From assembly GCF_024346315.1 (NCBI RefSeq), contig NZ_JAGQCS010000005.1:1-64000 (forward strand): 64,000 bases of DNA. The letters are read 5' to 3'. Of the stretch, positions 1 through 64,000 are shown one piece after another. How positions within the stretch are numbered: the first letter of the stretch is position 1; every line of letters starts with the position of its first letter. The position numbers were made by a program, and so were the translations under genes. The notes below the pieces were generated by a model, which saw nothing but the letters and a program-made list of their open reading frames with translations, made no database searches and had not been told where the DNA came from. This stretch comes from Cyanobium sp. ATX 6F1 (GTDB lineage: Bacteria; Cyanobacteriota; Cyanobacteriia; PCC-6307; Cyanobiaceae).

Positions 1-470
<470 letters not shown>

Positions 471-503
471 TTCGCAACGCGACCTCTATCGGTTGATGGC
501 ATG

Positions 504-528
504 GCCCCCTCGAGAGAGGGGGCTTTTT
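504..528 (+). terminator. Rho-independent terminator of psbA
   Basis: An 8-bp perfect stem (504-511 with 516-523) closed by a GAGA tetraloop is followed directly by five T residues. It lies 33 bases after the psbA stop and before the aroC start, so it should insulate the highly expressed psbA transcript from aroC. Confidence 0.9.
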
Positions 529-606
529 CATGGGCCGCAGGGGAGCGGAACCGCCGCGCTCCCTGACAGCCCCGACTTTGTAGGCTCCAGCCAACGGGAT
601 TCAGCC

Positions 607-1695
607 ATGGGCAGCAGCTTCGGGCAGCTCTTTCGCATCAGCACCTTCGGTGAATCCCACGGCGGCGGTGTCGGTGTGATCGTCGATGGCTGCCCGCCCC
701 GGCTGGAACTCGATCTCGGCGCCATCCAGGCCGAACTCGATCGCCGCAAACCCGGCCAGAGCAAGATCACCACCCCCCGCAAGGAGGACGACCGCGTCGA
801 GATCCTCAGCGGTGTGCTGGACGGGGTCACCCTGGGCACGCCGATCGCCCTGATGGTGCGCAACAAGGACCAGCGCCCTGGCGACTACAGGGAGATGCAG
901 ATCGCCTTCCGGCCCTCCCATGCCGATGCCACCTACCAGGCCAAGTACGGCATTCAGGCCAGCAGCGGCGGCGGCCGCGCCTCGGCCCGGGAAACGATTG
1001 GACGCGTCGCCGCCGGCGCCATCGCCCGCCAGCTCCTGGCCAAAGCCCATGGCACGGAGGTGATCGCCTGGGTGCAGCGCATCCACACCATCGAGGCGGC
1101 GATCGACGCCGCTGCCGTGAGCCGCGAGGCGGTGGAGGCCACGATTGTGCGCTGCCCTGATGCCGCCGTGGCCGATCAGATGATCGAGCGCATCGAGGCG
1201 ATCGGCCGGGAAGGCGACTCCTGCGGCGGCGTGATCGAATGCGTGGTCCGGCGGCCCCCGGTGGGTCTGGGCATGCCGGTGTTCGACAAGCTCGAGGCCG
1301 ACCTGGCCAAGGCGTTGATGTCGCTGCCGGCCACCAAGGGGTTTGAGATCGGCTCGGGTTTCGGCGGCACCCTGCTCAAGGGCAGTGAACACAACGATGC
1401 CTTCCTGCCCAGCGACGACGGCCGCCTGCACACCGCCAGCAACAACTCCGGCGGCATCCAGGGGGGCATCAGCAACGGCGAGGAGATCCGCCTGCGGGTG
1501 GGCTTCAAACCCACGGCCACGATTCGCAAGGCCCAGCAAACGATCAATGCCGCCGGTGAAGCGATGACGCTCGAAGCCAGGGGACGCCACGATCCCTGTG
1601 TTCTGCCTCGAGCGGTGCCGATGGTGGAGGCGATGGTGGCCCTGGTGTTGGCGGACCACCTGCTGAGGCAGCAGGGTCAGTGCAGTCTCTGGTGA
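607..1695 (+). CDS. aroC: Chorismate synthase
   Basis: Makes chorismate from 5-enolpyruvylshikimate-3-phosphate, the last shikimate-pathway step, using reduced FMN; cytosolic. The 362-residue protein has the family signatures in order: GESHGGGVG near residue 15, [15 protein letters not shown] near 122-136, and [18 protein letters not shown] near the C terminus. The ATG at 607 is chosen because [19 protein letters not shown] is the usual N terminus; the frame stays open upstream only through the psbA terminator. It sits just after psbA and is read the same way. Confidence 0.97.
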
Positions 1696-1738
1696 TCGCC
1701 GCCGGCCATTGCACCTGAACAGACGGGCCTGAAGGCCT

Positions 1739-2619
1739 TCACTCAGCAGGGGGCGCCGTGATCTTGGCGGCGGTGACGCCATTGGGGCTCGGGGCCGCAC
1801 CGGTGCTGCCCAGTCGGGTGACCGCCTTGGCCATGCGCTGGGCCACCGAGGAACGGCTGGCCTTGCGCGGAGCGGTCTTGGCCGTGGACTTGGCGGCAGC
1901 CCCAGGCTTGCCTACGGTCTTGGCCGGGGGGTCTTGGCCGGAGAGGTCTTGGCCGGGGCGGTCTTGGCGGCAGCGGGCTTGGCTGTGGCTGTTTTGCGGG
2001 TTGTCGTCTTGCCGGCGGCGGGCTTGGTCATGGTTGCTTTGGAAGCGGTTGCCTTGGAAGCCGTTGCTTTGGTCGTGGTGACTTTGGTGGAGGTGGCTTT
2101 GCGGGCGGCAGGCTTCTTGAGCGCCGACGGCGCGGTGGCGGTCTTGGTGACCGCCGCTTTGGCGGCGCTGGTCCTGGTGGTCGTCAACTTCGCTTTCGCC
2201 GTCTTGGTGGCGGTTGGCTTCGCCCGGGTGGACTTGGCGGCGGAGGGCTTGGCCGCTGCTTTGCTGGCGGTCGGCTTGGTTTTGGCTTTGGCGAGAGGAG
2301 CCTTGCGAGCCGACGGCCTGGCGGCCCCACCGGAGCGGGTGCGGTGGCTGAGCACAATCGCCCACTCAGCGTCGGTGAGGTTGGCGGGCTTGCTGCCATG
2401 GGCATCGGCGACCTTCGCCGCCTTTTCGATGTCGGCGACCAGGTTGGTCCAGGAGGTGGCGAAGCGCTTGTCGGACTGTGACTTGGCACCGCTCTCGACG
2501 AGGGTTTCGATCACCCCGGCGGCAGAGACCTTCTTGCGACGCCGGTTGAAAATTTCCTTCTGAAGCTGGGCAATCAGGGCGTCGGCCTTATCGCTGAGCT
2601 TGATGGTGATCTGGGACAT
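1739..2619 (-). pseudogene. Histone-H1-like Lys/Ala-rich protein, frame broken at a C6 tract
   Basis: Starts at ATG 2619. The first ~95 residues form a globular-looking N domain (ITIKLSDKADALIAQLQKEI, then FNRRRKK, a Trp-containing helix and NLTDAEWAIVLSHR). A long tail of K-A/T/S-P units follows, like the C tail of histone H1 or bacterial H1-like DNA-binding proteins. The uninterrupted frame ends at 1912 with an odd TPRPRP end. One extra C in the C6 run (plus-strand G6 at 1926-1931) would join it to the frame ending at 1739, which continues the same style (PPAKTVGKPGAAAKS ... VTAAKITAPPAE), giving about 293 residues. I read it as one gene with a one-base frameshift: sequencing error, phase-variable tract or real pseudogene. 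DNA binding is inferred from composition only; I do not recognise the N domain with certainty. Confidence 0.75.
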
Positions 2620-2695
2620 GTACGTGACGAGGCTGACGTATAACTAACACCTGGACTCAGAGTTGACAACTGATCGACAACCGCAGCGGTTGCGA

Positions 2696-3289
2696 TCAGC
2701 GTGAAATCTTCTCCCCCCTGGGAGGCTTCTGGCCCTCCTCAAGCCCCCGCATCAGTTCGCCCAGGCGGGGATCGAGCAACGGCTCCTGGGCCGCGCCATC
2801 CAGGGGATCGGCAAAGAGACCCTGACCAAGGGCGACCGCATCCACCCCTTGCCGCAACCACTCCGGCACGTCGACGACCCTCAGGCCACCGGCAGCGATG
2901 CAGAACGGCAACGGCCCCATCGGCCCCAGGAGTGATCGCCAGTAGGTGGCTCCAACGCTGGCGGCGGGGAACAGCTTGACCAGGGCGCAGCCCAGGGTGA
3001 TCGCCTGGTGCACCTCGGTGGGGGTCATCACCCCGGGCACCAGGAGGATGCCGAGATCCCCGGCCTGCTCGATCAGCGTCGGCTCGAGCACAGGAGCCAT
3101 GGCATAGCCAAGGCCGGCTTCGGCGACGCTGGCCAGGGCCTCTGCTGAGCGCACGGAGGCCGCACCGAACAGCACCTGCGGAAAGCGCAACTGCAGTTCA
3201 CGGCATTGCTCGGCCCAGGCCGGGTGGGCGCTGAAGGCGATCTCCACATGGCGCAGGCCCAGCCCATTGAGCTGGGCCACCCGGTCCAC
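2696..3289 (-). CDS. eda: KDPG/KHG aldolase
   Basis: Bifunctional 2-keto-3-deoxy-6-phosphogluconate / 4-hydroxy-2-oxoglutarate aldolase, a class I Schiff-base TIM-barrel enzyme and the final Entner-Doudoroff step. The protein has LGLRHVEIAF (strand 2), APVLEP, LLVPGVMTPTEV and VKLFPAASVG; the Lys in VKLFPA is the Schiff-base residue. The GTG at 3289 cuts off the first beta strand. The same frame reads upstream as LLSSLRSQPLLAVLRSPQ, matching the family N terminus, but holds no ATG/GTG/TTG before its stop inside the ftsH 3' end. A CTG (3355 or 3352) may be the true start. It follows ftsH with almost no gap, so coupled translation is likely. Confidence 0.88.
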   Translation of the reverse strand: MDRVAQLNGLGLRHVEIAFSAHPAWAEQCRELQLRFPQVLFGAASVRSAEALASVAEAGLGYAMAPVLEPTLIEQAGDLGILLVPGVMTPTEVHQAITLGCALVKLFPAASVGATYWRSLLGPMGPLPFCIAAGGLRVVDVPEWLRQGVDAVALGQGLFADPLDGAAQEPLLDPRLGELMRGLEEGQKPPRGEKISR

Positions 3290-3365
3290 GAGCGCGAGGG
3301 GCTGTGGTGAGCGCAGTACCGCCAGCAGGGGCTGACTCCGCAGGGAGCTCAGCAGCGGTGCCGAC

Positions 3366-5210
3366 TCAGACGTACTCAGCCACCTTCACGTCTCGGTTGA
3401 TCAGCAGCTCCTGAAGCTCTTCTGCATCCACCGTTTCCTTCTCCACCAACAGATCAGCGAGTTCGTCAAGCACCGGCAGATTGTTCGAGAGCACCTCCCT
3501 GGCGCGCTTGTAGGCCTGGGCCACCAGCACGGACACCTCATCGTCGATCGCAGCGGCGGTGTCCTCGGAGAAGTCACGCTCGGCGGCGATGTCGCGGCCG
3601 AGGAACATACCCCCCTGGGTGCGGCCCAGGGCCACCGGGCCGAGGCGGTCACTCATGCCGAAGCGGGTGACCATCTGGCGGGCCACCCGGGCCACCTGCT
3701 GCAGGTCGTTGGAGGCACCGGTGGTGACCTCGTCCTCGCCGTAGATCAGCTCCTCGGCGACCCGGCCGCCGAGGGCCACGGCCATCTGGTTCTGCAGATA
3801 GGAGCGTGAGTAGAGGCCGGATTCCATCCGCTCCTCGCTGGGGGTGAAGAAGGTGAGGCCGCCGGCCTGACCACGGGGAATGATGCTGATCTTCTGAACC
3901 GGGTCGTAGTCAGGCATCAGGGCCCCCACCAGGGCATGGCCCGACTCGTGGTAGGCCACCAGCCGCTTGCGCTTCTCGCTCATCACCCGGTCCTTCTTCT
4001 CGGGACCCGCCATCACCCGCTCGATGGCGTCGTTGACCTCATCCATGGAGATCTCGGTGAGCTGGCGGCGGGCGGCCAGGATCGCCGCCTCATTGAGCAG
4101 GTTGGAGAGGTCAGCGCCGGTGAAGCCGGGGGTGCGGCGGGCGACCCGCTCGAGGTCGACATCCTTGGCCATGGTCTTGCCCCTGGCGTGAACGCCGAGA
4201 ATCTGGAGGCGTCCGGCGAAATCGGGCCGGTCGACCACCACCTGACGGTCAAAGCGCCCGGGCCGCAGGAGAGCCGAATCGAGCACATCCGGGCGGTTCG
4301 TGGCCGCCACGATGATGATGCCGTTGTTGCCCTCGAAGCCATCCATCTCGGTGAGCAGCTGGTTGAGGGTCTGCTCCCGTTCGTCGTTGCCGCCACCCAG
4401 GCCCGCGCCCCGCTGACGACCGACGGCGTCAATCTCATCGATGAAGACGATGCAGGGGGCGTTCTTCTTGGCCTGCTCGAACAGATCGCGCACGCGGCTG
4501 GCACCCACACCCACGAACATCTCCACGAACTCAGACCCAGAGATGGAGAAGAAGGGAACCCCCGCCTCGCCGGCCACCGCCTTGGCCAGCAGAGTCTTAC
4601 CGGTGCCGGGGGGGCCCACTAGCAGCACACCCTTGGGAATCTTGGCCCCGACGGCGGTGAAGCGGTCGGGGTTCTTGAGGAAATCGACCACCTCCGTGAG
4701 CTCAAGCTTGGCCCCCTCGATGCCGGCCACATCACCGAAGGTGACCTGGGTCTGAGGTTCCATCTGCACCCGTGCCTTGCTCTTGCCGAAGCTCATCGCC
4801 GGGTTGCCGCCGCCCCCCTGGGCCCGGCGCAGCAGGAAGAACAAGCCCCCCAGCAACAGCAACGGGAACAGCAGGCTGCCCACGGCCTGCTGCCAGGCCG
4901 CCGGCTCGCGGTTGGGTTGCACGGCGATGTCGACGTTGTGGTCGGTGAGCAGCTTGAGCAGGTCTTTGTCGGGGGCCAGGTTGACCACGGCCCGCTGGCC
5001 GCCGTTCTCCACCACCTGGGCGGTGCCCCGATCCGGAGAGATCAGCACCCGGGCGATCTGGTTGTCGGTGACCGCCTCGACGAAGTCGCTGTACCGCAGC
5101 ACGCGCGGGGCGGTGGCTGGATCGGGCCGGTCCAGGAAGGCCGTGCCGATGGCGATCATCACGACCGCCAGCAGCACATACAGACCGGCATTGCGCCACC
5201 GCTTCTTCAC
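3366..5210 (-). CDS. ftsH: ATP-dependent zinc metalloprotease FtsH
   Basis: Membrane-anchored AAA+ protease of 614 residues. In cyanobacteria FtsH complexes remove damaged D1 during PSII repair and degrade other thylakoid proteins. TM helix 1 is at ~8-26 and TM helix 2 at ~108-128, with a small periplasmic/lumenal domain between. Walker A GPPGTGKT is at 199-206, followed by Walker B (IVFIDEID), the SRH region ([19 protein letters not shown]) and the zinc site HESGH near 422. Lengths match the cyanobacterial paralogue group; which of the usual four paralogues it is cannot be settled here. It reads towards eda, whose coding frame begins about at its stop codon. Confidence 0.97.
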
Positions 5211-5263
5211 GTTGCGATCTCCGCTCTAAAAAGGTAAAGGAATGTTAACCGGCGCTCAGGACC

Positions 5264-6433
5264 TCAGGCGGCCCGCAGCACCTCCACCACGCTACGGAAG
5301 GCGAACCATTCCGGAATCGCTTCACCGCTGCGCAGCAGCTTTCGGAACTGGGTCCCGCTCAGATTCTTCACATGCAACCCCCGGGCCTCGGCGTGCTCGG
5401 CGGTGACATAGCCCTCCTCCTCCGTGTACACCAGGTTCAAGGACGGCACCGTCTCCATGCCCAGTTCGGGGGCGTGGTCGCGGGCAAAATCCTGGGCCTG
5501 GTAGGGGCCGTAGAAATCCTGGCCGCTGATCGAGGATTTGCAGCCGGCCATGTCGCGGCCAATGATGAAGTGGCTGCAGCCGTAGTTCTTGCGGATGATC
5601 ATGTGCTGGAGCGCCTCCCGCGGCCCGGCCATGTGCATCGAGTAGGGCAGGTAGGCCCAGCGGATGCGCGGATTGGCCACCTCTGCCGCCAGGCGCTCGT
5701 AGGTCTGAAAACGCACCTCACCGGCGATGTCATCCCCCTGGGTGGGGCCGCAGGTGGGGTGCACCAGCACCACCGCATCGGCGCTGACGTTGCTGGCGTG
5801 CAAGGCGCGGGTGAACAGCTCGTAGTGGGCGCGGTGGATCGGATTGCGGCACTGGAAGGCCACCACGTCTTCCCCCGGAGGCAGGGTGGCGCGCACCTCG
5901 GCGGGGGTGCGGCAGGGGAAGACGCGCTTGGGCAGCTCAAGCCCCTGGAGCGATCCGCCCAGGTAGTAGCGGCCGCGTTCGGCCATGATCATGCGCACCG
6001 CCGGGTGCTCGATCGAGGTGGTGCCGTAGCAGCCCAGCGCCTCGGCGGGCTTGTCAGGCTCCCAGCGGCTCTCGACGGTCATCACCGCCAGGTCCTGGCC
6101 CCGGTAGGTGAGCAACAAGCGATCGCCGACGCCGAGGCGGGCGTCGTTGGTGTCCATCACGATCGGCAGGCCGAACAGCAGGCCCGAGCTGGTGCGGTGC
6201 TGCTCGACCACCGATTCATAGTCTTCCTGGTGCATGAAGCCGCCCAGGGGCGAGAAGCCACCCACCAGCAGCAGTTCCACATCGCAGGCGTTGCGGTCGG
6301 AGCACTCGAGGGTGTGATCCACCCCCGCCCTGAGCTCCTCCCAACGGTCGTCCGGCAAGCGCAGGTCAACCAGCACACCGCCGTGGGGGGCGATCAAATC
6401 GTGGGAGCGGCCTGGGCTGGCGGTGGCGATCAT
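5264..6433 (-). CDS. sat: Sulfate adenylyltransferase (ATP sulfurylase)
   Basis: Activates sulfate with ATP to adenosine 5'-phosphosulfate, the entry step of assimilatory sulfate reduction; cytosolic, homooligomeric type. The 389-residue protein has the nucleotide-binding QCRNPIHRAHYEL motif (QxRNxxHxxH), the second motif GRDMAGCKSS and the C-terminal GTQFRKLLRSGE typical of the family. The ATG at 6433 gives the normal length. It lies downstream of psbO but is separated from it by a terminator, so it probably has its own promoter in 6434-6550. Confidence 0.96.
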   Translation of the reverse strand: MIATASPGRSHDLIAPHGGVLVDLRLPDDRWEELRAGVDHTLECSDRNACDVELLLVGGFSPLGGFMHQEDYESVVEQHRTSSGLLFGLPIVMDTNDARLGVGDRLLLTYRGQDLAVMTVESRWEPDKPAEALGCYGTTSIEHPAVRMIMAERGRYYLGGSLQGLELPKRVFPCRTPAEVRATLPPGEDVVAFQCRNPIHRAHYELFTRALHASNVSADAVVLVHPTCGPTQGDDIAGEVRFQTYERLAAEVANPRIRWAYLPYSMHMAGPREALQHMIIRKNYGCSHFIIGRDMAGCKSSISGQDFYGPYQAQDFARDHAPELGMETVPSLNLVYTEEEGYVTAEHAEARGLHVKNLSGTQFRKLLRSGEAIPEWFAFRSVVEVLRAA

Positions 6434-6557
6434 CGAGTCGAGGGCGAACGGTTGGAGGCCATCAGGGGATTCTCCCAGAACGACCGCTGGCGAGGCGGTG
6501 GGACGTCTCTCACCCCTGCCCCATGGGGGCCCGTCCGACGCGGGCGCCCATGAAGAA

Positions 6558-6579
6558 GGGGGCCCAAGGGCCCCCTTTT
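6558..6579 (-). terminator. Hairpin downstream of psbO
   Basis: A GC-only 8-bp inverted repeat (6558-6565 with 6568-6575, AA between) lies 22 bases past the psbO stop. On the minus strand it is followed by TTCTTCA; on the plus strand by TTTT. It probably ends the psbO transcript before sat. The two-base loop means the top pairs must open in RNA. Confidence 0.7.
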
Positions 6580-6600
6580 GAGCACCTGTGGGAGGGCCGA

Positions 6601-7413
6601 TCAGCCCTGCTCGAGGCGGCCATAGAGCTGGCCGGTGATCTTCACATCGACGGCCTTCTTGGTGCCCATGTCGGTGTCAGAGGGCTGAACCGCGGTGAAC
6701 ACGCCCGCAAACTCACCCGTGGCCGGGTCGACCTTGGTGATCGAGAACTCCATGGTGCCGGTGCCATCGACATAGCGCTTGATGCTCTCGCTTCTGAACT
6801 CATCCCCGGCGGGAACCAGGCCCTGGGCGTACTCGACACCGGTGGTCAAACCACGGCCCTTGGGATCAAGGAAGTTGCTCGTGCGGTAGCTGGGGGCACG
6901 GAAGGGCCCCGAGAAATCCGTGCTGGTGCTCAGGGCAGAGCCCTGGGCCTCAGCGACAAGCTCCTTACTCGAGAAGGTGAAGGTCACTTCTTCGCCGCCG
7001 GGGAGCAGCACGGTGATCGGCTGGAAGTCGATCCCACCGAGCTCCTTGAAGGAGAGCGTGTCGGCGTTGACGCTCAGGTCGCCATAGACCTGATCGAGGC
7101 TGGAGGTGAAGCGGGTGAGGATCCGGCCGGCCACGAACTTGGCTTCCTGGCGCTTGTTGGCCGGTTCGCCCTTGACGAACACCTCGGTGGGATGGAGGCA
7201 GATTTCCCGCAGCTGATAACGGCTGCCGGACGTGAGGGGGATGGAACCGCGAGCGGAATCGGGAAGGGTCGGGCAATCATTGGCCTTACCGGTGTTCACG
7301 ATGTCGTCGTAGGTGACGTTGGCCCGTTCGACGGCCTTGGCACCCCCGCCACAGGCGGTGACCAGGGTGAGACAGAGCGCCAGCGCGAGGGCCAGCAAGG
7401 GACGGAAACGCAT
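6601..7413 (-). CDS. psbO: Photosystem II manganese-stabilizing protein PsbO
   Basis: Lumenal 33-kDa extrinsic subunit that stabilises the oxygen-evolving Mn cluster. The 270-residue precursor has an export signal, then the mature start VTYDDIVNTGKANDCP. Further on are CLHPTEVFVKGEP, GGIDFQPITVLLPGG, GRGLTTGVEYAQG and a C-terminal barrel strand before GRLEQG. The two conserved Cys (NDCP, EICLHP) that form the disulfide are present. The signal region holds both a lipobox-like LVTAC (17-21) and an AKA site (25-27), so the processing site is ambiguous. It is monocistronic by context, with a hairpin behind it. Confidence 0.97.
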   Translation of the reverse strand: MRFRPLLALALALCLTLVTACGGGAKAVERANVTYDDIVNTGKANDCPTLPDSARGSIPLTSGSRYQLREICLHPTEVFVKGEPANKRQEAKFVAGRILTRFTSSLDQVYGDLSVNADTLSFKELGGIDFQPITVLLPGGEEVTFTFSSKELVAEAQGSALSTSTDFSGPFRAPSYRTSNFLDPKGRGLTTGVEYAQGLVPAGDEFRSESIKRYVDGTGTMEFSITKVDPATGEFAGVFTAVQPSDTDMGTKKAVDVKITGQLYGRLEQG

Positions 7414-7557
7414 GGTGGGGGGGGAGCCGCACAGGCAGGAGAAAACCTCTAATCGGGGTGCGCCCGAGCGGGATCCTACAGGTCCAAAAACGTGATTCCG
7501 CGTAGCATGTCGCGGCTCTCAACAACCCGCCATGCGGGAGCTTGCCGCCCCCATTTC

Positions 7558-7902
7558 ATGACCACCGCAGGCCACCCGCCGACCGCCCCCAACAGCCTCG
7601 ACGACAGCCTCGAGTCCCAGCTGGGACCCCTGCTGGAAGCCATTGACAACCTGGCCCAGGAGCGCGCCTCCGACTCCTATGCCCTGCTGACCCTGCTGCG
7701 CCAGCTCGAAGGGCTGCACCGCTCCATCCAGGACGGACCCTTTCGTACCAGCCTGCCGGAACATCGCGAGCGCCTGTTCGATCTGCTGCAGAGCATGGAG
7801 CGCAGCGGCGGTTGGCCCTACATCCCGCGGCTGCAGTTGCGCACGTTCATGGATCTGCTCAACCGGGAGCCCGCAGACGAAGACAGCCCCCTGCCGGCCT
7901 GA
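7558..7902 (+). CDS. Conserved cyanobacterial protein of unknown function
   Basis: A 114-residue soluble, largely helical protein: LEAIDNLAQERASDSYALLTLLRQLE, then LPEHRERLFDLLQSMERSGGWPYIPRLQLR. I do not recognise a named domain. The ATG at 7558 is preferred to the GTG-type start at 7492 because the upstream residues are Arg/Ser rich and unlike the rest. It is divergent from psbO and convergent with coaBC; its last codons (Leu-Pro-Ala-stop) lie inside a perfect palindrome shared with the end of coaBC. Confidence 0.8.
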   Translation: MTTAGHPPTAPNSLDDSLESQLGPLLEAIDNLAQERASDSYALLTLLRQLEGLHRSIQDGPFRTSLPEHRERLFDLLQSMERSGGWPYIPRLQLRTFMDLLNREPADEDSPLPA

Positions 7903-7916
7903 GCTCAGGCCGGCAG
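7891..7916. repeat. 26-bp perfect palindrome across two convergent stop codons
   Basis: Bases 7891-7903 are the exact reverse complement of 7904-7916. Both converging genes therefore end in the same codons, Leu-Pro-Ala-TGA, one on each strand, with only two bases between the stops. In RNA it can form a long GC-rich hairpin on either strand. There is no T run, so terminator activity is only possible. Confidence 0.9.
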
Positions 7917-9170
7917 CAGCGCCCCCAGGGCCGAGAGCAGCCGGTGGGCCACCGCCAGCTTGGTGGCCGGTTCGATCGCCTGCTCCCGCCCGCCTGGACC
8001 CAGCAGCCAGCCCTGGTTGAAGGCGGAGCCGAAGCCGGCACCGGGGCGATCGATCGGATTGGCGAAGAGCAGATCGCAGCCCTTGCGGAGGTATTTCTCC
8101 CGCGCCTGGGAGAGCAGATCACCGCTCTGGGCGGCAAATCCCAACAGCCGCTGACCAGCCGGGCGCCGGGCCACCAGTTCGATCAGCAGATCGGGCACCT
8201 CCTGCCAGCCCTGGGCCAGGGCCGCCGCCAGGGATCCCTTATCCATCTTTTCAGCCAGGGGCTGGGCGGGCCGGTGGTCCGCCACGGCGGCGGCCATGGC
8301 GATCGCATCGGCCCCCGGCTGCAGCTGGTGCAGGCGCTCCTGCAGCTGGGCCGCTGAGTCCACCCGATGGCAGACCAATCCATCGAGCCAGGCGGGCTCC
8401 ACAGCCAGGGGGCCATGGACCAGATCCACCTCGGCCCCCCGCAGGCGAGCGGCCTGGGCCAGCAGCACCCCCATGCGCCCGGTGCTGGGGTTGGTGAGGC
8501 AGCGGGCGGGGTCCAGATGCTCCCGGGTGGGTCCGGCCGTCACCAGCAGGCGCCGGCCGCACCAGTCGCGGCGCCAGCCCCAGACCGCCAATGATTCCAG
8601 GGCCAGCAGCAGCGCCTCGGGTTCGGCCATACGGCCCTCTCCGCGGCGATCACAGGCCAGCAGGCCGGCCTGGGGCCCCAGGGGCAGCACCCGATCGAAT
8701 CCCTGCAGCGCCTGCCAGTTGGCCCCCACCGCGGGGGCGCCCCACATGGCGGTATTCATCGCGGCGGCGGCCAGCACCGGGGCTTCGGCCGCCAGCAACA
8801 CACTGGCCAGCAGGGTGTCTCCGAGGCCATGAACCCAGCGAGCGAGGCTGGTGGCACTCAGGGGCGCCAGCAGGATCAGCTCGGCCCACTCCGCCAGTTC
8901 GATGTGCAGCGGCCGCGGCGCCCGGTGGCTCCATTGATCCGCGTCCAGCAGCACCGGCTGGCGGCTGAGGCTGGCCAGGGCCACCGGGCTCACCAGCCGC
9001 TCGGCGCTGGGGGTGAGCACGCAGCGCACCACGGCCCCGCGCTGGGCCAGGGCACTGACCACCAAGGGCAGTTTCACCGCCGCGATGCTGCCGGTGATCG
9101 CCACCAGGATGCGCCGACCGGCGAGGGGGTCGGCCGGTGGCGGGATGGGGCCTTCGGCCTCACTCCTCAT
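7905..9170 (-). CDS. coaBC: Phosphopantothenoylcysteine decarboxylase / phosphopantothenate-cysteine ligase
   Basis: Bifunctional coenzyme A biosynthesis enzyme. CoaB joins cysteine to 4'-phosphopantothenate and CoaC, an FMN enzyme, decarboxylates the product. The N-terminal flavoprotein half (ILVAITGSIAAVKL, then LAPLSATSLARWVHG, AMNTAMW and the catalytic-Cys loop ACDRRGEGRM) spans ~1-190. The ligase half begins near LLVTAGPTREHLDP and holds LTNPSTGRMG, AAVADHRP and FAAQSGD. Length 421 is normal. It overlaps the DUF2555 gene upstream by 11 bases, so the two form an operon. Confidence 0.95.
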   Translation of the reverse strand: MRSEAEGPIPPPADPLAGRRILVAITGSIAAVKLPLVVSALAQRGAVVRCVLTPSAERLVSPVALASLSRQPVLLDADQWSHRAPRPLHIELAEWAELILLAPLSATSLARWVHGLGDTLLASVLLAAEAPVLAAAAMNTAMWGAPAVGANWQALQGFDRVLPLGPQAGLLACDRRGEGRMAEPEALLLALESLAVWGWRRDWCGRRLLVTAGPTREHLDPARCLTNPSTGRMGVLLAQAARLRGAEVDLVHGPLAVEPAWLDGLVCHRVDSAAQLQERLHQLQPGADAIAMAAAVADHRPAQPLAEKMDKGSLAAALAQGWQEVPDLLIELVARRPAGQRLLGFAAQSGDLLSQAREKYLRKGCDLLFANPIDRPGAGFGSAFNQGWLLGPGGREQAIEPATKLAVAHRLLSALGALLPA

Positions 9171-9390
9171 CGAAGGGTTCCTGGTCCACCAGGTGGACGT
9201 AGGGCCGGGCCAGCTCCGGGCGATGGATCGCCAGCGCCCGCATCAGGTGCCAGTCCTGGAGCGCTCCGAACGGGGTGGGGTAGTCGTCCTCATCAAGACG
9301 TTGAGCCAACTCAGCTGTGGCCGCTTCGTCGAACGCCTCCAGGAGCTCAGGGGTGATCTGGACCGAGGAGTCGGCAGTGGGGTCCACCAA
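9160..9390 (-). CDS. DUF2555 family protein
   Basis: A 76-residue acidic soluble protein. The block LAQRLDEDDYPTPFGALQDWHLMRALAIHRPELARPYVHL fits the cyanobacteria-specific DUF2555 family as I know it; function unknown. The start is GTG 9390 (a TTG lies one codon upstream). Its 3' end overlaps the coaBC start by 11 bases, implying co-translation with coenzyme A synthesis genes, but that says little about its role. Confidence 0.85.
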   Translation of the reverse strand: MVDPTADSSVQITPELLEAFDEAATAELAQRLDEDDYPTPFGALQDWHLMRALAIHRPELARPYVHLVDQEPFDEE

Positions 9391-9430
9391 GGCGGGAGGG
9401 CGTGAGTTTTCAGTGATAAGTTTCGCCCAG

Positions 9431-9503
9431 GGGGAATTAGCTCAGCTGGTAGAGCGCTGCAATCGCACTGCAGAGGTCAGGGGTTCGAGTCCCCTATTCT
9501 CCA
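9431..9503 (+). tRNA. tRNA-Ala (anticodon CGC)
   Basis: A 73-nt cloverleaf: acceptor 9431-9437 pairs with 9496-9502, D arm GCTC/GAGC, anticodon stem CTGCA/TGCAG around loop ATCGCAC (anticodon CGC, reading GCG), and T arm AGGGG-TTCGAGT-CCCCT. The discriminator is A and CCA is not encoded. A dedicated CGC alanine tRNA fits the GC-rich codon use seen across the window. Confidence 0.95.
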
Positions 9504-9762
9504 TCTGAGCGACCGCACAACCCAGTGGCCGAGGGACGTATCGCCGTCTTGAGGCGCTCCCCAATCCTGGCCTTCGGATCGGCCATAGGTGCCGATTCGG
9601 GTGCAGGTGGGAGACCTCGCCGTCCCAGGCGGCTCCGCGATCGGGAAGCATGCCCTTGCGGAGGAGCGGTGAGCACCGAAACCGGCGAAGGTCGGCCCCC
9701 CTGGGTTTTCCAGCGGCCAGCTGAGATCCTTTGATCCACCCCATGCGACCAGCTCAAAGCCC

Positions 9763-9924
9763 ATGCCGTGGACCCCCGAAGCGGAAATCAAGCTCAAGGA
9801 GATCCCCTTCTTCGTCCGTCCGGCGGTTCGCCGGCGCATCGAGGCCCTCGCCGGCGACGCCGGCCTGGAGCTGATTTACGTCAGCTTTTACGAATCAGCC
9901 AAGCGTCAGTTCGGCCAGAAGTGA
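9763..9924 (+). CDS. Stand-alone PCP_red domain protein (ChlB C-terminal-like)
   Basis: A 53-residue ORF starting MPWTPEAEIKLKEIPFFVRP, then AVRRRIEALAGDAG and ending FYESAKRQFGQK. This is the small helical domain found at the C terminus of light-independent protochlorophyllide reductase subunit B (PCP_red, PF08369) and as free-standing proteins in cyanobacteria. The W-TPEAE, KIPFFVRP-like and RRRIE positions match what I know of the domain. Upstream 9504-9762 holds no other gene I can support. Function of the free form is not known to me. Confidence 0.85.
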   Translation: MPWTPEAEIKLKEIPFFVRPAVRRRIEALAGDAGLELIYVSFYESAKRQFGQK

Positions 9925-10013
9925 AGGTCCCTGCCGAAGGCGTTGGGGCGACAGCAAAACGGCCCGGGACGGCGATGGGGTAAAAGAGAGGTCGATCGAG
10001 GCTCCGTTTCTCC

Positions 10014-10214
10014 ATGTCGCAGTCCAAGCGCGAACAGGTGGTCAGCCATCTGCGCTACATCCGTCAGGAGCTGCGCGAGATGCACCAGGGCGTGATGGAC
10101 GACGGGCTGCTGCCGGAGGCCGGTGAGGTGCGGGGTGTGATGGCCCAGATGGAAGCGCTGCTGGAACTGCTCGAGGGCAAGGGCTCCCGCAAGAACAAGG
10201 ATGCCGACGGCTGA
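10014..10214 (+). CDS. Small conserved cyanobacterial protein
   Basis: A 66-residue charged helical protein: VVSHLRYIRQELREMHQGV, DDGLLPEAGEVRGVMAQMEALLELLEG and a Lys-rich tail KGSRKNKDADG. The heptad-like Leu spacing in the second half suggests a coiled coil or dimer. I do not recognise a named family. It probably shares transcription with the PCP_red gene 89 bases upstream and is followed by a terminator at ~10309. Confidence 0.75.
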   Translation: MSQSKREQVVSHLRYIRQELREMHQGVMDDGLLPEAGEVRGVMAQMEALLELLEGKGSRKNKDADG

Positions 10215-10308
10215 AAGCGTCCGTCCAGCCCTTGACAAATCCGGCCGCATCTGACGGCTTGCCTGAGCGAGACCCCCAGGCTTTTCTGCAGCTGTCCCCA
10301 TCATTCCG

Positions 10309-10335
10309 GCCCGGGCTTCGCCCGGGCTGTTTTAT
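10309..10335 (+). terminator. Rho-independent terminator
   Basis: A GC-only 8-bp stem (10309-10316 with 10320-10327), loop TTC, then TGTTTTATT. It lies about 95 bases after the small gene ending at 10214 and ahead of the Ycf20-like gene. Confidence 0.8.
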
Positions 10336-10469
10336 TGGAATCCCCTATCTGTGGTGGAGGAAGGCCACCAGTACGCCAGAAATGGTGTAGACAAGGGCCG
10401 GCAGGGCACCGGGCCGGGTGATGGGGATCATCCTGGGGGCTGTCCTGCCCCCTCTTCCCACCCAGGGTC

Positions 10470-10808
10470 GTGGTTCGAGCGCAGCAGACCCGATTGCACC
10501 TGAGCCTGGCCCGATCGGGCCAACGGCTGCAGCGCTGGGCTCAGAACCCCTGGCGGCGTGCCTCTCTGCTGCTGATCGTGCTGCTGAGCGCCTTCGCCTG
10601 CGGCAATGCCGTTGCCACGATCACCGGAGCCCTGGCCCTGCTCGATCCCGTGGCGGCCCTGGTGTCTGTGGTCCTGGTGGAGTCTGCCATCCGCCTGCGT
10701 CGGCCCCTGCTGCAGGCGGGAGGAGATCCCCTCACTCTGCAACTGCTTGACATGGCCCGGATCGGCCTGCTTTACGGGCTGCTACTGGAGGGCTTCAAGC
10801 TGCTCTGA
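10470..10808 (+). CDS. DUF565 / Ycf20-like membrane protein
   Basis: A 112-residue protein with the Ycf20 pattern: amphipathic N terminus, NPWRRASLLLIVLLSAFACGNAVATITG (TM1), ALLDPVAALVSVVLVESAIRLRR (TM2) and a C-terminal helix MARIGLLYGLLLEGFKLL. Ycf20 proteins occur in cyanobacteria and plastids; the Arabidopsis homologues affect non-photochemical quenching, but the cyanobacterial role is unclear. The GTG start at 10470 is the best available; the gene ends six bases before the convergent pyrB. Confidence 0.85.
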   Translation: MVRAQQTRLHLSLARSGQRLQRWAQNPWRRASLLLIVLLSAFACGNAVATITGALALLDPVAALVSVVLVESAIRLRRPLLQAGGDPLTLQLLDMARIGLLYGLLLEGFKLL

Positions 10809-10813
10809 GCCCG

Positions 10814-11851
10814 TCAGCGCGGTTCCCTGCTGCTCTCCTGATCGGCGGCGGCAAGCAGATAGAGCAGGGCCATGCGGACCGGGATGCCATTGCGCACCTG
10901 CTCCTCCACCAGGCTGCGCTCGGGGTCTTCCAGCAGGGCGCCACTGAGTTCCACGCCCCGGTTCACAGGCCCAGGGTGCAGCACCGGCACCGACGGACGC
11001 AGGCGTGCCAGGCGGGCATGGTCGAGCCCAAACTGGCGGTGGTACGTGTCCAGGCTGGTGAGCAGGTGCTGGTGCATGCGCTCCTTCTGCAGGCGGAGGG
11101 TCATCACCGCATCAGCTCCCTCCAAGGCCCTCTCCAGCTCACGCTCGATCCGCACCCGACCGCGGCCGCTCACCGGATCCTCGGCCTGACCGGGCGGCGG
11201 CGCCTCGACGAAGGCGGCGAAGGACTCCGGCAGCAGGGTGGCCGGACCACAGAGCACCACTTCGGCGCCGCAGGCCGTCAGCGCCCAGAGGTTGGAGCGG
11301 GCGACGCGGGAATGGAGCACGTCCCCCACGATCACGATCCGGCGACCCGAGAGGGCCTCAAGGGTGGGCTCGTCAGGGGCGAAGTGACGCGCCAGGGTGA
11401 ACAGATCCAGCAACCCCTGGCTGGGGTGGCTGTGGAGTCCGTCGCCGCCGTTGAGCACCGCCACCCGCTCGCCGCTGGCCTCCAGGGCCCGGGCCAGGCT
11501 GGCGGGCACATGGGCGCAGCGATGGCGGACCACGAGCACATCGGCCCCCATCGCCACATAGGTGCGGGCGGTGTCCAGCAGGCTCTCCCCCTTGCTGAGG
11601 GAGCTGGAGGCGGGAGCGAAACTCTGCACATCGGCGGAGAGGCGCCGGGCCGCCAGCTCGAAGCTGCTGCGGGTGCGGGTGCTGGCTTCGAAAAACAGGG
11701 ACACCACCAGACGCCCCTGCAGGGCCGGCAGCCGGCGGGAGCCGCTGCTCGGCAGGTTGCGGAAGCGCTGGGCCAGCTCCAGCACGGTGGCGAAATCGTC
11801 TCGGCTGAACGCCGCCAGATCGAGCACATGGCGGTGGCTCCAGCGGCTCAT
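10814..11851 (-). CDS. pyrB: Aspartate carbamoyltransferase catalytic subunit
   Basis: Condenses carbamoyl phosphate with aspartate in pyrimidine synthesis. The 345-residue protein has the carbamoyl-phosphate loop STRTRSSFE, the [18 protein letters not shown] segment, the Asp-binding region and C-terminal [22 protein letters not shown]. No regulatory pyrI follows, as is usual in cyanobacteria. The start ATG 11851 overlaps the stop of mpg by four bases (ATGA), so pyrB is translationally coupled to the DNA glycosylase upstream. Confidence 0.96.
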
Positions 11852-12489
11852 GGGTTCATGGCCCCCTGAACACTCCAGGCCTGGGAGGGGGCTGGGGGAC
11901 GATCCCCCGGAGCGCGGCGACTGACACTCCGGCTCGCCCGCAGGTACCAGCGCCAGGGCAACTCCTGGCCCCGGGAGACCCCGATCCGCGTGGTCTGCAC
12001 CAGATCCAGGGGCTGCGGCAACCCTGCGGTGCGGGGGGCCAGCCAGAGGCCACTGGCCAGCGTGGCCGGCAGCCCGTCATGGGAGCGATCGAAGCCGAAC
12101 CAGCGCGCCAGCAGACCGGGGCCTGCGGCGCGGCGCTCACCCCCCTCCGGCAGGGCAATGGCCCGCAGCAGAACGCCGCTGGCCCAGTCGCTGTGGGCGG
12201 TCACCACGTTCACGCAGTGATGGATCCCGTAACTCACGTAAACGTAGAAGCGGGCGGGCGCTCCGAACAGCGTCTCATTGCCTGGTGAGCGGCGACGGTG
12301 GCCGTGGCAGCCCGGTTCGCTCTGGTCATAGGCCTCGGTTTCCACCACCACACCCCAGCAATGGTCACCAGTGGCGAGCCGGCGCACCAGCAGGCAGCCC
12401 ACCAGCTCGGGCGCCACCTGCTCGGCGGCACGCTCGAAGAAGGCCAGCGGCAGCGCCTGTTCAGCAGCGGCGGGGATGGAACGACTCAC
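11848..12489 (-). CDS. 3-methyladenine DNA glycosylase (AAG/MPG type)
   Basis: Base-excision enzyme that flips out and removes alkylated purines. The ~213-residue protein shows ELVGCLLVR, the catalytic-Glu motif [43 protein letters not shown] (with the intercalating Tyr region) and [13 protein letters not shown], then [11 protein letters not shown]. The GTG at 12489 is the only good start ahead of the conserved block; the longer open frame upstream is antisense to the DUF6165 gene. The 3' end overlaps pyrB by four bases. Confidence 0.9.
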
Positions 12490-12495
12490 GGGGCC

Positions 12496-12918
12496 ATGAT
12501 GCTTGCGCCCGGAGCCATCGGCATGGGAGCTCCTGATCCCGCCCTGATCACGATTCCCGTCTCCATCGGCGAACTGATCGACAAGATCACGATCCTGGAG
12601 ATCAAGGCCGAGCGTCTCGGTGGGGCGGGGAAAACCAATGTGGAGCGGGAACTGGCGCTGCTGAACGCCACCCTGGCCGCCAGTGGCCTGGCGATCGATC
12701 CGGCCTTGCTTGGGGCGCTCAAGGCGGTGAACCTGGAGCTCTGGAGGATCGAAGACGAGATCCGTGAGCAGGAACGCCGGCAGGATTTCGGTGACGCCTT
12801 CATCGCCCTGGCCCGTGCCGTGTATGTCACCAACGACCGGCGGGCGGCACTGAAGCGGCAGCTCAACGAGCGCCATGGTTCAGCCCTGATCGAGGAGAAG
12901 TCGTACCGCCCCTACTGA
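12496..12918 (+). CDS. DUF6165 family protein
   Basis: A ~140-residue soluble protein with the block [20 protein letters not shown] followed by AERLGG, a helical middle and [23 protein letters not shown] ... EEKSYRPY at the end. The family is known from alpha/gammaproteobacteria and cyanobacteria, often near glycosyltransferases, without a defined function. Start choice is open: ATG 12496/12499, or ATG 12523, which has a GGAG eight bases upstream. With the first choice its start codon is six bases from the divergent mpg start. Confidence 0.85.
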
Positions 12919-12987
12919 GGCCGACCCCAGGGGGGCCGCCGCAGCCCCTGGTGGGGGCCAGAATGGGGTGACCTCGCTACAGGTTCT

Positions 12988-13131
12988 GTGTCTCTCGCCC
13001 TCTCCGGCTTCAATCTCGGCACGGTGCTGCTGGCCGGCAGCGGCCTGTTCGTGCTGGCCACGGTCTACTTCGGCACCAGGGGCGGCTACTACGACACCGA
13101 CGACTACGACGGCAACGGCACGGCCCACTGA
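12988..13131 (+). CDS. Single-span membrane miniprotein, possibly NdhP-like
   Basis: GTG at 12988 opens a 47-residue ORF: MSLALSGFNLGTVLLAGSG, one hydrophobic helix (~10-28), then VYFGTRGGYYDTDDYDGNGTAH. One TM span plus a Tyr/Asp/Gly-rich tail ending in GNGTAH looks like a conserved cyanobacterial small subunit. Size and topology recall NDH-1 subunit NdhP, but I cannot confirm that without a search. Spacing from the DUF6165 gene is 69 bases on the same strand. Confidence 0.7.
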   Translation: MSLALSGFNLGTVLLAGSGLFVLATVYFGTRGGYYDTDDYDGNGTAH

Positions 13132-13166
13132 TCGGAGCCTGCTGATCGGCGCCCGATTACCTGCGC

Positions 13167-13466
13167 TCAGCCCTGGCTGCGCAGCTGCTCTGATTCCGGG
13201 CAGTCTTCGGCCGTCTCCAGATCCTCGGCCAGGGCCGTGCGGCTGAAGAAGGCCAGCCGGGTGCTCACGGCACCGATCGAATCAAGCCGCACGCTTTCCT
13301 CCCAGCTGTGCAGCTCGTCGTCCTCCTCGGCGTCGTAGCGCAGGGTGACCAGGTCCCCTTCGAGCTCGACGACGAGGGCCTTTTCAATCCAGCGCTGCTG
13401 GTCCCGCAGGAACACCCACACCGGGCGCTTCTCGCAGCAGAAGCGATGGAGCTTGCGGTGAAGCAT
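13167..13466 (-). CDS. DUF6679 family protein
   Basis: A 99-residue protein: MLHRKLHRFCCEKRPVWVFL then RDQQRWIEKALVVELEGDLVTLRYDAEEDDELHSWEE. The all-beta look and the CC-x-RPVWVFLRDQQRWIE core fit a cyanobacterial family I associate with DUF6679; function unknown. The true start is ATG 13466; the longer open frame to 14240 is antisense to the creatininase-family gene. It is divergent from that gene, with about 110 bases between starts. Confidence 0.8.
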   Translation of the reverse strand: MLHRKLHRFCCEKRPVWVFLRDQQRWIEKALVVELEGDLVTLRYDAEEDDELHSWEESVRLDSIGAVSTRLAFFSRTALAEDLETAEDCPESEQLRSQG

Positions 13467-13577
13467 GGGGCCTCCGGCGCCTGCACGGCTCCGTCCGGAT
13501 CCAGTCCGGTCGGATCTGATCCTAGGGATGATGGACTGATTCGCGCCCGATTCAGCCGCGCGCTCCCCACACCTGCC

Positions 13578-14375
13578 GTGCCCGAACCCTCTCTGCCCTC
13601 CAGCACCGAAACGATCCGCCTCCAACTGCGCAGCTGGCCCGAGGTGGAGTCCTACCTGGAGCGCCACAAGGGGGTGATCGTGCCCCTGGGCTCCACCGAG
13701 CAGCACGGCCCCACCGGCGCCATCGGCACCGATGCCCTCACCGCCGAGGCGGTGGCCCTGGAGGTGGGCCGCCGCACCGGCGTGCTGGTGACCCCCACCC
13801 AGGCCTTCGGCATGGCCGAACACCACCTGGGCTTCGCCGGCACGATCAGCCTCCAACCCTCCACCCTGCTGGCCCTGCTCCACGATGTGGTGCTGTCCCT
13901 GGCGCGGCACGGCTTCGAGCGCATCTATGTGATCAACGGCCACGGCGGCAACATCGCCACCGCCCGGGCGGCCTTTGCCCAGGCCCATGCCAGCGCCGCC
14001 AGTCGCGGCCTGTCCAACGCGGATCGGCTGCGCTGCAAGCTGGCCAACTGGTTCATGGCCGGCCCGGTGATGCACACGGCACGGGAGCTTTACGGCGAGC
14101 GCGAGGGACACCACGCCACCCCCAGCGAAATCGCCCTCACCTTGCACCTGGAGCCCAGCCTGGAGGCCAAGCAACGCCCCCTGCCGGAGCCGGCACCGGC
14201 CGGGCCGATCCACGGACCGGAGGATTTCCGGCGTCGCCACCCCGATGGGCGCATGGGCTCCGATCCCTATCTGGCCTCAGCGGCCGCTGGGGCGCGCTTT
14301 CTCGATGAGGCCGCCACCGCGCTGACGGCCGATCTGGAGGCCTTTCTGAGCGATGACCCCGCCGCCGCCGATTAG
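13578..14375 (+). CDS. Creatininase-family amidohydrolase
   Basis: A 265-residue protein of the creatininase/MftE-like fold, a metal-dependent amidohydrolase family. Visible motifs are VIVPLGSTEQHGPTGAIGTD (Glu and Asp ligands and His), AEHHLGFAGTISL, VINGHGGN and EREGHHATPSEIAL (second Glu). Substrate is not predictable; relatives cleave creatinine or formamides, or trim mycofactocin precursor. GTG 13578 is chosen since the upstream in-frame sequence is antisense to DUF6679. gatC follows 45 bases later. Confidence 0.88.
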   Translation: MPEPSLPSSTETIRLQLRSWPEVESYLERHKGVIVPLGSTEQHGPTGAIGTDALTAEAVALEVGRRTGVLVTPTQAFGMAEHHLGFAGTISLQPSTLLALLHDVVLSLARHGFERIYVINGHGGNIATARAAFAQAHASAASRGLSNADRLRCKLANWFMAGPVMHTARELYGEREGHHATPSEIALTLHLEPSLEAKQRPLPEPAPAGPIHGPEDFRRRHPDGRMGSDPYLASAAAGARFLDEAATALTADLEAFLSDDPAAAD

Positions 14376-14420
14376 GTTCGCCAGCAGCTGCCGGCCCCCT
14401 GGCGCGGGCCCTGAGGTTCC

Positions 14421-14714
14421 ATGAGCAAGATCACCGCCGACGACGTACGCAAGGTGGCCCAACTGGCCCGCCTCGACATCCCTGAGGAGAAGATCGCCAC
14501 CTACACCACTCAGCTGGAGCGGATCCTCGACTACGTGGCTCTGCTGGAGCAGGTGGACACCACCGGTGTGCCCCCCACCACCCGGGCCGTGGAGGTGGTC
14601 AACACCACCCGCGAGGATCTGGTTGTGCCAACTCCGGTGCGTGAGGAGCTGCTGGAGCAGGCGCCCCAGCGGGAAGGGGACTTCTTTCGGGTACCGAAGA
14701 TCCTGGCCGACTGA
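14421..14714 (+). CDS. gatC: Asp-tRNA(Asn)/Glu-tRNA(Gln) amidotransferase subunit C
   Basis: Small GatC subunit that bridges GatA and GatB in the complex converting Glu-tRNA(Gln) to Gln-tRNA(Gln). The 97 residues have the typical order: [39 protein letters not shown] and a C-terminal stretch ending [11 protein letters not shown]. Cyanobacteria usually rely on this indirect route for Gln-tRNA. gatA and gatB are not in the window, which is common outside Firmicutes. Confidence 0.95.
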
Positions 14715-14747
14715 GGCCCCGGGGGGGGGAGCACGTTCCAGGCCCGT

Positions 14748-15773
14748 TCAGCGCAGGGGCGAGACGGCCGTGCGATGCAGCAGCTCCAGCACGTGGCGAC
14801 GGGAGCGGAAGGTCGGCATCAGCGCGGCCAGCGGGCGCAGCTTGCTGCGCCGCCGCCGGTGACTGCGGATGCCCAGCAGGATGTCGTAGAGCACGTTGAG
14901 GCTGTCGGTGCGGCTCTCGAAGATCCCCAGCCGCTGGGGCGAGCCTTTCGCATCCAGCAGGGGCTTGGTGGCCCGGTAGGCCGCCTGGTATTCGAACCAG
15001 GGGATCGAGGGCCAGAGGTGGTGCACCAGGTGGTAGTTCTGACCCAGGATCAGGATGTTCATCAACCGGCCGGGATACACCCGGGCGTTGTGCCAGCGGC
15101 TGCGCGACTGGAAGGGCCGGTGGGGCAGGTAGTCGAAGAACAGCCCCAGGGTCACCCCGAGCATCAGGGCGGGGGCGAACCAGCAATTGAAGACGAAATC
15201 GATGAAGCCGTATTTGATCGAGGCCAGCACGATCGTCAGGAACAGACCCCGCGCAATCCCCCACTCGAGCAGCTCGTTGTGACGCCAGAGGCGCCGCCGG
15301 AAGAAGAAAACCTCGTGATAGAAAAAGCGCGGAGCGATCAGCCACAGCGGACCGAAGGTGGAGACGATGTGATCCGGGTCGTGCTTCGGATCGTTCACGT
15401 GGGCGTGGTGCTGCAGATGCACCCGGGTGAACACCGGAAAGCTGAACCCCAGCAGAAAGGCCGAGCCGTGACCCATCAGCGCGTTGCCGAAACGGCTGGG
15501 ATGGGCGGCGTTGTGGCAGGCGTCATGGACCACCGTGCCCTCCAGGTGCAAGGCCAGAAATCCAGTGGCCAGCAAGGCCGGCAGGGGCCAGCCGCCCACG
15601 AACCAGCCCCAGATCGTCAGACCCGCCAGGGCATAGCCCCCCAGGAACAGCCCCACGGTGGGATTCCAGGTCGACGGCGCATCCAGAAACTCCCTCGGCA
15701 CCGAGCGCTGCGCGTGGGGCGAGTGCTCAAGGGCCAAGGGCTGATCAGGCGAGGGGTGCAGAGCTTGCGTCAT
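14748..15773 (-). CDS. crtR: Beta-carotene hydroxylase CrtR
   Basis: Membrane-bound di-iron hydroxylase of the fatty-acid-desaturase superfamily that forms zeaxanthin from beta-carotene. Histidine boxes are HDACHN, HLQHHAHVNDPKHD and HLVHH, with hydrophobic segments between (GLFLGGYALAGLTIWGWFVG, YGFIDFVFNCWFAPALMLGV). Length is 341 from ATG 15773 (MTQALHPSPDQP). The open frame continues upstream through the tRNA-Leu gene and is not coding there. Its own promoter should lie in the short gap after the divergent-side tRNA. Confidence 0.94.
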   Translation of the reverse strand: MTQALHPSPDQPLALEHSPHAQRSVPREFLDAPSTWNPTVGLFLGGYALAGLTIWGWFVGGWPLPALLATGFLALHLEGTVVHDACHNAAHPSRFGNALMGHGSAFLLGFSFPVFTRVHLQHHAHVNDPKHDPDHIVSTFGPLWLIAPRFFYHEVFFFRRRLWRHNELLEWGIARGLFLTIVLASIKYGFIDFVFNCWFAPALMLGVTLGLFFDYLPHRPFQSRSRWHNARVYPGRLMNILILGQNYHLVHHLWPSIPWFEYQAAYRATKPLLDAKGSPQRLGIFESRTDSLNVLYDILLGIRSHRRRRSKLRPLAALMPTFRSRRHVLELLHRTAVSPLR

Positions 15774-15831
15774 TGCCCGGGGCCGCACCTGCCAACCAAT
15801 CGACGCACCACCATAAGGAGAAACTGATCCA

Positions 15832-15913
15832 TGCCCACCGGGGGACTTGAACCCCCACGACCAAAGCCACTGGTACCTAAAACCAGCGCGTCTACCAATT
15901 CCGCCAGGTGGGC
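15832..15913 (-). tRNA. tRNA-Leu (anticodon TAG)
   Basis: An 82-nt class II tRNA on the minus strand: acceptor GCCCACC/GGTGGGC, D arm with AATTGGTAGA, anticodon loop TTTTAGG (TAG, reading CUN), long variable arm and T loop GTTCAAGTC. The discriminator is A; CCA is not encoded. It sits between crtR and the Ycf66 gene. Confidence 0.95.
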
Positions 15914-15966
15914 AGGGCCCGACTGTAGGGACCGGCTCAGAATGGTTGCGACCCGCCTGCTTTCCC

Positions 15967-16617
15967 ATGCTTGCCACCATCGGTGGGACCCTGGCGCTGC
16001 TGTTGGGGGTCCTGGCCCTTCTGCTGCCGCTGCTCACCGCCGAGCTGAGCCGACCCCGTGATGCCTTCTGGGGCGCCGTGGTGCTGCTGCTGGGGCTGGT
16101 GCTGGTGACCAGCGCCGACCGGCTCACGGGCGCGCCGATGCTGGCGGTGCTCTGCGGCGGATTGCTGATCGGCCGACTGGGCACGGAGGTGGTGCAGCTG
16201 CGCTGGCGCCAACTCAGCCCCGAGGAGCAACAGCGGCTGGCCTCGAGCGAGCGCTGGCGGACGGCCGTCTCGGAACTTGCCACCACCGTGGCCCGGCTGC
16301 TGAGCCAGGGGGCCCAGGCGGCCTCCGGCCTGCGCCAGGCCCTCGCGCCCCAGCCGAAAAGCACCACCAAGCGCTGGGTGCGGCCGGAGCCGGGCGGGGC
16401 TCAAGCGCCCCCGGTCGCGGAGCACACCGAAAGCGGTGCAGGGGCCGCGGAGGTTGAGGAGGCTGCCCCCACGGCCGCCGCCATCGAGCAGAACCAGCAA
16501 ACCAGCCATGAGCCCGGCACCGTCGAGGTGAGTTCCTTTGCCGCCATCGATGCCCTGATCGAGGCCCACAACGGTGGGGAGGCGGGACGCGGGGCTTGCC
16601 CACCCCAGGGTCGATAA
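15967..16617 (+). CDS. Ycf66-family membrane protein
   Basis: A 216-residue protein. The hydrophobic N-terminal ~80 residues give three likely TM helices (LATIGGTLALLLGVLALLLPLL, DAFWGAVVLLLGLVLVTSA, MLAVLCGGLLIGRLGTEVVQ), the Ycf66 core. A low-complexity Ala/Pro/Glu-rich tail follows. Ycf66 occurs in cyanobacteria and some plastids, with no firm function. ATG 15967 is chosen because the upstream frame runs into the tRNA-Leu gene. ileS starts 10 bases after its stop, suggesting cotranscription. Confidence 0.85.
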   Translation: MLATIGGTLALLLGVLALLLPLLTAELSRPRDAFWGAVVLLLGLVLVTSADRLTGAPMLAVLCGGLLIGRLGTEVVQLRWRQLSPEEQQRLASSERWRTAVSELATTVARLLSQGAQAASGLRQALAPQPKSTTKRWVRPEPGGAQAPPVAEHTESGAGAAEVEEAAPTAAAIEQNQQTSHEPGTVEVSSFAAIDALIEAHNGGEAGRGACPPQGR

Positions 16618-16627
16618 TCCCCAGTTG

Positions 16628-19591
16628 ATGCCCTCCGGCGCCGTGACCGCCAGCCCGGTCTCCTACAAGGACACGCTGAACCTGCTGCAGACGCCGTTCG
16701 GGATGCGGGCCAACGCCAAGGTGCGCGAGCCGGAACTGCAGGCCCTGTGGGCGGAGTGGGGCCTGTACGAACAGCTGAGCCGCGAGAACCCCGGCGAGAC
16801 CTTCACGCTCCACGACGGCCCCCCCTACGCCAACGGGGCCCTGCACGTGGGCCACGCCCTCAACAAGATCCTCAAGGACATCATCAACAAGCACGCCCTG
16901 CTGCAAGGCAAGCGGGCCCGGTTCGTGCCCGGCTGGGACTGCCACGGGCTGCCGATCGAACTCAAGGTGCTCCAGAGCCTGAACAGCGACGAGCGCCAGG
17001 CGCTCACCCCCACCTCCCTGCGCGAAAAGGCCCAGGCCTACGCCCGTGAGCAGGTGGCGATCCAGAGGACGGGCTTCGTGCGCTGGGGCATCTGGGCCGA
17101 CTGGGAGCGCCCCTACCTGACCCTGGAGCCGGCCTATGAAGCCGCCCAGATCGAGGTGTTCGGGCGCATGGTGCTGGCCGGTCACATCTACCGCGGCCTC
17201 AAACCCGTGCACTGGAGCCCCAGTTCCCGCACCGCCCTGGCCGAGGCCGAGCTGGAGTATCCCGACGGCCACACCTCCCCCAGCGTCTACGTGGCCTTTC
17301 CGGTGACGTCGGTGCCGGCGGCACTGGGCTCAAAGCTGGCGGCTGCCGGCGTCGCCACCGAGGCCGGTGCCCTCGCCGTCGCCATCTGGACCACCACCCC
17401 CTGGACCCTGCCTGCCAACCTGGCGGTGTCGGTGAACGGCGCCCTCGACTACGCCGTCTGCCGGGTGGTGGGCGATGCCGCAGGCGCTGGATCAGCCCGC
17501 CAGCTGATCGTGGCCGCTGAGTTGGTGCAGAGCCTTCGCGGCGTGCTGGGCCTTGAACTGGAGCCGATCGTTTCCCTCAAGGGCGCCGAGCTCGAGGGGA
17601 TCCACTACCGCCATCCGCTGCTGGAACGTCACAGCCCGGTGGTGCTCGGAGGCGACTACATCACCACCGAAACCGGCACGGGGCTGGTGCACACCGCCCC
17701 CGGCCACGGCGTCGACGACTTCAACACCGGCAAGAAGTACGGCCTGGCGGTGCTCTGCCCGGTGGACGAGGCCGGCACCCTCACCGAAGAGGCCGGCCCC
17801 TTCGCGGGGCTCAACGTGCTCAAAGACGCCAACGGCACGATCATCGAGGCCCTCGAGGCCGCCGGCGCCCTGCTCAAGCAGGAGCGCTACGCCCACCGCT
17901 ACCCCTACGACTGGCGCACGAAGAAACCGACCATCTTCCGGGCCACCGAACAGTGGTTCGCCTCGGTGGAGGGCTTCCGTGCCCAGGCCCTCGCCGCGAT
18001 CGAGCAGGTGGAGTGGCTGCCGGCCAGCGGCCGCAACCGCATCGAGGCAATGGTGCGCGACCGGGGCGACTGGTGCATCTCGCGTCAGCGCACCTGGGGG
18101 GTGCCGATCCCGGTCTTCTATCACCGCAGCACCGGGGAGGTGCTGCTCGATCAGGCCAGCCTCGCCCACGTGCAACAACTGATTGCCGAGCACGGCTCCG
18201 ATGTCTGGTGGGAGCGGGGCGAGGCCGAGCTGCTGCCGCCGGATCGGGCCGCCGAAGCGGAGCAGTGGCGCAAGGGCACCGACACCATGGATGTGTGGTT
18301 CGACTCCGGCTCCTCCTGGGCGGGTGTGCTCGGGGGCCTCCACGACGGCCGTGGCCTGGGCGAGGGCCTCAACTACCCCGCCGACCTCTACCTGGAGGGC
18401 TCCGACCAGCACCGGGGCTGGTTCCAATCCAGCCTGCTCACCTCGGTGGCCGTCAACGGCTGTGCCCCCTACCGGCGCGTGCTCACCCACGGCTTCACCC
18501 TCGATGAGAAGGGGCGCAAGATGAGCAAATCCCTGGGCAACGTCGTCGATCCGGCGGTGCTCGTCGAGGGGGGTAAGAACGAGAAGCAGGAGCCTGCCTA
18601 TGGCGCTGATGTGCTGCGGCTGTGGGTGAGTTCGGTGGACTACTCCGCCGACGTGCCCCTGGGGCCGGGAATCGTCAAGCAGCTGGCGGATGTCTACCGC
18701 AAGGTGCGCAACACGGCTCGCTATCTGCTCGGCAACCTGCACGACTTCGACCCGCGACCGGTCAGCGAAGGCGGTGATGCCGTGGCGATCGAGGACCTAC
18801 CCCTGCTGGACCGCTGGATGCTGCAACGCACCGCCCAGCTGATCGATGAGGTGGGCGGTCACTTCGAGAGCTTCGAGTTTTACCGCTTTTTCCAGGCGCT
18901 GCAGAACTTCTGCGTCGTCGACCTCTCCAACTTCTACCTCGACATCGCCAAGGACCGCCTTTACGTCAGCGGGGCGGCGGCGTTCAGGCGCCGCAGTTGC
19001 CAGACGGTGCTGGCCCTGGTGGTCGAACGGCTGGCGGGACTGATCGCACCGGTGCTCTGCCACATGGCCGAGGACATCTGGCAGAACCTGCCCTACCCGG
19101 TGGCGGAGCGTTCCGTGTTCGATCGAGGCTGGCCCCTGGTGCCCGACGGTTGGCGGAGCAGCGATGATCAGGGCGGCGCGGCGGTGACACCGCTGCGGGA
19201 GCTGCGCGCCCAGGTGAACCGCCAACTGGAAGACGCCCGCGCCCAGGGGGCAATCGGCTCCTCGCTGGAAGCACGGGTGCAGCTGGAGCCCGCTGCCGGC
19301 GCAGCGGGAGAGCCCTGGCGGGTGGCCCTGGCGGTGCTGGAGGCCAGTGCCCACCCGGAGGTGGACAACCTGGTCGACTGGCTGCTGGTGTCGAAGCTGC
19401 AGGTGGGCGGTGAGCCCCTGGCCGACCCCCTGGCCGAAGCCACCGAAGCGGGCCTCAGCGTGCGCATCGCCCGCGCGGTAGGCCACAAATGCGAGCGCTG
19501 CTGGCACATCGAACCCGACGTGGGCCAGCACACCGCCCATCCCCTGCTCTGCGGCCGCTGCGTCGGGGTGCTGGCCGGCGGGGCGGACTGA
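16628..19591 (+). CDS. ileS: Isoleucyl-tRNA synthetase
   Basis: Charges tRNA-Ile; class Ia synthetase with an editing domain. Of 987 residues, the HIGH-type motif is HVGH (ALHVGHALNKILKD, near residue 75), the CP1 editing region contains TTPWTLPAN and TGTGLVHTAPGHGVDDF, and KMSKS is exact (GRKMSKSLGN). The C terminus carries a zinc finger with CERCWH and CGRCV. ATG 16628 (MPSGAVTASPVSYKDTLNLL) gives the usual N terminus. It is closely behind Ycf66 and ends nine bases before a convergent gene. Confidence 0.98.
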   Translation: MPSGAVTASPVSYKDTLNLLQTPFGMRANAKVREPELQALWAEWGLYEQLSRENPGETFTLHDGPPYANGALHVGHALNKILKDIINKHALLQGKRARFVPGWDCHGLPIELKVLQSLNSDERQALTPTSLREKAQAYAREQVAIQRTGFVRWGIWADWERPYLTLEPAYEAAQIEVFGRMVLAGHIYRGLKPVHWSPSSRTALAEAELEYPDGHTSPSVYVAFPVTSVPAALGSKLAAAGVATEAGALAVAIWTTTPWTLPANLAVSVNGALDYAVCRVVGDAAGAGSARQLIVAAELVQSLRGVLGLELEPIVSLKGAELEGIHYRHPLLERHSPVVLGGDYITTETGTGLVHTAPGHGVDDFNTGKKYGLAVLCPVDEAGTLTEEAGPFAGLNVLKDANGTIIEALEAAGALLKQERYAHRYPYDWRTKKPTIFRATEQWFASVEGFRAQALAAIEQVEWLPASGRNRIEAMVRDRGDWCISRQRTWGVPIPVFYHRSTGEVLLDQASLAHVQQLIAEHGSDVWWERGEAELLPPDRAAEAEQWRKGTDTMDVWFDSGSSWAGVLGGLHDGRGLGEGLNYPADLYLEGSDQHRGWFQSSLLTSVAVNGCAPYRRVLTHGFTLDEKGRKMSKSLGNVVDPAVLVEGGKNEKQEPAYGADVLRLWVSSVDYSADVPLGPGIVKQLADVYRKVRNTARYLLGNLHDFDPRPVSEGGDAVAIEDLPLLDRWMLQRTAQLIDEVGGHFESFEFYRFFQALQNFCVVDLSNFYLDIAKDRLYVSGAAAFRRRSCQTVLALVVERLAGLIAPVLCHMAEDIWQNLPYPVAERSVFDRGWPLVPDGWRSSDDQGGAAVTPLRELRAQVNRQLEDARAQGAIGSSLEARVQLEPAAGAAGEPWRVALAVLEASAHPEVDNLVDWLLVSKLQVGGEPLADPLAEATEAGLSVRIARAVGHKCERCWHIEPDVGQHTAHPLLCGRCVGVLAGGAD

Positions 19592-19600
19592 CGTGCGGCC

Positions 19601-19900
19601 CTAGCGCCAGGCCGCCGGATCGAGAAACGTCTCCGCTGCGACGGGACCCGCCAGAATTCGCTCCGCCCCAGGCCGCAGGGGGCCTTCCAGCAGCTCGGCC
19701 GCGGTGATCTCTGCGGCCCCCGGCAGGGCCGGCTGGTCAGGATCGAAGGCCGTGGGATGGGTGACGCTGCTGGAGAAGCCCCGGAAGATCAGCAGCTCGA
19801 AGGCTTCGCTCGCCCCGTCGTCCGCCGCGGGCAGGGTGCCCCGCAGGCGCAGCACCCGATGGGGATGCTCGCGGCTGATCGCCTCCAGGGCCCCAAGCAT
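19601..19900 (-). CDS. Small conserved protein downstream of DUF3177
   Basis: A 99-residue soluble protein: MLGALEAISREHPHRVLRLR, EAFELLIFRGFSSSVTHPT, DQPALPGAAEITAAELLEGP, ILAGPVAAETFLDPAAW. The beta-rich centre with RGFSSS-THPT looks like a cyanobacterial conserved protein I know only as hypothetical. ATG 19900 overlaps the TGA of the DUF3177 gene (TGATG), so it is translationally coupled to that membrane protein. Confidence 0.8.
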   Translation of the reverse strand: MLGALEAISREHPHRVLRLRGTLPAADDGASEAFELLIFRGFSSSVTHPTAFDPDQPALPGAAEITAAELLEGPLRPGAERILAGPVAAETFLDPAAWR

Positions 19901-20514
19901 CAGAACTCCCCGGCCACGCGCCCCTGCTTGGGCAGCCGCACCAGCAGCCACTGCAGCAGGCCCACCAGGTAGGCCACCAGGCCCATGTAACCCACGAAGA
20001 CCGCGAAGGACGGGGTCCAATCGGCCCCGAAGACGAAATCGAACAGCCGCGCCAGGCCCACATTGAGCCCCTTGGGCGCCTCCAGCCACACCTGGCAGGC
20101 GGGCCGCGACACCGAACCCCAGGCGCAGCCCAGGGCGGTGGAGCTGAAACCCGCTCCGATCAGGGCGAACAGGGTGAGCCCCCAGCGCCAGGCCCGAACG
20201 GTGAACGGCAACGGGCGCCAGGGGGGCAGATCAGCCAGTTCCTCGTTGATGTCGACCCAGAACCAGAGCGAGGCGATGATCAGCAGCTGGGCCACCACCC
20301 CGAGCAGATAGCCCAGGGGCTTGCCGTCGGTCATCAGCAGCACCGTGACCACCAGCAGGCTGGCCACCTTCCAGTAGATGGTCAGCAGGCGCAGCATCGC
20401 CCCCTCCCGGCGCACGGCGGCCCAGATCAGCAGCACCAACGGCAGGCCGAGGGTGAACACCACCGCCAGGCGGTAGTCGAGCCACACCAGGGAGCGGTAG
20501 AGCAGATCCGGCAC
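19900..20514 (-). CDS. DUF3177 family membrane protein
   Basis: A 204-residue integral membrane protein with about five to six TM helices: DYRLAVVFTLGLPLVLLIWA, IYWKVASLLVVTVLLM, GYLLGVVAQLLIIASLWFWV, WRWGLTLFALIGAGFS and FAVFVGYMGLVAYLVGLLQWLL. DUF3177 is confined to cyanobacteria and some plants; role unknown. It starts 58 bases from the divergent FIST gene and overlaps the small gene behind it. Confidence 0.85.
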   Translation of the reverse strand: MPDLLYRSLVWLDYRLAVVFTLGLPLVLLIWAAVRREGAMLRLLTIYWKVASLLVVTVLLMTDGKPLGYLLGVVAQLLIIASLWFWVDINEELADLPPWRPLPFTVRAWRWGLTLFALIGAGFSSTALGCAWGSVSRPACQVWLEAPKGLNVGLARLFDFVFGADWTPSFAVFVGYMGLVAYLVGLLQWLLVRLPKQGRVAGEF

Positions 20515-20572
20515 AGAGCTGGTTCAACAAGGCGTCATTATCTGCTGTGCCCTGCAGCAGTAGGGTCCGACC

Positions 20573-21865
20573 ATGGCTCCGTTCCCCTTGCTTTCCTGGT
20601 GGCGACCGGATGGTGAGTCGGCCCTCTGCCGCACCGCCACCGCCAGCGACGCCTCCCTGGAGGCGGCCGTGGGGGCCGTGGTGCGCGAACTCGACAGCCG
20701 CGCCTTCAGCGCCGAGCGGCCCGCCGACCTCGCCCTGGTGTTCTGCTCCACCAGCTACGCCAGCGACCTGCCTCGGCTGCTGCCGCTGCTGCGCGCCCAC
20801 CTGCACGCCCGCCACTGGATCGGCTGCGCCGGGGCCGGTGTGGTGGTCACCGACGCCGCTGGAGCGAGCCACGAGCTGGAGCAGCAGAGCGCCCTCGGGG
20901 TGACGCTGCTGCGGCTCCCCGGCGTTGCCTTGCAGCCCTTCGCCCTCGACACCGAGAAGCTTCCCGACCTGGACGGGGCCGCCCAGCCCTGGATCGACTG
21001 GGTGGGGGCCGACCCGGGCGCAGCCCGCTCAATGCTGCTGTTCGTGGACCCGACCAGCTCGGGCCTCAACGACCTGATCAATGGCCTCGACTACGCCTTT
21101 CCTGGTCTGGCCAAGGTGGGTGGCATCGCCGGTCACCACAGCGCCGACCATGGCTCCCTGTTCCTCGGTGACCGCGTGCTCACCGGCGCGGTGGGCTGTC
21201 TGATCGGTGGGGCCTGGCGGCTGGATCCGGTGGTGGCCCAGGGCTGCCGGCCGATCGGGCCGGTCTTCGAGGTGGAGCGGGCGGAGCGGAACGTGGTGCT
21301 GCAGCTCAGTGCCGGTGACCAGCGCAACACACCGGTGGCCTGCCTGCAGACGATCCTCGAATCCCTCACCGCCAGCGAGCGGGAACTGGCACGCCATTCC
21401 CTCTTCCTGGGGGTGGCCCGCAACGCCTTCAGCCTCGAGGGTGGTGGCCTTGAGAACGGTGACCGCGAGGCTGAAGCGGCCTTCCTGGTGCGCAACCTGA
21501 TCGGCGTCGATCCGCGCAATGGCGCCGTGGCGGTGGCGGAGCGCATGCGCGTGGGCCAACAGGTGCAGTTCCAGCTCCGGGATGCCGCCGCCTCCCGCCA
21601 GGAGCTCCAGCAGCTGTTGATGCGCCAGCAGCAACGGGCGCCGCAGCCGCTGGCGGCCCTGCTGTTCGCCTGCCTGGGCCGGGGCCAGGGTCTCTACGGC
21701 CATCCCGACGGGGATGTGGGAGTGGCCCGGGAGCTGTTCGCGGGTCTGCCGATCGTCGGTGCCTTCTGCAATGGCGAGATCGGCCCCCTGGCGGGCAGCA
21801 CCCAGCTGCACGGCTACACCGCCAGCTGGGGTTTTCTGGTCAACGAGCCCACTCCGGAGCCCTGA
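20573..21865 (+). CDS. FIST-domain sensory protein
   Basis: A 430-residue soluble protein with FIST N (~30-230: [46 protein letters not shown]) and FIST C (~235-420: [50 protein letters not shown]). FIST is predicted to bind small ligands such as amino acids and is often fused to signalling domains; here it stands alone. The gene is followed four bases later by trmB and probably heads the trmB-ictB transcript. Confidence 0.9.
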
Positions 21866-21869
21866 GCCG

Positions 21870-22613
21870 ATGGTGCGCCAGCACGTCAACCCCCTGGGCC
21901 TTCTCTACCAGCAGCCCCTGGTCCTGCCGCCCCCGGTGGAGTTGTTCGCGGCTCCGGATCAACCGCTGCACCTGGATGTGGGCTGCGGCCGCGGGCGCTT
22001 CCTGCTGGAGATCGCCCAGCGCCATCCGGAATGGAATTTTCTGGGCGTGGAGATCCGCCGCCCTCTGGTGACGGCCGCTGAGGCGGATCGCCGCGCCCTG
22101 GGCCTGACCAACCTGCGCATCCTGTTCTGCAACGCCAATGTCAGCCTCCAGGATTGGCTGGGGGCCTTGCCAGCCGGCCTGCTGCGGGGCATCAGTGTGC
22201 AGTTCCCCGACCCCTGGTTCAAACAAAGGCACCACAAACGACGGGTGCTGCAGCCGGCGCTGCTGCGCGCCTTCGCCGCCGCCCTGGAGGGGGGCGAAAC
22301 GGCGGGAGAGCTGTTCCTGCAAAGCGATGTGCTTGCCGTGATCGAGCCGATGGTGACCCTGTGCGAAACCAGCGGCTGGTTCGATCGCCCCGCCGGCGAC
22401 CCCCGTCCCTGGCGCCAGGACAACCCCCTGCCGGTGGCCACCGAACGGGAACGGCACGTGCTCGCCCAGGGCCTGCCCGTCTACCGGGTGCTCTACCGCC
22501 GCAACGGCCAGCCCCTTTGCGACCTGGCCACCCTGGAGGCGGCGCGCGAGGCCGCCGATAATCCGGCCCTACCCGTGGCAGCTTCGGCCGCCGTGGTCCC
22601 AGCCGGCGCCTGA
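21870..22613 (+). CDS. trmB: tRNA (guanine-N7-)-methyltransferase
   Basis: SAM-dependent enzyme methylating G46 of tRNA. The 247-residue protein has the SAM site [15 protein letters not shown], then [20 protein letters not shown] and the family signature [17 protein letters not shown]. The C-terminal part from ~200 ([15 protein letters not shown]) is variable. ATG 21870 comes five bases after the FIST stop; its own stop abuts the ATG of the next gene (TGAATG). Confidence 0.96.
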
Positions 22614-23927
22614 ATGTCCCCCGCTCCCGCTCCCGTTCCTTGGCTGATGCGCTGGCAGGGGCTGCTGGCCGGATCCGCCCCTGGCCCCCTGGCCCGCCAG
22701 CTGCCCACCGTGGCCGGCCTGGTGCTCTGCGCCCTGATGGCGGGCATGCCCCTGGTCACCCGCGGTGGGCTGAGCCTGCTGATCCTGTCCTCAGGGTTGA
22801 TCTGGGTGCTCTGGGCCCTGCGCACCCCGCCCGGACCGATCGGAGCGATCAGTGGCTGGCTGCTGCTGGCGCTCGGGGTGAGCGTGCTCGCCACCGGCTT
22901 CTCGCCGGTGCCCAAGGAAGCCCTGCAGGGGCTGTTCAAGCTGGTGAGCTACCTGGGGGTCTATGCGCTGATGCGCCAGCTGCTGGCGGAGGCGCCAATC
23001 TGGTGGGACCGGATCGTGGCGGCCCTGCTGGCGGGCCAGCTGACATCCGCTGTGATCGGGATCCGTCAGCTCTACGGCGACACCGGTGAACTGGCCCGCT
23101 GGGCCGACCCGAACTCCGTGGCCGACGGCACGATCCGCATCTACGGACCCCTGGAGAACCCCAACCTGCTGGCGGGCTACCTGCTGCCGATCCTGCCCCT
23201 GGCGGTGGTGGCCCTGATGCGCTGGAAGAGGCCCGCCCCGCGCCTGTTCGCCCTCATCTCCCTGGTGCTGGGCACCGCCGCCACCTACCTGAGCTACAGC
23301 CGTGGGGGCTGGCTTGGCATGGTGGCCGCCCTCGGGGTGATCGCCCTGCTGCTGGTGCTGCGCGCCACCCGCCACTGGCCGCCCCTCTGGCGGCGCCTGC
23401 TGCCGCTGCTGCTGCTGCTGCTGGCGGTGGCGGCCCTGGTGGTGGCAGTCGCCCTGGTGGAACCGCTGCGGATTCGTCTGCTCAGCCTTGTGGTGGGCCG
23501 CGAGGACAGCTCCAACAACTTCCGGGTGAACGTCTGGAATGCGGTGATCGAAATGATCAACGACCGGCCCTGGCTGGGCATCGGCCCGGGCAACAAGGCC
23601 TTCAACGCGATCTATCCGCTGTATCAGCAGCCCAAGTTCAACGCCCTGAGCGCCTACTCGGTGCCCCTGGAACTGCTGGTGGAAGGGGGCCTTCCCGGGC
23701 TGGTGGCGGTGCTGGGCTTGCTCTGGACCAGTGTGCGCCTCGCCCTCGCTCAGCTCAAGGGAGAGGCGGCCTTCGCCCTGCCCGCCCTGGCGGCCCTGGC
23801 GGCGATCGCGGGCCTGGGGGTGCAGGGCATCGCCGACACGATCTTCTTCCGCCCGGAGGTGCAGCTCAGCGGTTGGTTCTGCCTGGCCACCCTGGCGGTC
23901 ACGGCCCGCTCACCCCGGGAGACCTGA
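22614..23927 (+). CDS. ictB: IctB-type polytopic membrane protein
   Basis: A 437-residue protein with about ten TM helices, belonging to the O-antigen-ligase/Wzy superfamily. Family marks are IYGPLENPNLLAGYLLPILPLA, YLSYSRGGWLGMVAA, FRVNVWNAVIEMINDRPWLG and IGPGNKAFNAIYP. The cyanobacterial branch is called IctB, first proposed as an inorganic-carbon accumulation protein; direct transport has not been proven and a ligase-like role remains possible. It starts immediately at the trmB stop. Confidence 0.9.
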   Translation: MSPAPAPVPWLMRWQGLLAGSAPGPLARQLPTVAGLVLCALMAGMPLVTRGGLSLLILSSGLIWVLWALRTPPGPIGAISGWLLLALGVSVLATGFSPVPKEALQGLFKLVSYLGVYALMRQLLAEAPIWWDRIVAALLAGQLTSAVIGIRQLYGDTGELARWADPNSVADGTIRIYGPLENPNLLAGYLLPILPLAVVALMRWKRPAPRLFALISLVLGTAATYLSYSRGGWLGMVAALGVIALLLVLRATRHWPPLWRRLLPLLLLLLAVAALVVAVALVEPLRIRLLSLVVGREDSSNNFRVNVWNAVIEMINDRPWLGIGPGNKAFNAIYPLYQQPKFNALSAYSVPLELLVEGGLPGLVAVLGLLWTSVRLALAQLKGEAAFALPALAALAAIAGLGVQGIADTIFFRPEVQLSGWFCLATLAVTARSPRET

Positions 23928-23961
23928 GCGGCCCGCCGCCTTCCTTTGCCGACCTGGGCCC

Positions 23962-24945
23962 ATGGCCAACCTGATCGCCGGCTTCGACGCCGGCCAGACC
24001 CACACCAGCTGCCGGCTTGCCCTGGTGGCCGCAGACGGCGGGATCCAGCCCGTGGCCAGCGGTGAGGGTCCGGGGGTCAGCCATCTTGCGGCCAGCGGCG
24101 GCGAGGAGCGTTTTCTGGCCGCCCTGCGCACGAGCTACGGCGCCGCCCGCGCCGCCCTTGGGAACGGCTCCAGGCCGTCCCTGGCCCTGGGCGCCGCCGC
24201 CGCCGGCGCCAGCGGGATCGAAGCGGGCACCGACCTGGAGCAACAAGGCCAGACCCTGATCGCCACCGCCCTTGGACTGCCGCTCGAGCGGGTGCGGGCC
24301 AGCGGTGATGAGCGCACGGCCCTGCTGGGGGCCTGCGGCCGCGGGGCCGGCATCCTGGTGATCAGCGGCACGGGCTCGATCGCCCTGGGGCAGGACGGCC
24401 AGGGCCGCGAGCACCGCTGTGGCGGTTGGGGCTGGCAACTGGATGGGGCCGGATCAGCCATGGATCTGGGCCGCGATGGCCTGGCCCTGAGCCTGCGCAT
24501 GGCCGACGGGCGCCTGCCGGAGAGCGCCCTGCGCGCGCGTCTCTGGGCGGCCCTGGCGGACGCCGAGGGGATCACCGGGGCCGCGATCACGGGCCAGTGG
24601 ATCAAAGCCCAGGTGGTGGCGCCCGGCTTTGCGCCCGCCGGCTTTGCCCGCCTCGCCCCGGCCGTGAACCGGCTGGCGGCCGGCGGTGATCCCGATGCGG
24701 CCCGCATCGTGCAGCATTCCGCCAACGCCCTGGTGGAGCTGGTCAGCGGGGTGGCGGAGCGCCTGGAACTCACGGCCCCGGCGGTGTTCGCCACGGGGGG
24801 GGCGTTGACGCACCTCGATCAGCTGAGGGACCGTTTCGCGGCCGCACTTCAGAGCGCCCTGCCCGCCGCACGGCTCAGGGAACCCAGGGGCGATGCCCTG
24901 GCGGGGGCCTTGCAGGTGGCCGCTGCCCTGCTCAGCTGCGGTTGA
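23962..24945 (+). CDS. BadF/BadG-type ATPase, N-acetylglucosamine-kinase-like
   Basis: A 327-residue ASKHA-fold protein. Phosphate-binding DAGQTHTSCRLA opens the protein, followed by GAAAAGASG, ILVISGTGSIALG, CGGWGWQLDGAGSAMDLGRDGL and the adenosine motif VFATGGALTHLDQL. The GWGxxLGDEGSa-like segment is typical of N-acetylglucosamine kinases in the BadF family. A role in amino-sugar recycling would suit its convergent neighbour glmM, but this is inference. Its 3' end overlaps glmM by 14 bases. Confidence 0.85.
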   Translation: MANLIAGFDAGQTHTSCRLALVAADGGIQPVASGEGPGVSHLAASGGEERFLAALRTSYGAARAALGNGSRPSLALGAAAAGASGIEAGTDLEQQGQTLIATALGLPLERVRASGDERTALLGACGRGAGILVISGTGSIALGQDGQGREHRCGGWGWQLDGAGSAMDLGRDGLALSLRMADGRLPESALRARLWAALADAEGITGAAITGQWIKAQVVAPGFAPAGFARLAPAVNRLAAGGDPDAARIVQHSANALVELVSGVAERLELTAPAVFATGGALTHLDQLRDRFAAALQSALPAARLREPRGDALAGALQVAAALLSCG

Positions 24946-26332
24946 GGCTCGCATCGGCCAACTCGGCCAGGTGGCGTGACCAGTGCTCCACCTCCCGCTG
25001 CTGGGCGGCCTCCACCATCACCCGCAGCAAGGGCTCGGTGCCACTGGCCCGCACCAGCACCCGTCCGGATCCCGCCATCGAGGCCTCGGCCTGCTCCACG
25101 GCGGCGCGCAGGGGTTCGCAGCTCTGCCACTGCTGGCGCCGCTGGCGATCGGGAACGGTGACGTTCAAGAGGATCTGGGGGTAGGGCCTGAAGCTGGTGT
25201 CCAGCCAGTCGGCCAGGGAGCCTCCCCTGCCAGCGATCAGCGTGGCCACCTGCAGGGCCGTGAGCAGCCCATCGCCGCTCATGCCGTGGCGGGCCGAGAG
25301 GATGTGACCCGATTGCTCCCCGCCCAGGGCCGCGCCGGAGCTCTCCATGGCGGCATGGACGTACTGATCGCCCACGGCGGTGCGCTCGAGCACCCCACCC
25401 CGCTGCTCCCAGGCCCGCTCGAAGCCCAGATTGGACATCACCGTGGCCACCAGCCGGTTGTCCGGCAACTGGTCCGCCTCCAGCAGGGCGCCGCCCCAGA
25501 GGTAGAGGATCTGATCGCCATCCACCACCCGGCCCCGGCCGTCCACCGCCAGCATGCGGTCGGCGTCGCCATCGAAGGCAAAGCCCATCGCCGCCCCCCG
25601 CTCCAGCACGGCCCGCCGCAGGGCCTCCAGGTGGGTGCTGCCGCAGCCCACATTGATCAGGCGGCCATCGGGAACACCGTGCAGCACCGTCAGGTCGGCC
25701 CCCAGGGCCTCGAACACCTCGGCGCCGCAGGCCGTGGCCGAGCCCCAGCAGAGGTCGAGCACGATCTTCGCCCCCTCCAGCTGCCGGCCACAGGCGCTGG
25801 CGATCAGCGCCTCGCGGTAGTCGCTCAGCAGGTCGCGGCGGTCGCGCAAGGCGCCGCAGCTCAGCTCCGCCAGAGGGACCACCACGGCGCTGGACTCCCC
25901 CCGCAGGCCGGCCTCGATCGCCTGCTGCTGCGAGCGATCAAGCTTGGCGCCGGAGGCGCCGAACACCTTGATGCCGTTGTCGTGGGGGGGGTTGTGGCTG
26001 GCGGAAACCATCAGGCCACCGGCCGCCCCCTGGCGCCGGATCGTGCCGGGCAACGCCGGGGTGGGGCAGAGCCCCAGATCCCAGACCTCCCTCCCGGCCG
26101 CGCTCAGTCCGGCGCTCAGCGCCGCCACCACCATCGGGCCGCTGGTGCGTGAATCGGAGCCCAGCACCACCGGACCCTGGGGCGGCAACACCTGGCCGCA
26201 CCAGTAGCCCACCTGCAGGGCCAGGGCGGGGGTGAGCTGGGTGCCCACCCGGCCGCGGATGCCGTCGGTGCCGAAGCCCGCGACGGCCGGTCCCAGGGGG
26301 GGACCCACCGGCGGGGGGGGCAGATCGGGCAT
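24932..26332 (-). CDS. glmM: Phosphoglucosamine mutase
   Basis: Interconverts glucosamine-6-P and glucosamine-1-P for UDP-GlcNAc, feeding peptidoglycan and LPS. The 466-residue protein has FGTDGIRGRVG at the N terminus, the phosphoserine loop MVSASHNPPHDNGIKVFG, the Mg site FAFDGDADRML, the sugar loop GGEQSGHIL and the C-terminal phosphate site VRASGTEPLLRVMVE. ATG 26332 (MPDLPPPPVGPPLG) is preferred to an upstream in-frame start at 26383. The gene runs convergent with the BadF-type kinase. Confidence 0.95.
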   Translation of the reverse strand: MPDLPPPPVGPPLGPAVAGFGTDGIRGRVGTQLTPALALQVGYWCGQVLPPQGPVVLGSDSRTSGPMVVAALSAGLSAAGREVWDLGLCPTPALPGTIRRQGAAGGLMVSASHNPPHDNGIKVFGASGAKLDRSQQQAIEAGLRGESSAVVVPLAELSCGALRDRRDLLSDYREALIASACGRQLEGAKIVLDLCWGSATACGAEVFEALGADLTVLHGVPDGRLINVGCGSTHLEALRRAVLERGAAMGFAFDGDADRMLAVDGRGRVVDGDQILYLWGGALLEADQLPDNRLVATVMSNLGFERAWEQRGGVLERTAVGDQYVHAAMESSGAALGGEQSGHILSARHGMSGDGLLTALQVATLIAGRGGSLADWLDTSFRPYPQILLNVTVPDRQRRQQWQSCEPLRAAVEQAEASMAGSGRVLVRASGTEPLLRVMVEAAQQREVEHWSRHLAELADASLNRS

Positions 26333-26380
26333 CGCGGCGGCTCGGTTGGCGATGAGGCTAAGCCGACCCGCCGGAGCCCC

Positions 26381-26432
26381 CAAAGCGACTCAACGCCAGC
26401 GCTGGACCCTCAAGGCGACTCAACGCCAGCGC
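26381..26432. repeat. Imperfect 22-bp direct repeat, period 30
   Basis: The 22-bp unit at 26381-26402 recurs at 26411-26432 with one mismatch. The second copy contains the stop codon of the small membrane gene ending at 26420, so the repeat looks like a tandem duplication of that gene's last codons. Confidence 0.85.
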
Positions 26433-26650
26433 CGGGGCCACCAGGCCCAGCGCAGCAACTCGATCACCGCCCAGAGCAGCAGGCCGCCCACCACCCAGCC
26501 GGGCAGCAGAAGCAGCGGCCACCAGGAGCGCAACAACAGCACCAGACCCGCGGCCACCAGCACCATCAGGGCGCGGCGACGCTGGTGGGCGCCGGGCAGG
26601 CTGCCCAGCCAGGGGGGCAGACGATCGATCAAGGCCGTGGGCAGACGCAT
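26420..26650 (-). CDS. Small Trp/Arg-rich membrane protein
   Basis: A 76-residue ORF from ATG 26650: MRLPTALIDRLPPWLGSLPG, a basic loop AHQRRR, two hydrophobic helices (ALMVLVAAGLVLLLRSW; LLLLPGWVVGGLLLWAVIELL) and a basic tail RWAWWPRRWR. I recognise no family. Amphipathic start, two spans and a positive tail make it a plausible inner-membrane protein. It ends about 90 bases before glmM on the same strand. Confidence 0.65.
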   Translation of the reverse strand: MRLPTALIDRLPPWLGSLPGAHQRRRALMVLVAAGLVLLLRSWWPLLLLPGWVVGGLLLWAVIELLRWAWWPRRWR

Positions 26651-26697
26651 CGAGGCTTGATCGCTGCTCCCCAGAATGCCAACACCGCCAAGACCCC

Positions 26698-28716
26698 GTG
26701 AGCGAACCGCCCGCCCCCGCCGCCCAGTGCCAGGGTCCCCTGCTGATCGCCCTCAGCTGCGCGGGCGCTCTGGCGCTGCTGCTCACGGGCCGCTGGGCCC
26801 TGCAGCAACGACCGGAGCTCACCCCCGCCAGCTCGAGCGCTCAACTGAGCTGGGTGCGCCATGGGGAGGTGGACCCGCAGCGGCGCCGGGAGGCCAGCCT
26901 GCTGCTGGTGGAGCGGGTCAAGGGGAACCCCGACGAGCAGTACCAGCTCTTGGCGGGCCAGGGCTGGGGCCCGGACATGCTGGCGGCGGTGGTCCTCAAG
27001 GGGCAGGCCCTGGCGGCCGAGCGCCGCGGCCGCGGCGTCGAAGCCGACGACCTCTGGAGCAAGCTGTTGCGGCGCTTCCCCCGGGATCCCGCCAGCGCCG
27101 ACGCCCTCTACGCCCTCGGCCGGCGGACACCCGCCCAGCGGCTCGATCTGCTGCGCCGCTTCCCGGCGCACCCGGCCGCCCTGGCCGGCGCCCTGGAGCT
27201 GGGTCCGGCGATCGACCAGGAGAGGTTGGGCACGCTGCACCTGGCGCGCTGGGGTCCCCGCTGGCCTGGCGCAGAAGCCCGCCTGCGGCGCACCTGTGCC
27301 GTCAAGGGCGTTGCGCCGCCACCACCCGAGCAGCGGCGAACGCTGGCCCTGGCCCTCGCGGAGCTGGGGGATGGCGCCGCCGCCCTAGACTGCCTGGGCG
27401 GGGCGAGCCTGGGCGATTCCGCCGTTGCCCTCAGCCTCGCAGCGGCCCTGCTCAAGGGTGATGGGCCCCAGCAACAGAAAGCAGAGCAGCGGCTGCTGGA
27501 GCTGGCCCAGCGCTGGCCGCAGGCGCCAGAAGCCCTCGAAGCCAGCCGGCTGCTCAGCCAGCAGCCGCGACCTGAGGCCCTGGCCCTGCTGGCCCAGTTG
27601 CCCGCGCCGCTGCGGGCCACAGCCCCGGTGCAGGCGCGCCTGGTGCTCCAGCATCAAGGCAGTTGGCGGGCGGTGCTGCAGCGCTGGCCCGGGGATCCCG
27701 CCAGCTGGGATCTGCAGTGGGAGCTGGCCCGGGGACGGCTGCTCAAGGGCCAGTGGCGCGAGGCCGCCGAGCTGCTGGGCGCTCTGAATCCAGCGCAGCT
27801 GGCCGCTCCCCTGGCGGCCCGCCAGCAGTTCTGGCTGGGCTACGCCCAGCGGCAGCTGGGCCAGGAAGCGGCGGCCCGGGGGGTCTGGGAGCGGCTGCTC
27901 AGCTCCGCCCCCAGCGGCTACTACGGCTGGCGGGCGGCCCTGCAACTGGGCCAGGCCGGGGCGGCGAATCCACCGGCCCTCAGCGCGCTCACGCCGCCCC
28001 CCTGGCGCCCGCTGACCAGCGGCGATGCCGAGTTGGATGAGCTCTGGCGGCTGGATCAACGCCTGGAAACCTGGGAGCGCTGGCGGAACCAGCGCCGCAA
28101 CCGGCCTACCCTTCAGCCCGAAGCGCTGGTGGTGGAGGGGCGGCTGCGGCAGGGGGTGGGCGATGACTGGACGGGCCTGGCCCAACTGGAGCAGGCCCAC
28201 CTGATGCTCCCCGCCGGCAGCTGCCAGAGCCGGCAGGGGTTCGATCAGGACCTCCACCCGGTGCGCTTCGCGCCCCTGTTCCTAGGCGCGGGCAAGCGCG
28301 AGCGGGTGGATCCGGCGCTGCTGCTGGCGGTGTCCCTGCAGGAATCCCGGTTCACGCCGGCGGTGCGCTCCGCCGCCGGTGCCGTCGGCCTGATGCAACT
28401 GATGCCGGAGACCGCCGCCGAGCTGGCCGGCAAGCCACTTAGCCTGGAGGCCCTCCAGCAGCCCGACATCAACGTGCCCCTGGGGGCGCGCTACTTACGG
28501 CAACTGCTCACCTTGTGGCGGGGCGATCCCATTCGGGCGGTAGCCAGCTACAACGCTGGCCCCGGCGCCGTCCAGGGTTGGCTCGGGCCCCTGCTGCAAC
28601 GGCATCCCGAACTCTGGGTGGAGGCCATCCCTTACCCGGAAACCCGGCTGTACGTCAAAAAAGTGCTGGGCAACCGCTGGAGCTACCTGCGACGCGGCCG
28701 CGAACCCGCCTGCTAG
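26698..28716 (+). CDS. Soluble-type lytic transglycosylase
   Basis: Peptidoglycan-cleaving enzyme of 672 residues. There is an N-terminal signal/anchor helix (ALSCAGALALLLTGRWAL, ~18-36), a long Ala/Leu-rich superhelical (TPR-like) region ~55-500 and a GH23 (SLT) domain at the C terminus. That domain shows ALLLAVSLQESRFTPAVRS (catalytic Glu in QESRF), GAVGLMQLMPETA, NVPLGARYLRQLL and AVASYNAGPGAV. GTG 26698 is the start, 47 bases from the divergent small membrane gene. Its stop overlaps the convergent gene by four bases. Confidence 0.92.
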   Translation: MSEPPAPAAQCQGPLLIALSCAGALALLLTGRWALQQRPELTPASSSAQLSWVRHGEVDPQRRREASLLLVERVKGNPDEQYQLLAGQGWGPDMLAAVVLKGQALAAERRGRGVEADDLWSKLLRRFPRDPASADALYALGRRTPAQRLDLLRRFPAHPAALAGALELGPAIDQERLGTLHLARWGPRWPGAEARLRRTCAVKGVAPPPPEQRRTLALALAELGDGAAALDCLGGASLGDSAVALSLAAALLKGDGPQQQKAEQRLLELAQRWPQAPEALEASRLLSQQPRPEALALLAQLPAPLRATAPVQARLVLQHQGSWRAVLQRWPGDPASWDLQWELARGRLLKGQWREAAELLGALNPAQLAAPLAARQQFWLGYAQRQLGQEAAARGVWERLLSSAPSGYYGWRAALQLGQAGAANPPALSALTPPPWRPLTSGDAELDELWRLDQRLETWERWRNQRRNRPTLQPEALVVEGRLRQGVGDDWTGLAQLEQAHLMLPAGSCQSRQGFDQDLHPVRFAPLFLGAGKRERVDPALLLAVSLQESRFTPAVRSAAGAVGLMQLMPETAAELAGKPLSLEALQQPDINVPLGARYLRQLLTLWRGDPIRAVASYNAGPGAVQGWLGPLLQRHPELWVEAIPYPETRLYVKKVLGNRWSYLRRGREPAC

Positions 28717-29204
28717 CCGATTCGGATCAGGTTCTCGGCCTGCAGATGGGCGCCAAGGCCCATGCCGAGCAGCACCAGCAGACTCAGGGCCAGGGCCCCC
28801 AGCAACGGCGGTGGCACCACGCGGAGCCGGATCAGGTCCAGGCGGGCCAGCAGCACCGAACAGGCCAGGATCACCACATCGGCCAGCACGTTGAGGTGGA
28901 GCAAGTAGAGCCCTCCGGTGATCACCAACAGCAGAGTGACCACCAGGGTGATCGCCTTGCTGGTGGCCATCAACAGCGACAGCTGACGAAACAGCTGATC
29001 CGGCATGGCGCAGACCATCACCACCACCAGGGTCTGCAGGCACTGAATCGGCCAGTAGACGGTGTAGGCGAGCCAAGCCTCCTCGGCCCCGTTCCCTTGG
29101 TAGGACTGATGGGCCGCCATCCAGTGGGCCCCCATGTAGATGCTGACCGCCACCAGCAGCAGCGTCATCGGCGCCCGGATCGGCAGGGTCAGGTAGCGGA
29201 GCAT
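28713..29204 (-). CDS. Conserved membrane protein of unknown function
   Basis: A 163-residue polytopic protein with about four to five TM helices: MTLLLVAVSIYMGAHWMAAH, YTVYWPIQCLQTLVVVMVCAM, AITLVVTLLLVITGGLYLLHL, ADVVILACSVLLARLDL and LLGALALSLLVLLGMGLGAHL. I do not recognise the family. It lies 21 bases behind the NIL/ferredoxin gene on the same strand and could anchor or partner that iron-sulfur protein; that is context only. Confidence 0.75.
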   Translation of the reverse strand: MLRYLTLPIRAPMTLLLVAVSIYMGAHWMAAHQSYQGNGAEEAWLAYTVYWPIQCLQTLVVVMVCAMPDQLFRQLSLLMATSKAITLVVTLLLVITGGLYLLHLNVLADVVILACSVLLARLDLIRLRVVPPPLLGALALSLLVLLGMGLGAHLQAENLIRIG

Positions 29205-29225
29205 CGTTCTCAGGGCCGTCGTCTC

Positions 29226-29675
29226 TCAGGGCCTTCGGCTTCCAGGCAGCACCGTATCGGCGGCGGGCCGATCCAGCACCAGAGCAATGGCCTCCAGCGG
29301 GCAACTGGGGATGCACTGCTCGCACACCAGGCAGATTTTGGCGTCGAAGTGCAGCTGCCAGCTCGGGGCACGGCTGCTGAGGGCGCCGCTGGGGCAGACG
29401 CTCGAGCAGATGCCGCAGTCGACGCAGCGGGCTGGATCGACGCGGATCTCCCCGGGGGCCCGGTTCAGGCCGAGGCCCAGGCTCTCCAGCCAGAGCTCCG
29501 CCGCATCGAGCTCGTCGATGTCGCCGGAGAGCTCCACCACCATGGTGCCGCTCTGGTTCGGGGCCACCTGGGCGCGCAGGATCTTCGCGGCGATGTCGAA
29601 ATCGACCGCCAACCGATAGGTGATCGGCTGGTGCACCGCCTGGCGGGGGAAATGAAGGGTGAGGCGGCGTTTCAC
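29226..29675 (-). CDS. NIL-domain 4Fe-4S ferredoxin-type protein
   Basis: A 149-residue protein: an N-terminal NIL domain (~1-75, HFPRQAVHQPITYRLAVDFD ... MVVELSGDIDELDAAELWL) and two 4Fe-4S motifs, CVDCGICSSVCP and CLVCEQCIPSCP. NIL occurs in the substrate-binding tail of methionine ABC ATPases and in such ferredoxins of cyanobacteria and methanogens; the electron partner is not known to me. It probably shares an operon with the membrane protein downstream and is divergent from the thioredoxin-like gene. Confidence 0.92.
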   Translation of the reverse strand: MKRRLTLHFPRQAVHQPITYRLAVDFDIAAKILRAQVAPNQSGTMVVELSGDIDELDAAELWLESLGLGLNRAPGEIRVDPARCVDCGICSSVCPSGALSSRAPSWQLHFDAKICLVCEQCIPSCPLEAIALVLDRPAADTVLPGSRRP

Positions 29676-29741
29676 GCGGTTCGACCCGTCGCAACGAGGC
29701 TAGCGCTGCCAGAGTGCAGTCCTGTCCATCTTCCGCTGACC

Positions 29742-30311
29742 GTGTCCGGCGACCCTTCCCCCTCCCCAGCGACCGGCGCCACCGCCTCCCTGGGCCGACG
29801 GGAGCAGATCCTGCTGGCGCTGATCGCCGCCCTGCTGGCGGTGGTGGTGTTCGTCTTCCAAGGGGGTCTGCGCCGGGAAGCACCCCTGGAGCGCCTGGCC
29901 CGCCTGTCGCTCGATCTGCCCGTGGCCCTGAGCGACGGACGGCCCACCCTGGTGGAGTTCTATGCCGACTGGTGTGAGGCCTGCCGGTCGATGGCTCCGG
30001 CCATGGAGGCGATCGAAGATCATCACCACGGCGAACTGGATGTGGTCTTGCTCAACGTCGACAACCCTCGCTGGCAGGGCGAGGTCGAGCGCTATGAGGT
30101 CAACGGCATTCCCCAGCTGGAACTCTTCGATCGAGACGGTCAACCGATCGGACGCTCCCTGGGTGCCCGCAGCCGAGGGGAACTCGACGCCCTCACCGGT
30201 GCCCTGATCGCCCAGACCCCCCTGCCCCGCCTGGCCGGCGTCGGCAGCACCAGCCCCCTGGCCGGCGGCGGCGCCACCGCGGCCGTTACCGGTCCCCGCA
30301 GCCACGGCTGA
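29742..30311 (+). CDS. Membrane-anchored thioredoxin-like protein (TxlA/HCF164 type)
   Basis: A 189-residue protein: Ser/Pro-rich N terminus, one TM helix (QILLALIAALLAVVVFVFQ, ~22-40) and a thioredoxin fold with active site YADWCEACRSM, then LLNVDNPRWQGEVERYEVNGIPQLELFDRDG (cis-Pro in GIPQ). Homologues of HCF164/TxlA deliver reducing power across the thylakoid membrane for cytochrome maturation; that role is inferred from architecture. GTG 29742 is the first start past the gap from the divergent ferredoxin gene; the long open frame before it is antisense. Confidence 0.9.
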   Translation: MSGDPSPSPATGATASLGRREQILLALIAALLAVVVFVFQGGLRREAPLERLARLSLDLPVALSDGRPTLVEFYADWCEACRSMAPAMEAIEDHHHGELDVVLLNVDNPRWQGEVERYEVNGIPQLELFDRDGQPIGRSLGARSRGELDALTGALIAQTPLPRLAGVGSTSPLAGGGATAAVTGPRSHG

Positions 30312-30365
30312 TTGCTGCCGCTAAAAAGGCCCCGTGCTTCGCTCAAGCCCACCCGTTCCCCCGCC

Positions 30366-31088
30366 ATGAACCGCTTTCGGGTCGAGCTGATCGCCGCCAC
30401 CCCCAACCCCCAGCAGTGCGTCTACGCCGCCATGCACCAGGACTACTCCGAGGATTTCGTGGCGGCCGACCGAGCCAACTGGCCCGATGAGACCCGGGCT
30501 GGGGAAATCTGCGTCAAGCGGCTGCTGGGGGGCGAACGCGGCCACTACGGCCCCCTGGAACACGGGCAGATCGTGCTGAACGTCGGCTGGTTTCCCCATT
30601 CGGTGATGCAGCAGGCCCGCACCCACCGGGTGGGTGTGAGCTTCGATGTGCAGTCGATGCGTTACACCGGCGATCGCATCCGCCGCGCCGCCAACGGGGA
30701 GCTGGAGCTTGAGGAGGTCTTCTACCTGCGGCCCGTGGGCAGCTACAGCGACCGCCAGGGCAAGAAGTACGCCTACACGGCCGAGGAGCGCGCCAAGGAT
30801 CTGGCGCTCTGCCGCGCCGCCGCCGAGCGCTACCGCGACCTGCTTGACGCGGGCTTCGCCGAGGAGCACGCCCGCGGCATCCTGCCCTTCGACTACCGCC
30901 AGCACTTCGTGGTGAGCTTCAGCCTGCGGGCCTTCCTGCACTTCATGGACCTGCGGGCCAAGCTCGACGCCCAGGAGGAGATCCGCCAGCTCTGCGACCT
31001 GCTCTGGCCCCACTTCGTGGCCTGGGCCCCGGAGATTGCCGCCTGGTACGAGAAGAATCGGCTGCACAAGGCGCGGCTGGCACCCTGA
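30366..31088 (+). CDS. thyX: Flavin-dependent thymidylate synthase
   Basis: Methylates dUMP to dTMP using methylene-tetrahydrofolate and FADH2. The 240-residue protein has FVAADRANWPDETRAGE, the Leu/His region GHYGPLEHGQIVLNV, a diverged ThyX motif (ARTHRVGVSFDVQSMRY), then YTGDRIR and the C-terminal DLRAKLDAQEEIRQL. The canonical RHRxxSxNExSxRY is recognisable at the S..Q-S-x-RY end but not exact. ATG 30366 gives the natural N terminus. dcd, which feeds dUMP synthesis, lies 600 bases away on the other strand. Confidence 0.94.
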   Translation: MNRFRVELIAATPNPQQCVYAAMHQDYSEDFVAADRANWPDETRAGEICVKRLLGGERGHYGPLEHGQIVLNVGWFPHSVMQQARTHRVGVSFDVQSMRYTGDRIRRAANGELELEEVFYLRPVGSYSDRQGKKYAYTAEERAKDLALCRAAAERYRDLLDAGFAEEHARGILPFDYRQHFVVSFSLRAFLHFMDLRAKLDAQEEIRQLCDLLWPHFVAWAPEIAAWYEKNRLHKARLAP

Positions 31089-31119
31089 GCGGGCCAAGAC
31101 GGGCCATGGCCGAGCTAGC

Positions 31120-31668
31120 TCAGCAACCTCCCCCCTGTCGGCGGCACCAGCGGCGTTCCCAGGCGGCGATCGGCAGCCGCGGCGGGCCCCACACCCCCAG
31201 CCCCTGGCGCTGGGCCTGCCGTTCCTCTGAGAGAAAGGCCTTCGCATCGCAACGGCTGAGCTTCTGGCGGTAGACGAGGGCCTGACCACGCCGCACCAGG
31301 ATCCAGTTGACGTTGCCCCGCTCGCTGAGCAGCTTGGCCACCGTTCGGCCGTAGCGGTCCGTGCCCAGAGGCGTGAGCAGGACCGGGCTGCCCGGAGGCA
31401 ACAGCGCCCTCAGGGCCGCCCGCGACGCCACACCCCATGGGGGCTGAGCGAGCTCAGGCGCATCGATGCAGGCCAGCCGCAGCTTGAGCCGCCTGCCCTG
31501 GACCGCCACCATCAAGCTGTCGCCATCGACCACGGACAACACCTTCGCGCCCACCCGGCTGACGGAGTAATCCACCGAGAGCGGCACGGCGGCCTGGGCT
31601 GAACCTTGGGCGGCCAGTAGCAGCGGCAACGCCGCGAGGATGAAGCGCGCAGACCCCGTCCATGACAC
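31120..31668 (-). CDS. Secreted thermonuclease-like (SNase) protein
   Basis: A ~182-residue protein with a signal peptide (SARFILAALPLLLAAQGSAQA) and a staphylococcal-nuclease OB fold: VLSVVDGDSLMVAV, LKLRLACIDAPELAQP (Asp ligand; the usual catalytic Arg of this loop is in LRLACID), DRYGRTVAKLLSERGNVN and LVRRGQALVYR. Periplasmic or extracellular phosphodiesterase action is inferred. GTG 31668 is preferred because it places the signal at the N terminus. It follows dcd by 23 bases on the same strand. Confidence 0.88.
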   Translation of the reverse strand: MSWTGSARFILAALPLLLAAQGSAQAAVPLSVDYSVSRVGAKVLSVVDGDSLMVAVQGRRLKLRLACIDAPELAQPPWGVASRAALRALLPPGSPVLLTPLGTDRYGRTVAKLLSERGNVNWILVRRGQALVYRQKLSRCDAKAFLSEERQAQRQGLGVWGPPRLPIAAWERRWCRRQGGGC

Positions 31669-31691
31669 CGCCCCCGAAGCGCGAACTGCGC

Positions 31692-32285
31692 TCAGACCTT
31701 GGCGAGGGTCACCCGTTCCGGCTGGTGTTGGTACTTGCCGGAACGGTCGCTGTAGGTGGTCTCGCAGGGATCCCCCTCGAAGAACAACAGTTGGCAGATC
31801 CCCTCGTTGGCGTAGATGCGGCAATCGGCGCCGGACGAATTGCTGAATTCCAGGGTGAGGTGGCCCTCCCAGCTGGCCTCGGCGGGGGTGGTGTTGACGA
31901 TGATCCCGAGGCGGGCATAGGTGCTCTTCCCAAGGCAGATCACGGTGATGTTCGCCGGCACCTTCATCTTCTCGAAGGCCACACCGAGGCCGTAGGAGTG
32001 GGCCGGCAGGATGAAATAGGACCCGTCCTCGTCCTGGTGCAGGGCGGCGGGTTCGAGGTTGGCGGGATTGAACCGCTTGGGGTTCATCACCGTGCCCGGC
32101 ACATGGCGGAAGATCAGGAACTCCTTCGGCGAGAGCCGCAGGTCGTAGCCGTAGGACGAGCAGCCGTAGCTGAGCACCGGAGCCGTCCGGTTCTCAGGGT
32201 CGAGATGGCGCACCAGCGTGGGCTGGAAGGGCTCGAGCAAGCCTGCGGCGGCCTGTTCGTTGATCCAGCGATCGCACTTAAGCAT
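31692..32285 (-). CDS. dcd: dCTP deaminase
   Basis: Converts dCTP to dUTP (some members go on to dUMP), the precursor for thymidylate. The 197-residue trimeric dUTPase-fold protein shows GCSSYGYDLRLSPKEF, EFLIFRHVPGTVMNPKRF-like strands, GKSTYARLGIIVNTTPAEA (catalytic region) and EGHLTLEFSN, with QLLFFEG near the end. ATG 32285 overlaps the CobO-like stop (TGATG). Its product links functionally to the nearby thyX. Confidence 0.94.
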   Translation of the reverse strand: MLKCDRWINEQAAAGLLEPFQPTLVRHLDPENRTAPVLSYGCSSYGYDLRLSPKEFLIFRHVPGTVMNPKRFNPANLEPAALHQDEDGSYFILPAHSYGLGVAFEKMKVPANITVICLGKSTYARLGIIVNTTPAEASWEGHLTLEFSNSSGADCRIYANEGICQLLFFEGDPCETTYSDRSGKYQHQPERVTLAKV

Positions 32286-32836
32286 CAGCTCCCCCGGCGC
32301 AACTGGGTGACCTGGTCGGCCATCGCCATCAGCGGCGGCGGCATCGACGGCCCGGTGAGGATCACATCGAGATGCGAAGGGCGCCGCTCCAGGGTCTCGC
32401 TCACATCGGCGGCCTCCAGGTAACCCAGTTCGACCGCCAGCCCCAGCTCATCGAGCACCATCAACTCCACCGAACCGGCGAGCAACTGCTCCCGGCTGAA
32501 CGCCCAGACCTCCTGCACCGCCTGACGCTCCTGCTCGCTGGCGGGGGGGATCTCCAGACAACCGGGCACATCGGGGCGCAACCACTGAAGGCGGCCGCAG
32601 AGCCAGAGGCTGTGCCCCAGACCCTGCTCCACACCCCCCTTGAGGAACTGACTGATCAGCACACGACTGCCCAGGCCGGCGGTGCGCAGCGCCTGGCTGA
32701 ACACTCCGCCGAAGCTGCCGCGGAACGGAGCCGTGTGGATCTGCAACAGACCTTCCTGCTGGCTCACGAGCCGCAGGCTGCGCAGGGGACGGGGGGCACC
32801 GTGGTCGAGGCCGGGTTTGCGCAGGCTGGCGGTCAT
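32285..32836 (-). CDS. CobO/BtuR-like P-loop-family protein with degenerate P-loop
   Basis: A 183-residue relative of ATP:cob(I)alamin adenosyltransferase of the CobO type. The fold landmarks are present: GLLQIHTAP strand, ALRTAGLGSRVLISQFLKGG, ELMVLDELGLAVELGYL (Walker B-like ...VLDEL) and ERRPSHLDVILTGPSMPPPLM. The usual TGNGKGKTT loop is replaced by HTAPFRGSFGG, lacking the Lys-Thr. It may be a paralogue with altered or lost ATP use. ATG 32836 is chosen; its TGA overlaps the dcd start. Confidence 0.85.
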   Translation of the reverse strand: MTASLRKPGLDHGAPRPLRSLRLVSQQEGLLQIHTAPFRGSFGGVFSQALRTAGLGSRVLISQFLKGGVEQGLGHSLWLCGRLQWLRPDVPGCLEIPPASEQERQAVQEVWAFSREQLLAGSVELMVLDELGLAVELGYLEAADVSETLERRPSHLDVILTGPSMPPPLMAMADQVTQLRRGS

Positions 32837-33207
32837 CGGCACAGAAGGGGGAACACGGTGTCGCTCTGCCTGGGGCGCCGCGGCCAGCGAGGTGGCCAGC
32901 GACTTGGAGGGCCTGAGCCCCTGATCGGCAGCTGAAATCTGAGGGTGCAGCGGCAGGCGGGCCTGGGTGGCGGACCCTGAATGTAGCGGTGTCGGCCCCA
33001 CCGGCAAGGCAACGGCACACCATCCCTAGCGCGAACGCACGTACCAGCACCCAGGAGCCAGAAACCTCCAGCGGAGCGATGGTGTCTGTTGATACAGGGG
33101 CAGCCAGGGGCGATCTTTAGCTTTTCACCACTTTCCCCGCCTTGATGGTCGGCGCCACCCGCGGTTTCAGCCGCTATAGCAGCGGTCCCAGCTCCGGAAC
33201 GAGTGGC
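32837..33207. other. Intergenic region between CobO-like gene and ntcA
   Basis: About 370 bases without a gene I can support, holding two divergent promoters. The ntcA side (33082-33123) carries an NtcA-type activator site and -10; the 5' leader then runs to the ATG at 33208, with an alternative in-frame ATG at 33145. I see no riboswitch-like structure on the CobO side. Confidence 0.7.
33082..33123 (+). promoter_or_regulatory. NtcA box plus -10 of a class II ntcA promoter
   Basis: GTG-N8-TAC at 33082-33095 matches the NtcA consensus GTA-N8-TAC except one base. Exactly 22 bases later comes TAGCTT (33118-33123), fitting TA-N3-T. This is the known spacing of NtcA-activated promoters, so ntcA autoactivation is likely. 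Confidence 0.75.
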
Positions 33208-33885
33208 ATGGCCTCCCCAGGCGCGGCTGGATCCGCCCCCACCCCCACGCTTCTGGATGTGATCCGGGGGCTCAGTGGCAGCAGCGTGGAAACGGTGGAG
33301 CGCAGCAAAACCATCTTCTTCCCCGGTGACCCCGCCGAGCGCGTCTATCTGCTGCGGCGCGGGGCCGTTCGCCTCTCACGGGTCTATGAATCGGGCGAGG
33401 AGATCACCGTTGCCCTGCTGCGGGAAAACAGCCTGTTCGGGGTGCTGTCCCTGCTCACCGGCCAGCGCTCCGACCGCTTCTATCACGCTGTGGCCTTCAC
33501 CCGGGTGGAGATGGTGACAGCGCCTGCTACCTCCGTGCGCCGGGCGATCGAGGTGGACGCCAGCGTCGGCCTGCTGATGCTCCAGGGCCTCTCCTCGCGG
33601 ATCCTGCAGACCGAGACGATGATCGAAACCCTCACCCACCGGGACATGTCTTCGCGGCTGGTGAGCTTCCTGCTGGTGCTCTGCCGTGATTTCGGCGTGC
33701 CCGGCAGCGAGGGGATCACCATTGACCTGCGCCTCTCCCACCAGGCGATCGCCGAAGCGATCGGCTCCACCCGGGTCACGATCACCCGCCTGCTGGGTGA
33801 CCTGCGCAACGCCGGCCTGTTGCAGATCGACCGCAAGAAGATCACGGTGTTCGATCCGGTGGCCCTGGCCAAGAAGTTCAGCTGA
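33208..33885 (+). CDS. ntcA: Global nitrogen regulator NtcA
   Basis: CRP/FNR-family activator that responds to 2-oxoglutarate and drives nitrogen-assimilation genes. The 225-residue protein has the effector-binding beta roll ([42 protein letters not shown]) and the C-helix dimer interface ([21 protein letters not shown]). The helix-turn-helix is [25 protein letters not shown], with recognition residues GSTRVT as in the family. ATG 33208 gives the family's usual length; an earlier in-frame ATG at 33145 would add 21 unusual residues. The promoter upstream looks NtcA-regulated. Confidence 0.96.
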
Positions 33886-33911
33886 GCCCACCGGCTCCAG
33901 CTCCGCCGCTG

Positions 33912-33940
33912 TCCCGCTCGATTCGTTCCCGCTCGATTCG
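33912..33940. repeat. Tandem 14-bp direct repeat after ntcA
   Basis: The same 14 bases occur at 33912-33925 and 33927-33940, one base apart, in the 100-bp gap between ntcA and the DUF3084 gene. A third partial GATTCGG copy follows near 33950. No function is evident. Confidence 0.8.
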
Positions 33941-33985
33941 GCTGGGTTGGATTCGGATGGATACTGAGAGCCTCCGCTTGGTTCC

Positions 33986-35197
33986 GTGTCCGGCTGGCTG
34001 CTGATCCTGGCTCTGCTGGTGCTCGGCGGAGTGCTCTCCACCTTCGGTGACCGCCTCGGCAGCCGCGTGGGCAAGGCGCGGCTGAGCTTGTTCAACCTGC
34101 GTCCCCGCAACACGGCGGTGCTGATCACGGTGCTCACCGGCAGCCTGATCAGCGCCGTGTCCCTGGGGCTGATGCTGCTGGTCAGCGAGCGGCTGCGGAC
34201 TGGGTTGTTCCAGCTTGATCAGCTGGAGCGCAAGCTGCGGGACAGCCGCAGGGATCTGGCCAGCAGCCAGGCGGAGATCCGCCGGGCCCAGCAGGCGAGC
34301 GCGCGGGCCGAGCTCGGCCTGCACCAGGCCCAGGGGCAACTGGCCACGGCCGACCAGCGCGCCCAGAAACTGCGCAACGAACTGCAACCGCTTCAGCGGC
34401 AACGGCTCCAGCTGGAGCGGCAGCGCAATCTGCTCAGCCAGGACATCCGGGCCAAGGACGCGGACATCCGGCGCAACGAGGCGGAGCTTGCGACGGTGAA
34501 CCAGCGCATCGCGGCGGGCGCCAAGGAACTGAAACGGCTTGAAGCGAAGTTGATCGATCTGCGCCGGGGGGACGTGGTGATCAGCAGCGGCCAGCCGTTG
34601 GCCACAGCCAAGATCAACCTGGAAAACGCCTCCCAGGCCACCCTCGTGATCAAGGCGCTGCTGCGGCAGGCCAACCTGGTCGCCTACCAGCGCGTGCTGC
34701 CGGACCAGGTGGCCAATCGCCAGATCCTGCTGGTGCCCCGCAGCGAGATCACCCGGCTCCAGGGTGTCATCACCAAACCAGGATCCTGGGTGGTGAGCAT
34801 CATTTCCGCCGCCAATGTGCTGCGCGGCGAACAGCAAGTGCTGGCCTTCCCGGACGTGCGACCCAACCGCCAGGTGATCCGCCGCGGCGATGTGATGGCC
34901 ACCACCGTTGTCGAGGCTGACCAGCGCAGTCCCGAGCAGGTGCGCAGTCGCTTGAATCTGCTGATGGCGGCCACCTTCACCCGCGCCCAGGGCCAGGGCT
35001 CCCTCGCCGACGGCGTGCAGTTCGACGTGGCCAGCTTCAACCGCCTGGGCAAGGAACTGAGCGAGCGGCCCCCGGGCCTGGCCGTTCGCCTGGAAACCGT
35101 GTCCGTCCGCAACAGTGACATCGCCGACCCGATCACCGTCGACCTGCGCTGGATCGACGGCCCCTCTCCGGCGGTGCGCAGCCTTCCCCGCCCATGA
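33986..35197 (+). CDS. DUF3084 membrane/coiled-coil protein
   Basis: A 403-residue protein: two N-terminal TM helices (GWLLILALLVLGGVLSTFG; TAVLITVLTGSLISAVSLGLMLL) flank a conserved cytoplasmic link (GDRLGSRVGKARLSLFNLRPR). A coiled coil ~70-190 (LERKLRDSRRDLASSQAEIRR ... LKRLEAKLIDLRRGD) and a C-terminal beta-rich domain follow. DUF3084 is common in cyanobacteria and function is unassigned. The GTG 33986 start fits the first TM. Its stop overlaps the next gene's ATG by four bases. Confidence 0.9.
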   Translation: MSGWLLILALLVLGGVLSTFGDRLGSRVGKARLSLFNLRPRNTAVLITVLTGSLISAVSLGLMLLVSERLRTGLFQLDQLERKLRDSRRDLASSQAEIRRAQQASARAELGLHQAQGQLATADQRAQKLRNELQPLQRQRLQLERQRNLLSQDIRAKDADIRRNEAELATVNQRIAAGAKELKRLEAKLIDLRRGDVVISSGQPLATAKINLENASQATLVIKALLRQANLVAYQRVLPDQVANRQILLVPRSEITRLQGVITKPGSWVVSIISAANVLRGEQQVLAFPDVRPNRQVIRRGDVMATTVVEADQRSPEQVRSRLNLLMAATFTRAQGQGSLADGVQFDVASFNRLGKELSERPPGLAVRLETVSVRNSDIADPITVDLRWIDGPSPAVRSLPRP

Positions 35198-35667
35198 CCC
35201 CTGCGCCGGCGGACGGGGCCCATGGCGGCCCCCTGGCGGCCCTGGATCCAGGCCGCAGCAAGTGCGGTCTGGTGCGCACCGATGGCTCGAGGCGGCGGGT
35301 GATCGAGGCCCTGGTGTTGCCACCAGAGGAGTGCTGGCAGCGAATCCAGCACTGGCAGGCCGAGGACCCGCTGGCAGCGCTGGTGCTCGGCAACGGCACC
35401 GGCAGTGGCGCCTGGTGCGCGCGGTTGTCGCCGCTGCTGCCTGTGATCCTGGTGGATGAGCGCGGCAGCACCCTGGCGGCGCGGCACCGGTTCTGGCAAC
35501 TGGAACCTCCCGGCCCCTGGAGGCGCCTGCTGCCGGAAGGCCTGCGTCTTCCACCGCGGGATTGGGATGACGTGGTGGCCCAGCTGCTGCTGGAGCGTCA
35601 CCTGGGGTGGCCCCTGGAGCGGCAGATCCCGGACGGGCGAGCTGTTACAGGCGTGCCCGCACGGTGA
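35194..35667 (+). CDS. YqgF/RuvX-like RNase H-fold protein
   Basis: A 157-residue protein with the YqgF/RuvC fold pattern: ALDPGRSKCGLVRTD (first acidic strand), ALVLGNGTGSGAW, ILVDERGSTLAARHRFWQ (second acidic strand, Asp-Glu) and PPRDWDDVVAQLLLERHLGW (C-terminal Asp pair). Relatives mature 16S rRNA or resolve junctions; the cyanobacterial branch is untested to my knowledge. ATG 35194 overlaps the DUF3084 stop (ATGA), so the two are co-translated. The 3' end overlaps the convergent DUF3146 gene by 23 bases. Confidence 0.8.
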   Translation: MTPAPADGAHGGPLAALDPGRSKCGLVRTDGSRRRVIEALVLPPEECWQRIQHWQAEDPLAALVLGNGTGSGAWCARLSPLLPVILVDERGSTLAARHRFWQLEPPGPWRRLLPEGLRLPPRDWDDVVAQLLLERHLGWPLERQIPDGRAVTGVPAR

Positions 35668-35866
35668 AGGCGTAATCGCCTCCCGGCTCGAGCTGGTAGT
35701 CGGCCTGCAGCAGAAAGCGCAGCAGGGCGTCCTGAATCAGAGCCCGCCCCAGGGAGGGCTCAACGCTGAGTTCGCCCCGATCGAAGGCCCAGCTGAAGGT
35801 CCAATGGAAGCCACCGGCCGTGACCTCGCCCTCCAGCAGTCGTCTGCTGAAGCTTTGGTGCAGCAC
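35645..35866 (-). CDS. DUF3146 family protein
   Basis: A small cyanobacterial protein: RRLLEGEVTAGGFHWTFSWAF, GELSVEPSLGRALIQDALLRFL, YQLEPGGDYAFTVRARL, matching DUF3146 as I know it. From GTG 35866 it has 73 residues. The frame extends upstream as SRLPATTAQLRV without ATG/GTG/TTG, and a CTG at 35902 overlaps the pth stop (CTGA), so the true start may be that CTG by coupling. Last gene of the psbH-tatA-pth group. Confidence 0.85.
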   Translation of the reverse strand: MLHQSFSRRLLEGEVTAGGFHWTFSWAFDRGELSVEPSLGRALIQDALLRFLLQADYQLEPGGDYAFTVRARL

Positions 35867-35898
35867 GCGCAGCTGCGCGGTGGTGGCGGGAAGGCGAC

Positions 35899-36552
35899 TC
35901 AGCGCGGTGGAAGCGAATCCGAAGCCAGATTGCCACCGGCCGTCACCTGAAAACTGTTCAGGCGGGTGGCCGCCCGCTCCAGCCCCAGTCGCTGGACGAT
36001 CTCCACGCCGGCGATCACCTCATCGAGCACCGCACGCAGCAACGGTTGTTCGGCGGCCTGGAAGCGGCCGAGCACATGGGACAGCGTGCGCGCCTTGCGC
36101 TCTTCGGGGTTCAGGGCCGGGGCACCGATGCCGATGCGCAGACGCGGAAAGTCCTGGGTGCCGAGATGGGCGATGGCACTGCGCAGGCCGTTGTGGCCAC
36201 CAGCACCGCCGGAGGCCCGCAGGCGCAGGCGCCCCAGGGGCAGATCCATGTCATCGACGACCACCAGCATCTGGCTGGGATCGAGATCGAACCAGTCGAG
36301 GGCGGCGCGGATCGAGCGGCCGCTCTCGTTCATGAAGGTCTGGGGCATCAGCAGCCGCAGGCGCCCGGAACCCTGGTGCAGGTCGGCGAGCAGGCCATGG
36401 AGCTTGGCCTGGGAGCGAAAGCGCACGCCATCCGCCGCGGCCAGCCGCTCAAGGGCCATGAACCCGACGTTGTGGCGGGTGGCCTCGTAGTCGGAGCCGG
36501 GATTTCCGAGGCCGACGAGCAGCTGGAGCGGCGCGGCCGCAGGAGATGCCAT
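35899..36552 (-). CDS. pth: Peptidyl-tRNA hydrolase
   Basis: Releases tRNA from prematurely dropped peptidyl-tRNAs. The 217-residue protein has LLVGLGNPGSDYEATRHNVGFMAL (with catalytic His in RHNVG), LLMPQTFMNESGRSI, VVVDDMDLPLGRLRLR and SGGAGGHNGLRSAIAHLG, all hallmarks of bacterial Pth. ATG 36552 (MASPAAAPLQLLVGL) is used. It lies about 80 bases after tatA on the same strand. Confidence 0.96.
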   Translation of the reverse strand: MASPAAAPLQLLVGLGNPGSDYEATRHNVGFMALERLAAADGVRFRSQAKLHGLLADLHQGSGRLRLLMPQTFMNESGRSIRAALDWFDLDPSQMLVVVDDMDLPLGRLRLRASGGAGGHNGLRSAIAHLGTQDFPRLRIGIGAPALNPEERKARTLSHVLGRFQAAEQPLLRAVLDEVIAGVEIVQRLGLERAATRLNSFQVTAGGNLASDSLPPR

Positions 36553-36634
36553 GGACGAAGAGGAAAGACCAGGACCTTTCAGGAGAGCCCTCAAAAGGAG
36601 CGATGGGCCTGAGTTACCCAGCCAGTGGCGGTGT

Positions 36635-37003
36635 TTAAGGGCCTGCGCTGGAGACGGGGGTGCCGTCAGAACTCAGATCGGGATCACCGGCCATGGCCGC
36701 CAGCTCGCCCGTGCTTGCGTTAGAGGTGCTTGCGTTAGAGGTGCTTGCGTCAGCGGTGCTTGCCTCGGCGCTGGCTGATTCGGCGCTGGCCAGGGATTCA
36801 GCCGCCAGAGTCTCGGCAACGACCGTCTCGGTGTCGATGGCGCGGCGGAACTCCTGCTCGAATTCCCGCGAAGCCGACTGAAAGCCCTTCAAGGTGCGCC
36901 CCAGGGTCTTGCCCAGTTCAGGCAAGCGCTTCGGACCGAACACCAACAAACCGATGGCGGCGATGACCGCCATCTCAGGCAAGCCGATCCCGAAGATGTT
37001 CAT
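36635..37003 (-). CDS. tatA: Sec-independent translocase TatA/TatE
   Basis: Twin-arginine translocation pore component for folded proteins across thylakoid and plasma membranes. The 122-residue protein has the N-terminal TM helix (GIGLPEMAVIAAIGLLVFGP), hinge FGPKRLPELGKTLG and amphipathic helix RTLKGFQSASREFEQEFRRAI. An acidic Ser/Ala/Thr tail is built partly from 15-bp DNA repeats (ASTSN units). It starts 17 bases after psbH on the same strand. Confidence 0.93.
   Translation of the reverse strand: MNIFGIGLPEMAVIAAIGLLVFGPKRLPELGKTLGRTLKGFQSASREFEQEFRRAIDTETVVAETLAAESLASAESASAEASTADASTSNASTSNASTGELAAMAGDPDLSSDGTPVSSAGP
36711..36770 (-). repeat. Four 15-bp tandem units in tatA
   Basis: Units at 36711-36725 and 36726-36740 are identical; 36741-36755 and 36756-36770 are diverged copies. 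They encode five-residue steps (AST-SN / AST-AD / ASA-E type) in the TatA tail, where length changes should be tolerated. Confidence 0.85.
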
Positions 37004-37019
37004 GGGTGGGGGCCGGGCG

Positions 37020-37220
37020 TCAGCCCAGCGGGTTCCAGTTGACGGTGATGCCGTCGAGCAGCAGCGACTTGTTGTACACCTGCAGGATCACCAGCAGGAA
37101 GACAAAGAACAGCAGCATGAACACACCCATCACCGGGGTGGTTCCCCAACCAGGCACGACCTTGCCGTACTCGGAATTCAGGGGGCGGAGCAGATCTCCC
37201 AGGCGGGTGCGTTGGGCCAT
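37020..37220 (-). CDS. psbH: Photosystem II PsbH
   Basis: Small PSII core subunit with one TM helix, needed for QA-QB electron transfer and stable assembly. The 66 residues read [50 protein letters not shown] (TM) and [17 protein letters not shown] 37220 is preferred to the longer frame to 37415. psbN is divergent 133 bases away, as usual, and tatA follows on the same strand. Confidence 0.97.
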
Positions 37221-37353
37221 GGCGTCGCAGTCCTCTCTGGCGGGGGATCGTTCTCGGTACTGTAGGCGAGACGCCGCCGGAGGGCGGTGGCTGTCGGGTC
37301 TTGTGACGGGACGGCAGCACCCCACGGCCCCTTCCCTTCCCCTGAGATTGTCC

Positions 37354-37491
37354 ATGGATAGCTCCCCTGCCATTCCGATCGCCCTCGCTGTGCTGGCGGT
37401 GCTGCTGGGTCTCACGGGTTTTGGGGTCTACCAGGCTTTCGGGCCCCCCTCCAAGGGTCTGACCGACCCGTTCGACGACCACGACGACTGA
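37354..37491 (+). CDS. psbN: PsbN
   Basis: A 45-residue single-span protein [20 protein letters not shown] ... [22 protein letters not shown]. PsbN is not a stable PSII subunit; it aids PSII reaction-centre assembly and repair. The PPSKxLxDPFxDHxD tail is diagnostic. It is divergent from psbH, the classical arrangement, and ends three bases before the convergent alpha-mannosidase. Confidence 0.97.
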
Positions 37492-37493
37492 AC

Positions 37494-40400
37494 TCAAGCG
37501 GTAGTCGAGCGGCGGATCCGCCAGCGGGCCAACTGCCAGGGGCGCAGCAGCTGCCCATCGCCGGCCGAATCGCCGTGCTGCCCAGGGAAGCCAGCGATCC
37601 GCTCCAGCACCGTCCAGCCCTCCGGCAGGTCGAGCCAGCGACGACAGGGCCCCAGGTTCTGGGCGCTGAGCAGCAGCACGGGCCCCTGGGGCGATGGCCC
37701 CTCGACCTTGAGCCCCAACAACTGCAGATCAGGGTGGCCCAGATGCAGGCCATCGTCCGTTGTGCTCCCTGGGCCTGAGCCGGGCCCGGCCGGCCGCAGC
37801 CAGAGGGGTTCGCGGAAACGCACCGCCTGCTGGGGAACCGCTCCGGCGCGCCAGTTCCCGAGCAGCGGCAACAGCGCCAGCCGCAGCCGTTGATGGCCCC
37901 GATCGGCGCCCGGGTCGGGCCAGGTGGGCCCCCGCAGCAACGACACCCCCAGCCGCTCCGCCGAGGCCGAGACCCCCTGGGGGCCATCGAGCAGCACCGC
38001 CAGTCCACCCGCGTTGCCCGACTGGCTCGCCAGCCAGCTGATCGCCGGCAGCTCCCAGCGACTGCGTTCGCGCGCCATCAGCGCCTCGGCGGGCCGCTCG
38101 ATCACGCCGCCGCTGGTGTCCGCCGCCCAGCGCTCGGCCCCCTGGGCCAGGGGCAGCTCAAGCCGCAGCAGTTCATGGGTCTGCCGCCAGTCCACCGCCA
38201 GGATCAGCTCCACCCAGGGGCAGGCGGCCCGCAGGCGCAGCTCCAGCCGCAGGGCACTGGCGCCGCAGCGTCCCCGCCAACGGAACCCGGCGCAGAGGGG
38301 CCCCTGATCCACGGGCTCGGGGGGACCGTCCCACTCCAGCAGCAAGGGATGGTCGCGGTAGTCATCGGCCAGATCCCAGGCATCCCAGAAGGCGCCGCGA
38401 TCGCGCCAGCGGCGCCACTCCAGGGGCGACTCCAGTTGGGCGACTCCGTGCTGGCTCCAGAGCTGCTCCAGCCCCTGGGGCCCCACCTGAACGGACACCA
38501 GGCCGTTGCCGAGCCAGTGGCGGCCCTCCATGCCGCCGGGGCGGCTGATCACGGGACCATCGATCGCCGCCGGGGCTTCACCAGCAAGCTCTGGGTGGCC
38601 CCCAAGGGAACGGCGCTCCAGGGACAGTGCCGCCACCCCCTGGGGCCCGCTCAGCTGCACCCAGTCGCCGCCGGATGGCGCCGGCTGCCGCGGCAGGGAC
38701 GAGCCATCGGCCAGGCGCCAGTCGCCCCGGGGCAAGCGCACGGTGAGCGGCGTGGCCCCCAGGGCCTGCAGCTGCACCAGCCACCAGGCGTTCGCCACCG
38801 GCCGGGGTCGGGGCGCCAACCAGCGCCCTAGGGCCCCATCCCGCTGGCGCCGCGCCAGGCGCCGGGCCTGACGCCATTGGGGCTCGGCCTGCTCGAACAC
38901 CTCCGGCACCGCCGTGCCTGGAAGGATGTCGTGGAACTGCTGAAACAGCAGCGTGCGCCAGGCCTCCGTGAGCTCGGCCCGCCCGGCGGCCTCCGTTGCG
39001 GAACGGCCCTCAGGGCCGTGGGACGCAGCGCTTCGGAGCGCCTCCGCCAACTCCGCCTCCCGCAGCAGCCGTTCCAGGCTGCGGTTGTGGCGCTTCTGAT
39101 CAGGGCGGCTGGTGGCGATGCCCCTGTGCAGTTCCAGGTAGAGCTCATCCCGCCAGATCGGCAGCTGAGCCTGGTGGGGCTCCAGCTCCGCCAGGTAGGC
39201 GCGCAGGCTGCCGTGGCGCTGGGGCGCCGCCAGCGGTTGCCCCTGCCAAAGCTCCAGTTGCTCCAGCATCTCGGCGGTGGGGCCGCCGCCGTGGTCCCCC
39301 ACCCCTGGCAGCCAGAGGGCGGTCTCCAGGCCGGTGGAGCGCCGCCAGCTCTGGCGGTAGCGCTCCATCGCCACCGGATCGCCGTCCGTGCCGATCGGGG
39401 CCGTCATCAGGGAGAGCACCTCGGCGCCGCAACGGCTGCGCCAGCGGAACAGCCGATGGGGGAAGGGATTGGTGGCGTTCCAAGCCAGCTTGTGGGTGCA
39501 GAACCAGCGCACCCCACTGGCGGCGGCCACGGCCGGCAGACCGGCCCCGAAGCCGAAGCTGTCGGGCAGCCAGGCCACGGAGGGCTCCCACTCAGGGAAA
39601 CGGGAGCGGCTGTAGGCCTGCCCCTCCTCGAACTGGCGCCAGAGGGAGGCCGTCGCGATCAGCACGCAGTCGCTTTCCACCCAGGGACCGTTGATCGGCT
39701 CCCAGCGGCCGGCGACCATCGCCGCGCGAATCGCCGCAAACAGCGCCGGGCGGTGGCGCTCCAACCAGGCGTAGAGCGCCGGGGTGGAGTGGCCGAAATG
39801 GAGCTGGGGATGGCGCTCCATCAGATCCAGGGCGGAGCGGAAGGTGCGCTCCGCCGCCTGCCAGGTGTCGGCCACCGGCCACAGCCAGGCCAGATCCAGA
39901 TGGGCATGGCCGAGCACATGAAACCCGGGCTCAGCAGGCGAGGGCGCCATCCCCCTGAGCTGTTCACGCAGGAGCTCCAGACCAGCGGCCCGCTCGGACG
40001 GGGAGGCTGGATCGAGGGCCGCCAGCCGCTCGGCCAGTGGGCCTGGGGTGCCCTCGCTCTCCGCCCGCAGGACCACGAGCTCCAGGGACTGGGCCAGCAG
40101 CACCCCGTGGGGATCGCCTGAGCCCGTGGGCTCGAGCTCGAGGCGGCTTTGGATCAAGGCGCCATCGTCATGGAGTGGGCTGCGCAGGGTGAGCGCCAGC
40201 TCCAGGGGCTCACCTGCCCACCAGCGCTCGGGCAGGGTCCAGCGGCAGGCGGTGTCGAACAGATCGCCGCGGTGCACGCTCTCCCCGTCGACCCGCAGCT
40301 CGGCCGCCTCGGCCCACCAACGCAACACCAGGCGGGCCCGCAGCTGGCCCCAGGCCCGCCAGGGCTCCGGGCAGAGGAGGCGCTGGCTCAGCCGCAGCTC

Positions 40401-40598
40401 CTGGCCGCCGCGGGGCCAGATGATCAGGCCCCGGGCGAACCAGTCGGGCCGGTGCCGCCGGCCCCAGGGGTCGTCGATGGCGAGCGACTCCAGGCCGCCA
40501 GGGCGCTGCACCCGCCAGTGGGGATGGAGATCGCGGCTGGACCGTGACCGAAACGTTTCAATCCAGGGGTGAAGCACCGTCTCTGGGCCCTCAGCCAT
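37494..40598 (-). CDS. Alpha-mannosidase, glycoside hydrolase family 38
   Basis: A 1034-residue retaining exo-mannosidase-type enzyme with zinc. An N-terminal lectin-like part (~1-225) precedes the catalytic domain: HVLGHAHLDLAWLWP (Zn His/Asp), WLPDSFGFGAGLP (nucleophile Asp) and VGDHGGGPTAEML (Zn His). The central three-helix bundle and a C-terminal beta-sandwich (LGNGLVSVQVGPQGLEQLWS ...) complete the fold. No signal peptide, so it is probably cytosolic; substrate could be internal glycans or glucosylglycerol/mannose-type reserves (guess). It lies between psbN and psbI. Confidence 0.92.
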   Translation of the reverse strand: MAEGPETVLHPWIETFRSRSSRDLHPHWRVQRPGGLESLAIDDPWGRRHRPDWFARGLIIWPRGGQELRLSQRLLCPEPWRAWGQLRARLVLRWWAEAAELRVDGESVHRGDLFDTACRWTLPERWWAGEPLELALTLRSPLHDDGALIQSRLELEPTGSGDPHGVLLAQSLELVVLRAESEGTPGPLAERLAALDPASPSERAAGLELLREQLRGMAPSPAEPGFHVLGHAHLDLAWLWPVADTWQAAERTFRSALDLMERHPQLHFGHSTPALYAWLERHRPALFAAIRAAMVAGRWEPINGPWVESDCVLIATASLWRQFEEGQAYSRSRFPEWEPSVAWLPDSFGFGAGLPAVAAASGVRWFCTHKLAWNATNPFPHRLFRWRSRCGAEVLSLMTAPIGTDGDPVAMERYRQSWRRSTGLETALWLPGVGDHGGGPTAEMLEQLELWQGQPLAAPQRHGSLRAYLAELEPHQAQLPIWRDELYLELHRGIATSRPDQKRHNRSLERLLREAELAEALRSAASHGPEGRSATEAAGRAELTEAWRTLLFQQFHDILPGTAVPEVFEQAEPQWRQARRLARRQRDGALGRWLAPRPRPVANAWWLVQLQALGATPLTVRLPRGDWRLADGSSLPRQPAPSGGDWVQLSGPQGVAALSLERRSLGGHPELAGEAPAAIDGPVISRPGGMEGRHWLGNGLVSVQVGPQGLEQLWSQHGVAQLESPLEWRRWRDRGAFWDAWDLADDYRDHPLLLEWDGPPEPVDQGPLCAGFRWRGRCGASALRLELRLRAACPWVELILAVDWRQTHELLRLELPLAQGAERWAADTSGGVIERPAEALMARERSRWELPAISWLASQSGNAGGLAVLLDGPQGVSASAERLGVSLLRGPTWPDPGADRGHQRLRLALLPLLGNWRAGAVPQQAVRFREPLWLRPAGPGSGPGSTTDDGLHLGHPDLQLLGLKVEGPSPQGPVLLLSAQNLGPCRRWLDLPEGWTVLERIAGFPGQHGDSAGDGQLLRPWQLARWRIRRSTTA

Positions 40599-40698
40599 CC
40601 AATGCCGTCATCGGTGAGCCATAGGATGATGGCGCTGCCTCAGGGTCGTTCCGGCCCCACCGGGCGCCTGTCACCCCCTGTCACCCGCCGGACGGACC

Positions 40699-40818
40699 AT
40701 GCTCGCCCTCAAGGTTTCGGTTTACTCCGTAGTCTTTTTCTTCATCGGGATCTTCGTGTTCGGCTTCCTGGCCAGCGATCCCACCCGCACCCCAAGCCGT
40801 AAGGACCTCGAAGACTGA
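40699..40818 (+). CDS. psbI: Photosystem II PsbI
   Basis: A 39-residue PSII core subunit that contacts D1: [20 protein letters not shown] then [19 protein letters not shown]. One TM helix and the SDPxRxPxRKDLE tail are diagnostic. Too short for routine ORF tracks. It starts 100 bases from the divergent mannosidase and is followed after 120 bases by the LptD-like gene. Confidence 0.96.
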
Positions 40819-40941
40819 GACAATCTCGGCGTCCGTTGAACCCTGCCGGCTCCTTACCCGTGGCCGGTCTGATCACCCGCCCCGGGCACGCTTGATTCCC
40901 GTCGTTGCCATGGGAGGATCAGCCCCGTTTCGGCAGGCTTG

Positions 40942-43900
40942 GTGAGCGAACGTCTTCCAGCTGGGTTGGCCCTGGGCCTGCTTGGGACGCTTGCCTGCGT
41001 CGGATTCACCCCCAGCGTTCGCGCTGAAAACCTCGGCGATGGTGGCGCCGAGAGCGCGGAACCCGCCCCAGCCTTGAATGCGGGGCCATCCCTGCCCCTG
41101 GGGCCGCCACCGCTGCCGCCTCTCCCCAGCGCTGAGCAGCCCAACACCCCAGCCCCCAGCGGGGGCGCCACGAAAGCAAACGAGCGCACCGCCTCCAACA
41201 GCTTCCCCGCCGAAATCCAGCTCACGGCCGATTCCCAGGCCCTCGACACCCTGCTCAACCGGGCCGTGGCCACGGGCAAGGTGCGGGCCCTGCTGGCGGG
41301 GGGTCGCATCCTTGCTGATCGGGTCGAATACGACTCGATCAGCGGCAGCCTCTATGCCAGCGGAACGGTGCGTTTCCAGCGGGGCAACCAATACCTGCAG
41401 GCCAGCCGCCTGCGTTACAACCTCAACGAGCAGCGGGGTGAGGTCGAGGAGGTCTACGGCTACCTCGATCTGGAGCAATCGAAGCAGGATTTCGATCTCG
41501 AGGCGATCCCCAGCCTGCCCCTGGGACCGGAGCAGCCGATGGCCTGCCCCCCCAAGGTGCCGCCGGTGCCCAATTGGCATCCCTACCCCTGGGCCGCCAC
41601 CCTCTGGGGCGGCCAGGCCATCGACACCAACTTCGGCCAGACCTTCCTGTTCCAAGGAAGGATGCGGCCGGAATACCTGCTGGGGGTCGGTCTCAACCGC
41701 CGCCTCTACAAAGCCGGTCCGATCGCCCTGGAATTCGACTCCACCTTGATGGGCCACCGGGCCGAACCCGACCGGGGCGGTGGCTTCAACCAGGCGGTGC
41801 CTTTCTCCCAGAACCCCGGCCAGGCGTTCGGCGAAATCACGTTGGGCGTCGGCTTCCGGGCCTGGCTCTTGCCCAGGCTCAGCGTCGCCTTCGTCCAGGG
41901 AGTCAGCCTGCTGAGCCAGAACAGCCTCTATGAAAAAACCTACCGAGAGAACTACAGCCAGTTCCTCAATTACCTGGGCTTCGAGATCGAGGCGCTGGTT
42001 TCGCCCCAGTGGTCGCTGGTGGGACGGATTCACCACCGCTCGGGCGCCTTCGGGGTCTACGGCGGTGTGAGCGAGGGCAGCAACGCCTACCTGCTGGGTC
42101 TGCGTTACCGCTTCGGCAGTGATGCGAACCCTAAAGGGCCGGTGCAGGTGGCCCTGGCCCCTCCCCTGGGCTGCCCGGATCCCGAACGCGGCAAGCGCCG
42201 GCGGGTGCTCACCCTCGCCGATGCGCTTGAGCAGGTGGCCATGGGGCCTCCCACCAGCAGCCCGCCGTCAGCGGCTGGAAACGCCCAGGGCCCCAGCGCA
42301 ACTCCGAGCGCACCCGGCTCGGGCCTGGCCACCCAACCCATCAGCCCCCAGGAGCAAGAAGCGGCTCGCTACAAAGCGATCCAGACCATCGACCAGCGCA
42401 TCGGTTCAATCACCCAGCGCCAGGGCCTCACCGCCGGTCGCCGCTTTGGCGCCGGCAGCAACGGCGTCTTCACCTCAACGGACACAGAGGTTTCCTTCGG
42501 TGGCGTACGCCCGGCCCAGATTCAGTCCCAGAACACGGCCGCCAACAAGAAACTGGTGAGCGGCACCGTGGGCCGCTGGCGCTTCCAGGCCGCCAAACTC
42601 ACGATCACACCCGATGGCTGGCATGCCGACCGCATCGGCATGACCAACGATCCCTTCACCCCGGCCCAGACCTGGCTGGATGCTGAAAACGTCGTGGCCC
42701 GAACGCAGCCCAACGGCGACATCCTGATCAGCTCCGACCGCAACCGCCTCATCCTTGAGGATCAGCTTCCGATCCCGGTCAGCCGCAACCAGCGCATCCA
42801 GAAGAAACAGCAGGTGGAGAACCGCTGGGTGCTTGGCAACGACGGCAAAGACAGGGACGGCAACTTCATCGGCAGGCAGCTGAGGCCGATCAAGATCGGC
42901 TCCACGGGAGAACTTGCGCTTCAGCCCCAGTTCCTCCTGCGCAGGGCTGTCCTAGGAACCACCGACAGCTACGTGCTCCCGGGCCAATCGGCCGGTGCCA
43001 GCCCCAGCGAACAGCCGGCCGAGTTCTCTGATCTGTTTGGCCTGGTGGCCAACTACACGGGGCCGCTGCTGGGTTTCACCAGCGACGCCAACTTGAGCAT
43101 CTCCACCTTCAACCCCAAGAACTTCGCCAACGGCACCCGCAGCTGGGGCGATCTCCAGCGGGATGTCCGCTTGCCCCTGGTCGGCACCAGCACCGCCCGG
43201 ATCTTCGGGGCCTACCGCTTCCGCACCTGGAACGGCTCCCTGGGAGAACAGGACATCTACTCCGCCTATGGCGTTTCCCTGGAAAAACGCGGGACGTTGC
43301 CCAACTGGGGGCGCCTGAGCAACAGCTACATCTGGCGGATGGGGGTCGGCAGCTTCCAGGGCAACCAGTTCGAGAGCACCAACCTGACTGATCTCTGGCG
43401 TGGCAGCGGCGTGATCGCCATCAACAGCTCCCTGCCGGTGTGGACCGGAAAGCCCCTGCCGCTCACGGCCACCGAGGCCTACCGCAACGTGGGCACCGCG
43501 ATTGTGCCTGGGCTCACCTTCAACACCAACCTCACCGTCATCGCGGCCTACTACGGCACCGGGGACCACCAGAACCAGTTCAGCTTCTCGGCCGGCCCCA
43601 CCCTCACCCTGGGCCATTTCAGCAAGCCCTTCCTGGATTACACCCAGCTCACCATCACCGGCGGCGGCACCCTGCTCAACGGACTAAGTCCGTTCAGCTT
43701 TGATCGGGCCGCAGATCTGGCCACCATCGGGGTGGGCCTCAGCCAGCAGATCTACGGCCCCCTGGTGCTCAGCGGCGGCATCGGCTTCAACGTGGATGGG
43801 CGTTCGCCCAACTACGGCGACCTCACGGGCTCCTACGTGGAGCTCAAGTGGCAGCGACGCGCCTATGAGTTCAGCATCTACTACAGCCCCTACGAACAAC

Positions 43901-44004
43901 TGGGTGGCGTGCGGGTGAAGCTCAACGACTTCAGCTTCAGCGGCACGGGGGTGCCGTTCGTGCCCGTCCACCCCGGCAGTGATGTGGGCCGGCGGCCCTT
44001 CTAA
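40942..44004 (+). CDS. LptD/OstA-like outer-membrane protein (DUF3769) with PagL-like insert
   Basis: A ~1020-residue exported protein. A signal peptide (LALGLLGTLACVGFTPSVRA) and a Pro/Ser linker lead to an OstA/LptA-like beta-jellyroll part ~90-185 (GGRILADRVEYDSISGSLYA, YLQASRLRYNLNEQRGE). A barrel-like insert at ~215-393 carries RIHHRSGAFGVYGG (His364/365, Ser367) and SEGSN, then LLGLRYRF. After a linker comes the DUF3769 beta barrel ~430-1020 (SDLFGLVANYTGPLLGF ... ELKWQRRAYEFSIYYSP). DUF3769 proteins are the likely cyanobacterial LptD, inserting LPS in the outer membrane. GTG 40942 is used; TTG 40939 is also possible. Confidence 0.85.
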   Translation: MSERLPAGLALGLLGTLACVGFTPSVRAENLGDGGAESAEPAPALNAGPSLPLGPPPLPPLPSAEQPNTPAPSGGATKANERTASNSFPAEIQLTADSQALDTLLNRAVATGKVRALLAGGRILADRVEYDSISGSLYASGTVRFQRGNQYLQASRLRYNLNEQRGEVEEVYGYLDLEQSKQDFDLEAIPSLPLGPEQPMACPPKVPPVPNWHPYPWAATLWGGQAIDTNFGQTFLFQGRMRPEYLLGVGLNRRLYKAGPIALEFDSTLMGHRAEPDRGGGFNQAVPFSQNPGQAFGEITLGVGFRAWLLPRLSVAFVQGVSLLSQNSLYEKTYRENYSQFLNYLGFEIEALVSPQWSLVGRIHHRSGAFGVYGGVSEGSNAYLLGLRYRFGSDANPKGPVQVALAPPLGCPDPERGKRRRVLTLADALEQVAMGPPTSSPPSAAGNAQGPSATPSAPGSGLATQPISPQEQEAARYKAIQTIDQRIGSITQRQGLTAGRRFGAGSNGVFTSTDTEVSFGGVRPAQIQSQNTAANKKLVSGTVGRWRFQAAKLTITPDGWHADRIGMTNDPFTPAQTWLDAENVVARTQPNGDILISSDRNRLILEDQLPIPVSRNQRIQKKQQVENRWVLGNDGKDRDGNFIGRQLRPIKIGSTGELALQPQFLLRRAVLGTTDSYVLPGQSAGASPSEQPAEFSDLFGLVANYTGPLLGFTSDANLSISTFNPKNFANGTRSWGDLQRDVRLPLVGTSTARIFGAYRFRTWNGSLGEQDIYSAYGVSLEKRGTLPNWGRLSNSYIWRMGVGSFQGNQFESTNLTDLWRGSGVIAINSSLPVWTGKPLPLTATEAYRNVGTAIVPGLTFNTNLTVIAAYYGTGDHQNQFSFSAGPTLTLGHFSKPFLDYTQLTITGGGTLLNGLSPFSFDRAADLATIGVGLSQQIYGPLVLSGGIGFNVDGRSPNYGDLTGSYVELKWQRRAYEFSIYYSPYEQLGGVRVKLNDFSFSGTGVPFVPVHPGSDVGRRPF

Positions 44005-44037
44005 AACCACTGGCTGAGCCCAGGGAGGGCGAGCGGT

Positions 44038-44559
44038 TCAGGGAAGGGGCGGCAGCGGCGGTGGACCGCCATCAGGGCCGCCGATCACCAGATCACTGCC
44101 GTAGAGATCGGCACCGGCGATGCGGATCCCCTCGGTGCGGGCACCGGGTGAGAGGGCATGGATCGCCACCGACCCGCGCAGATCAGCTCCCCGCAGATCA
44201 ACGTCGGCCAGATCGGCATTGCTGAGGGTGGCGTTCTCCAGGCGGGCGCCCACCAGCCGGGCGCCGCTCAGGTCGGCCCCCTCCAGGTTGGCCCCGCGCA
44301 GGTCAGCGCCGCTGAGATCGGCGCCGCGCAGATCCAGGCCGATCAAGTGACGGCCCCGCAGGTCGACGCCGCGCAGATCGCAGCCCCGGCAGCTGGGCCA
44401 GGGGGCGAGGGCACGGAACGGCGCCAGCGCAATGGGCGTGGCGCCGGGCTCAGTCGGCGGCAGGGGAGAAGCCGCCAGGGAAGCTCCCGCCAAGAGAACC
44501 GCCCCCGCGGCGGCACCCTGCAGCCAGCGAATCCAGGCGGGGAAAGGATGGGCAGCCAT
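44038..44559 (-). CDS. Exported pentapeptide-repeat protein
   Basis: A 173-residue protein: signal/anchor (QGAAAGAVLLAGASLAAS), a CRGC pair, then about twelve A(D/N)LxG-type repeats (LRGVDLRGRHLIGLDLRGAD ... LADVDLRGADLRGS). They form a right-handed beta helix, and a Pro-rich end GGPPPLPPLP follows. Such proteins are abundant in cyanobacteria; lumen or periplasm location is inferred from the signal. ATG 44559 (MAAHPFPAW) is preferred to an upstream start. Confidence 0.85.
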   Translation of the reverse strand: MAAHPFPAWIRWLQGAAAGAVLLAGASLAASPLPPTEPGATPIALAPFRALAPWPSCRGCDLRGVDLRGRHLIGLDLRGADLSGADLRGANLEGADLSGARLVGARLENATLSNADLADVDLRGADLRGSVAIHALSPGARTEGIRIAGADLYGSDLVIGGPDGGPPPLPPLP

Positions 44560-44670
44560 GTGTTGGTCTCCTTGGGCCTCGCTGATCCCACTTTGATGGA
44601 CAATCAAGCGACCGTCACAAAGCCAGTGCGGACGGATTCCACGCCGCTCCGGCCGATGGGGGCGCGGGAT

Positions 44671-45312
44671 TCAGGCGGCGGCGAAGCCGTTCAGGTAAGG
44701 CAGACGGGCGGCAGTGGCACGCAGCTCGACGTCGTGGGCCAGCAGCTGTGAGGTGGCATCCCACTGGCCGCTGAGCAGCATCTGCCGGGCCCCGCCCGCC
44801 AGCGCAAGATCCCAGGAGGCCGCTGTCTCGCCATCGCCGCCAATGGCCTGAATCCGTCCGGCACGCACGTCGAGGGCGAAGCGCTGGGCGGGATCAGCGG
44901 TGATCGCCGCCTGGAGGCTCAACACCTGCCCGTGGGGAGAGGTGAAACAGGGAATGCCCAGGGCCAGGCAGTTGCCGAAGAAGATCTCGGCGTAGCTCTC
45001 GGCCACGATCGCCCGGATCCCCCAGCGCATCAGCGCCTGGGGGGCGTGCTCGCGACTGGAGCCGCAGCCGAAGTTGCGGTTGGCCACGAGGATCCGCGCC
45101 CCCGCGTGTTCGGGGCGATCGAAGGGATGGGCCCCCTTGAGCTCGAGCCGGTCGTCGGCGAACACCTGCTCGCCGAGACCCTCGAAGGTGACGGATTTCA
45201 GGAATCGGGCCGGGATGATCCGGTCGGTGTCGATGTCATCGCCGGAAAGCACCAAGGCCCGGCTTTCGATGCGCTCGATCGGGCCAACGGGAAAGCTCAT
45301 GGAAACGCTCAT
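44671..45312 (-). CDS. leuD: 3-isopropylmalate dehydratase small subunit
   Basis: Small swivelling-domain subunit of isopropylmalate isomerase in leucine synthesis. The 213-residue protein shows SGDDIDTDRIIPARFLKSVT, ILVANRNFGCGSSREHAPQAL and IVAESYAEIFFGNCLALGIP. ATG 45312 (MSVSMSFPVG) or ATG 45300 are possible starts. It begins five bases after the leuC stop on the same strand. Confidence 0.96.
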   Translation of the reverse strand: MSVSMSFPVGPIERIESRALVLSGDDIDTDRIIPARFLKSVTFEGLGEQVFADDRLELKGAHPFDRPEHAGARILVANRNFGCGSSREHAPQALMRWGIRAIVAESYAEIFFGNCLALGIPCFTSPHGQVLSLQAAITADPAQRFALDVRAGRIQAIGGDGETAASWDLALAGGARQMLLSGQWDATSQLLAHDVELRATAARLPYLNGFAAA

Positions 45313-45316
45313 GGGT

Positions 45317-46726
45317 TCAAGGGGCCAGCAGCGTGCGCACATCGGAGACATGGCCGGTGACGGCGGCGGCGGCCACCATCGCCGGACTCATCAGCAGGGT
45401 GCGGCCGCTCACCGAACCCTGGCGCCCTTTGAAGTTGCGGTTGCTGGAGCTGGCGCTGATCTGGCGGCCCTCGAGGCGATCGGGGTTCATCGCCAGACAC
45501 ATGGAGCAGCCGGGTTCGCGCCACTCAAAGCCCGCCGCCTTGAACACCAGATCGAGGCCCTCCGCTTCGGCGGCGGCGGCCACCTGCTCGGAACCCGGCA
45601 CCACGAAGGCGCGGATCCCGGGGGCCACGTGGCGACCCTTGGCCACCACGGCGGCGGCCTGCAGATCGCTCAGGCGACCGTTGGTGCAACTGCCGATGAA
45701 GCACACGTCCACCGGCAGCCCGGCGATCGGGGCGCCCGGCACCAGATCCATGTAGCGGTAGGCCTCCTCAGCGATCGGGCGCTCATCAGGCTCGATCTGC
45801 TCAGGGGTGGGCACGGTTTCATCCACACCGATGCCCTGGCCCGGGGTGATCCCCCAGGTGACCGTGGGGGAGAGGGCGCTCGCAGCGAAGCGCACCTCGT
45901 CGTCGAAGACCGCGTCGGCTCCGCTGGCCAGGGTGCTCCACCAGGCGACAGCCCGCTCCCAGGCTTCTCCGGAGGGGGCGGCGGGGCGCCCCTTGAGGTA
46001 GGCGAAGGTGGTGGCGTCGGGGTTGACATAACCGCAACGGGCGCCGCCCTCGATCGCCATGTTGCAGAGGGTCATGCGCTCCTCCATCGAAAGGGCCTCG
46101 ATCGCGGGGCCGGCGAATTCATAGGCGTAGCCCACGCCCCCCTTCACCCCGAGGATGCGAATGATGTGCAGCACCAGATCCTTGGCGTAGACGCCCATCG
46201 GCAGACGCCCCTCCACCCAGATCCGGCGCACTTTCAGCTTGCCCAGGGCGAGGCTCTGGCTTGCGAGCACGTCGCGCACCTGGCTGGTGCCGATGCCGAA
46301 GGCGATCGCCCCGAAGGCCCCATGGGTGGAGGTGTGGGAGTCGCCGCAGGCGACGGTCATGCCGGGCTGGGTGAGACCGAGCTCGGGGGCGATCACGTGC
46401 ACGATCCCCTGGCGGCCACTGCCGATTCCGTGCAGGGTGATGCCGTGCTCGGCGCAGTTGCGCTCCAGGGCGACGAGCATCGCCTCGGCCAGGGGATCGG
46501 CGAAGGGGCGGGCCTGGGAGCTGGTGGGAACGATGTGATCCACCGTGCCCACGGTGCGCTCGGGGTGACGCACCCCGAGGCCCAGATCCCTCAGGCCGTC
46601 GAAGGCCTGGGGGGTGGTGACCTCATGGATCAGGTGCAGCCCGATGAACAGCTGGGTGGCCCCGCCGGGCAGCTCCGCCACGCTGTGCAGATCCCAGACC
46701 TTGTCGTAGAGGGTGCCGGCGCTCAC
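45317..46726 (-). CDS. leuC: 3-isopropylmalate dehydratase large subunit
   Basis: Catalytic 4Fe-4S aconitase-family subunit for leucine synthesis. The 469-residue protein has [38 protein letters not shown] (first cluster Cys) and [11 protein letters not shown] (second and third Cys), then [18 protein letters not shown]. The length is standard. leuD follows directly, so the enzyme is made from one transcript. Confidence 0.97.
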
Positions 46727-46815
46727 CTGGTCCTCCTGCTGTTGCTCTGATGAGCCAGCCTAGAAGGGGCAGCAGCCGAGAGGCCCAACCCCCGCGCGAG
46801 CCAAGGGCGAAGGCC

Positions 46816-48111
46816 TCAGGCCTTCTCCGGCTTTTCCGTAAGTAAGCGCAACCGCATTCGGTTCAGTGCCTCCACCACCGTGAGCGTCTGGATGCCGGCG
46901 CGGCCGCGGCGGTCACCGAAACGCACGCCTTCGCTGGTGCTGCCACCGGGGCCGGCCACCGCCAGGTGCACCAGCCCCACGGGCTTGATGTCACTGCCAC
47001 CCCCCGGGCCGGCGATGCCGGTGACGGCGATCGCCCAGGTGCTGCCGGTGAGCCGCCGGGCCCCCTCGGCCATGGCGAGCGCCACCGGATCACTCACCGC
47101 CCCATGGGCCTCCAGCAACTCGGCGCTCACCCCGAGCAGCCGCTGTTTGACCGCATTGGCATAGGCGATCACACCCCCCAGAAACACATCGGAGGCCCCG
47201 CTCACCGCCGCCAGGGCCGCCCCGATCCCTCCCCCGGTGCAGGATTCGGCCACCGCCAGGGTCTCGCCCCGCGCCCGCAGCAGCTGGAGCACCACCGAGG
47301 CCAGGCTGTCGTCGCCGCTGCCGTAGCAATGCAGGCCGGTGCGCTGGCGCAGCTCGGCCTCCAGCGGTGCCAGCAGAGCCGCCGCCGCCTGCTCCGACTC
47401 GGCCCGGGCGGTGAGGCGCAGCTTCACGTCCCCCAGGCCGGCATAGGGCGCCAGGGTGGGGTTCTCCCCCTCCAGCAGATCGGCCACCTGCTCCGCCAGG
47501 TTGGATTCGCCGATTCCGGCGAAACGCAGCATGCGGCTGGCGTAGACCCCGCCGCTACCGCCCAGATCCAGCGCGTGCTCCTTCAACCAGGGCCGGGCGG
47601 TCTGCTCCCACATGGCGCGGAGCTCACTGGGCACCCCCGGGAAGCTGATCAGCGTGAAACCAGGCTGGGGGCTCCAGATCATCCCCGGCGCCGTGCCGGT
47701 GGGGTTGGCCAGGAGCTCGGCCCCCACCGGCAGCCACGCCTGCTTGCGGTTGCTGGCGGCCATCGGCCGACCCCGGCCTGAGAGCTTGGCCTGGATGTCG
47801 GCCCACACCCCAGCACGTTCCTGGAGTTCGGCGCCGAAGGCGGCCGCGAGCGCTTCGGTGGTCAGATCATCGGGGGTGGGCCCCAGGCCGCCGGTGCAGA
47901 TCAGCACGGAACTGCGGACTGCAGCCTCCCGCACCGCCTGGATCAGCCGCGCCCGGTTGTCCCCGACCACGGTCTGGCGGTAGTGGGGCAGGCCCAGAGA
48001 CGCCAGCTCCTCGGCCAGCCAACGGGCGTTGCCATTGAGGATCGAGCCCATCAGCAGCTCGGTGCCGATGCAGAGGATTTCCACACCGGAGGGGCTCGAG
48101 GTGGGGGTCAC
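46816..48111 (-). CDS. cinA: CinA: nicotinamide-nucleotide amidase / MoCF-domain protein
   Basis: A 431-residue two-domain protein. The N-terminal MoaB/MogA-like domain ([53 protein letters not shown]) precedes the C-terminal CinA amidase domain ([47 protein letters not shown]). The amidase converts NMN to NAMN in pyridine-nucleotide salvage; CinA also links to competence in some bacteria. The stop of the WecA-like gene lies 19 bases upstream. Confidence 0.95.
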
Positions 48112-48130
48112 GGCAACGGGCGCAGCGGAA

Positions 48131-49285
48131 TCAGCGGTGGGGTTCGATGCCGGCCGAATCCGGGTGGGGGGAGCCCTCGGCGACGGATTCGACCTCCTCG
48201 TTGCTCACCAGGGCGGCCATCTGGTGGCGGCTGACGATGATCACCCCGATCAGCACCGCCGTGGCCAACCCCAGCCAGAGGAAGCGCATCTCAGCGTTGG
48301 CCAGCACCAGGGCCAGGGCCGCCAGCCACTGGGTGAAGGCATAGATCAGCACCACCGTGCGGCGGTGGCTGAAGCCCGCCCGCAGCAGGCGGTGGTGCAG
48401 GTGCCGCCGGTCGGGATAGAAGGGGGAGCGGCCGGCGCTGAGGCGCCCCATGATCACCGCCGACATGTCGGCCAGGGGCAGCGAGAGAATCAACAGCGGC
48501 AGCAGCACGCTGACGGTGGTGAGCGCTTTGGCCGGCCCGACGATGCTGATCGAGGCCAGGGCGAAGCCGAGGAAATAGGAGCCCCCGTCGCCCATGAAGA
48601 TCCGGGCCGGGTTGAAGTTGTAGCGAAGGAAGCCGAGGCAGGCCCCCGCCAGGGCCGCCGCCAGCACCCCGGCGGCGCTCTGGTTGAGGCTGAAGCTCAC
48701 CGAGATCAGGCCGATGGCGGCGATGCCGCCCACCCCCGCCGCCAGACCATCGAGCCCATCGAGCCAATTGATCGCATTGGTGATGCCGACCAGCCAGATC
48801 ACGGTGGCCAGCAGGCTCAGGCCATCGGGCAGCCCGATCGCTCCACTGCCGGGCCCCGCGGGGTTGAAGGGCAGATCAAGGGCCCCGATGCGCACCCCCT
48901 GGCTCCAGACGGCCATCGCCACCGCCACCTGGGCCGCCAGCCGTGGCAGGGGCGGCAGGGCGAAGAGGTCGTCGCCCAGGCCGATCACAAAAAAACAGAG
49001 GGACCCCGCCAGGGTGGTCCAGATCAATTGGTCCTTGGCGGGCTCCAGGCTGCCGAACCAGCCCAGGCCCCAGACCAGGGCCAGGGCGAGGGCGAAACCG
49101 GCCACGATGCCCACGCCCCCCAGGCGCACCATCGGAATGGTGTGTTGCTTGCGGGCATCGGGCTGGTCGATCAGGCCCCAGCGCAGCCCCAAACGGCGCA
49201 CCAGCGGCACAATCACAGCGGTGAGCAGGGCCGCGCTCACGAAGGTGATCATCGCGACGGCAACCGGGTTGCTGGTGATCGTCAC
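48131..49285 (-). CDS. WecA/MraY-family polyprenyl-phosphate sugar-1-P transferase
   Basis: A 384-residue integral membrane enzyme (about ten to eleven TM helices) that loads a sugar-1-phosphate, likely GlcNAc-1-P, on undecaprenyl phosphate to start O-antigen or wall polymer synthesis. Family marks are [52 protein letters not shown] and [18 protein letters not shown]. Its length and HLHHRLL segment fit WecA/TagO rather than MraY. It reads on towards cinA. Confidence 0.93.
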
Positions 49286-49357
49286 GCGGGGGGAGAGGCG
49301 GGAGTCCCGGTAGGGCCGGGAAAGCTCACCGCAAGCTTAGGGACCCTGGGCGCCGCA

Positions 49358-50647
49358 TCAAACGGGCTGCAATTCACGGGCCGGGCCATAGAGGGGGAAC
49401 CGGTCCGCCAGGGCCGCCACCCGCTCACGGCAGCGCAACTCGATCGCCACATCCTCGGGCTGCTGCAGCCGGTCGGCGATCACATCGGCCACCTCGATGA
49501 AGGCGTCAGCATCGAAGCCCCGGGTGGTGAGGGCGGCGCTGCCCAGCCGCAGGCCACTGGTGACGAAGGGGGATTCGGGATCGAACGGCACCGTGTTCTT
49601 GTTGGCGGTGATGTTGATGTCGCTCACCAGGGCGTCGGCCTGCTTGCCGGTGAGGCCCACCGAACGCAGGTCAAGCAGCACGATGTGGTTGTCGGTGCCA
49701 CCGGAGACCACCCGGATCCCCCGCTCGATCAATCGGCCCGCCAGGGCCTGGGCATTGGTGACCACCCTGGCGCTGTAGGCGCGGAAGGACGGTTGCAGGG
49801 CCTCGCCGAAGGCCACGGCCTTGGCGGCGATCACGTGCTCCAGGGGGCCCCCCTGGCTGCCGGGGAACACCGCCTTGTCGAACTGTTTGCCGAACTCGGC
49901 GTCGCCCGTGAGGATCAGGCCGCCGCGGGGGCCCCGCAGGGTCTTGTGGGTGGTGGTGGTGACGACGTGGCAGTGGGGGATGGGGCTGGGGTGGTCGCCC
50001 GTGGCCACCAGGCCGGCGATGTGGGCCATGTCAGCGAGCAGGTAGGCCCCCACCTCATCGGCGATGGCCCGGAAGGCGGCGAAGTCGATCGTGCGCGGAT
50101 AGGCGGAGTAGCCGCAGATGATCAGTTTGGGACGGTGCTCCAGGGCCAGCTGGCGCACGGACTCGAAACTTATCTGCTCGGTGGTCGGATCCACGCCGTA
50201 GTGGAAGGCCTTGAACCACTTGCCCGACACATTCACCGGCGAGCCGTGGGTGAGGTGGCCGCCGTGGGAGAGGTCCATCCCCAGGATTGTGTCGCCGGGT
50301 TGGAGCAGGGCCAAAAAGACGGCGAAGTTGGCCTGGGCGCCGCTGTGGGGCTGCACATTGGCCCAGGCGGCCCCGAACAGCTGCTTGGCCCGCTCAATCG
50401 CCAACTCCTCGATCGCGTCGACGTGCTCGCATCCGCCGTAGTAACGCTTGTGGGGGAGCCCCTCGGCGTACTTGTTGGTGAGCACCGAGCCCTGGGCCTC
50501 CATCACCGCCTTGGAGGTGAAGTTCTCGCTGGCGATCAGCTCCAGATGGCTCTGCTGACGGTGCAGCTCCTTGGCGATCAGGGCCGCAATCGCAGGGTCG
50601 GCGCTGGCCAACGACTGGTTGAGGGCCATGCCCGAGAGGTCCGCCAT
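49358..50647 (-). CDS. glyA: Serine hydroxymethyltransferase
   Basis: PLP enzyme interconverting serine and glycine with tetrahydrofolate. The 429-residue protein shows [58 protein letters not shown] (PLP Lys in THKTLRG) and the C-terminal [16 protein letters not shown] 50647 is the natural start; a longer frame to 50746 covers the tRNA-Arg terminator. It stands between a tRNA and the WecA-like gene with its own leader. Confidence 0.97.
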
Positions 50648-50744
50648 GGCTGTCCCACCGCCGTTGTCAACCGATCGTAAGAAACCGGACCCCCCGCTGC
50701 CCCCCGCAGGACCAGATCGAGAGCGGGCCGAACGGTGGATGTCC

Positions 50745-50772
50745 AAAAAAAACCGCCCCGGGGGGCGGTTGG
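50745..50772 (-). terminator. Rho-independent terminator of tRNA-Arg
   Basis: On the minus strand, the arms CCGCCCC and GGGGCGG, with flanking A-T pairs, form a hairpin followed by eight T residues. It sits right behind tRNA-Arg and before glyA. Confidence 0.85.
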
Positions 50773-50776
50773 CGAG

Positions 50777-50850
50777 CGCGCCTGGAGAGATTCGAACTCC
50801 CGACCCTCTGATCCGTAGTCAGATGCTCTAATCCGCTGAGCTACAAGCGC
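50777..50850 (-). tRNA. tRNA-Arg (anticodon ACG)
   Basis: A 74-nt cloverleaf on the minus strand: acceptor GCGCTTG/CAGGCGC, D arm GCTC/GAGC with AGCGGATTA loop, anticodon stem CTGA-type around loop with ACG, and T loop GTTCGAATC. The discriminator is G; CCA is not encoded. The A34 would be deaminated to inosine to read CGN codons. A strong terminator follows. Confidence 0.95.
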
Positions 50851-50993
50851 TTGCTTCGCCATTCTTGACGCACGGGGGGGCCATCCGTCAACTCCGCTGG
50901 GGGGCCACCGACGAAGCTCCTTAGAACGAGCGCCGCAGACCGAGCGTCACAATCGGATGACGCGCCCCGGTCCGCCTGGCGGGCCCTCTTCCC

Positions 50994-51245
50994 ATGCCGA
51001 TCCGCTGGTACGGCCCCGCCGATCCCGCCGACCCCACCTACCGCCACTTCGAGCGGATCGTGAACCTCACCCTGCACGCGGCCCTGTTTGCGGCCGTGAA
51101 CAGTGGTCTGTGGGTGGTGCAGGGCCTGAGGCACCCCTGGGGGCACCTGAACCTGTTGACCCTGGGTTGGGGCGCGCTGCTGGCTACGCAGCTGGTTGTT
51201 GTGTTGAGCCTGCGGCCCCAGCCGGCCCAGGAGCCACCATCGTGA
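50994..51245 (+). CDS. 2TM-domain-type small membrane protein
   Basis: An 83-residue protein with two TM helices: FERIVNLTLHAALFAAVNSG-LWVVQG and LNLLTLGWGALLATQLVVVLSL. The F-x-x-H-x-x-x-(Y/V)-x-x-VN-x-x-LW pattern resembles the bacterial 2TM domain also found on kinases. Function unknown. It is followed by the DUF3181 gene with a 22-base gap on the same strand, suggesting an operon. Confidence 0.75.
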   Translation: MPIRWYGPADPADPTYRHFERIVNLTLHAALFAAVNSGLWVVQGLRHPWGHLNLLTLGWGALLATQLVVVLSLRPQPAQEPPS

Positions 51246-51267
51246 GCAAAGGCCGTCCTCCTTCCCC

Positions 51268-51558
51268 ATGGCACTCAACGCCGACCAGCTCCGCGACCTG
51301 CGCAACGCCCTGGCCGATCGGATCTACGTCCAGGTGGCCAGCTGGCATCTCTACCTGGGGGATGCGGGCCTGGCGGATGAACTGGCGGGTGAATGCGCGG
51401 CCCGGCTGGAGCTCGGGCCTGTGATTTGCGCCCGCCAGGCGCTCGAAGCCGTGCAGGTGTCGATCGGCGGCGGCAGCGGCCGCCTGCCCCTCTCCAGACT
51501 GGTTCCAGCTGGGCAACTGCAGGATCTCGAAGACGTCCTTCAGGACTTCGGACCTTGA
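51268..51558 (+). CDS. DUF3181 family protein
   Basis: A 96-residue soluble protein: LRDLRNALADRIYVQVASWHLYLGDAGLADELAGECAARL, then ALEAVQVSIGGGSGRLPLSRLVP. The RNALADRIY-(I/V)-x-VA-x-WHLYLGDA block matches the cyanobacterial DUF3181 family as I know it; role unknown. It is read together with flanking small genes. Confidence 0.85.
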   Translation: MALNADQLRDLRNALADRIYVQVASWHLYLGDAGLADELAGECAARLELGPVICARQALEAVQVSIGGGSGRLPLSRLVPAGQLQDLEDVLQDFGP

Positions 51559-51598
51559 GCGGTGCGACCGATAGGGTGGCCTTACCTGCAGAGCGTCC

Positions 51599-51868
51599 GT
51601 GCTGGTGATCGAGGTGACCAACGCCCGCGACGTGGTCCGCCAGCGCATTGGCCGCCTGGGCAGCCGCCTGATCGGCAAGGTGGTGGACGCGGAGGCCCAG
51701 GTGGAGCGGGCCCTGATCCAGGAGCTCGAAACGGCCTTTCGCGACTTCGGCATCGAAGCCCGCATCTTCTCGGTAGATGGCCCCCAGATGATGGGCCGCA
51801 GTCACCTGGAGATCCCGGTTCAGGTGCGCGAGGAACGCGTGGTGCGCCTGGCCGACGGCAACTCCTAG
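51599..51868 (+). CDS. Conserved small cyanobacterial protein
   Basis: An 89-residue protein: VIEVTNARDVVRQRIGRLGS, LIGKVVDAEAQVERALIQEL, ETAFRDFGIEARIFSVDGPQMMGRSHLEIPVQVREERVVRLAD. Alternating helix and strand give a compact alpha/beta look; I know no named family. The start is GTG 51599 (GTG 51605 also possible). It overlaps the convergent murJ stop by four bases. Confidence 0.75.
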   Translation: MLVIEVTNARDVVRQRIGRLGSRLIGKVVDAEAQVERALIQELETAFRDFGIEARIFSVDGPQMMGRSHLEIPVQVREERVVRLADGNS

Positions 51869-53490
51869 CGAGCGCCAGGTAGCAGCGCCAACAGCCTTCG
51901 GCGCAGATCAGCCGTGAGCTGACGGGCCTCCGGCACACCAATGGCGCTGGCCAGGGCCCCGTAGACCACCAGGCCCACGGCACCACAGACACTGGTTTCG
52001 AACAGTCGTCCGACCAGGGTTGCGGGCCAGTCCACGGCCAGCGAAAGGCCCCAGGCCACCAGACCAGCGGCGATCGCCGCGGCCAGCAGCTGCAGGCTGT
52101 CGCGGCCCCAGACGCGCAGGGGCAGGCCCCCCAGCCGCTTCTGCAGCGCCAAGAGCAGCCCCAGGCAGGTGATCAGGTTGACGGCCACCGTCGCCAGCAC
52201 CAGCCCGGGGGCGCCGAAGTTGAGGGCCGGCAGCTGCAGGCCCCAGGGGGTGGGGCCGCCCACCAGGGTCCAGTCGAAGACCACGTTCAGGCCGATGCCC
52301 GCCATCGAAAAGCGGAAGGGGGTGGTGCCATCGCCCAGGGCATAGAAGACCCGCACGATCACATCCCGACCCAGGTAGGCCGGCATGCCAACCCCGTAGG
52401 CCATCAGCAACCCGGTCACCAGGGCCGTGGCGCCGCCGTTGAAGGCGCCCCGCTGGTAGACGAGTGCCACGATCGGCCCGGCCAGGGCCACGAACAAAGC
52501 TCCCAGAGGCAGCATGCTGGCGGTGGAGAGCATCAACCCCTGGCGGATGCGACCGATCAGCTCAGGCCGGTCCTGCGGCGCCGTGAGCCGAGCGAACACG
52601 GGCAGCAGCGGCACCAGCAGGGCATTGGAGAGCAGCCCCAGGGGTGTCTGCACCAGCAGACCGGCATAGCCGAGGCCGGCCGCCGCCCCCAGGATCCCTG
52701 AAGCGAAGAACAGATCGGTGAACACATTGATCTGCAGCATCCCCGAGGAGAGGGTGGCCGGCCCCATCACCTGCAGCACCTCCCGCACCCCCTCGTGGCG
52801 CCAGTCCCAGACCAGGCGGAGCTGGCCGAGCCCCTGACGAGCGAGGGCGGGCAGCTGGATCAGCCACTGCAGCACCGCCCCCAGGAGGGTCGAGCCCGCC
52901 AGCACCGCCCCCCCCAGCATTGCCTGGTCGGGGGCGGCAATCGCCGGACCCACCTGCCACCAGAGGATCCCCAGGCCTGCGATCACCGCCACGCTCGAGA
53001 GCAGCGGGCTCACCGAAGGCAGCCAGAACTCATCGGCGGCGTTGAGGGCCCCGAAGCCCAGGCCGATCAGACCCGCGAACAGGGCCATCGGCGCCATCCA
53101 GCGCAGCTGGATCACGGCGTTGGCATGGATGTCCGGCGCCAGGGCCGGCCCCACCAGACGGATCAGCGGATCGGCGGCCAGCACCAGCACGATCGTCACC
53201 CCGATCAGGCCCACCCCCACCAGGGTGTTGATCGCCGCCAGCACATGGGCCCCCTCGGCGCGGGGACGCCGGGCCAGCACGCTGACCATGGCGCTGTGGA
53301 ACGGCCCGTTGATGCCCCCCAGCAGGATCAGCAGAAACCCCGGGAGCACGTAGGCGTAGTTGTAGGCGTCATAGGCCGCCCCCACCCCGAAGGCGGCGGC
53401 GATCACCTGCTGACGCACCAGGCCGGCCACCTTGCTCAGGGCCGTGGCCACCGCAACGATCAGGGCGATGCGGCGCAGGGACTTCGCCAT
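51865..53490 (-). CDS. murJ: Lipid II flippase MurJ
   Basis: MOP-superfamily flippase exporting lipid II for peptidoglycan. The 541-residue protein has 14 or so TM helices and the family segments MAKSLRRIALIVAVATALSK, VGLVRQQVIAAAFGVGAAYDAYN-like, LLGGINGPFHSAMVSVLARRP and LVYQRGAFNGGAT. ATG 53490 is taken; the longer open frame to 53721 is antisense to sfsA. It converges with a small gene. Confidence 0.95.
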   Translation of the reverse strand: MAKSLRRIALIVAVATALSKVAGLVRQQVIAAAFGVGAAYDAYNYAYVLPGFLLILLGGINGPFHSAMVSVLARRPRAEGAHVLAAINTLVGVGLIGVTIVLVLAADPLIRLVGPALAPDIHANAVIQLRWMAPMALFAGLIGLGFGALNAADEFWLPSVSPLLSSVAVIAGLGILWWQVGPAIAAPDQAMLGGAVLAGSTLLGAVLQWLIQLPALARQGLGQLRLVWDWRHEGVREVLQVMGPATLSSGMLQINVFTDLFFASGILGAAAGLGYAGLLVQTPLGLLSNALLVPLLPVFARLTAPQDRPELIGRIRQGLMLSTASMLPLGALFVALAGPIVALVYQRGAFNGGATALVTGLLMAYGVGMPAYLGRDVIVRVFYALGDGTTPFRFSMAGIGLNVVFDWTLVGGPTPWGLQLPALNFGAPGLVLATVAVNLITCLGLLLALQKRLGGLPLRVWGRDSLQLLAAAIAAGLVAWGLSLAVDWPATLVGRLFETSVCGAVGLVVYGALASAIGVPEARQLTADLRRRLLALLPGAR

Positions 53491-53558
53491 CAGGGTCTGA
53501 CCGCCGGCCGCGCAGGTGGGCTGATTCTCCACCGCACCCAACCCCTCACCCCACCTCC

Positions 53559-54338
53559 ATGTCCGCGCAGGTCCCCGCCCACCCATCGGCCCCCGTTCCC
53601 GTGCTCCGTTTCGAGCCCCTGGTGGAGGGGGTGTTGCGCAAGCGCTACAAGCGCTTCCTGGCGGACATCGAACTGGCCGATGGGCAGCTGGTGACGGCCC
53701 ACTGCCCGAACACCGGCCCAATGACCGGCGTGCTGATCCCCGGCGGCCGCGTGCGCCTGCGCCACGACCCCCGGCCCGAGCGCAAGCTGGCCTGGACCTG
53801 GGAGCAGGCGGAGGTGCCCGGGGCCGATGGGACCCCGATCTGGGTGGGGGTGAACACGGCCCTGCCCAACCGCCTGGTGCGGGCGACGATCGAGGCTGGG
53901 CTCCTGGAGCCCTGGCTGGGGCCGATCGGCGCGATCCGGCCCGAGGTGGCCTACGGCGCCGGAAAGCGCAGCCGCATCGACCTGCTGCTCATCCCCAGCG
54001 AAGCAGCGCCGGACCCGCGGCCGATCTACTTAGAGGTCAAGAACACCACCTGGAGCGAGGGCACCCTGGCCCTGTTCCCCGACACCGTCACCGAACGCGG
54101 GCAGAAACACCTGGTGGAGCTCATCGATCTGCTTCCCGAGGCCCGAGGGGTGCTGGTGCCTTGCCTGAGCCGCGCCGATGTGGAGCGCTTCGCCCCTGGC
54201 GATACCGCCGACCCGCGCTATGGAGCCCTGTTCCGTCAGGCCCTGAGCGCCGGCGTGGAGGTGTTGCCCTGCCGCTACCGCTTCAGCGCCGAAGCCGTGC
54301 ACTGGCTGGGCCTGGCGAGCCTGGATGGTCAGGCGTGA
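53559..54338 (+). CDS. sfsA: SfsA-family protein (sugar fermentation stimulation)
   Basis: A 259-residue protein with an OB-like N domain (GVLRKRYKRFLADIELADGQ, VTAHCPNTGPMTGVLIPG) and a nuclease-like C domain (YGAGKRSRIDLLL, YLEVKNTTWSEGTLALFPDTVTERGQKHL). SfsA is named for an E. coli maltose effect; a nucleic-acid role is likely from the PD-(D/E)xK-like EVKN motif. In picocyanobacteria it usually precedes an ammonium transporter gene; here only a remnant of that follows. Confidence 0.94.
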   Translation: MSAQVPAHPSAPVPVLRFEPLVEGVLRKRYKRFLADIELADGQLVTAHCPNTGPMTGVLIPGGRVRLRHDPRPERKLAWTWEQAEVPGADGTPIWVGVNTALPNRLVRATIEAGLLEPWLGPIGAIRPEVAYGAGKRSRIDLLLIPSEAAPDPRPIYLEVKNTTWSEGTLALFPDTVTERGQKHLVELIDLLPEARGVLVPCLSRADVERFAPGDTADPRYGALFRQALSAGVEVLPCRYRFSAEAVHWLGLASLDGQA

Positions 54339-54350
54339 TGGTGGTAGGTG

Positions 54351-54488
54351 ATGCCGCGGCAAGGGAGTTTGGTGCTCGCAGCCCGCTCCGGCGGCATCCC
54401 TGTAACCAAGCAGGAAGCGAGCGAGGGTCTCGATATCAGCGAGCACGGCATGGAGGCTGACCCCGACTTCGTCTCCTCCTCCAGCTGA
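54351..54488 (+). pseudogene. Ammonium transporter (Amt) C-terminal remnant
   Basis: A 45-codon frame starting 12 bases after sfsA. Its last ~30 residues, GIPVTKQEASEGLDISEHGM followed by EADPDFVSSSS, match the cytosolic tail of cyanobacterial Amt (xxE-xxGLD-xxEHG-xxAYPDF), with Asp for the usual Tyr. Nothing of the eleven TM helices is left. The natural terminator is preserved behind it. It could still be translated from ATG 54351, but I read it as a deletion scar. Confidence 0.75.
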
Positions 54489-54517
54489 GCCACTCGGTCC
54501 AGCCTGTTTCCCTGTGG

Positions 54518-54544
54518 ACCCGCGGCCTCCGCCGCGGGTTTTTT
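54518..54544 (+). terminator. Rho-independent terminator behind the Amt remnant
   Basis: A 9-bp perfect stem (54518-54526 with 54531-54539), loop CTCC, runs into six T residues. It separates sfsA and the remnant from ispH. Confidence 0.92.
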
Positions 54545-54598
54545 CGTCCGCCCGGCCGGCGGTCCCCATAGAGTCGTCAGCAGCCTTGCCTGAACCAC

Positions 54599-55795
54599 GT
54601 GGATACCCGTGCTTTCAAGCGCTCGCTTCACCATTCAGAGCGCTACAACCGCCGGGGATTCGGTCGGGCCGAGGAGGTGGCGGGCAGCCTGGAGCAGGCC
54701 TACCAGAGCGATCTGATCGCCAGCCTCCGGGACAACGGTTATCAGCTTCAGCACGGTCGCCTGAGCGTCCGCCTGGCCGAGGCCTTCGGCTTCTGCTGGG
54801 GGGTGGAGCGGGCCGTGGCGATGGCCTATGAAACCCGCCGCCACTACCCCAGCGAGCGGATCTGGATCACCAACGAGATCATCCACAACCCCTCGGTGAA
54901 CGATCACCTGCGCGAGATGAACGTGCAGTTCATCGCCGTGGAGGAAGGGGTCAAGGATTTCTCCGAGGTGGGCACCGGCGATGTGGTGATCCTGCCGGCC
55001 TTCGGGGCCACGGTGCAGGAGATGCAGCTCCTCAATGAGCGCGGCTGCCACATCGTCGACACCACCTGCCCCTGGGTTTCCAAGGTGTGGAACACCGTGG
55101 AGAAGCACAAGAAACACGCCTTCACGTCGGTCATTCACGGCAAGGTCAAGCACGAGGAAACGCTCGCCACCAGCTCCTTCGCCGGCACCTACCTGGTGGT
55201 GCTCGACCTGACCGAAGCCCGCATGGTCTGCGACTACATCCGCGGCCACGGCGACCGCTCCGCTTTCATGGCCCGTTTCGCCAATGCCTGCTCCCCCGGC
55301 TTCGACCCTGACCGCGACCTGGCGCGGGTGGGGGTGGCCAACCAGACCACCATGCTCAAGAGCGAAACCGAGGAGATCGGTCGAATGTTCGAGCGCACGA
55401 TGCTTGAGCACTACGGCCCGACCGCGCTCAACGACCACTTCCTGGCCTTCAACACCATCTGCGATGCCACCCAGGAACGTCAGGACGCGATCTTCGCCCT
55501 GGTGGACGAACCGCTGGATCTGATCGTGGTCATCGGTGGCTACAACTCTTCCAACACCACCCATCTGCAGGAAATCGCCGTCAGCCGCGGCATCCGCTCC
55601 TTCCACATCGACACCCCCGAGCGCATCGGTCCGGGGAACCGCATCGAGCACAAGCCCCTGGGGGGCGAACTGGAAACCGTCGAGCCCTTCCTTCCCGCTG
55701 GCCCCCTGCGGGTCGGCATCACCTCCGGCGCCTCCACCCCTGACCGGGTGGTGGAGGATGTGATCCGCCAGCTGATGGCCCTCAGCGAAACCTGA
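54599..55795 (+). CDS. ispH: 4-hydroxy-3-methylbut-2-enyl diphosphate reductase
   Basis: Last MEP-pathway enzyme, a 4Fe-4S (3 Cys) protein making IPP and DMAPP for carotenoids, phytol and quinones. The 398-residue cyanobacterial/plant-type protein shows [35 protein letters not shown] and [18 protein letters not shown] with the three cluster Cys, plus [18 protein letters not shown]. The N-terminal ~60 extension is typical of this clade. GTG 54599 follows a strong terminator. Confidence 0.96.
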
Positions 55796-55886
55796 TTCGC
55801 TGGCACAACCGCCACGGTTTCCCCTGGGTCAAGCCCCTAGATTGCCTCTCTCAGCTCCATCAGAACCCTTGGGAGACCGGAGCCCT

Positions 55887-56543
55887 TTGACCTCGTCTCC
55901 CACACGCACGGAACCGCCCACGGCCTCCGCCCCTGGGCTTCGCCTCAGCTCTGACGAACGGGTGCGCTGCTACCGGAGCGCGTTCGCCGATCTGATGGAG
56001 ATGTGCGCCCCATCCGAGCTGGTCACCCACTATCTCGATCGCCACGAGGGCTGGTTTCGTCGCTGCGCGGCGCCGATGAAGGTGGCGCCGATCGGTGCCA
56101 ACGGCTATGCCCTCACCCTGGGGCGCTTCGGCAACTTCGGCTTCGAGGTTGAGCCGAGCATCGGCCTGGAACTGCTGCCCCAGAGCGCCGGGGTGTACCG
56201 AATCGTCACGGTGCCCCTGGGGGCGGCCGGAGAAAGCGAGCCCAGCTCGCTCTACGACGTGGAGTTCAACGCCTCCCTGAGGCTGGTGGACTCGATCGAC
56301 GCCCTCGGCGATGCTCCGCCGGGCCCCCTCACCCAGGTGCGCTGGGAGCTTGATCTGAGCGTCTGGATCAAGCTTCCCAGCCTGATCGGGCTGCTGCCGG
56401 AGCCTCTGGTGCAGAGCAGCGGTGACCACCTGCTCCGTCAGATCGTGCGTCAGATCTCCCGCAAGCTCACCTGGAAGGTGCAGGAAGATTTCCACGCCGC
56501 CCACGACCTGGAATGCCCCCCCAGGCGCCGGGCGCAGTTCTAG
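55887..56543 (+). CDS. DUF1997 family protein
   Basis: A ~218-residue soluble protein with a START/Bet v1-like look: SDLMEM-type helix, LGRFGNFGFEVEPSIGLELLPQ, YDVEFNASLRLVDS, VRWELDLSVWIKLPSLIGLLPEPLVQSSGDHLLRQIVRQIS. DUF1997 occurs in cyanobacteria and plants; function is unknown, lipid binding a guess. TTG 55887 with a GGAG five bases upstream is preferred to TTG 55842. It follows ispH. Confidence 0.85.
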   Translation: MTSSPTRTEPPTASAPGLRLSSDERVRCYRSAFADLMEMCAPSELVTHYLDRHEGWFRRCAAPMKVAPIGANGYALTLGRFGNFGFEVEPSIGLELLPQSAGVYRIVTVPLGAAGESEPSSLYDVEFNASLRLVDSIDALGDAPPGPLTQVRWELDLSVWIKLPSLIGLLPEPLVQSSGDHLLRQIVRQISRKLTWKVQEDFHAAHDLECPPRRRAQF

Positions 56544-56553
56544 GGCAGGGGCC

Positions 56554-57015
56554 CTAGGCCGGTGGGCTCAGGATTTTCCCGACGATCTGAAGCCCGGTGA
56601 AGGTCTGCCAGAGGAACAGGGTCAGGGCTGTCATGTTCAGCCCCACATGCACCTTTCGGGCGATCAGGTTGCCCTGCTGGATCTGTGGCACCAGCGCCAC
56701 CGCCACGGTGATCAGCGCAGCGATCCCGAGGCCTGCGATCAGGTGCGGGGCGACGAACAGCTTGCCATTGTTGAGGTAGGTGACGGCCATGCCCCCGAAG
56801 CTGCCCAGCACCGTCAGCACCAGCACCAGGCTGCCCACCTTGAAATGACGCTGGGCGAACTTGCCCTTGATCAGTTCCTTGCGCTGTTCGGGCTCCGCCA
56901 GCCGGGTGCGCTTGGCCTTGATGCCCAGATACAACGCATAGAGCGAGAGGGCCCCCAGCACGGCCATCAAGAGCGGATGGACGAAATTCAGGGCAAAGGC
57001 GAGGGCGTCCGGCAT
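56554..57015 (-). CDS. DUF4079 family membrane protein
   Basis: A 153-residue protein with four TM helices in the cytochrome-b561-like arrangement: [59 protein letters not shown] and [18 protein letters not shown]. One His per helix (NFVHP, RHFKVG, APHL, KVHVG) suggests heme binding, though that is inference. It converges with DUF1997 and is read after purH. Confidence 0.85.
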
Positions 57016-57105
57016 GGGTGGTGGCGCAATCCAGCCGAAGCTAAACCGGCAGGCCCGTCCCGGGGCAAGCGCGAACGACGATCCCCTGCCTCCACGGAAG
57101 CGTGC

Positions 57106-58704
57106 TCAATGGAGAAAGTGGCGCCGCCCGGTGGTGACCATCGCCAGGCCCAGCTCATCGCAGGCGGCGATCGAATCGCCGTCGCGCACACTGCCCCCGG
57201 GCTGAATCACCGCCGCGATGCCGTGCTCCGCCGCCAGGCGCACCGTGTCATCGAAAGGGAAGAAGCCATCGCTGGCGAGCACCGCCCCTTGGGCCGCGCC
57301 GCCGGCCGCCTCCAGGGCGAGGCGGGCCGAGCCCACGCGGTTCATCTGACCGGCGCCGATGCCCAGGCTGCGGTTCGCTCGGGCCACGGCAATGGCATTG
57401 GAGCGCACATGGCGCACCAAGCGCCAGGCGAAACGGAGATCGTCGAACTCCTCGGCCGTGGGCGCCCGGCGGCTCACCACCTGCCAGAGCCGTTCATCGA
57501 CAGGCCTGTCATCGGGTTGTTGCACCAGCACGCCCCCGAGCACGCTGCGCAGTTGCTGATCGGCGGCCCGGCCGATCGCCGCCGGGCTCAGTTCCAGCAG
57601 GCGCAGGTTGCCCTTGGCCGCCAGCCGCTGCCGGGCCTCCTGGGAGAAGGAGGGCGCCACCACGCACTCCAGGAACAGGCTGGCCAGATGGGCCGCCGCC
57701 GCCCCGTCCACCGGCGTGTTCAAGGCCACGATCCCCCCGAACGCCGAGACCCGATCAGCCTCCAGGGCCCGCTCCAGGGCCTCGGCGGTGCTGGCGCCGG
57801 TGGCCACGCCACAGGGGTTGGTGTGCTTGACCACCACCGCCGCCGGCCGCTCGGCCCCGGGGGCACCCGAGAGGGCGTCGCCGTAGCCGAACTCGCGCAC
57901 GGTGGCGAGGGCGGCCTCCAGATCGATCAGGTTGTTGTAACTGAGCTCTTTGCCCTGGAGCTGCTCGGCGCCACCCCAACCGGCCCCAGGGGCCGAGAAC
58001 CACTGGGCGCTCTGGTGGGGGTTTTCGCCGTAACGCAGGCTCTGGCGCAGGGGCAGGGCGAGCTTGAAGACAGCGCCGCTGGTGGTGTCCTCAAGCTCCG
58101 AGCGGTCCGATGGGGAGGCGGCCAACCGCTCCCCCATCCAGGCACTGATGGCGGTGTCGTAGCTGGCGGTGTGGCGGAAGGCCTCCAGGGCCAGTTGCGC
58201 CCGGTAGGCCCCATCCACGGCTCCGGCCGCCAGGGCGGCCAAAAAACTGTCGTATTGGTCTGGGCTGGTGAGCACGGCCACATCGGTGTGGTTCTTGGCC
58301 GCCGCCCTCACCATCGCCGGCCCACCGATGTCGATGTTTTCGATCGCCATCTCCCAACTCACGGCTGGATCGGCCACCGTTTCCCGAAACGGATACAGAT
58401 TCACCACCACCACGTCGATGGCCTCGATCCCCTGGGCGACCAGATCCGCCTGGTGGGAGGGGTCCTGGCGCTTGGCCAGGATGCCGCCGTGGATGCGCGG
58501 GTGCAGGGTCTTGACCCGCCCACCGAGGATTTCCGGTGCCCCGGTGTGCTCGGCCACGCGGGTGACCGGCAGGCCCGCGGCCTCCAGGGCCGCCGCCGTG
58601 CCACCGCTGGAGAGCAGCCGGAAGCCGTGGGTGTGATGGAGCGCTTGAGCCAGCGGCACCAGACCCTGCTTTTCCGACACACTCAGAAGGGCAGTGGGCG
58701 CCAT
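57106..58704 (-). CDS. purH: AICAR transformylase / IMP cyclohydrolase
   Basis: Bifunctional enzyme for the last two steps of purine synthesis to IMP. The 532-residue protein has an N-terminal MGS-like IMP cyclohydrolase part (~1-195: [51 protein letters not shown]). The AICARFT part follows ([39 protein letters not shown], catalytic Lys-His in VKHTNP). Length is standard. It is divergent from the esterase gene. Confidence 0.97.
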
Positions 58705-58755
58705 CTCAATCGCTGAGGCTGCCGCCCCAACCTACGCAGCGAAGCTCAAGCGACC

Positions 58756-59367
58756 ATGGCCGACGACCAACTCAGAGCCGGCCCCGTCGGGGCCAGCCAC
58801 CGCCTGGTGCTGCTGCATGGCTGGGGGGCTGATGCCGACGACCTGCTGGAGCTGGGGGAGCTGCTCGTCGATGGCGACACCGAAGTGGTGGCCCTGCAGG
58901 CGCCGGAGCCCCATCCGCTGGGGGTGGGCCGCCAGTGGTACGACCTGCAGCCGATCGACTGGACGAAACTGCCGGCGGCGCGGGTGAACCTGAGGGAGCG
59001 ACTCAACACCCTGGGGGAGAGCGTGCCCCTGGGGCGCACCACCGTGCTGGGTTTTTCCCAGGGAGCTGCCATGGGTCTGGATGTGGCCAGTGGCCTTCCC
59101 ATCGCTGGACTGATCGCCTGCAGCGGCTACCCCCATCCGGACTGGCAACCACAGACGCCCCTGACGCGGGTGCTGCTCACCCACGGCACCGACGATCCGG
59201 TGGTTCCCTATGGGGCCAGTGAGGAAGTGGCCCGTCGACTGGAGGAAGCCAACGGCGACGTGGTGCTGCACGGCTTCGACGGCGGCCACACGATCGATCC
59301 AGCGCTGTTCCCTCTACTGAAAAGGTTCCTGAGGCAGAGCCGCTCAGCGACACAACCCCAGGAATGA
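58756..59367 (+). CDS. Alpha/beta-hydrolase, carboxylesterase/phospholipase type
   Basis: A 203-residue esterase of the YpfH/LYPLA class: LVLLHGWGADADDLLELGEL (oxyanion HGWG), TTVLGFSQGAAMGLDVASG (nucleophile Ser in GFSQGA), LLTHGTDDPVVPYGASEE (Asp) and GFDGGHTIDPAL (His). All triad residues are present. Substrate is unknown. It starts 51 bases from divergent purH and ends shortly before the convergent DUF3155 gene. Confidence 0.92.
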   Translation: MADDQLRAGPVGASHRLVLLHGWGADADDLLELGELLVDGDTEVVALQAPEPHPLGVGRQWYDLQPIDWTKLPAARVNLRERLNTLGESVPLGRTTVLGFSQGAAMGLDVASGLPIAGLIACSGYPHPDWQPQTPLTRVLLTHGTDDPVVPYGASEEVARRLEEANGDVVLHGFDGGHTIDPALFPLLKRFLRQSRSATQPQE

Positions 59368-59389
59368 TCCCTGGCGGAATCGAGCGCGT

Positions 59390-59761
59390 TCAGACGAAGG
59401 CGTACTCGTACTCCTCCATCTCCTCCCAGTCGTCGGAGCCCATGGACTCCAGGCCAGCAAAGAGAGTTTCCTCACCGATGCGATCGACGATCACCCGCAG
59501 AGAGGGGAACAGGAAATGGTTCTCCTCGGCGTACTGAGCGCTGAACAGCCCCTTTTCGCCCCAGAAGAAGCGATCGGTGGTGTGCTCGTTGCGACGCACG
59601 TTGAGAATGGCGGGTGCCGCCAGAGTGGACTCGGCGATGTAACGACGAGCTGCCGTGACGGGCTTGTGCTCGCCGGTCTCGAGGTTGTGGGTCGGCACAT
59701 GGGCCAGGACCCGTTGGCCGGCGAGACGACGACGACTGATCCGCTTGCGCTTCTTGGACAT
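59390..59761 (-). CDS. DUF3155 family protein
   Basis: A 123-residue protein: very basic N terminus MSKKRKRISRRRLAGQRVLA, then HVPTHNLETGEHKPVTAARRYIAE, NVRRNEHTTDRFFWGEKGLF and an acidic Tyr-rich tail EEMEEYEYAFV. DUF3155 is a cyanobacterial family without known function; the basic head could bind nucleic acid. ATG 59761 is chosen over an upstream start. Its leader reads through the structured intergenic region. Confidence 0.88.
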   Translation of the reverse strand: MSKKRKRISRRRLAGQRVLAHVPTHNLETGEHKPVTAARRYIAESTLAAPAILNVRRNEHTTDRFFWGEKGLFSAQYAEENHFLFPSLRVIVDRIGEETLFAGLESMGSDDWEEMEEYEYAFV

Positions 59762-60128
59762 ACAACCACTCCCGTTCAAGGGAGGCTTAAAAAGGGACAG
59801 GGTGGGTGGACGCTGGGCGCACCACCACGGCAGAGGCCCCCCGATGGGGGAGGTCCGGCACGCCCATACATTCAGTCAGTCCGAGGGGGTCCGGAGAATC
59901 CGAGCCGTGACCCACTGACCTGGGGAGAGGTCAGTGGCGACAGAGAGGGGCGTCCGCCTCTGCTGTAACCTTGGCGCAAGCGAATCGCAACAAGGCGGTC
60001 ACGACAGGAATCCGCGGTCCGCTTCCGGGCTGCGAAGTATTGGTCGATACTGCCACCCTAAGACTTTTTCCTGGATTTCCAACATCCGATCGGGAAATTC
60101 ATTCGCCCTTCCGCGGCCGAGTCCCTGA
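59762..60128. other. Structured intergenic region between DUF3155 and the histidine kinase
   Basis: A 367-base gap that should hold divergent promoters. It contains a perfect 10-bp hairpin (59912-59921 with 59928-59937, loop GGGGAG) and a second hairpin next to it (59941-59945 with 59958-59962). An extra GTCAGT at 59875-59880 could pair with ACTGAC at 59914-59919 and compete with the first hairpin. No T run follows, so it is not a plain terminator. No ORF convinced me. Confidence 0.6.
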
Positions 60129-61280
60129 ATGCAGGTCTCCGAAAGGTTTCTTGCCCTGCTCCAGCAGCAGCTGGCCCAGTTCACGGACCGCCTGGACCTC
60201 CGTTCGCTGGTGGTCTACCTGGCCCTGCCCACTCCCGAGGGCAAGCCCGCGCTGGTGCCGGTGGGCTCCTGGCCCCTCGATGGAACCCCTCTGCCACCAG
60301 TTGAAAACGACACCGAGCTGCGCCTGCCGGATGCCCAGCGCCGCTGGCTGGCCCTGCGCCATGAACAGGTGCTGCTGGGGGCCCTGCGGGTGGAGACCAA
60401 CCAGCTGCCCTGGTCCGAACCCCTGACCCAGCGCCTGCAGGCCACCGCCAACGGCCTCACCCTGGCCCTCTGCCTCGACCTGGAGCAGCAGCGCCTGCGT
60501 GATCAACTCCTGCGCCAGGACCAGCAGCTCCGCCTGCTGGTGCACCAGCTGCGCAATCCCCTGGCGGCCCTGCGCACCTTCGGTCAGTTGCTGCTGCGCC
60601 GGCTTGACGGTGATCAGGCCAACCGCCTGCTGGTGGAGGGCCTCTTGGCCGAAGAACAGCAGCTGAACCGCTACGTGGACGCGATCGATCGACTGGCGGG
60701 CCCGCTGCAGCTGGCTCCAGGGCCGGCGGAACCCCAACCGCTGCTGCTCCCCCCCTCGCTCACCAACGCGGGCGCGCGCGACCTGCAGGATCTGCTGAGC
60801 CCGCTGCTGCAACGGGCCGCGGCCACCGCGTCGCTCCAGGGGCGCCGCTGGCGTTCCAGCGATCCACTCCCCCCCTGGCGCGGAGATGCCGGGGCCGTGG
60901 CCGAAATCCTGGCCAACCTGCTGGAGAACGCCTTCCGCTACAGCCCCCCGGGGGCGGAGGTCGGCCTGCTGGCCCAACCCCTTGGGGCGGGCCTTCGACT
61001 CACGGTCTGGGATGGCGGCGCGGCGATCGAAGCGGGTGAACGGGAGGCGATCTTCGGCCGAGGCGTGCGGGGCGCCCGCGGCAACGGCAGCAGCGGCACC
61101 GGACTGGGGCTGGCCCTGGCACGGGATCTGGCCCGTTCCCTCGGCGGCGACCTGCAACTGGTGGTTCCGCCGGCGGCGCTGGATCCGGCCCTGCCGGCTG
61201 AGGGCAATGCCTTCACCCTGGAGCTGCCGGCGGCCACGGGGGCGCTCACGCCCAGCCCAGCACCACCAGCAGGGCCGTGA
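60129..61280 (+). CDS. Soluble sensor histidine kinase
   Basis: A 383-residue kinase without TM helices. The N-terminal ~125 residues may be a degenerate GAF-like sensor, followed by a HisKA helix with the phospho-acceptor in LVHQLRNPLAALRTFGQLLL. The HATPase_c part has N box EILANLLENAFRYSPP, G1-like VWDGGAAI, F box AIFGRGVRG and G2 GSSGTGLGLALARDLARSLGG. The HQLRNPL-ALRTF block and layout recall cyanobacterial Hik2/CSK-type kinases; identity is not certain. G1 lacks the usual Asn/Pro. No response regulator is nearby; the 3' end overlaps convergent cobS by 35 bases. Confidence 0.9.
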   Translation: MQVSERFLALLQQQLAQFTDRLDLRSLVVYLALPTPEGKPALVPVGSWPLDGTPLPPVENDTELRLPDAQRRWLALRHEQVLLGALRVETNQLPWSEPLTQRLQATANGLTLALCLDLEQQRLRDQLLRQDQQLRLLVHQLRNPLAALRTFGQLLLRRLDGDQANRLLVEGLLAEEQQLNRYVDAIDRLAGPLQLAPGPAEPQPLLLPPSLTNAGARDLQDLLSPLLQRAAATASLQGRRWRSSDPLPPWRGDAGAVAEILANLLENAFRYSPPGAEVGLLAQPLGAGLRLTVWDGGAAIEAGEREAIFGRGVRGARGNGSSGTGLGLALARDLARSLGGDLQLVVPPAALDPALPAEGNAFTLELPAATGALTPSPAPPAGP

Positions 61281-62034
61281 GGAGCAGGGCCAGGGAGGCA
61301 CTCCATTCCACGCAGGCGCCATAGCTGTCGCCGCTGTGGCCCCCCAGCCGGCGCCCGAGACCCAGGGGCACCAGCAGCGCGGGGATTACGCCGCTCCAGA
61401 GCACCCAGGGCCAGGCGCCCATGGCCCCCAACCCGGCCCAGAAGCCCCACAGCACCAAGGTGGGCCTCAGCTCTCGCCCCAGCCCCCGCCAGTGGCGGCG
61501 ATGGAACCCCGCCGTCCCCTCTGCTTCCGGGCGCAGGTAAGGGAACCACTCGATCGCCACCAGGGGGGCGATCCGCCCCCACACCGACGCCGCCACCAGG
61601 GCCGCCGGCACGGCCGGTGGCGCCAGGGCCGCCAGGGTGACCAGGGCCGCGCTGCGGAGCAACAGCGCCTGCACCAGGGCCTGCACGCCTGCGGCCCCCA
61701 CCCGGCTGTCCGCCATCGCCTCCAGGCAGCGCTCCCCCGCCCCGAGGCCATCGGCGGTGTCCATGGCCCCATCCATGTGCAGCCCCCCGGTGAGCCAGAG
61801 CTCCAGGGCGATCACCAGGGCCACCTGGGCGGCCACGGGAATCCGGCCGTCACTCGCCCACCACAGCAACCCTTGAACGGCGCCGATCGCCAGGCCGATC
61901 CAGGGGGCGAAGCGGGCGATGCGCTCGAAGCGCGGCCGCGGCCAGGGGCCCAGGGGCAGAACGCTGTAAAAGACCCAGGCGCCGGCCAGATCCTCCAGCC
62001 AGCGGGGGGCAGGCCATGGCCGCTGCGGGGGCAT
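61246..62034 (-). CDS. cobS: Adenosylcobinamide-GDP ribazoletransferase
   Basis: Cobalamin (or pseudocobalamin) synthase joining the lower nucleotide to adenosylcobinamide-GDP. The 262-residue membrane protein has the Asp-rich motif [65 protein letters not shown] and C-terminal [15 protein letters not shown], all family marks. ATG 62034 is chosen; tgt starts 74 bases away on the other strand. Confidence 0.94.
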
Positions 62035-62107
62035 GGCCTGCCACACGGAAGGCTCTGATCCTGCCGCGGCGCGGCCTAGGTTCGAAAGCTGCCCCCGCCT
62101 GCCTGCC

Positions 62108-63250
62108 TTGACCCGCCCGGCTGACGGGGCCGCCTTCGCCTTCGAGATCACGGCCCGTTGCCCCCGCACCCGGGCCCGCACCGGCCGCTTCCACACCCCC
62201 CATGGCGTGGTGGGAACCCCTCGGTTCATGCCCGTCGGCACCGCCGCCACGGTGAAGGGCGTGACCGCCTCCCAGCTCGGCGCCACCGGCGCCCAGATGG
62301 TGCTGGCGAACACTTACCACCTGCACCTGCAGCCGGGCGAGCAGGTGGTGGAAGAGGCCGGCGGGCTGCACCGCTTCATGGGCTGGGAGGGCCCTTTGCT
62401 CACCGATTCAGGCGGCTTCCAGGTGTTCAGCCTCGGGGCGATCAATCGCATCGACGACCACGGCGTGGTGTTTCGCTCCCCCCGGGACGGGGCCCGGATC
62501 ACGCTCACACCAGAGCGCTCGATGGAGATCCAGATGGCCCTGGGCGCCGATGTGGCGATGGCCTTCGACCAGTGCCCCCCCTATCCAGCCAGCGAAAACG
62601 ACGTGGCCGAAGCCTGCACGCGCACCCAGCGCTGGCTGGAGCGCTGCTGCGCCGTCCACAGCCGCGGCGACCAGGCCCTGTTCGGCATCGTGCAGGGGGG
62701 CGTCTTCCCCCATCTGCGCGAGCGCTCCCTGCGGGAGGTGGCGTCTTTCGACCTGCCGGGCCTGGCCGTCGGTGGGGTGAGCGTGGGCGAACCGGTGGAG
62801 GAGATGCACCGCATCGTGCGCCAACTGGGGCCCCTGCTGCCGGAGCGCAAGCCCCATTACCTGATGGGGGTGGGCAGCCTGCGGGAGATGGCGATCGCCG
62901 TCGCCCAGGGCATCGACCTGTTCGACTGCGTACTGCCCACCCGCCTCGGGCGCCACGGCACGGCCCTGGTGGGGGGCGAGCGCTTCAACCTGCGCAACGC
63001 CCGTTTCCGCCACGACCACACGCCCCTTGATCCGAGCTGCCCGTGCGTGGCCTGCCGCGGCCACAGCCGTGCCTACCTGCACCACCTGGTGCGCAGCGAG
63101 GAAATGCTGGGGCGCACCCTGCTCAGCCTGCACAACCTCACCCAGCTGATCCGCTTCACCGACGCCATGGCCCGGGCGATCGCCGAGGGGATCTTTTCGG
63201 AGGATTTCGCTCCCTGGGAACCGGCCTCTACGGCCGCACACACGTGGTAG
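62108..63250 (+). CDS. tgt: Queuine tRNA-ribosyltransferase
   Basis: Exchanges G34 for preQ1 in tRNAs with GUN anticodons. The 380-residue TIM-barrel protein shows [49 protein letters not shown] (general base Asp), [20 protein letters not shown] and the catalytic Asp region [17 protein letters not shown]. The zinc site is [20 protein letters not shown] 62108 gives the usual N terminus. psbK follows 32 bases later. Confidence 0.96.
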
Positions 63251-63282
63251 CGTCCGATTTCAGACCTTGTTCACCTTCCGGG

Positions 63283-63426
63283 ATGGTCGCTTTCAATCTG
63301 CATCTGCTGGCCCAGCTACCTGAGGCCTATCAGGCCTTCGGTCCCCTGGTCGACATCCTGCCGATCATCCCCCTGTTCTTCCTGCTGCTCGCCTTCGTGT
63401 GGCAGGCCTCGGTGGGCTTCCGCTGA
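63283..63426 (+). CDS. psbK: Photosystem II PsbK precursor
   Basis: A 47-residue precursor: a short leader [10 protein letters not shown] is cleaved before [20 protein letters not shown] (mature KLPEAYxxFxPLVDxLPxIP in most species), then [17 protein letters not shown]. PsbK is a peripheral single-span PSII subunit near CP43. The LPEAY-F-PLVD-LP-IP block is diagnostic. It follows tgt closely. Confidence 0.97.
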
Positions 63427-63466
63427 GCCAGCTATTGGGAGGCGTCGGTGGCTTCAGCCTCGACCC

Positions 63467-64000
63467 TCAACCTCCTCTGAGCACGGCCCAGGCGAAGGCT
63501 GGCAGCGAAAGCATCCGTCGCCAGCGGGTGGGTTCCTTCAGCAACCGGTAGAGCCATTCGATGTGCAGAGCTCCCATCCAGGCGGGGGCTCTTTTTTTAT
63601 GACCAGACCAGACATCAAAGCTGCCGCCGACCCCCATCCACAGGCCGGGCTGACCCTGATGCAGCCTCTGGACCCAGAGTTCCTGACGGGGCACCCCAAG
63701 GGCCGCCAGCACCAGGTCGGGCCGGGCTGCCAACAGCTCCCGCTCCAGGGCGGGCCAGGCTTCCTCGGGCTGGTAGCCATGGAGCGCAGCGGTCAGTCGC
63801 AACGACGGCCAGCGCTCCAGCAGCTGCCGTTTCAAGGCCGCCATCACCTCGGGACTGGCCCCCACCAGGGCCACGGACCAGCCCACCTCAGCGGCATGGA
63901 CGAGCAGGGCGTGGGCCAGCTCGATGCCCGGGCTGCGCCGCACCCTGAGGCCCTGACGCCCCAGGGCCCAGACCACCCCCGCCCCATCGGGAATCACCAG
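63467..64000 (-). CDS. WecG/TagA/CpsF-family glycosyltransferase, 5' end outside
   Basis: At least 177 residues of a GT26 transferase that adds N-acetylmannosamine(uronate) or similar to a lipid-linked sugar. Marks are VIPDGAGVVWALGRQGLRVR (UDP-sugar Asp-Gly), VALVGASPEVMAALKRQLLERWP, PDLVLAALGVPRQELWVQRL and VGGSFDVWSGHKKRAPAWMGALHIEWLYRLLKEP. The frame is open at base 64000 (Leu-Val-Ile), so the start lies beyond the window and the GTG near 63997 is internal. The WecA-like gene at 48-49 kb could supply its substrate. Confidence 0.92.
   Translation of the reverse strand: MVIPDGAGVVWALGRQGLRVRRSPGIELAHALLVHAAEVGWSVALVGASPEVMAALKRQLLERWPSLRLTAALHGYQPEEAWPALERELLAARPDLVLAALGVPRQELWVQRLHQGQPGLWMGVGGSFDVWSGHKKRAPAWMGALHIEWLYRLLKEPTRWRRMLSLPAFAWAVLRGG

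Follow-up and report, generated by a model that had tools for sequence, protein, structure and literature searches.

LptD is the essential gate for lipopolysaccharide (LPS) in diderm bacteria, and the locus analyzed here, in a window of 64,000 nucleotides from Cyanobium sp. ATX 6F1, raises the question of why an LptD-type protein should carry an extra block between its periplasmic part and its large barrel, and whether this block could be a lipid A deacylase. The open frame (40939-44004, + strand) encodes a protein of 1021 amino acids with a signal-like stretch at the N-terminus. We number residues from the TTG codon at 40939, the next codon, GTG 40942, being an alternative start; the His365-Arg-Ser367 of the original prediction, counted from the GTG, is thus H366-R367-S368 here. 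Residues 124-172 (41308-41454, + strand) match the LptD_N/OstA-like periplasmic sheet (PF03968, E 0.0012) at 19.5 bits, which is below the Pfam cut-off of 20.4, and they form beta strands in the full-length model. Residues 542-998 (42562-43932, + strand) are DUF3769 (PF12600, E 6e-123), which covers the LptD barrel and what is left of the periplasmic beta-sheet; in cyanobacteria, the DUF3769 proteins serve as LptD (PMC4365693). In a fold search with the full-length AlphaFold2 model (pLDDT 73.9), LptD structures occupied ranks 1-12, at low TM-scores of 0.13-0.20. DUF3769 is present in 59 of 60 relatives. The Cyanobium genome encodes LpxC, as do 58 of 60 relatives, so that these bacteria probably synthesize lipid A. 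On the other strand, upstream of lptD, a gene encodes a glycosyl hydrolase family 38 alpha-mannosidase of 1034 amino acids (window 37494-40598, - strand).

The original prediction placed a block of ~178 residues between the OstA-like part and DUF3769 and took it to be a separate eight-strand barrel. The block is real, its barrel portion spanning residues 218-392 (41590-42114, + strand), and the barrel is borne out by structure prediction: modeled in isolation with AlphaFold2 (pLDDT 83.8, pTM 0.78), the block has exactly eight strands according to DSSP (218-229, 241-259, 262-275, 295-311, 314-325, 342-353, 358-368 and 382-392), and all eight recur in the full-length model. Long loops join strands 1-2, 3-4, 5-6 and 7-8, and the remaining loops are short, the pattern expected for a barrel with periplasmic ends. 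The barrel is framed by two cysteines, Cys203 (41545-41547, + strand) and Cys412 (42172-42174, + strand), which are invariant in alignment A4. In 112 of 113 fused proteins, the block has a cysteine on both sides, and 108 contain exactly two cysteines from 60 amino acids upstream of the block to the C-terminal end, making Cys203-Cys412 a candidate disulfide pair. Between the barrel and DUF3769 lies a variable linker (residues 394-541; 42118-42561, + strand), a large part of which has low pLDDT in the full-length model and which is poorly conserved in residues 394-480 (dN/dS 0.46). Measured against the nearest relative, dN/dS for the block is 0.14, the same as for DUF3769, and 28% of its columns are invariant compared with 13% in DUF3769; the segment from strand 7 through the loop to strand 8, with 51% invariant columns, is the most conserved of the regions measured. 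Judging from these alignments, the block is among the best-conserved parts of the LptD-type protein and is under purifying selection, far beyond what would be expected by chance.

Conservation culminates in a set of polar residues. The motif H365-H366-R367-S368 (42031-42042, + strand), at the extracellular end of strand 7, is conserved in 128, 127, 128 and 128 of 128 distinct sequences, respectively, and Asn382 (42082-42084, + strand), at the start of strand 8, in 127. Thus, the H-x-S pair to which the original prediction pointed is indeed conserved across distant homologs; HHRS and the Asn are invariant in a set of 19 sequences that reaches down to 22% identity and includes stand-alone alphaproteobacterial proteins. 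The proposed catalytic acid, the Glu of SEGSN (Glu379; 42073-42075, + strand), did not fare as well, being Glu in only 116 of the 128 sequences and mostly Gly in the others; the conserved equivalent is Asn382. Hydrophobicity alternates in all eight strands, with the even-numbered residues on the hydrophobic side, and by this periodicity, as opposed to model coordinates, the even-numbered H366, S368 and N382 probably face lipid near the extracellular ends of strands 7 and 8. Inward-facing residues at odd-numbered positions, namely, H365, R367, E349, E299 and S323, are also invariant or nearly so, several of them at extracellular strand ends, and one could imagine a hydrolase or transferase that works through these residues, with the outward ones in a supporting role. 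We consider such an enzyme quite unlikely: small barrels, OmpA among them, commonly have networks of charged residues on the inside, and of the two sets, the lipid-facing one is the more unusual.

The site resembles that of PagL (PF09411; PDB 2erv) in individual residues. PagL is likewise an eight-strand outer-membrane barrel, with its catalytic H-x-S toward the extracellular end of strand 7, its His and Ser having the same, lipid-facing strand parity as H366 and S368, and both proteins have Arg three residues ahead of the His and G-x-[E/D/N] where strand 8 begins. There are differences as well: Ser-Asn and an N-x-G loop are invariant in PagL (set A2), whereas the block has S-G and EGSN instead, along with Asn in place of Glu, the additional invariant H365 and R367, and the insertion in LptD. 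In P. aeruginosa PagL, the acidic residue on strand 8 is Glu140. However, among the PF09411 proteins collected, the position matching N382 is occupied by E, D or N (alignment A2), and therefore, Asn382 does not disqualify the block as a PagL-like site.

Could the block then be a true, highly diverged PagL that performs the same 3-O-deacylation? In addition to the shared residues, a profile-profile alignment of the block with PagL is colinear, superimposes H-x-S on H-x-S and scores 30-40, compared with 20-24 for three other barrel families, but this similarity drops to the background once the motif columns are masked. No match of PF09411 to the block was found in 26 members at E up to 10 (Pfam); weak matches (E 0.02) to two alphaproteobacterial relatives involve regions outside the motif. 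The PagL profile prefers other cyanobacterial barrels, with up to 14.0 bits, over the block, with 5.2 bits at best, and the 50 best fold matches of the isolated block do not include 2erv. Membership of the block in the PagL family accordingly received no support from Pfam, NCBIfam, a PDB sequence search, profile-profile comparison or the fold search; no curated model matches the block, and we regard the diverged PagL as improbable. Of the proposed PagL-like barrel, the eight strands and the H-x-S at strand 7 hold, and neither of the outcomes named beforehand as refuting the idea, a model without a separate eight-strand barrel or unconserved His/Ser, was observed. The assignment to PagL, whether by sequence or as the best fold match, is not supported. 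The resemblance amounts to a handful of residues in the same place on a common fold, resulting from either convergence or very remote kinship. It is better to speak of an undescribed family of barrels whose site is PagL-like, and the block may work like PagL without being one. Sub-threshold matches to DUF3187, OMP_b-brl, DUF3886 and IceA2 (7xfp) are weak and were taken as generic barrel or chance matches.

The closest solved folds to the isolated block are OmpA, Ail, OmpW, OmpX and NspA, with 8-16% sequence identity in the matches; to our knowledge, none of these barrels has a conserved lipid-facing H-x-S/N site. Such a generic OmpA-like fold, the covalent fusion to LptD with conserved flanking cysteines, and conservation as strong as that of LptD itself are compatible with a non-enzymatic accessory barrel that docks on the LptD barrel and aids in assembly, in opening the gate or in binding LPS at the exit, perhaps replacing a partner such as LptE, with HHRS...N binding an LPS sugar or shaping the interface. 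Pure docking, however, leaves the invariant lipid-facing H-x-S plus N unexplained.

Two natural variants bear on both readings. A fused copy in a genome that is 62% complete (L010, genome G023) combines H366Q with N382T (HQRS, with T for N), and another fused copy (L256, G592) has KHQAR in place of HHRSG (S368A) and retains the Asn; otherwise, both frames are intact. By sequence, these are candidate natural inactive versions. Because the barrel is kept in these two lineages despite the replaced motif residues, which favors an accessory barrel, the barrel can fold without the motif, and this in turn suggests that the motif is maintained for function rather than for folding. That L010 changes H366 and N382 together and L256 loses Ser368 with its neighbors, with the frames intact, counts for a PagL-like site. 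In any case, going by these sequences, the barrel is able to persist in a lineage without an intact site.

As the original prediction anticipated, most of the sampled LptD proteins of other cyanobacteria lack the block. With the DUF3769 form of LptD in cyanobacteria, the Cyanobium protein has in common DUF3769, a putative LptD_N-like sheet and LptD structures as the best full-length fold matches; the inserted barrel sets it apart. The block was detected in 168 of 300 genomes sampled from Cyanobiaceae and is rare outside this family: in a class-wide sample of 390 genomes, it was present in 40, of which 35 are Cyanobiaceae. Named carriers include Cyanobium, Synechococcus, Vulcanococcus and Prochlorococcus sp. 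MIT 0701. Among the streamlined, Prochlorococcus-size genomes sampled, none has the block. Several sampled genomes are incomplete drafts, and single absences may be gaps. One sequence titled Bifidobacterium breve (L057, CALPNT020000004.1) encodes a cyanobacterial LptD with the barrel, and the name looks wrong.

The barrel with its HHRS...N motif also occurs on its own, without LptD fusion, as secreted "hypothetical proteins" of a few other cyanobacteria (L026, L178-L181) and on alphaproteobacterial plasmids (L170-L172, L175), in Aminobacter, Chelativorans, Skermanella and Agrobacterium. Given these relatives, the block is, by sequence comparison, a member of an undescribed barrel family that exists outside LptD as well. 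Because stand-alone copies are found in G047, where LptD lacks the block, in alphaproteobacteria and, as a separate gene, in genus g31, contact with LptD is not required, which argues against the accessory barrel. The neighborhoods of the stand-alone copies in G047 and on plasmids contain no consistent partner gene: the G047 copy adjoins an isoleucyl-tRNA synthetase-like frame, and the plasmid copies are located beside unrelated genes. On plasmid pSR7 of Aminobacter sp. SR38 (L173:3212-6111), a stand-alone HHRS barrel gene is interrupted by an IS21-family insertion (istA/istB). A phage origin of the barrel was considered, and neither a phage match nor a PHROG match was found.

In the phylogenetic tree, the fused copies form one group (support 95/92), within which the stand-alone-type copy L025 is nested; the fork that places L025 there has support of 88/85, and L025 is a long branch. 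In all five genomes of genus g31 sampled, which include that of L025, a stand-alone-type copy is located outside an LptD frame of normal length. The g31 copies (L025/L184, L257-L260) share an added Cys-containing loop (CIKACDNN) ahead of strand 8. The sole g31 LptD read, that of G031 (L182), has no block and retains both flanking cysteines; given this block-free LptD with its two cysteines and the stand-alone-type copies, the barrel probably left LptD in this genus and became a separate gene. The LptD of G016 (L163) has the same block-free scar with both cysteines, and no replacement stand-alone barrel was detected in the G016 genome. In G009, which branches first in the family, the LptD (L183) could represent either a scar or the state before the insertion. 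L182, L163 and L183 all retain the two cysteines and short spacers (ACP...GCP), which looks like an excision of the barrel. By these data, a single entry of the barrel into LptD, or about one, seems to have taken place in Cyanobiaceae, followed by several losses. That the block was lost repeatedly while LptD stayed is a further argument against an accessory role, which we nevertheless keep as a serious, if less than even, possibility.

Taking these lines of evidence together, a PagL-like lipid A hydrolase acting beside newly inserted LPS seems to be the likeliest function of the block, even though we put its chances somewhat below even. The architecture, the barrel, its conservation, the stand-alone relatives and the repeated loss were computed; catalysis, the substrate and a benefit of proximity to LptD are what we infer from them and may apply. 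In this LptD, a complete eight-strand barrel has been inserted into the periplasmic beta-sheet, between the two conserved cysteines, an arrangement that is topologically workable because the two ends of a barrel with an even number of strands both lie in the periplasm. The chain would run from the periplasmic sheet through the small barrel in the membrane and back to the sheet, and then into the large LptD barrel. In the most likely mechanism, that of a PagL-like esterase, His366, oriented by Asn382, would activate Ser368 to remove an ester-linked acyl chain from outer-leaflet lipid A, the fusion to LptD placing the small barrel beside newly inserted LPS. Several observations go against a PagL-like esterase, namely, the lack of a PagL match to the block in Pfam and among the top 50 folds, the preference of the PagL profile for other barrels, the missing Asn after Ser and N-x-G loop, the effect of masking the motif columns, the site-altered lineages that keep the barrel, and the inward-facing invariant residues, which could be the real functional center. 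The complete scenario, in which an undescribed, PagL-convergent family of outer-membrane lipid hydrolases was inserted into picocyanobacterial LptD to trim incoming LPS and was then uncoupled, inactivated or discarded in several lineages, is accordingly tentative, and we rate it on a par with the accessory barrel.

If the hydrolase scenario is true, a single polypeptide would couple LPS insertion to LPS remodeling, and the family concerned, with Synechococcus and Prochlorococcus as members, contains some of the most abundant phototrophs. As far as the sequences indicate, the LptD of marine and freshwater picocyanobacteria carries an extra small barrel, which may be an undescribed lipid-trimming enzyme. 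The present analysis names an uncurated barrel family and supplies precise residues for mutation, and the block-free, site-altered and split natural versions allow lipid A chemistry, outer-membrane permeability, and interactions with phages or grazers to be compared. Correlating the block with lipid A synthesis was uninformative, LpxC being near-universal with or without the block. The primary structure paper on the lipid A of marine Synechococcus reportedly describes tri-acylated forms mixed with tetra-acylated ones, a mixture that would be consistent with partial trimming. For strains WH8102 and CC9311, which may carry the block, reviews give a lipid A with four acyl chains and no phosphate (PMC4113827; PMC4515613). 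This number of chains does not point to extensive trimming and counts against the PagL-like esterase. Genuine PF09411 (PagL) proteins do exist in cyanobacteria outside Cyanobiaceae, in 2 of 116 genomes sampled (L138:1486-2406 and L139:1489-2307; Pfam).
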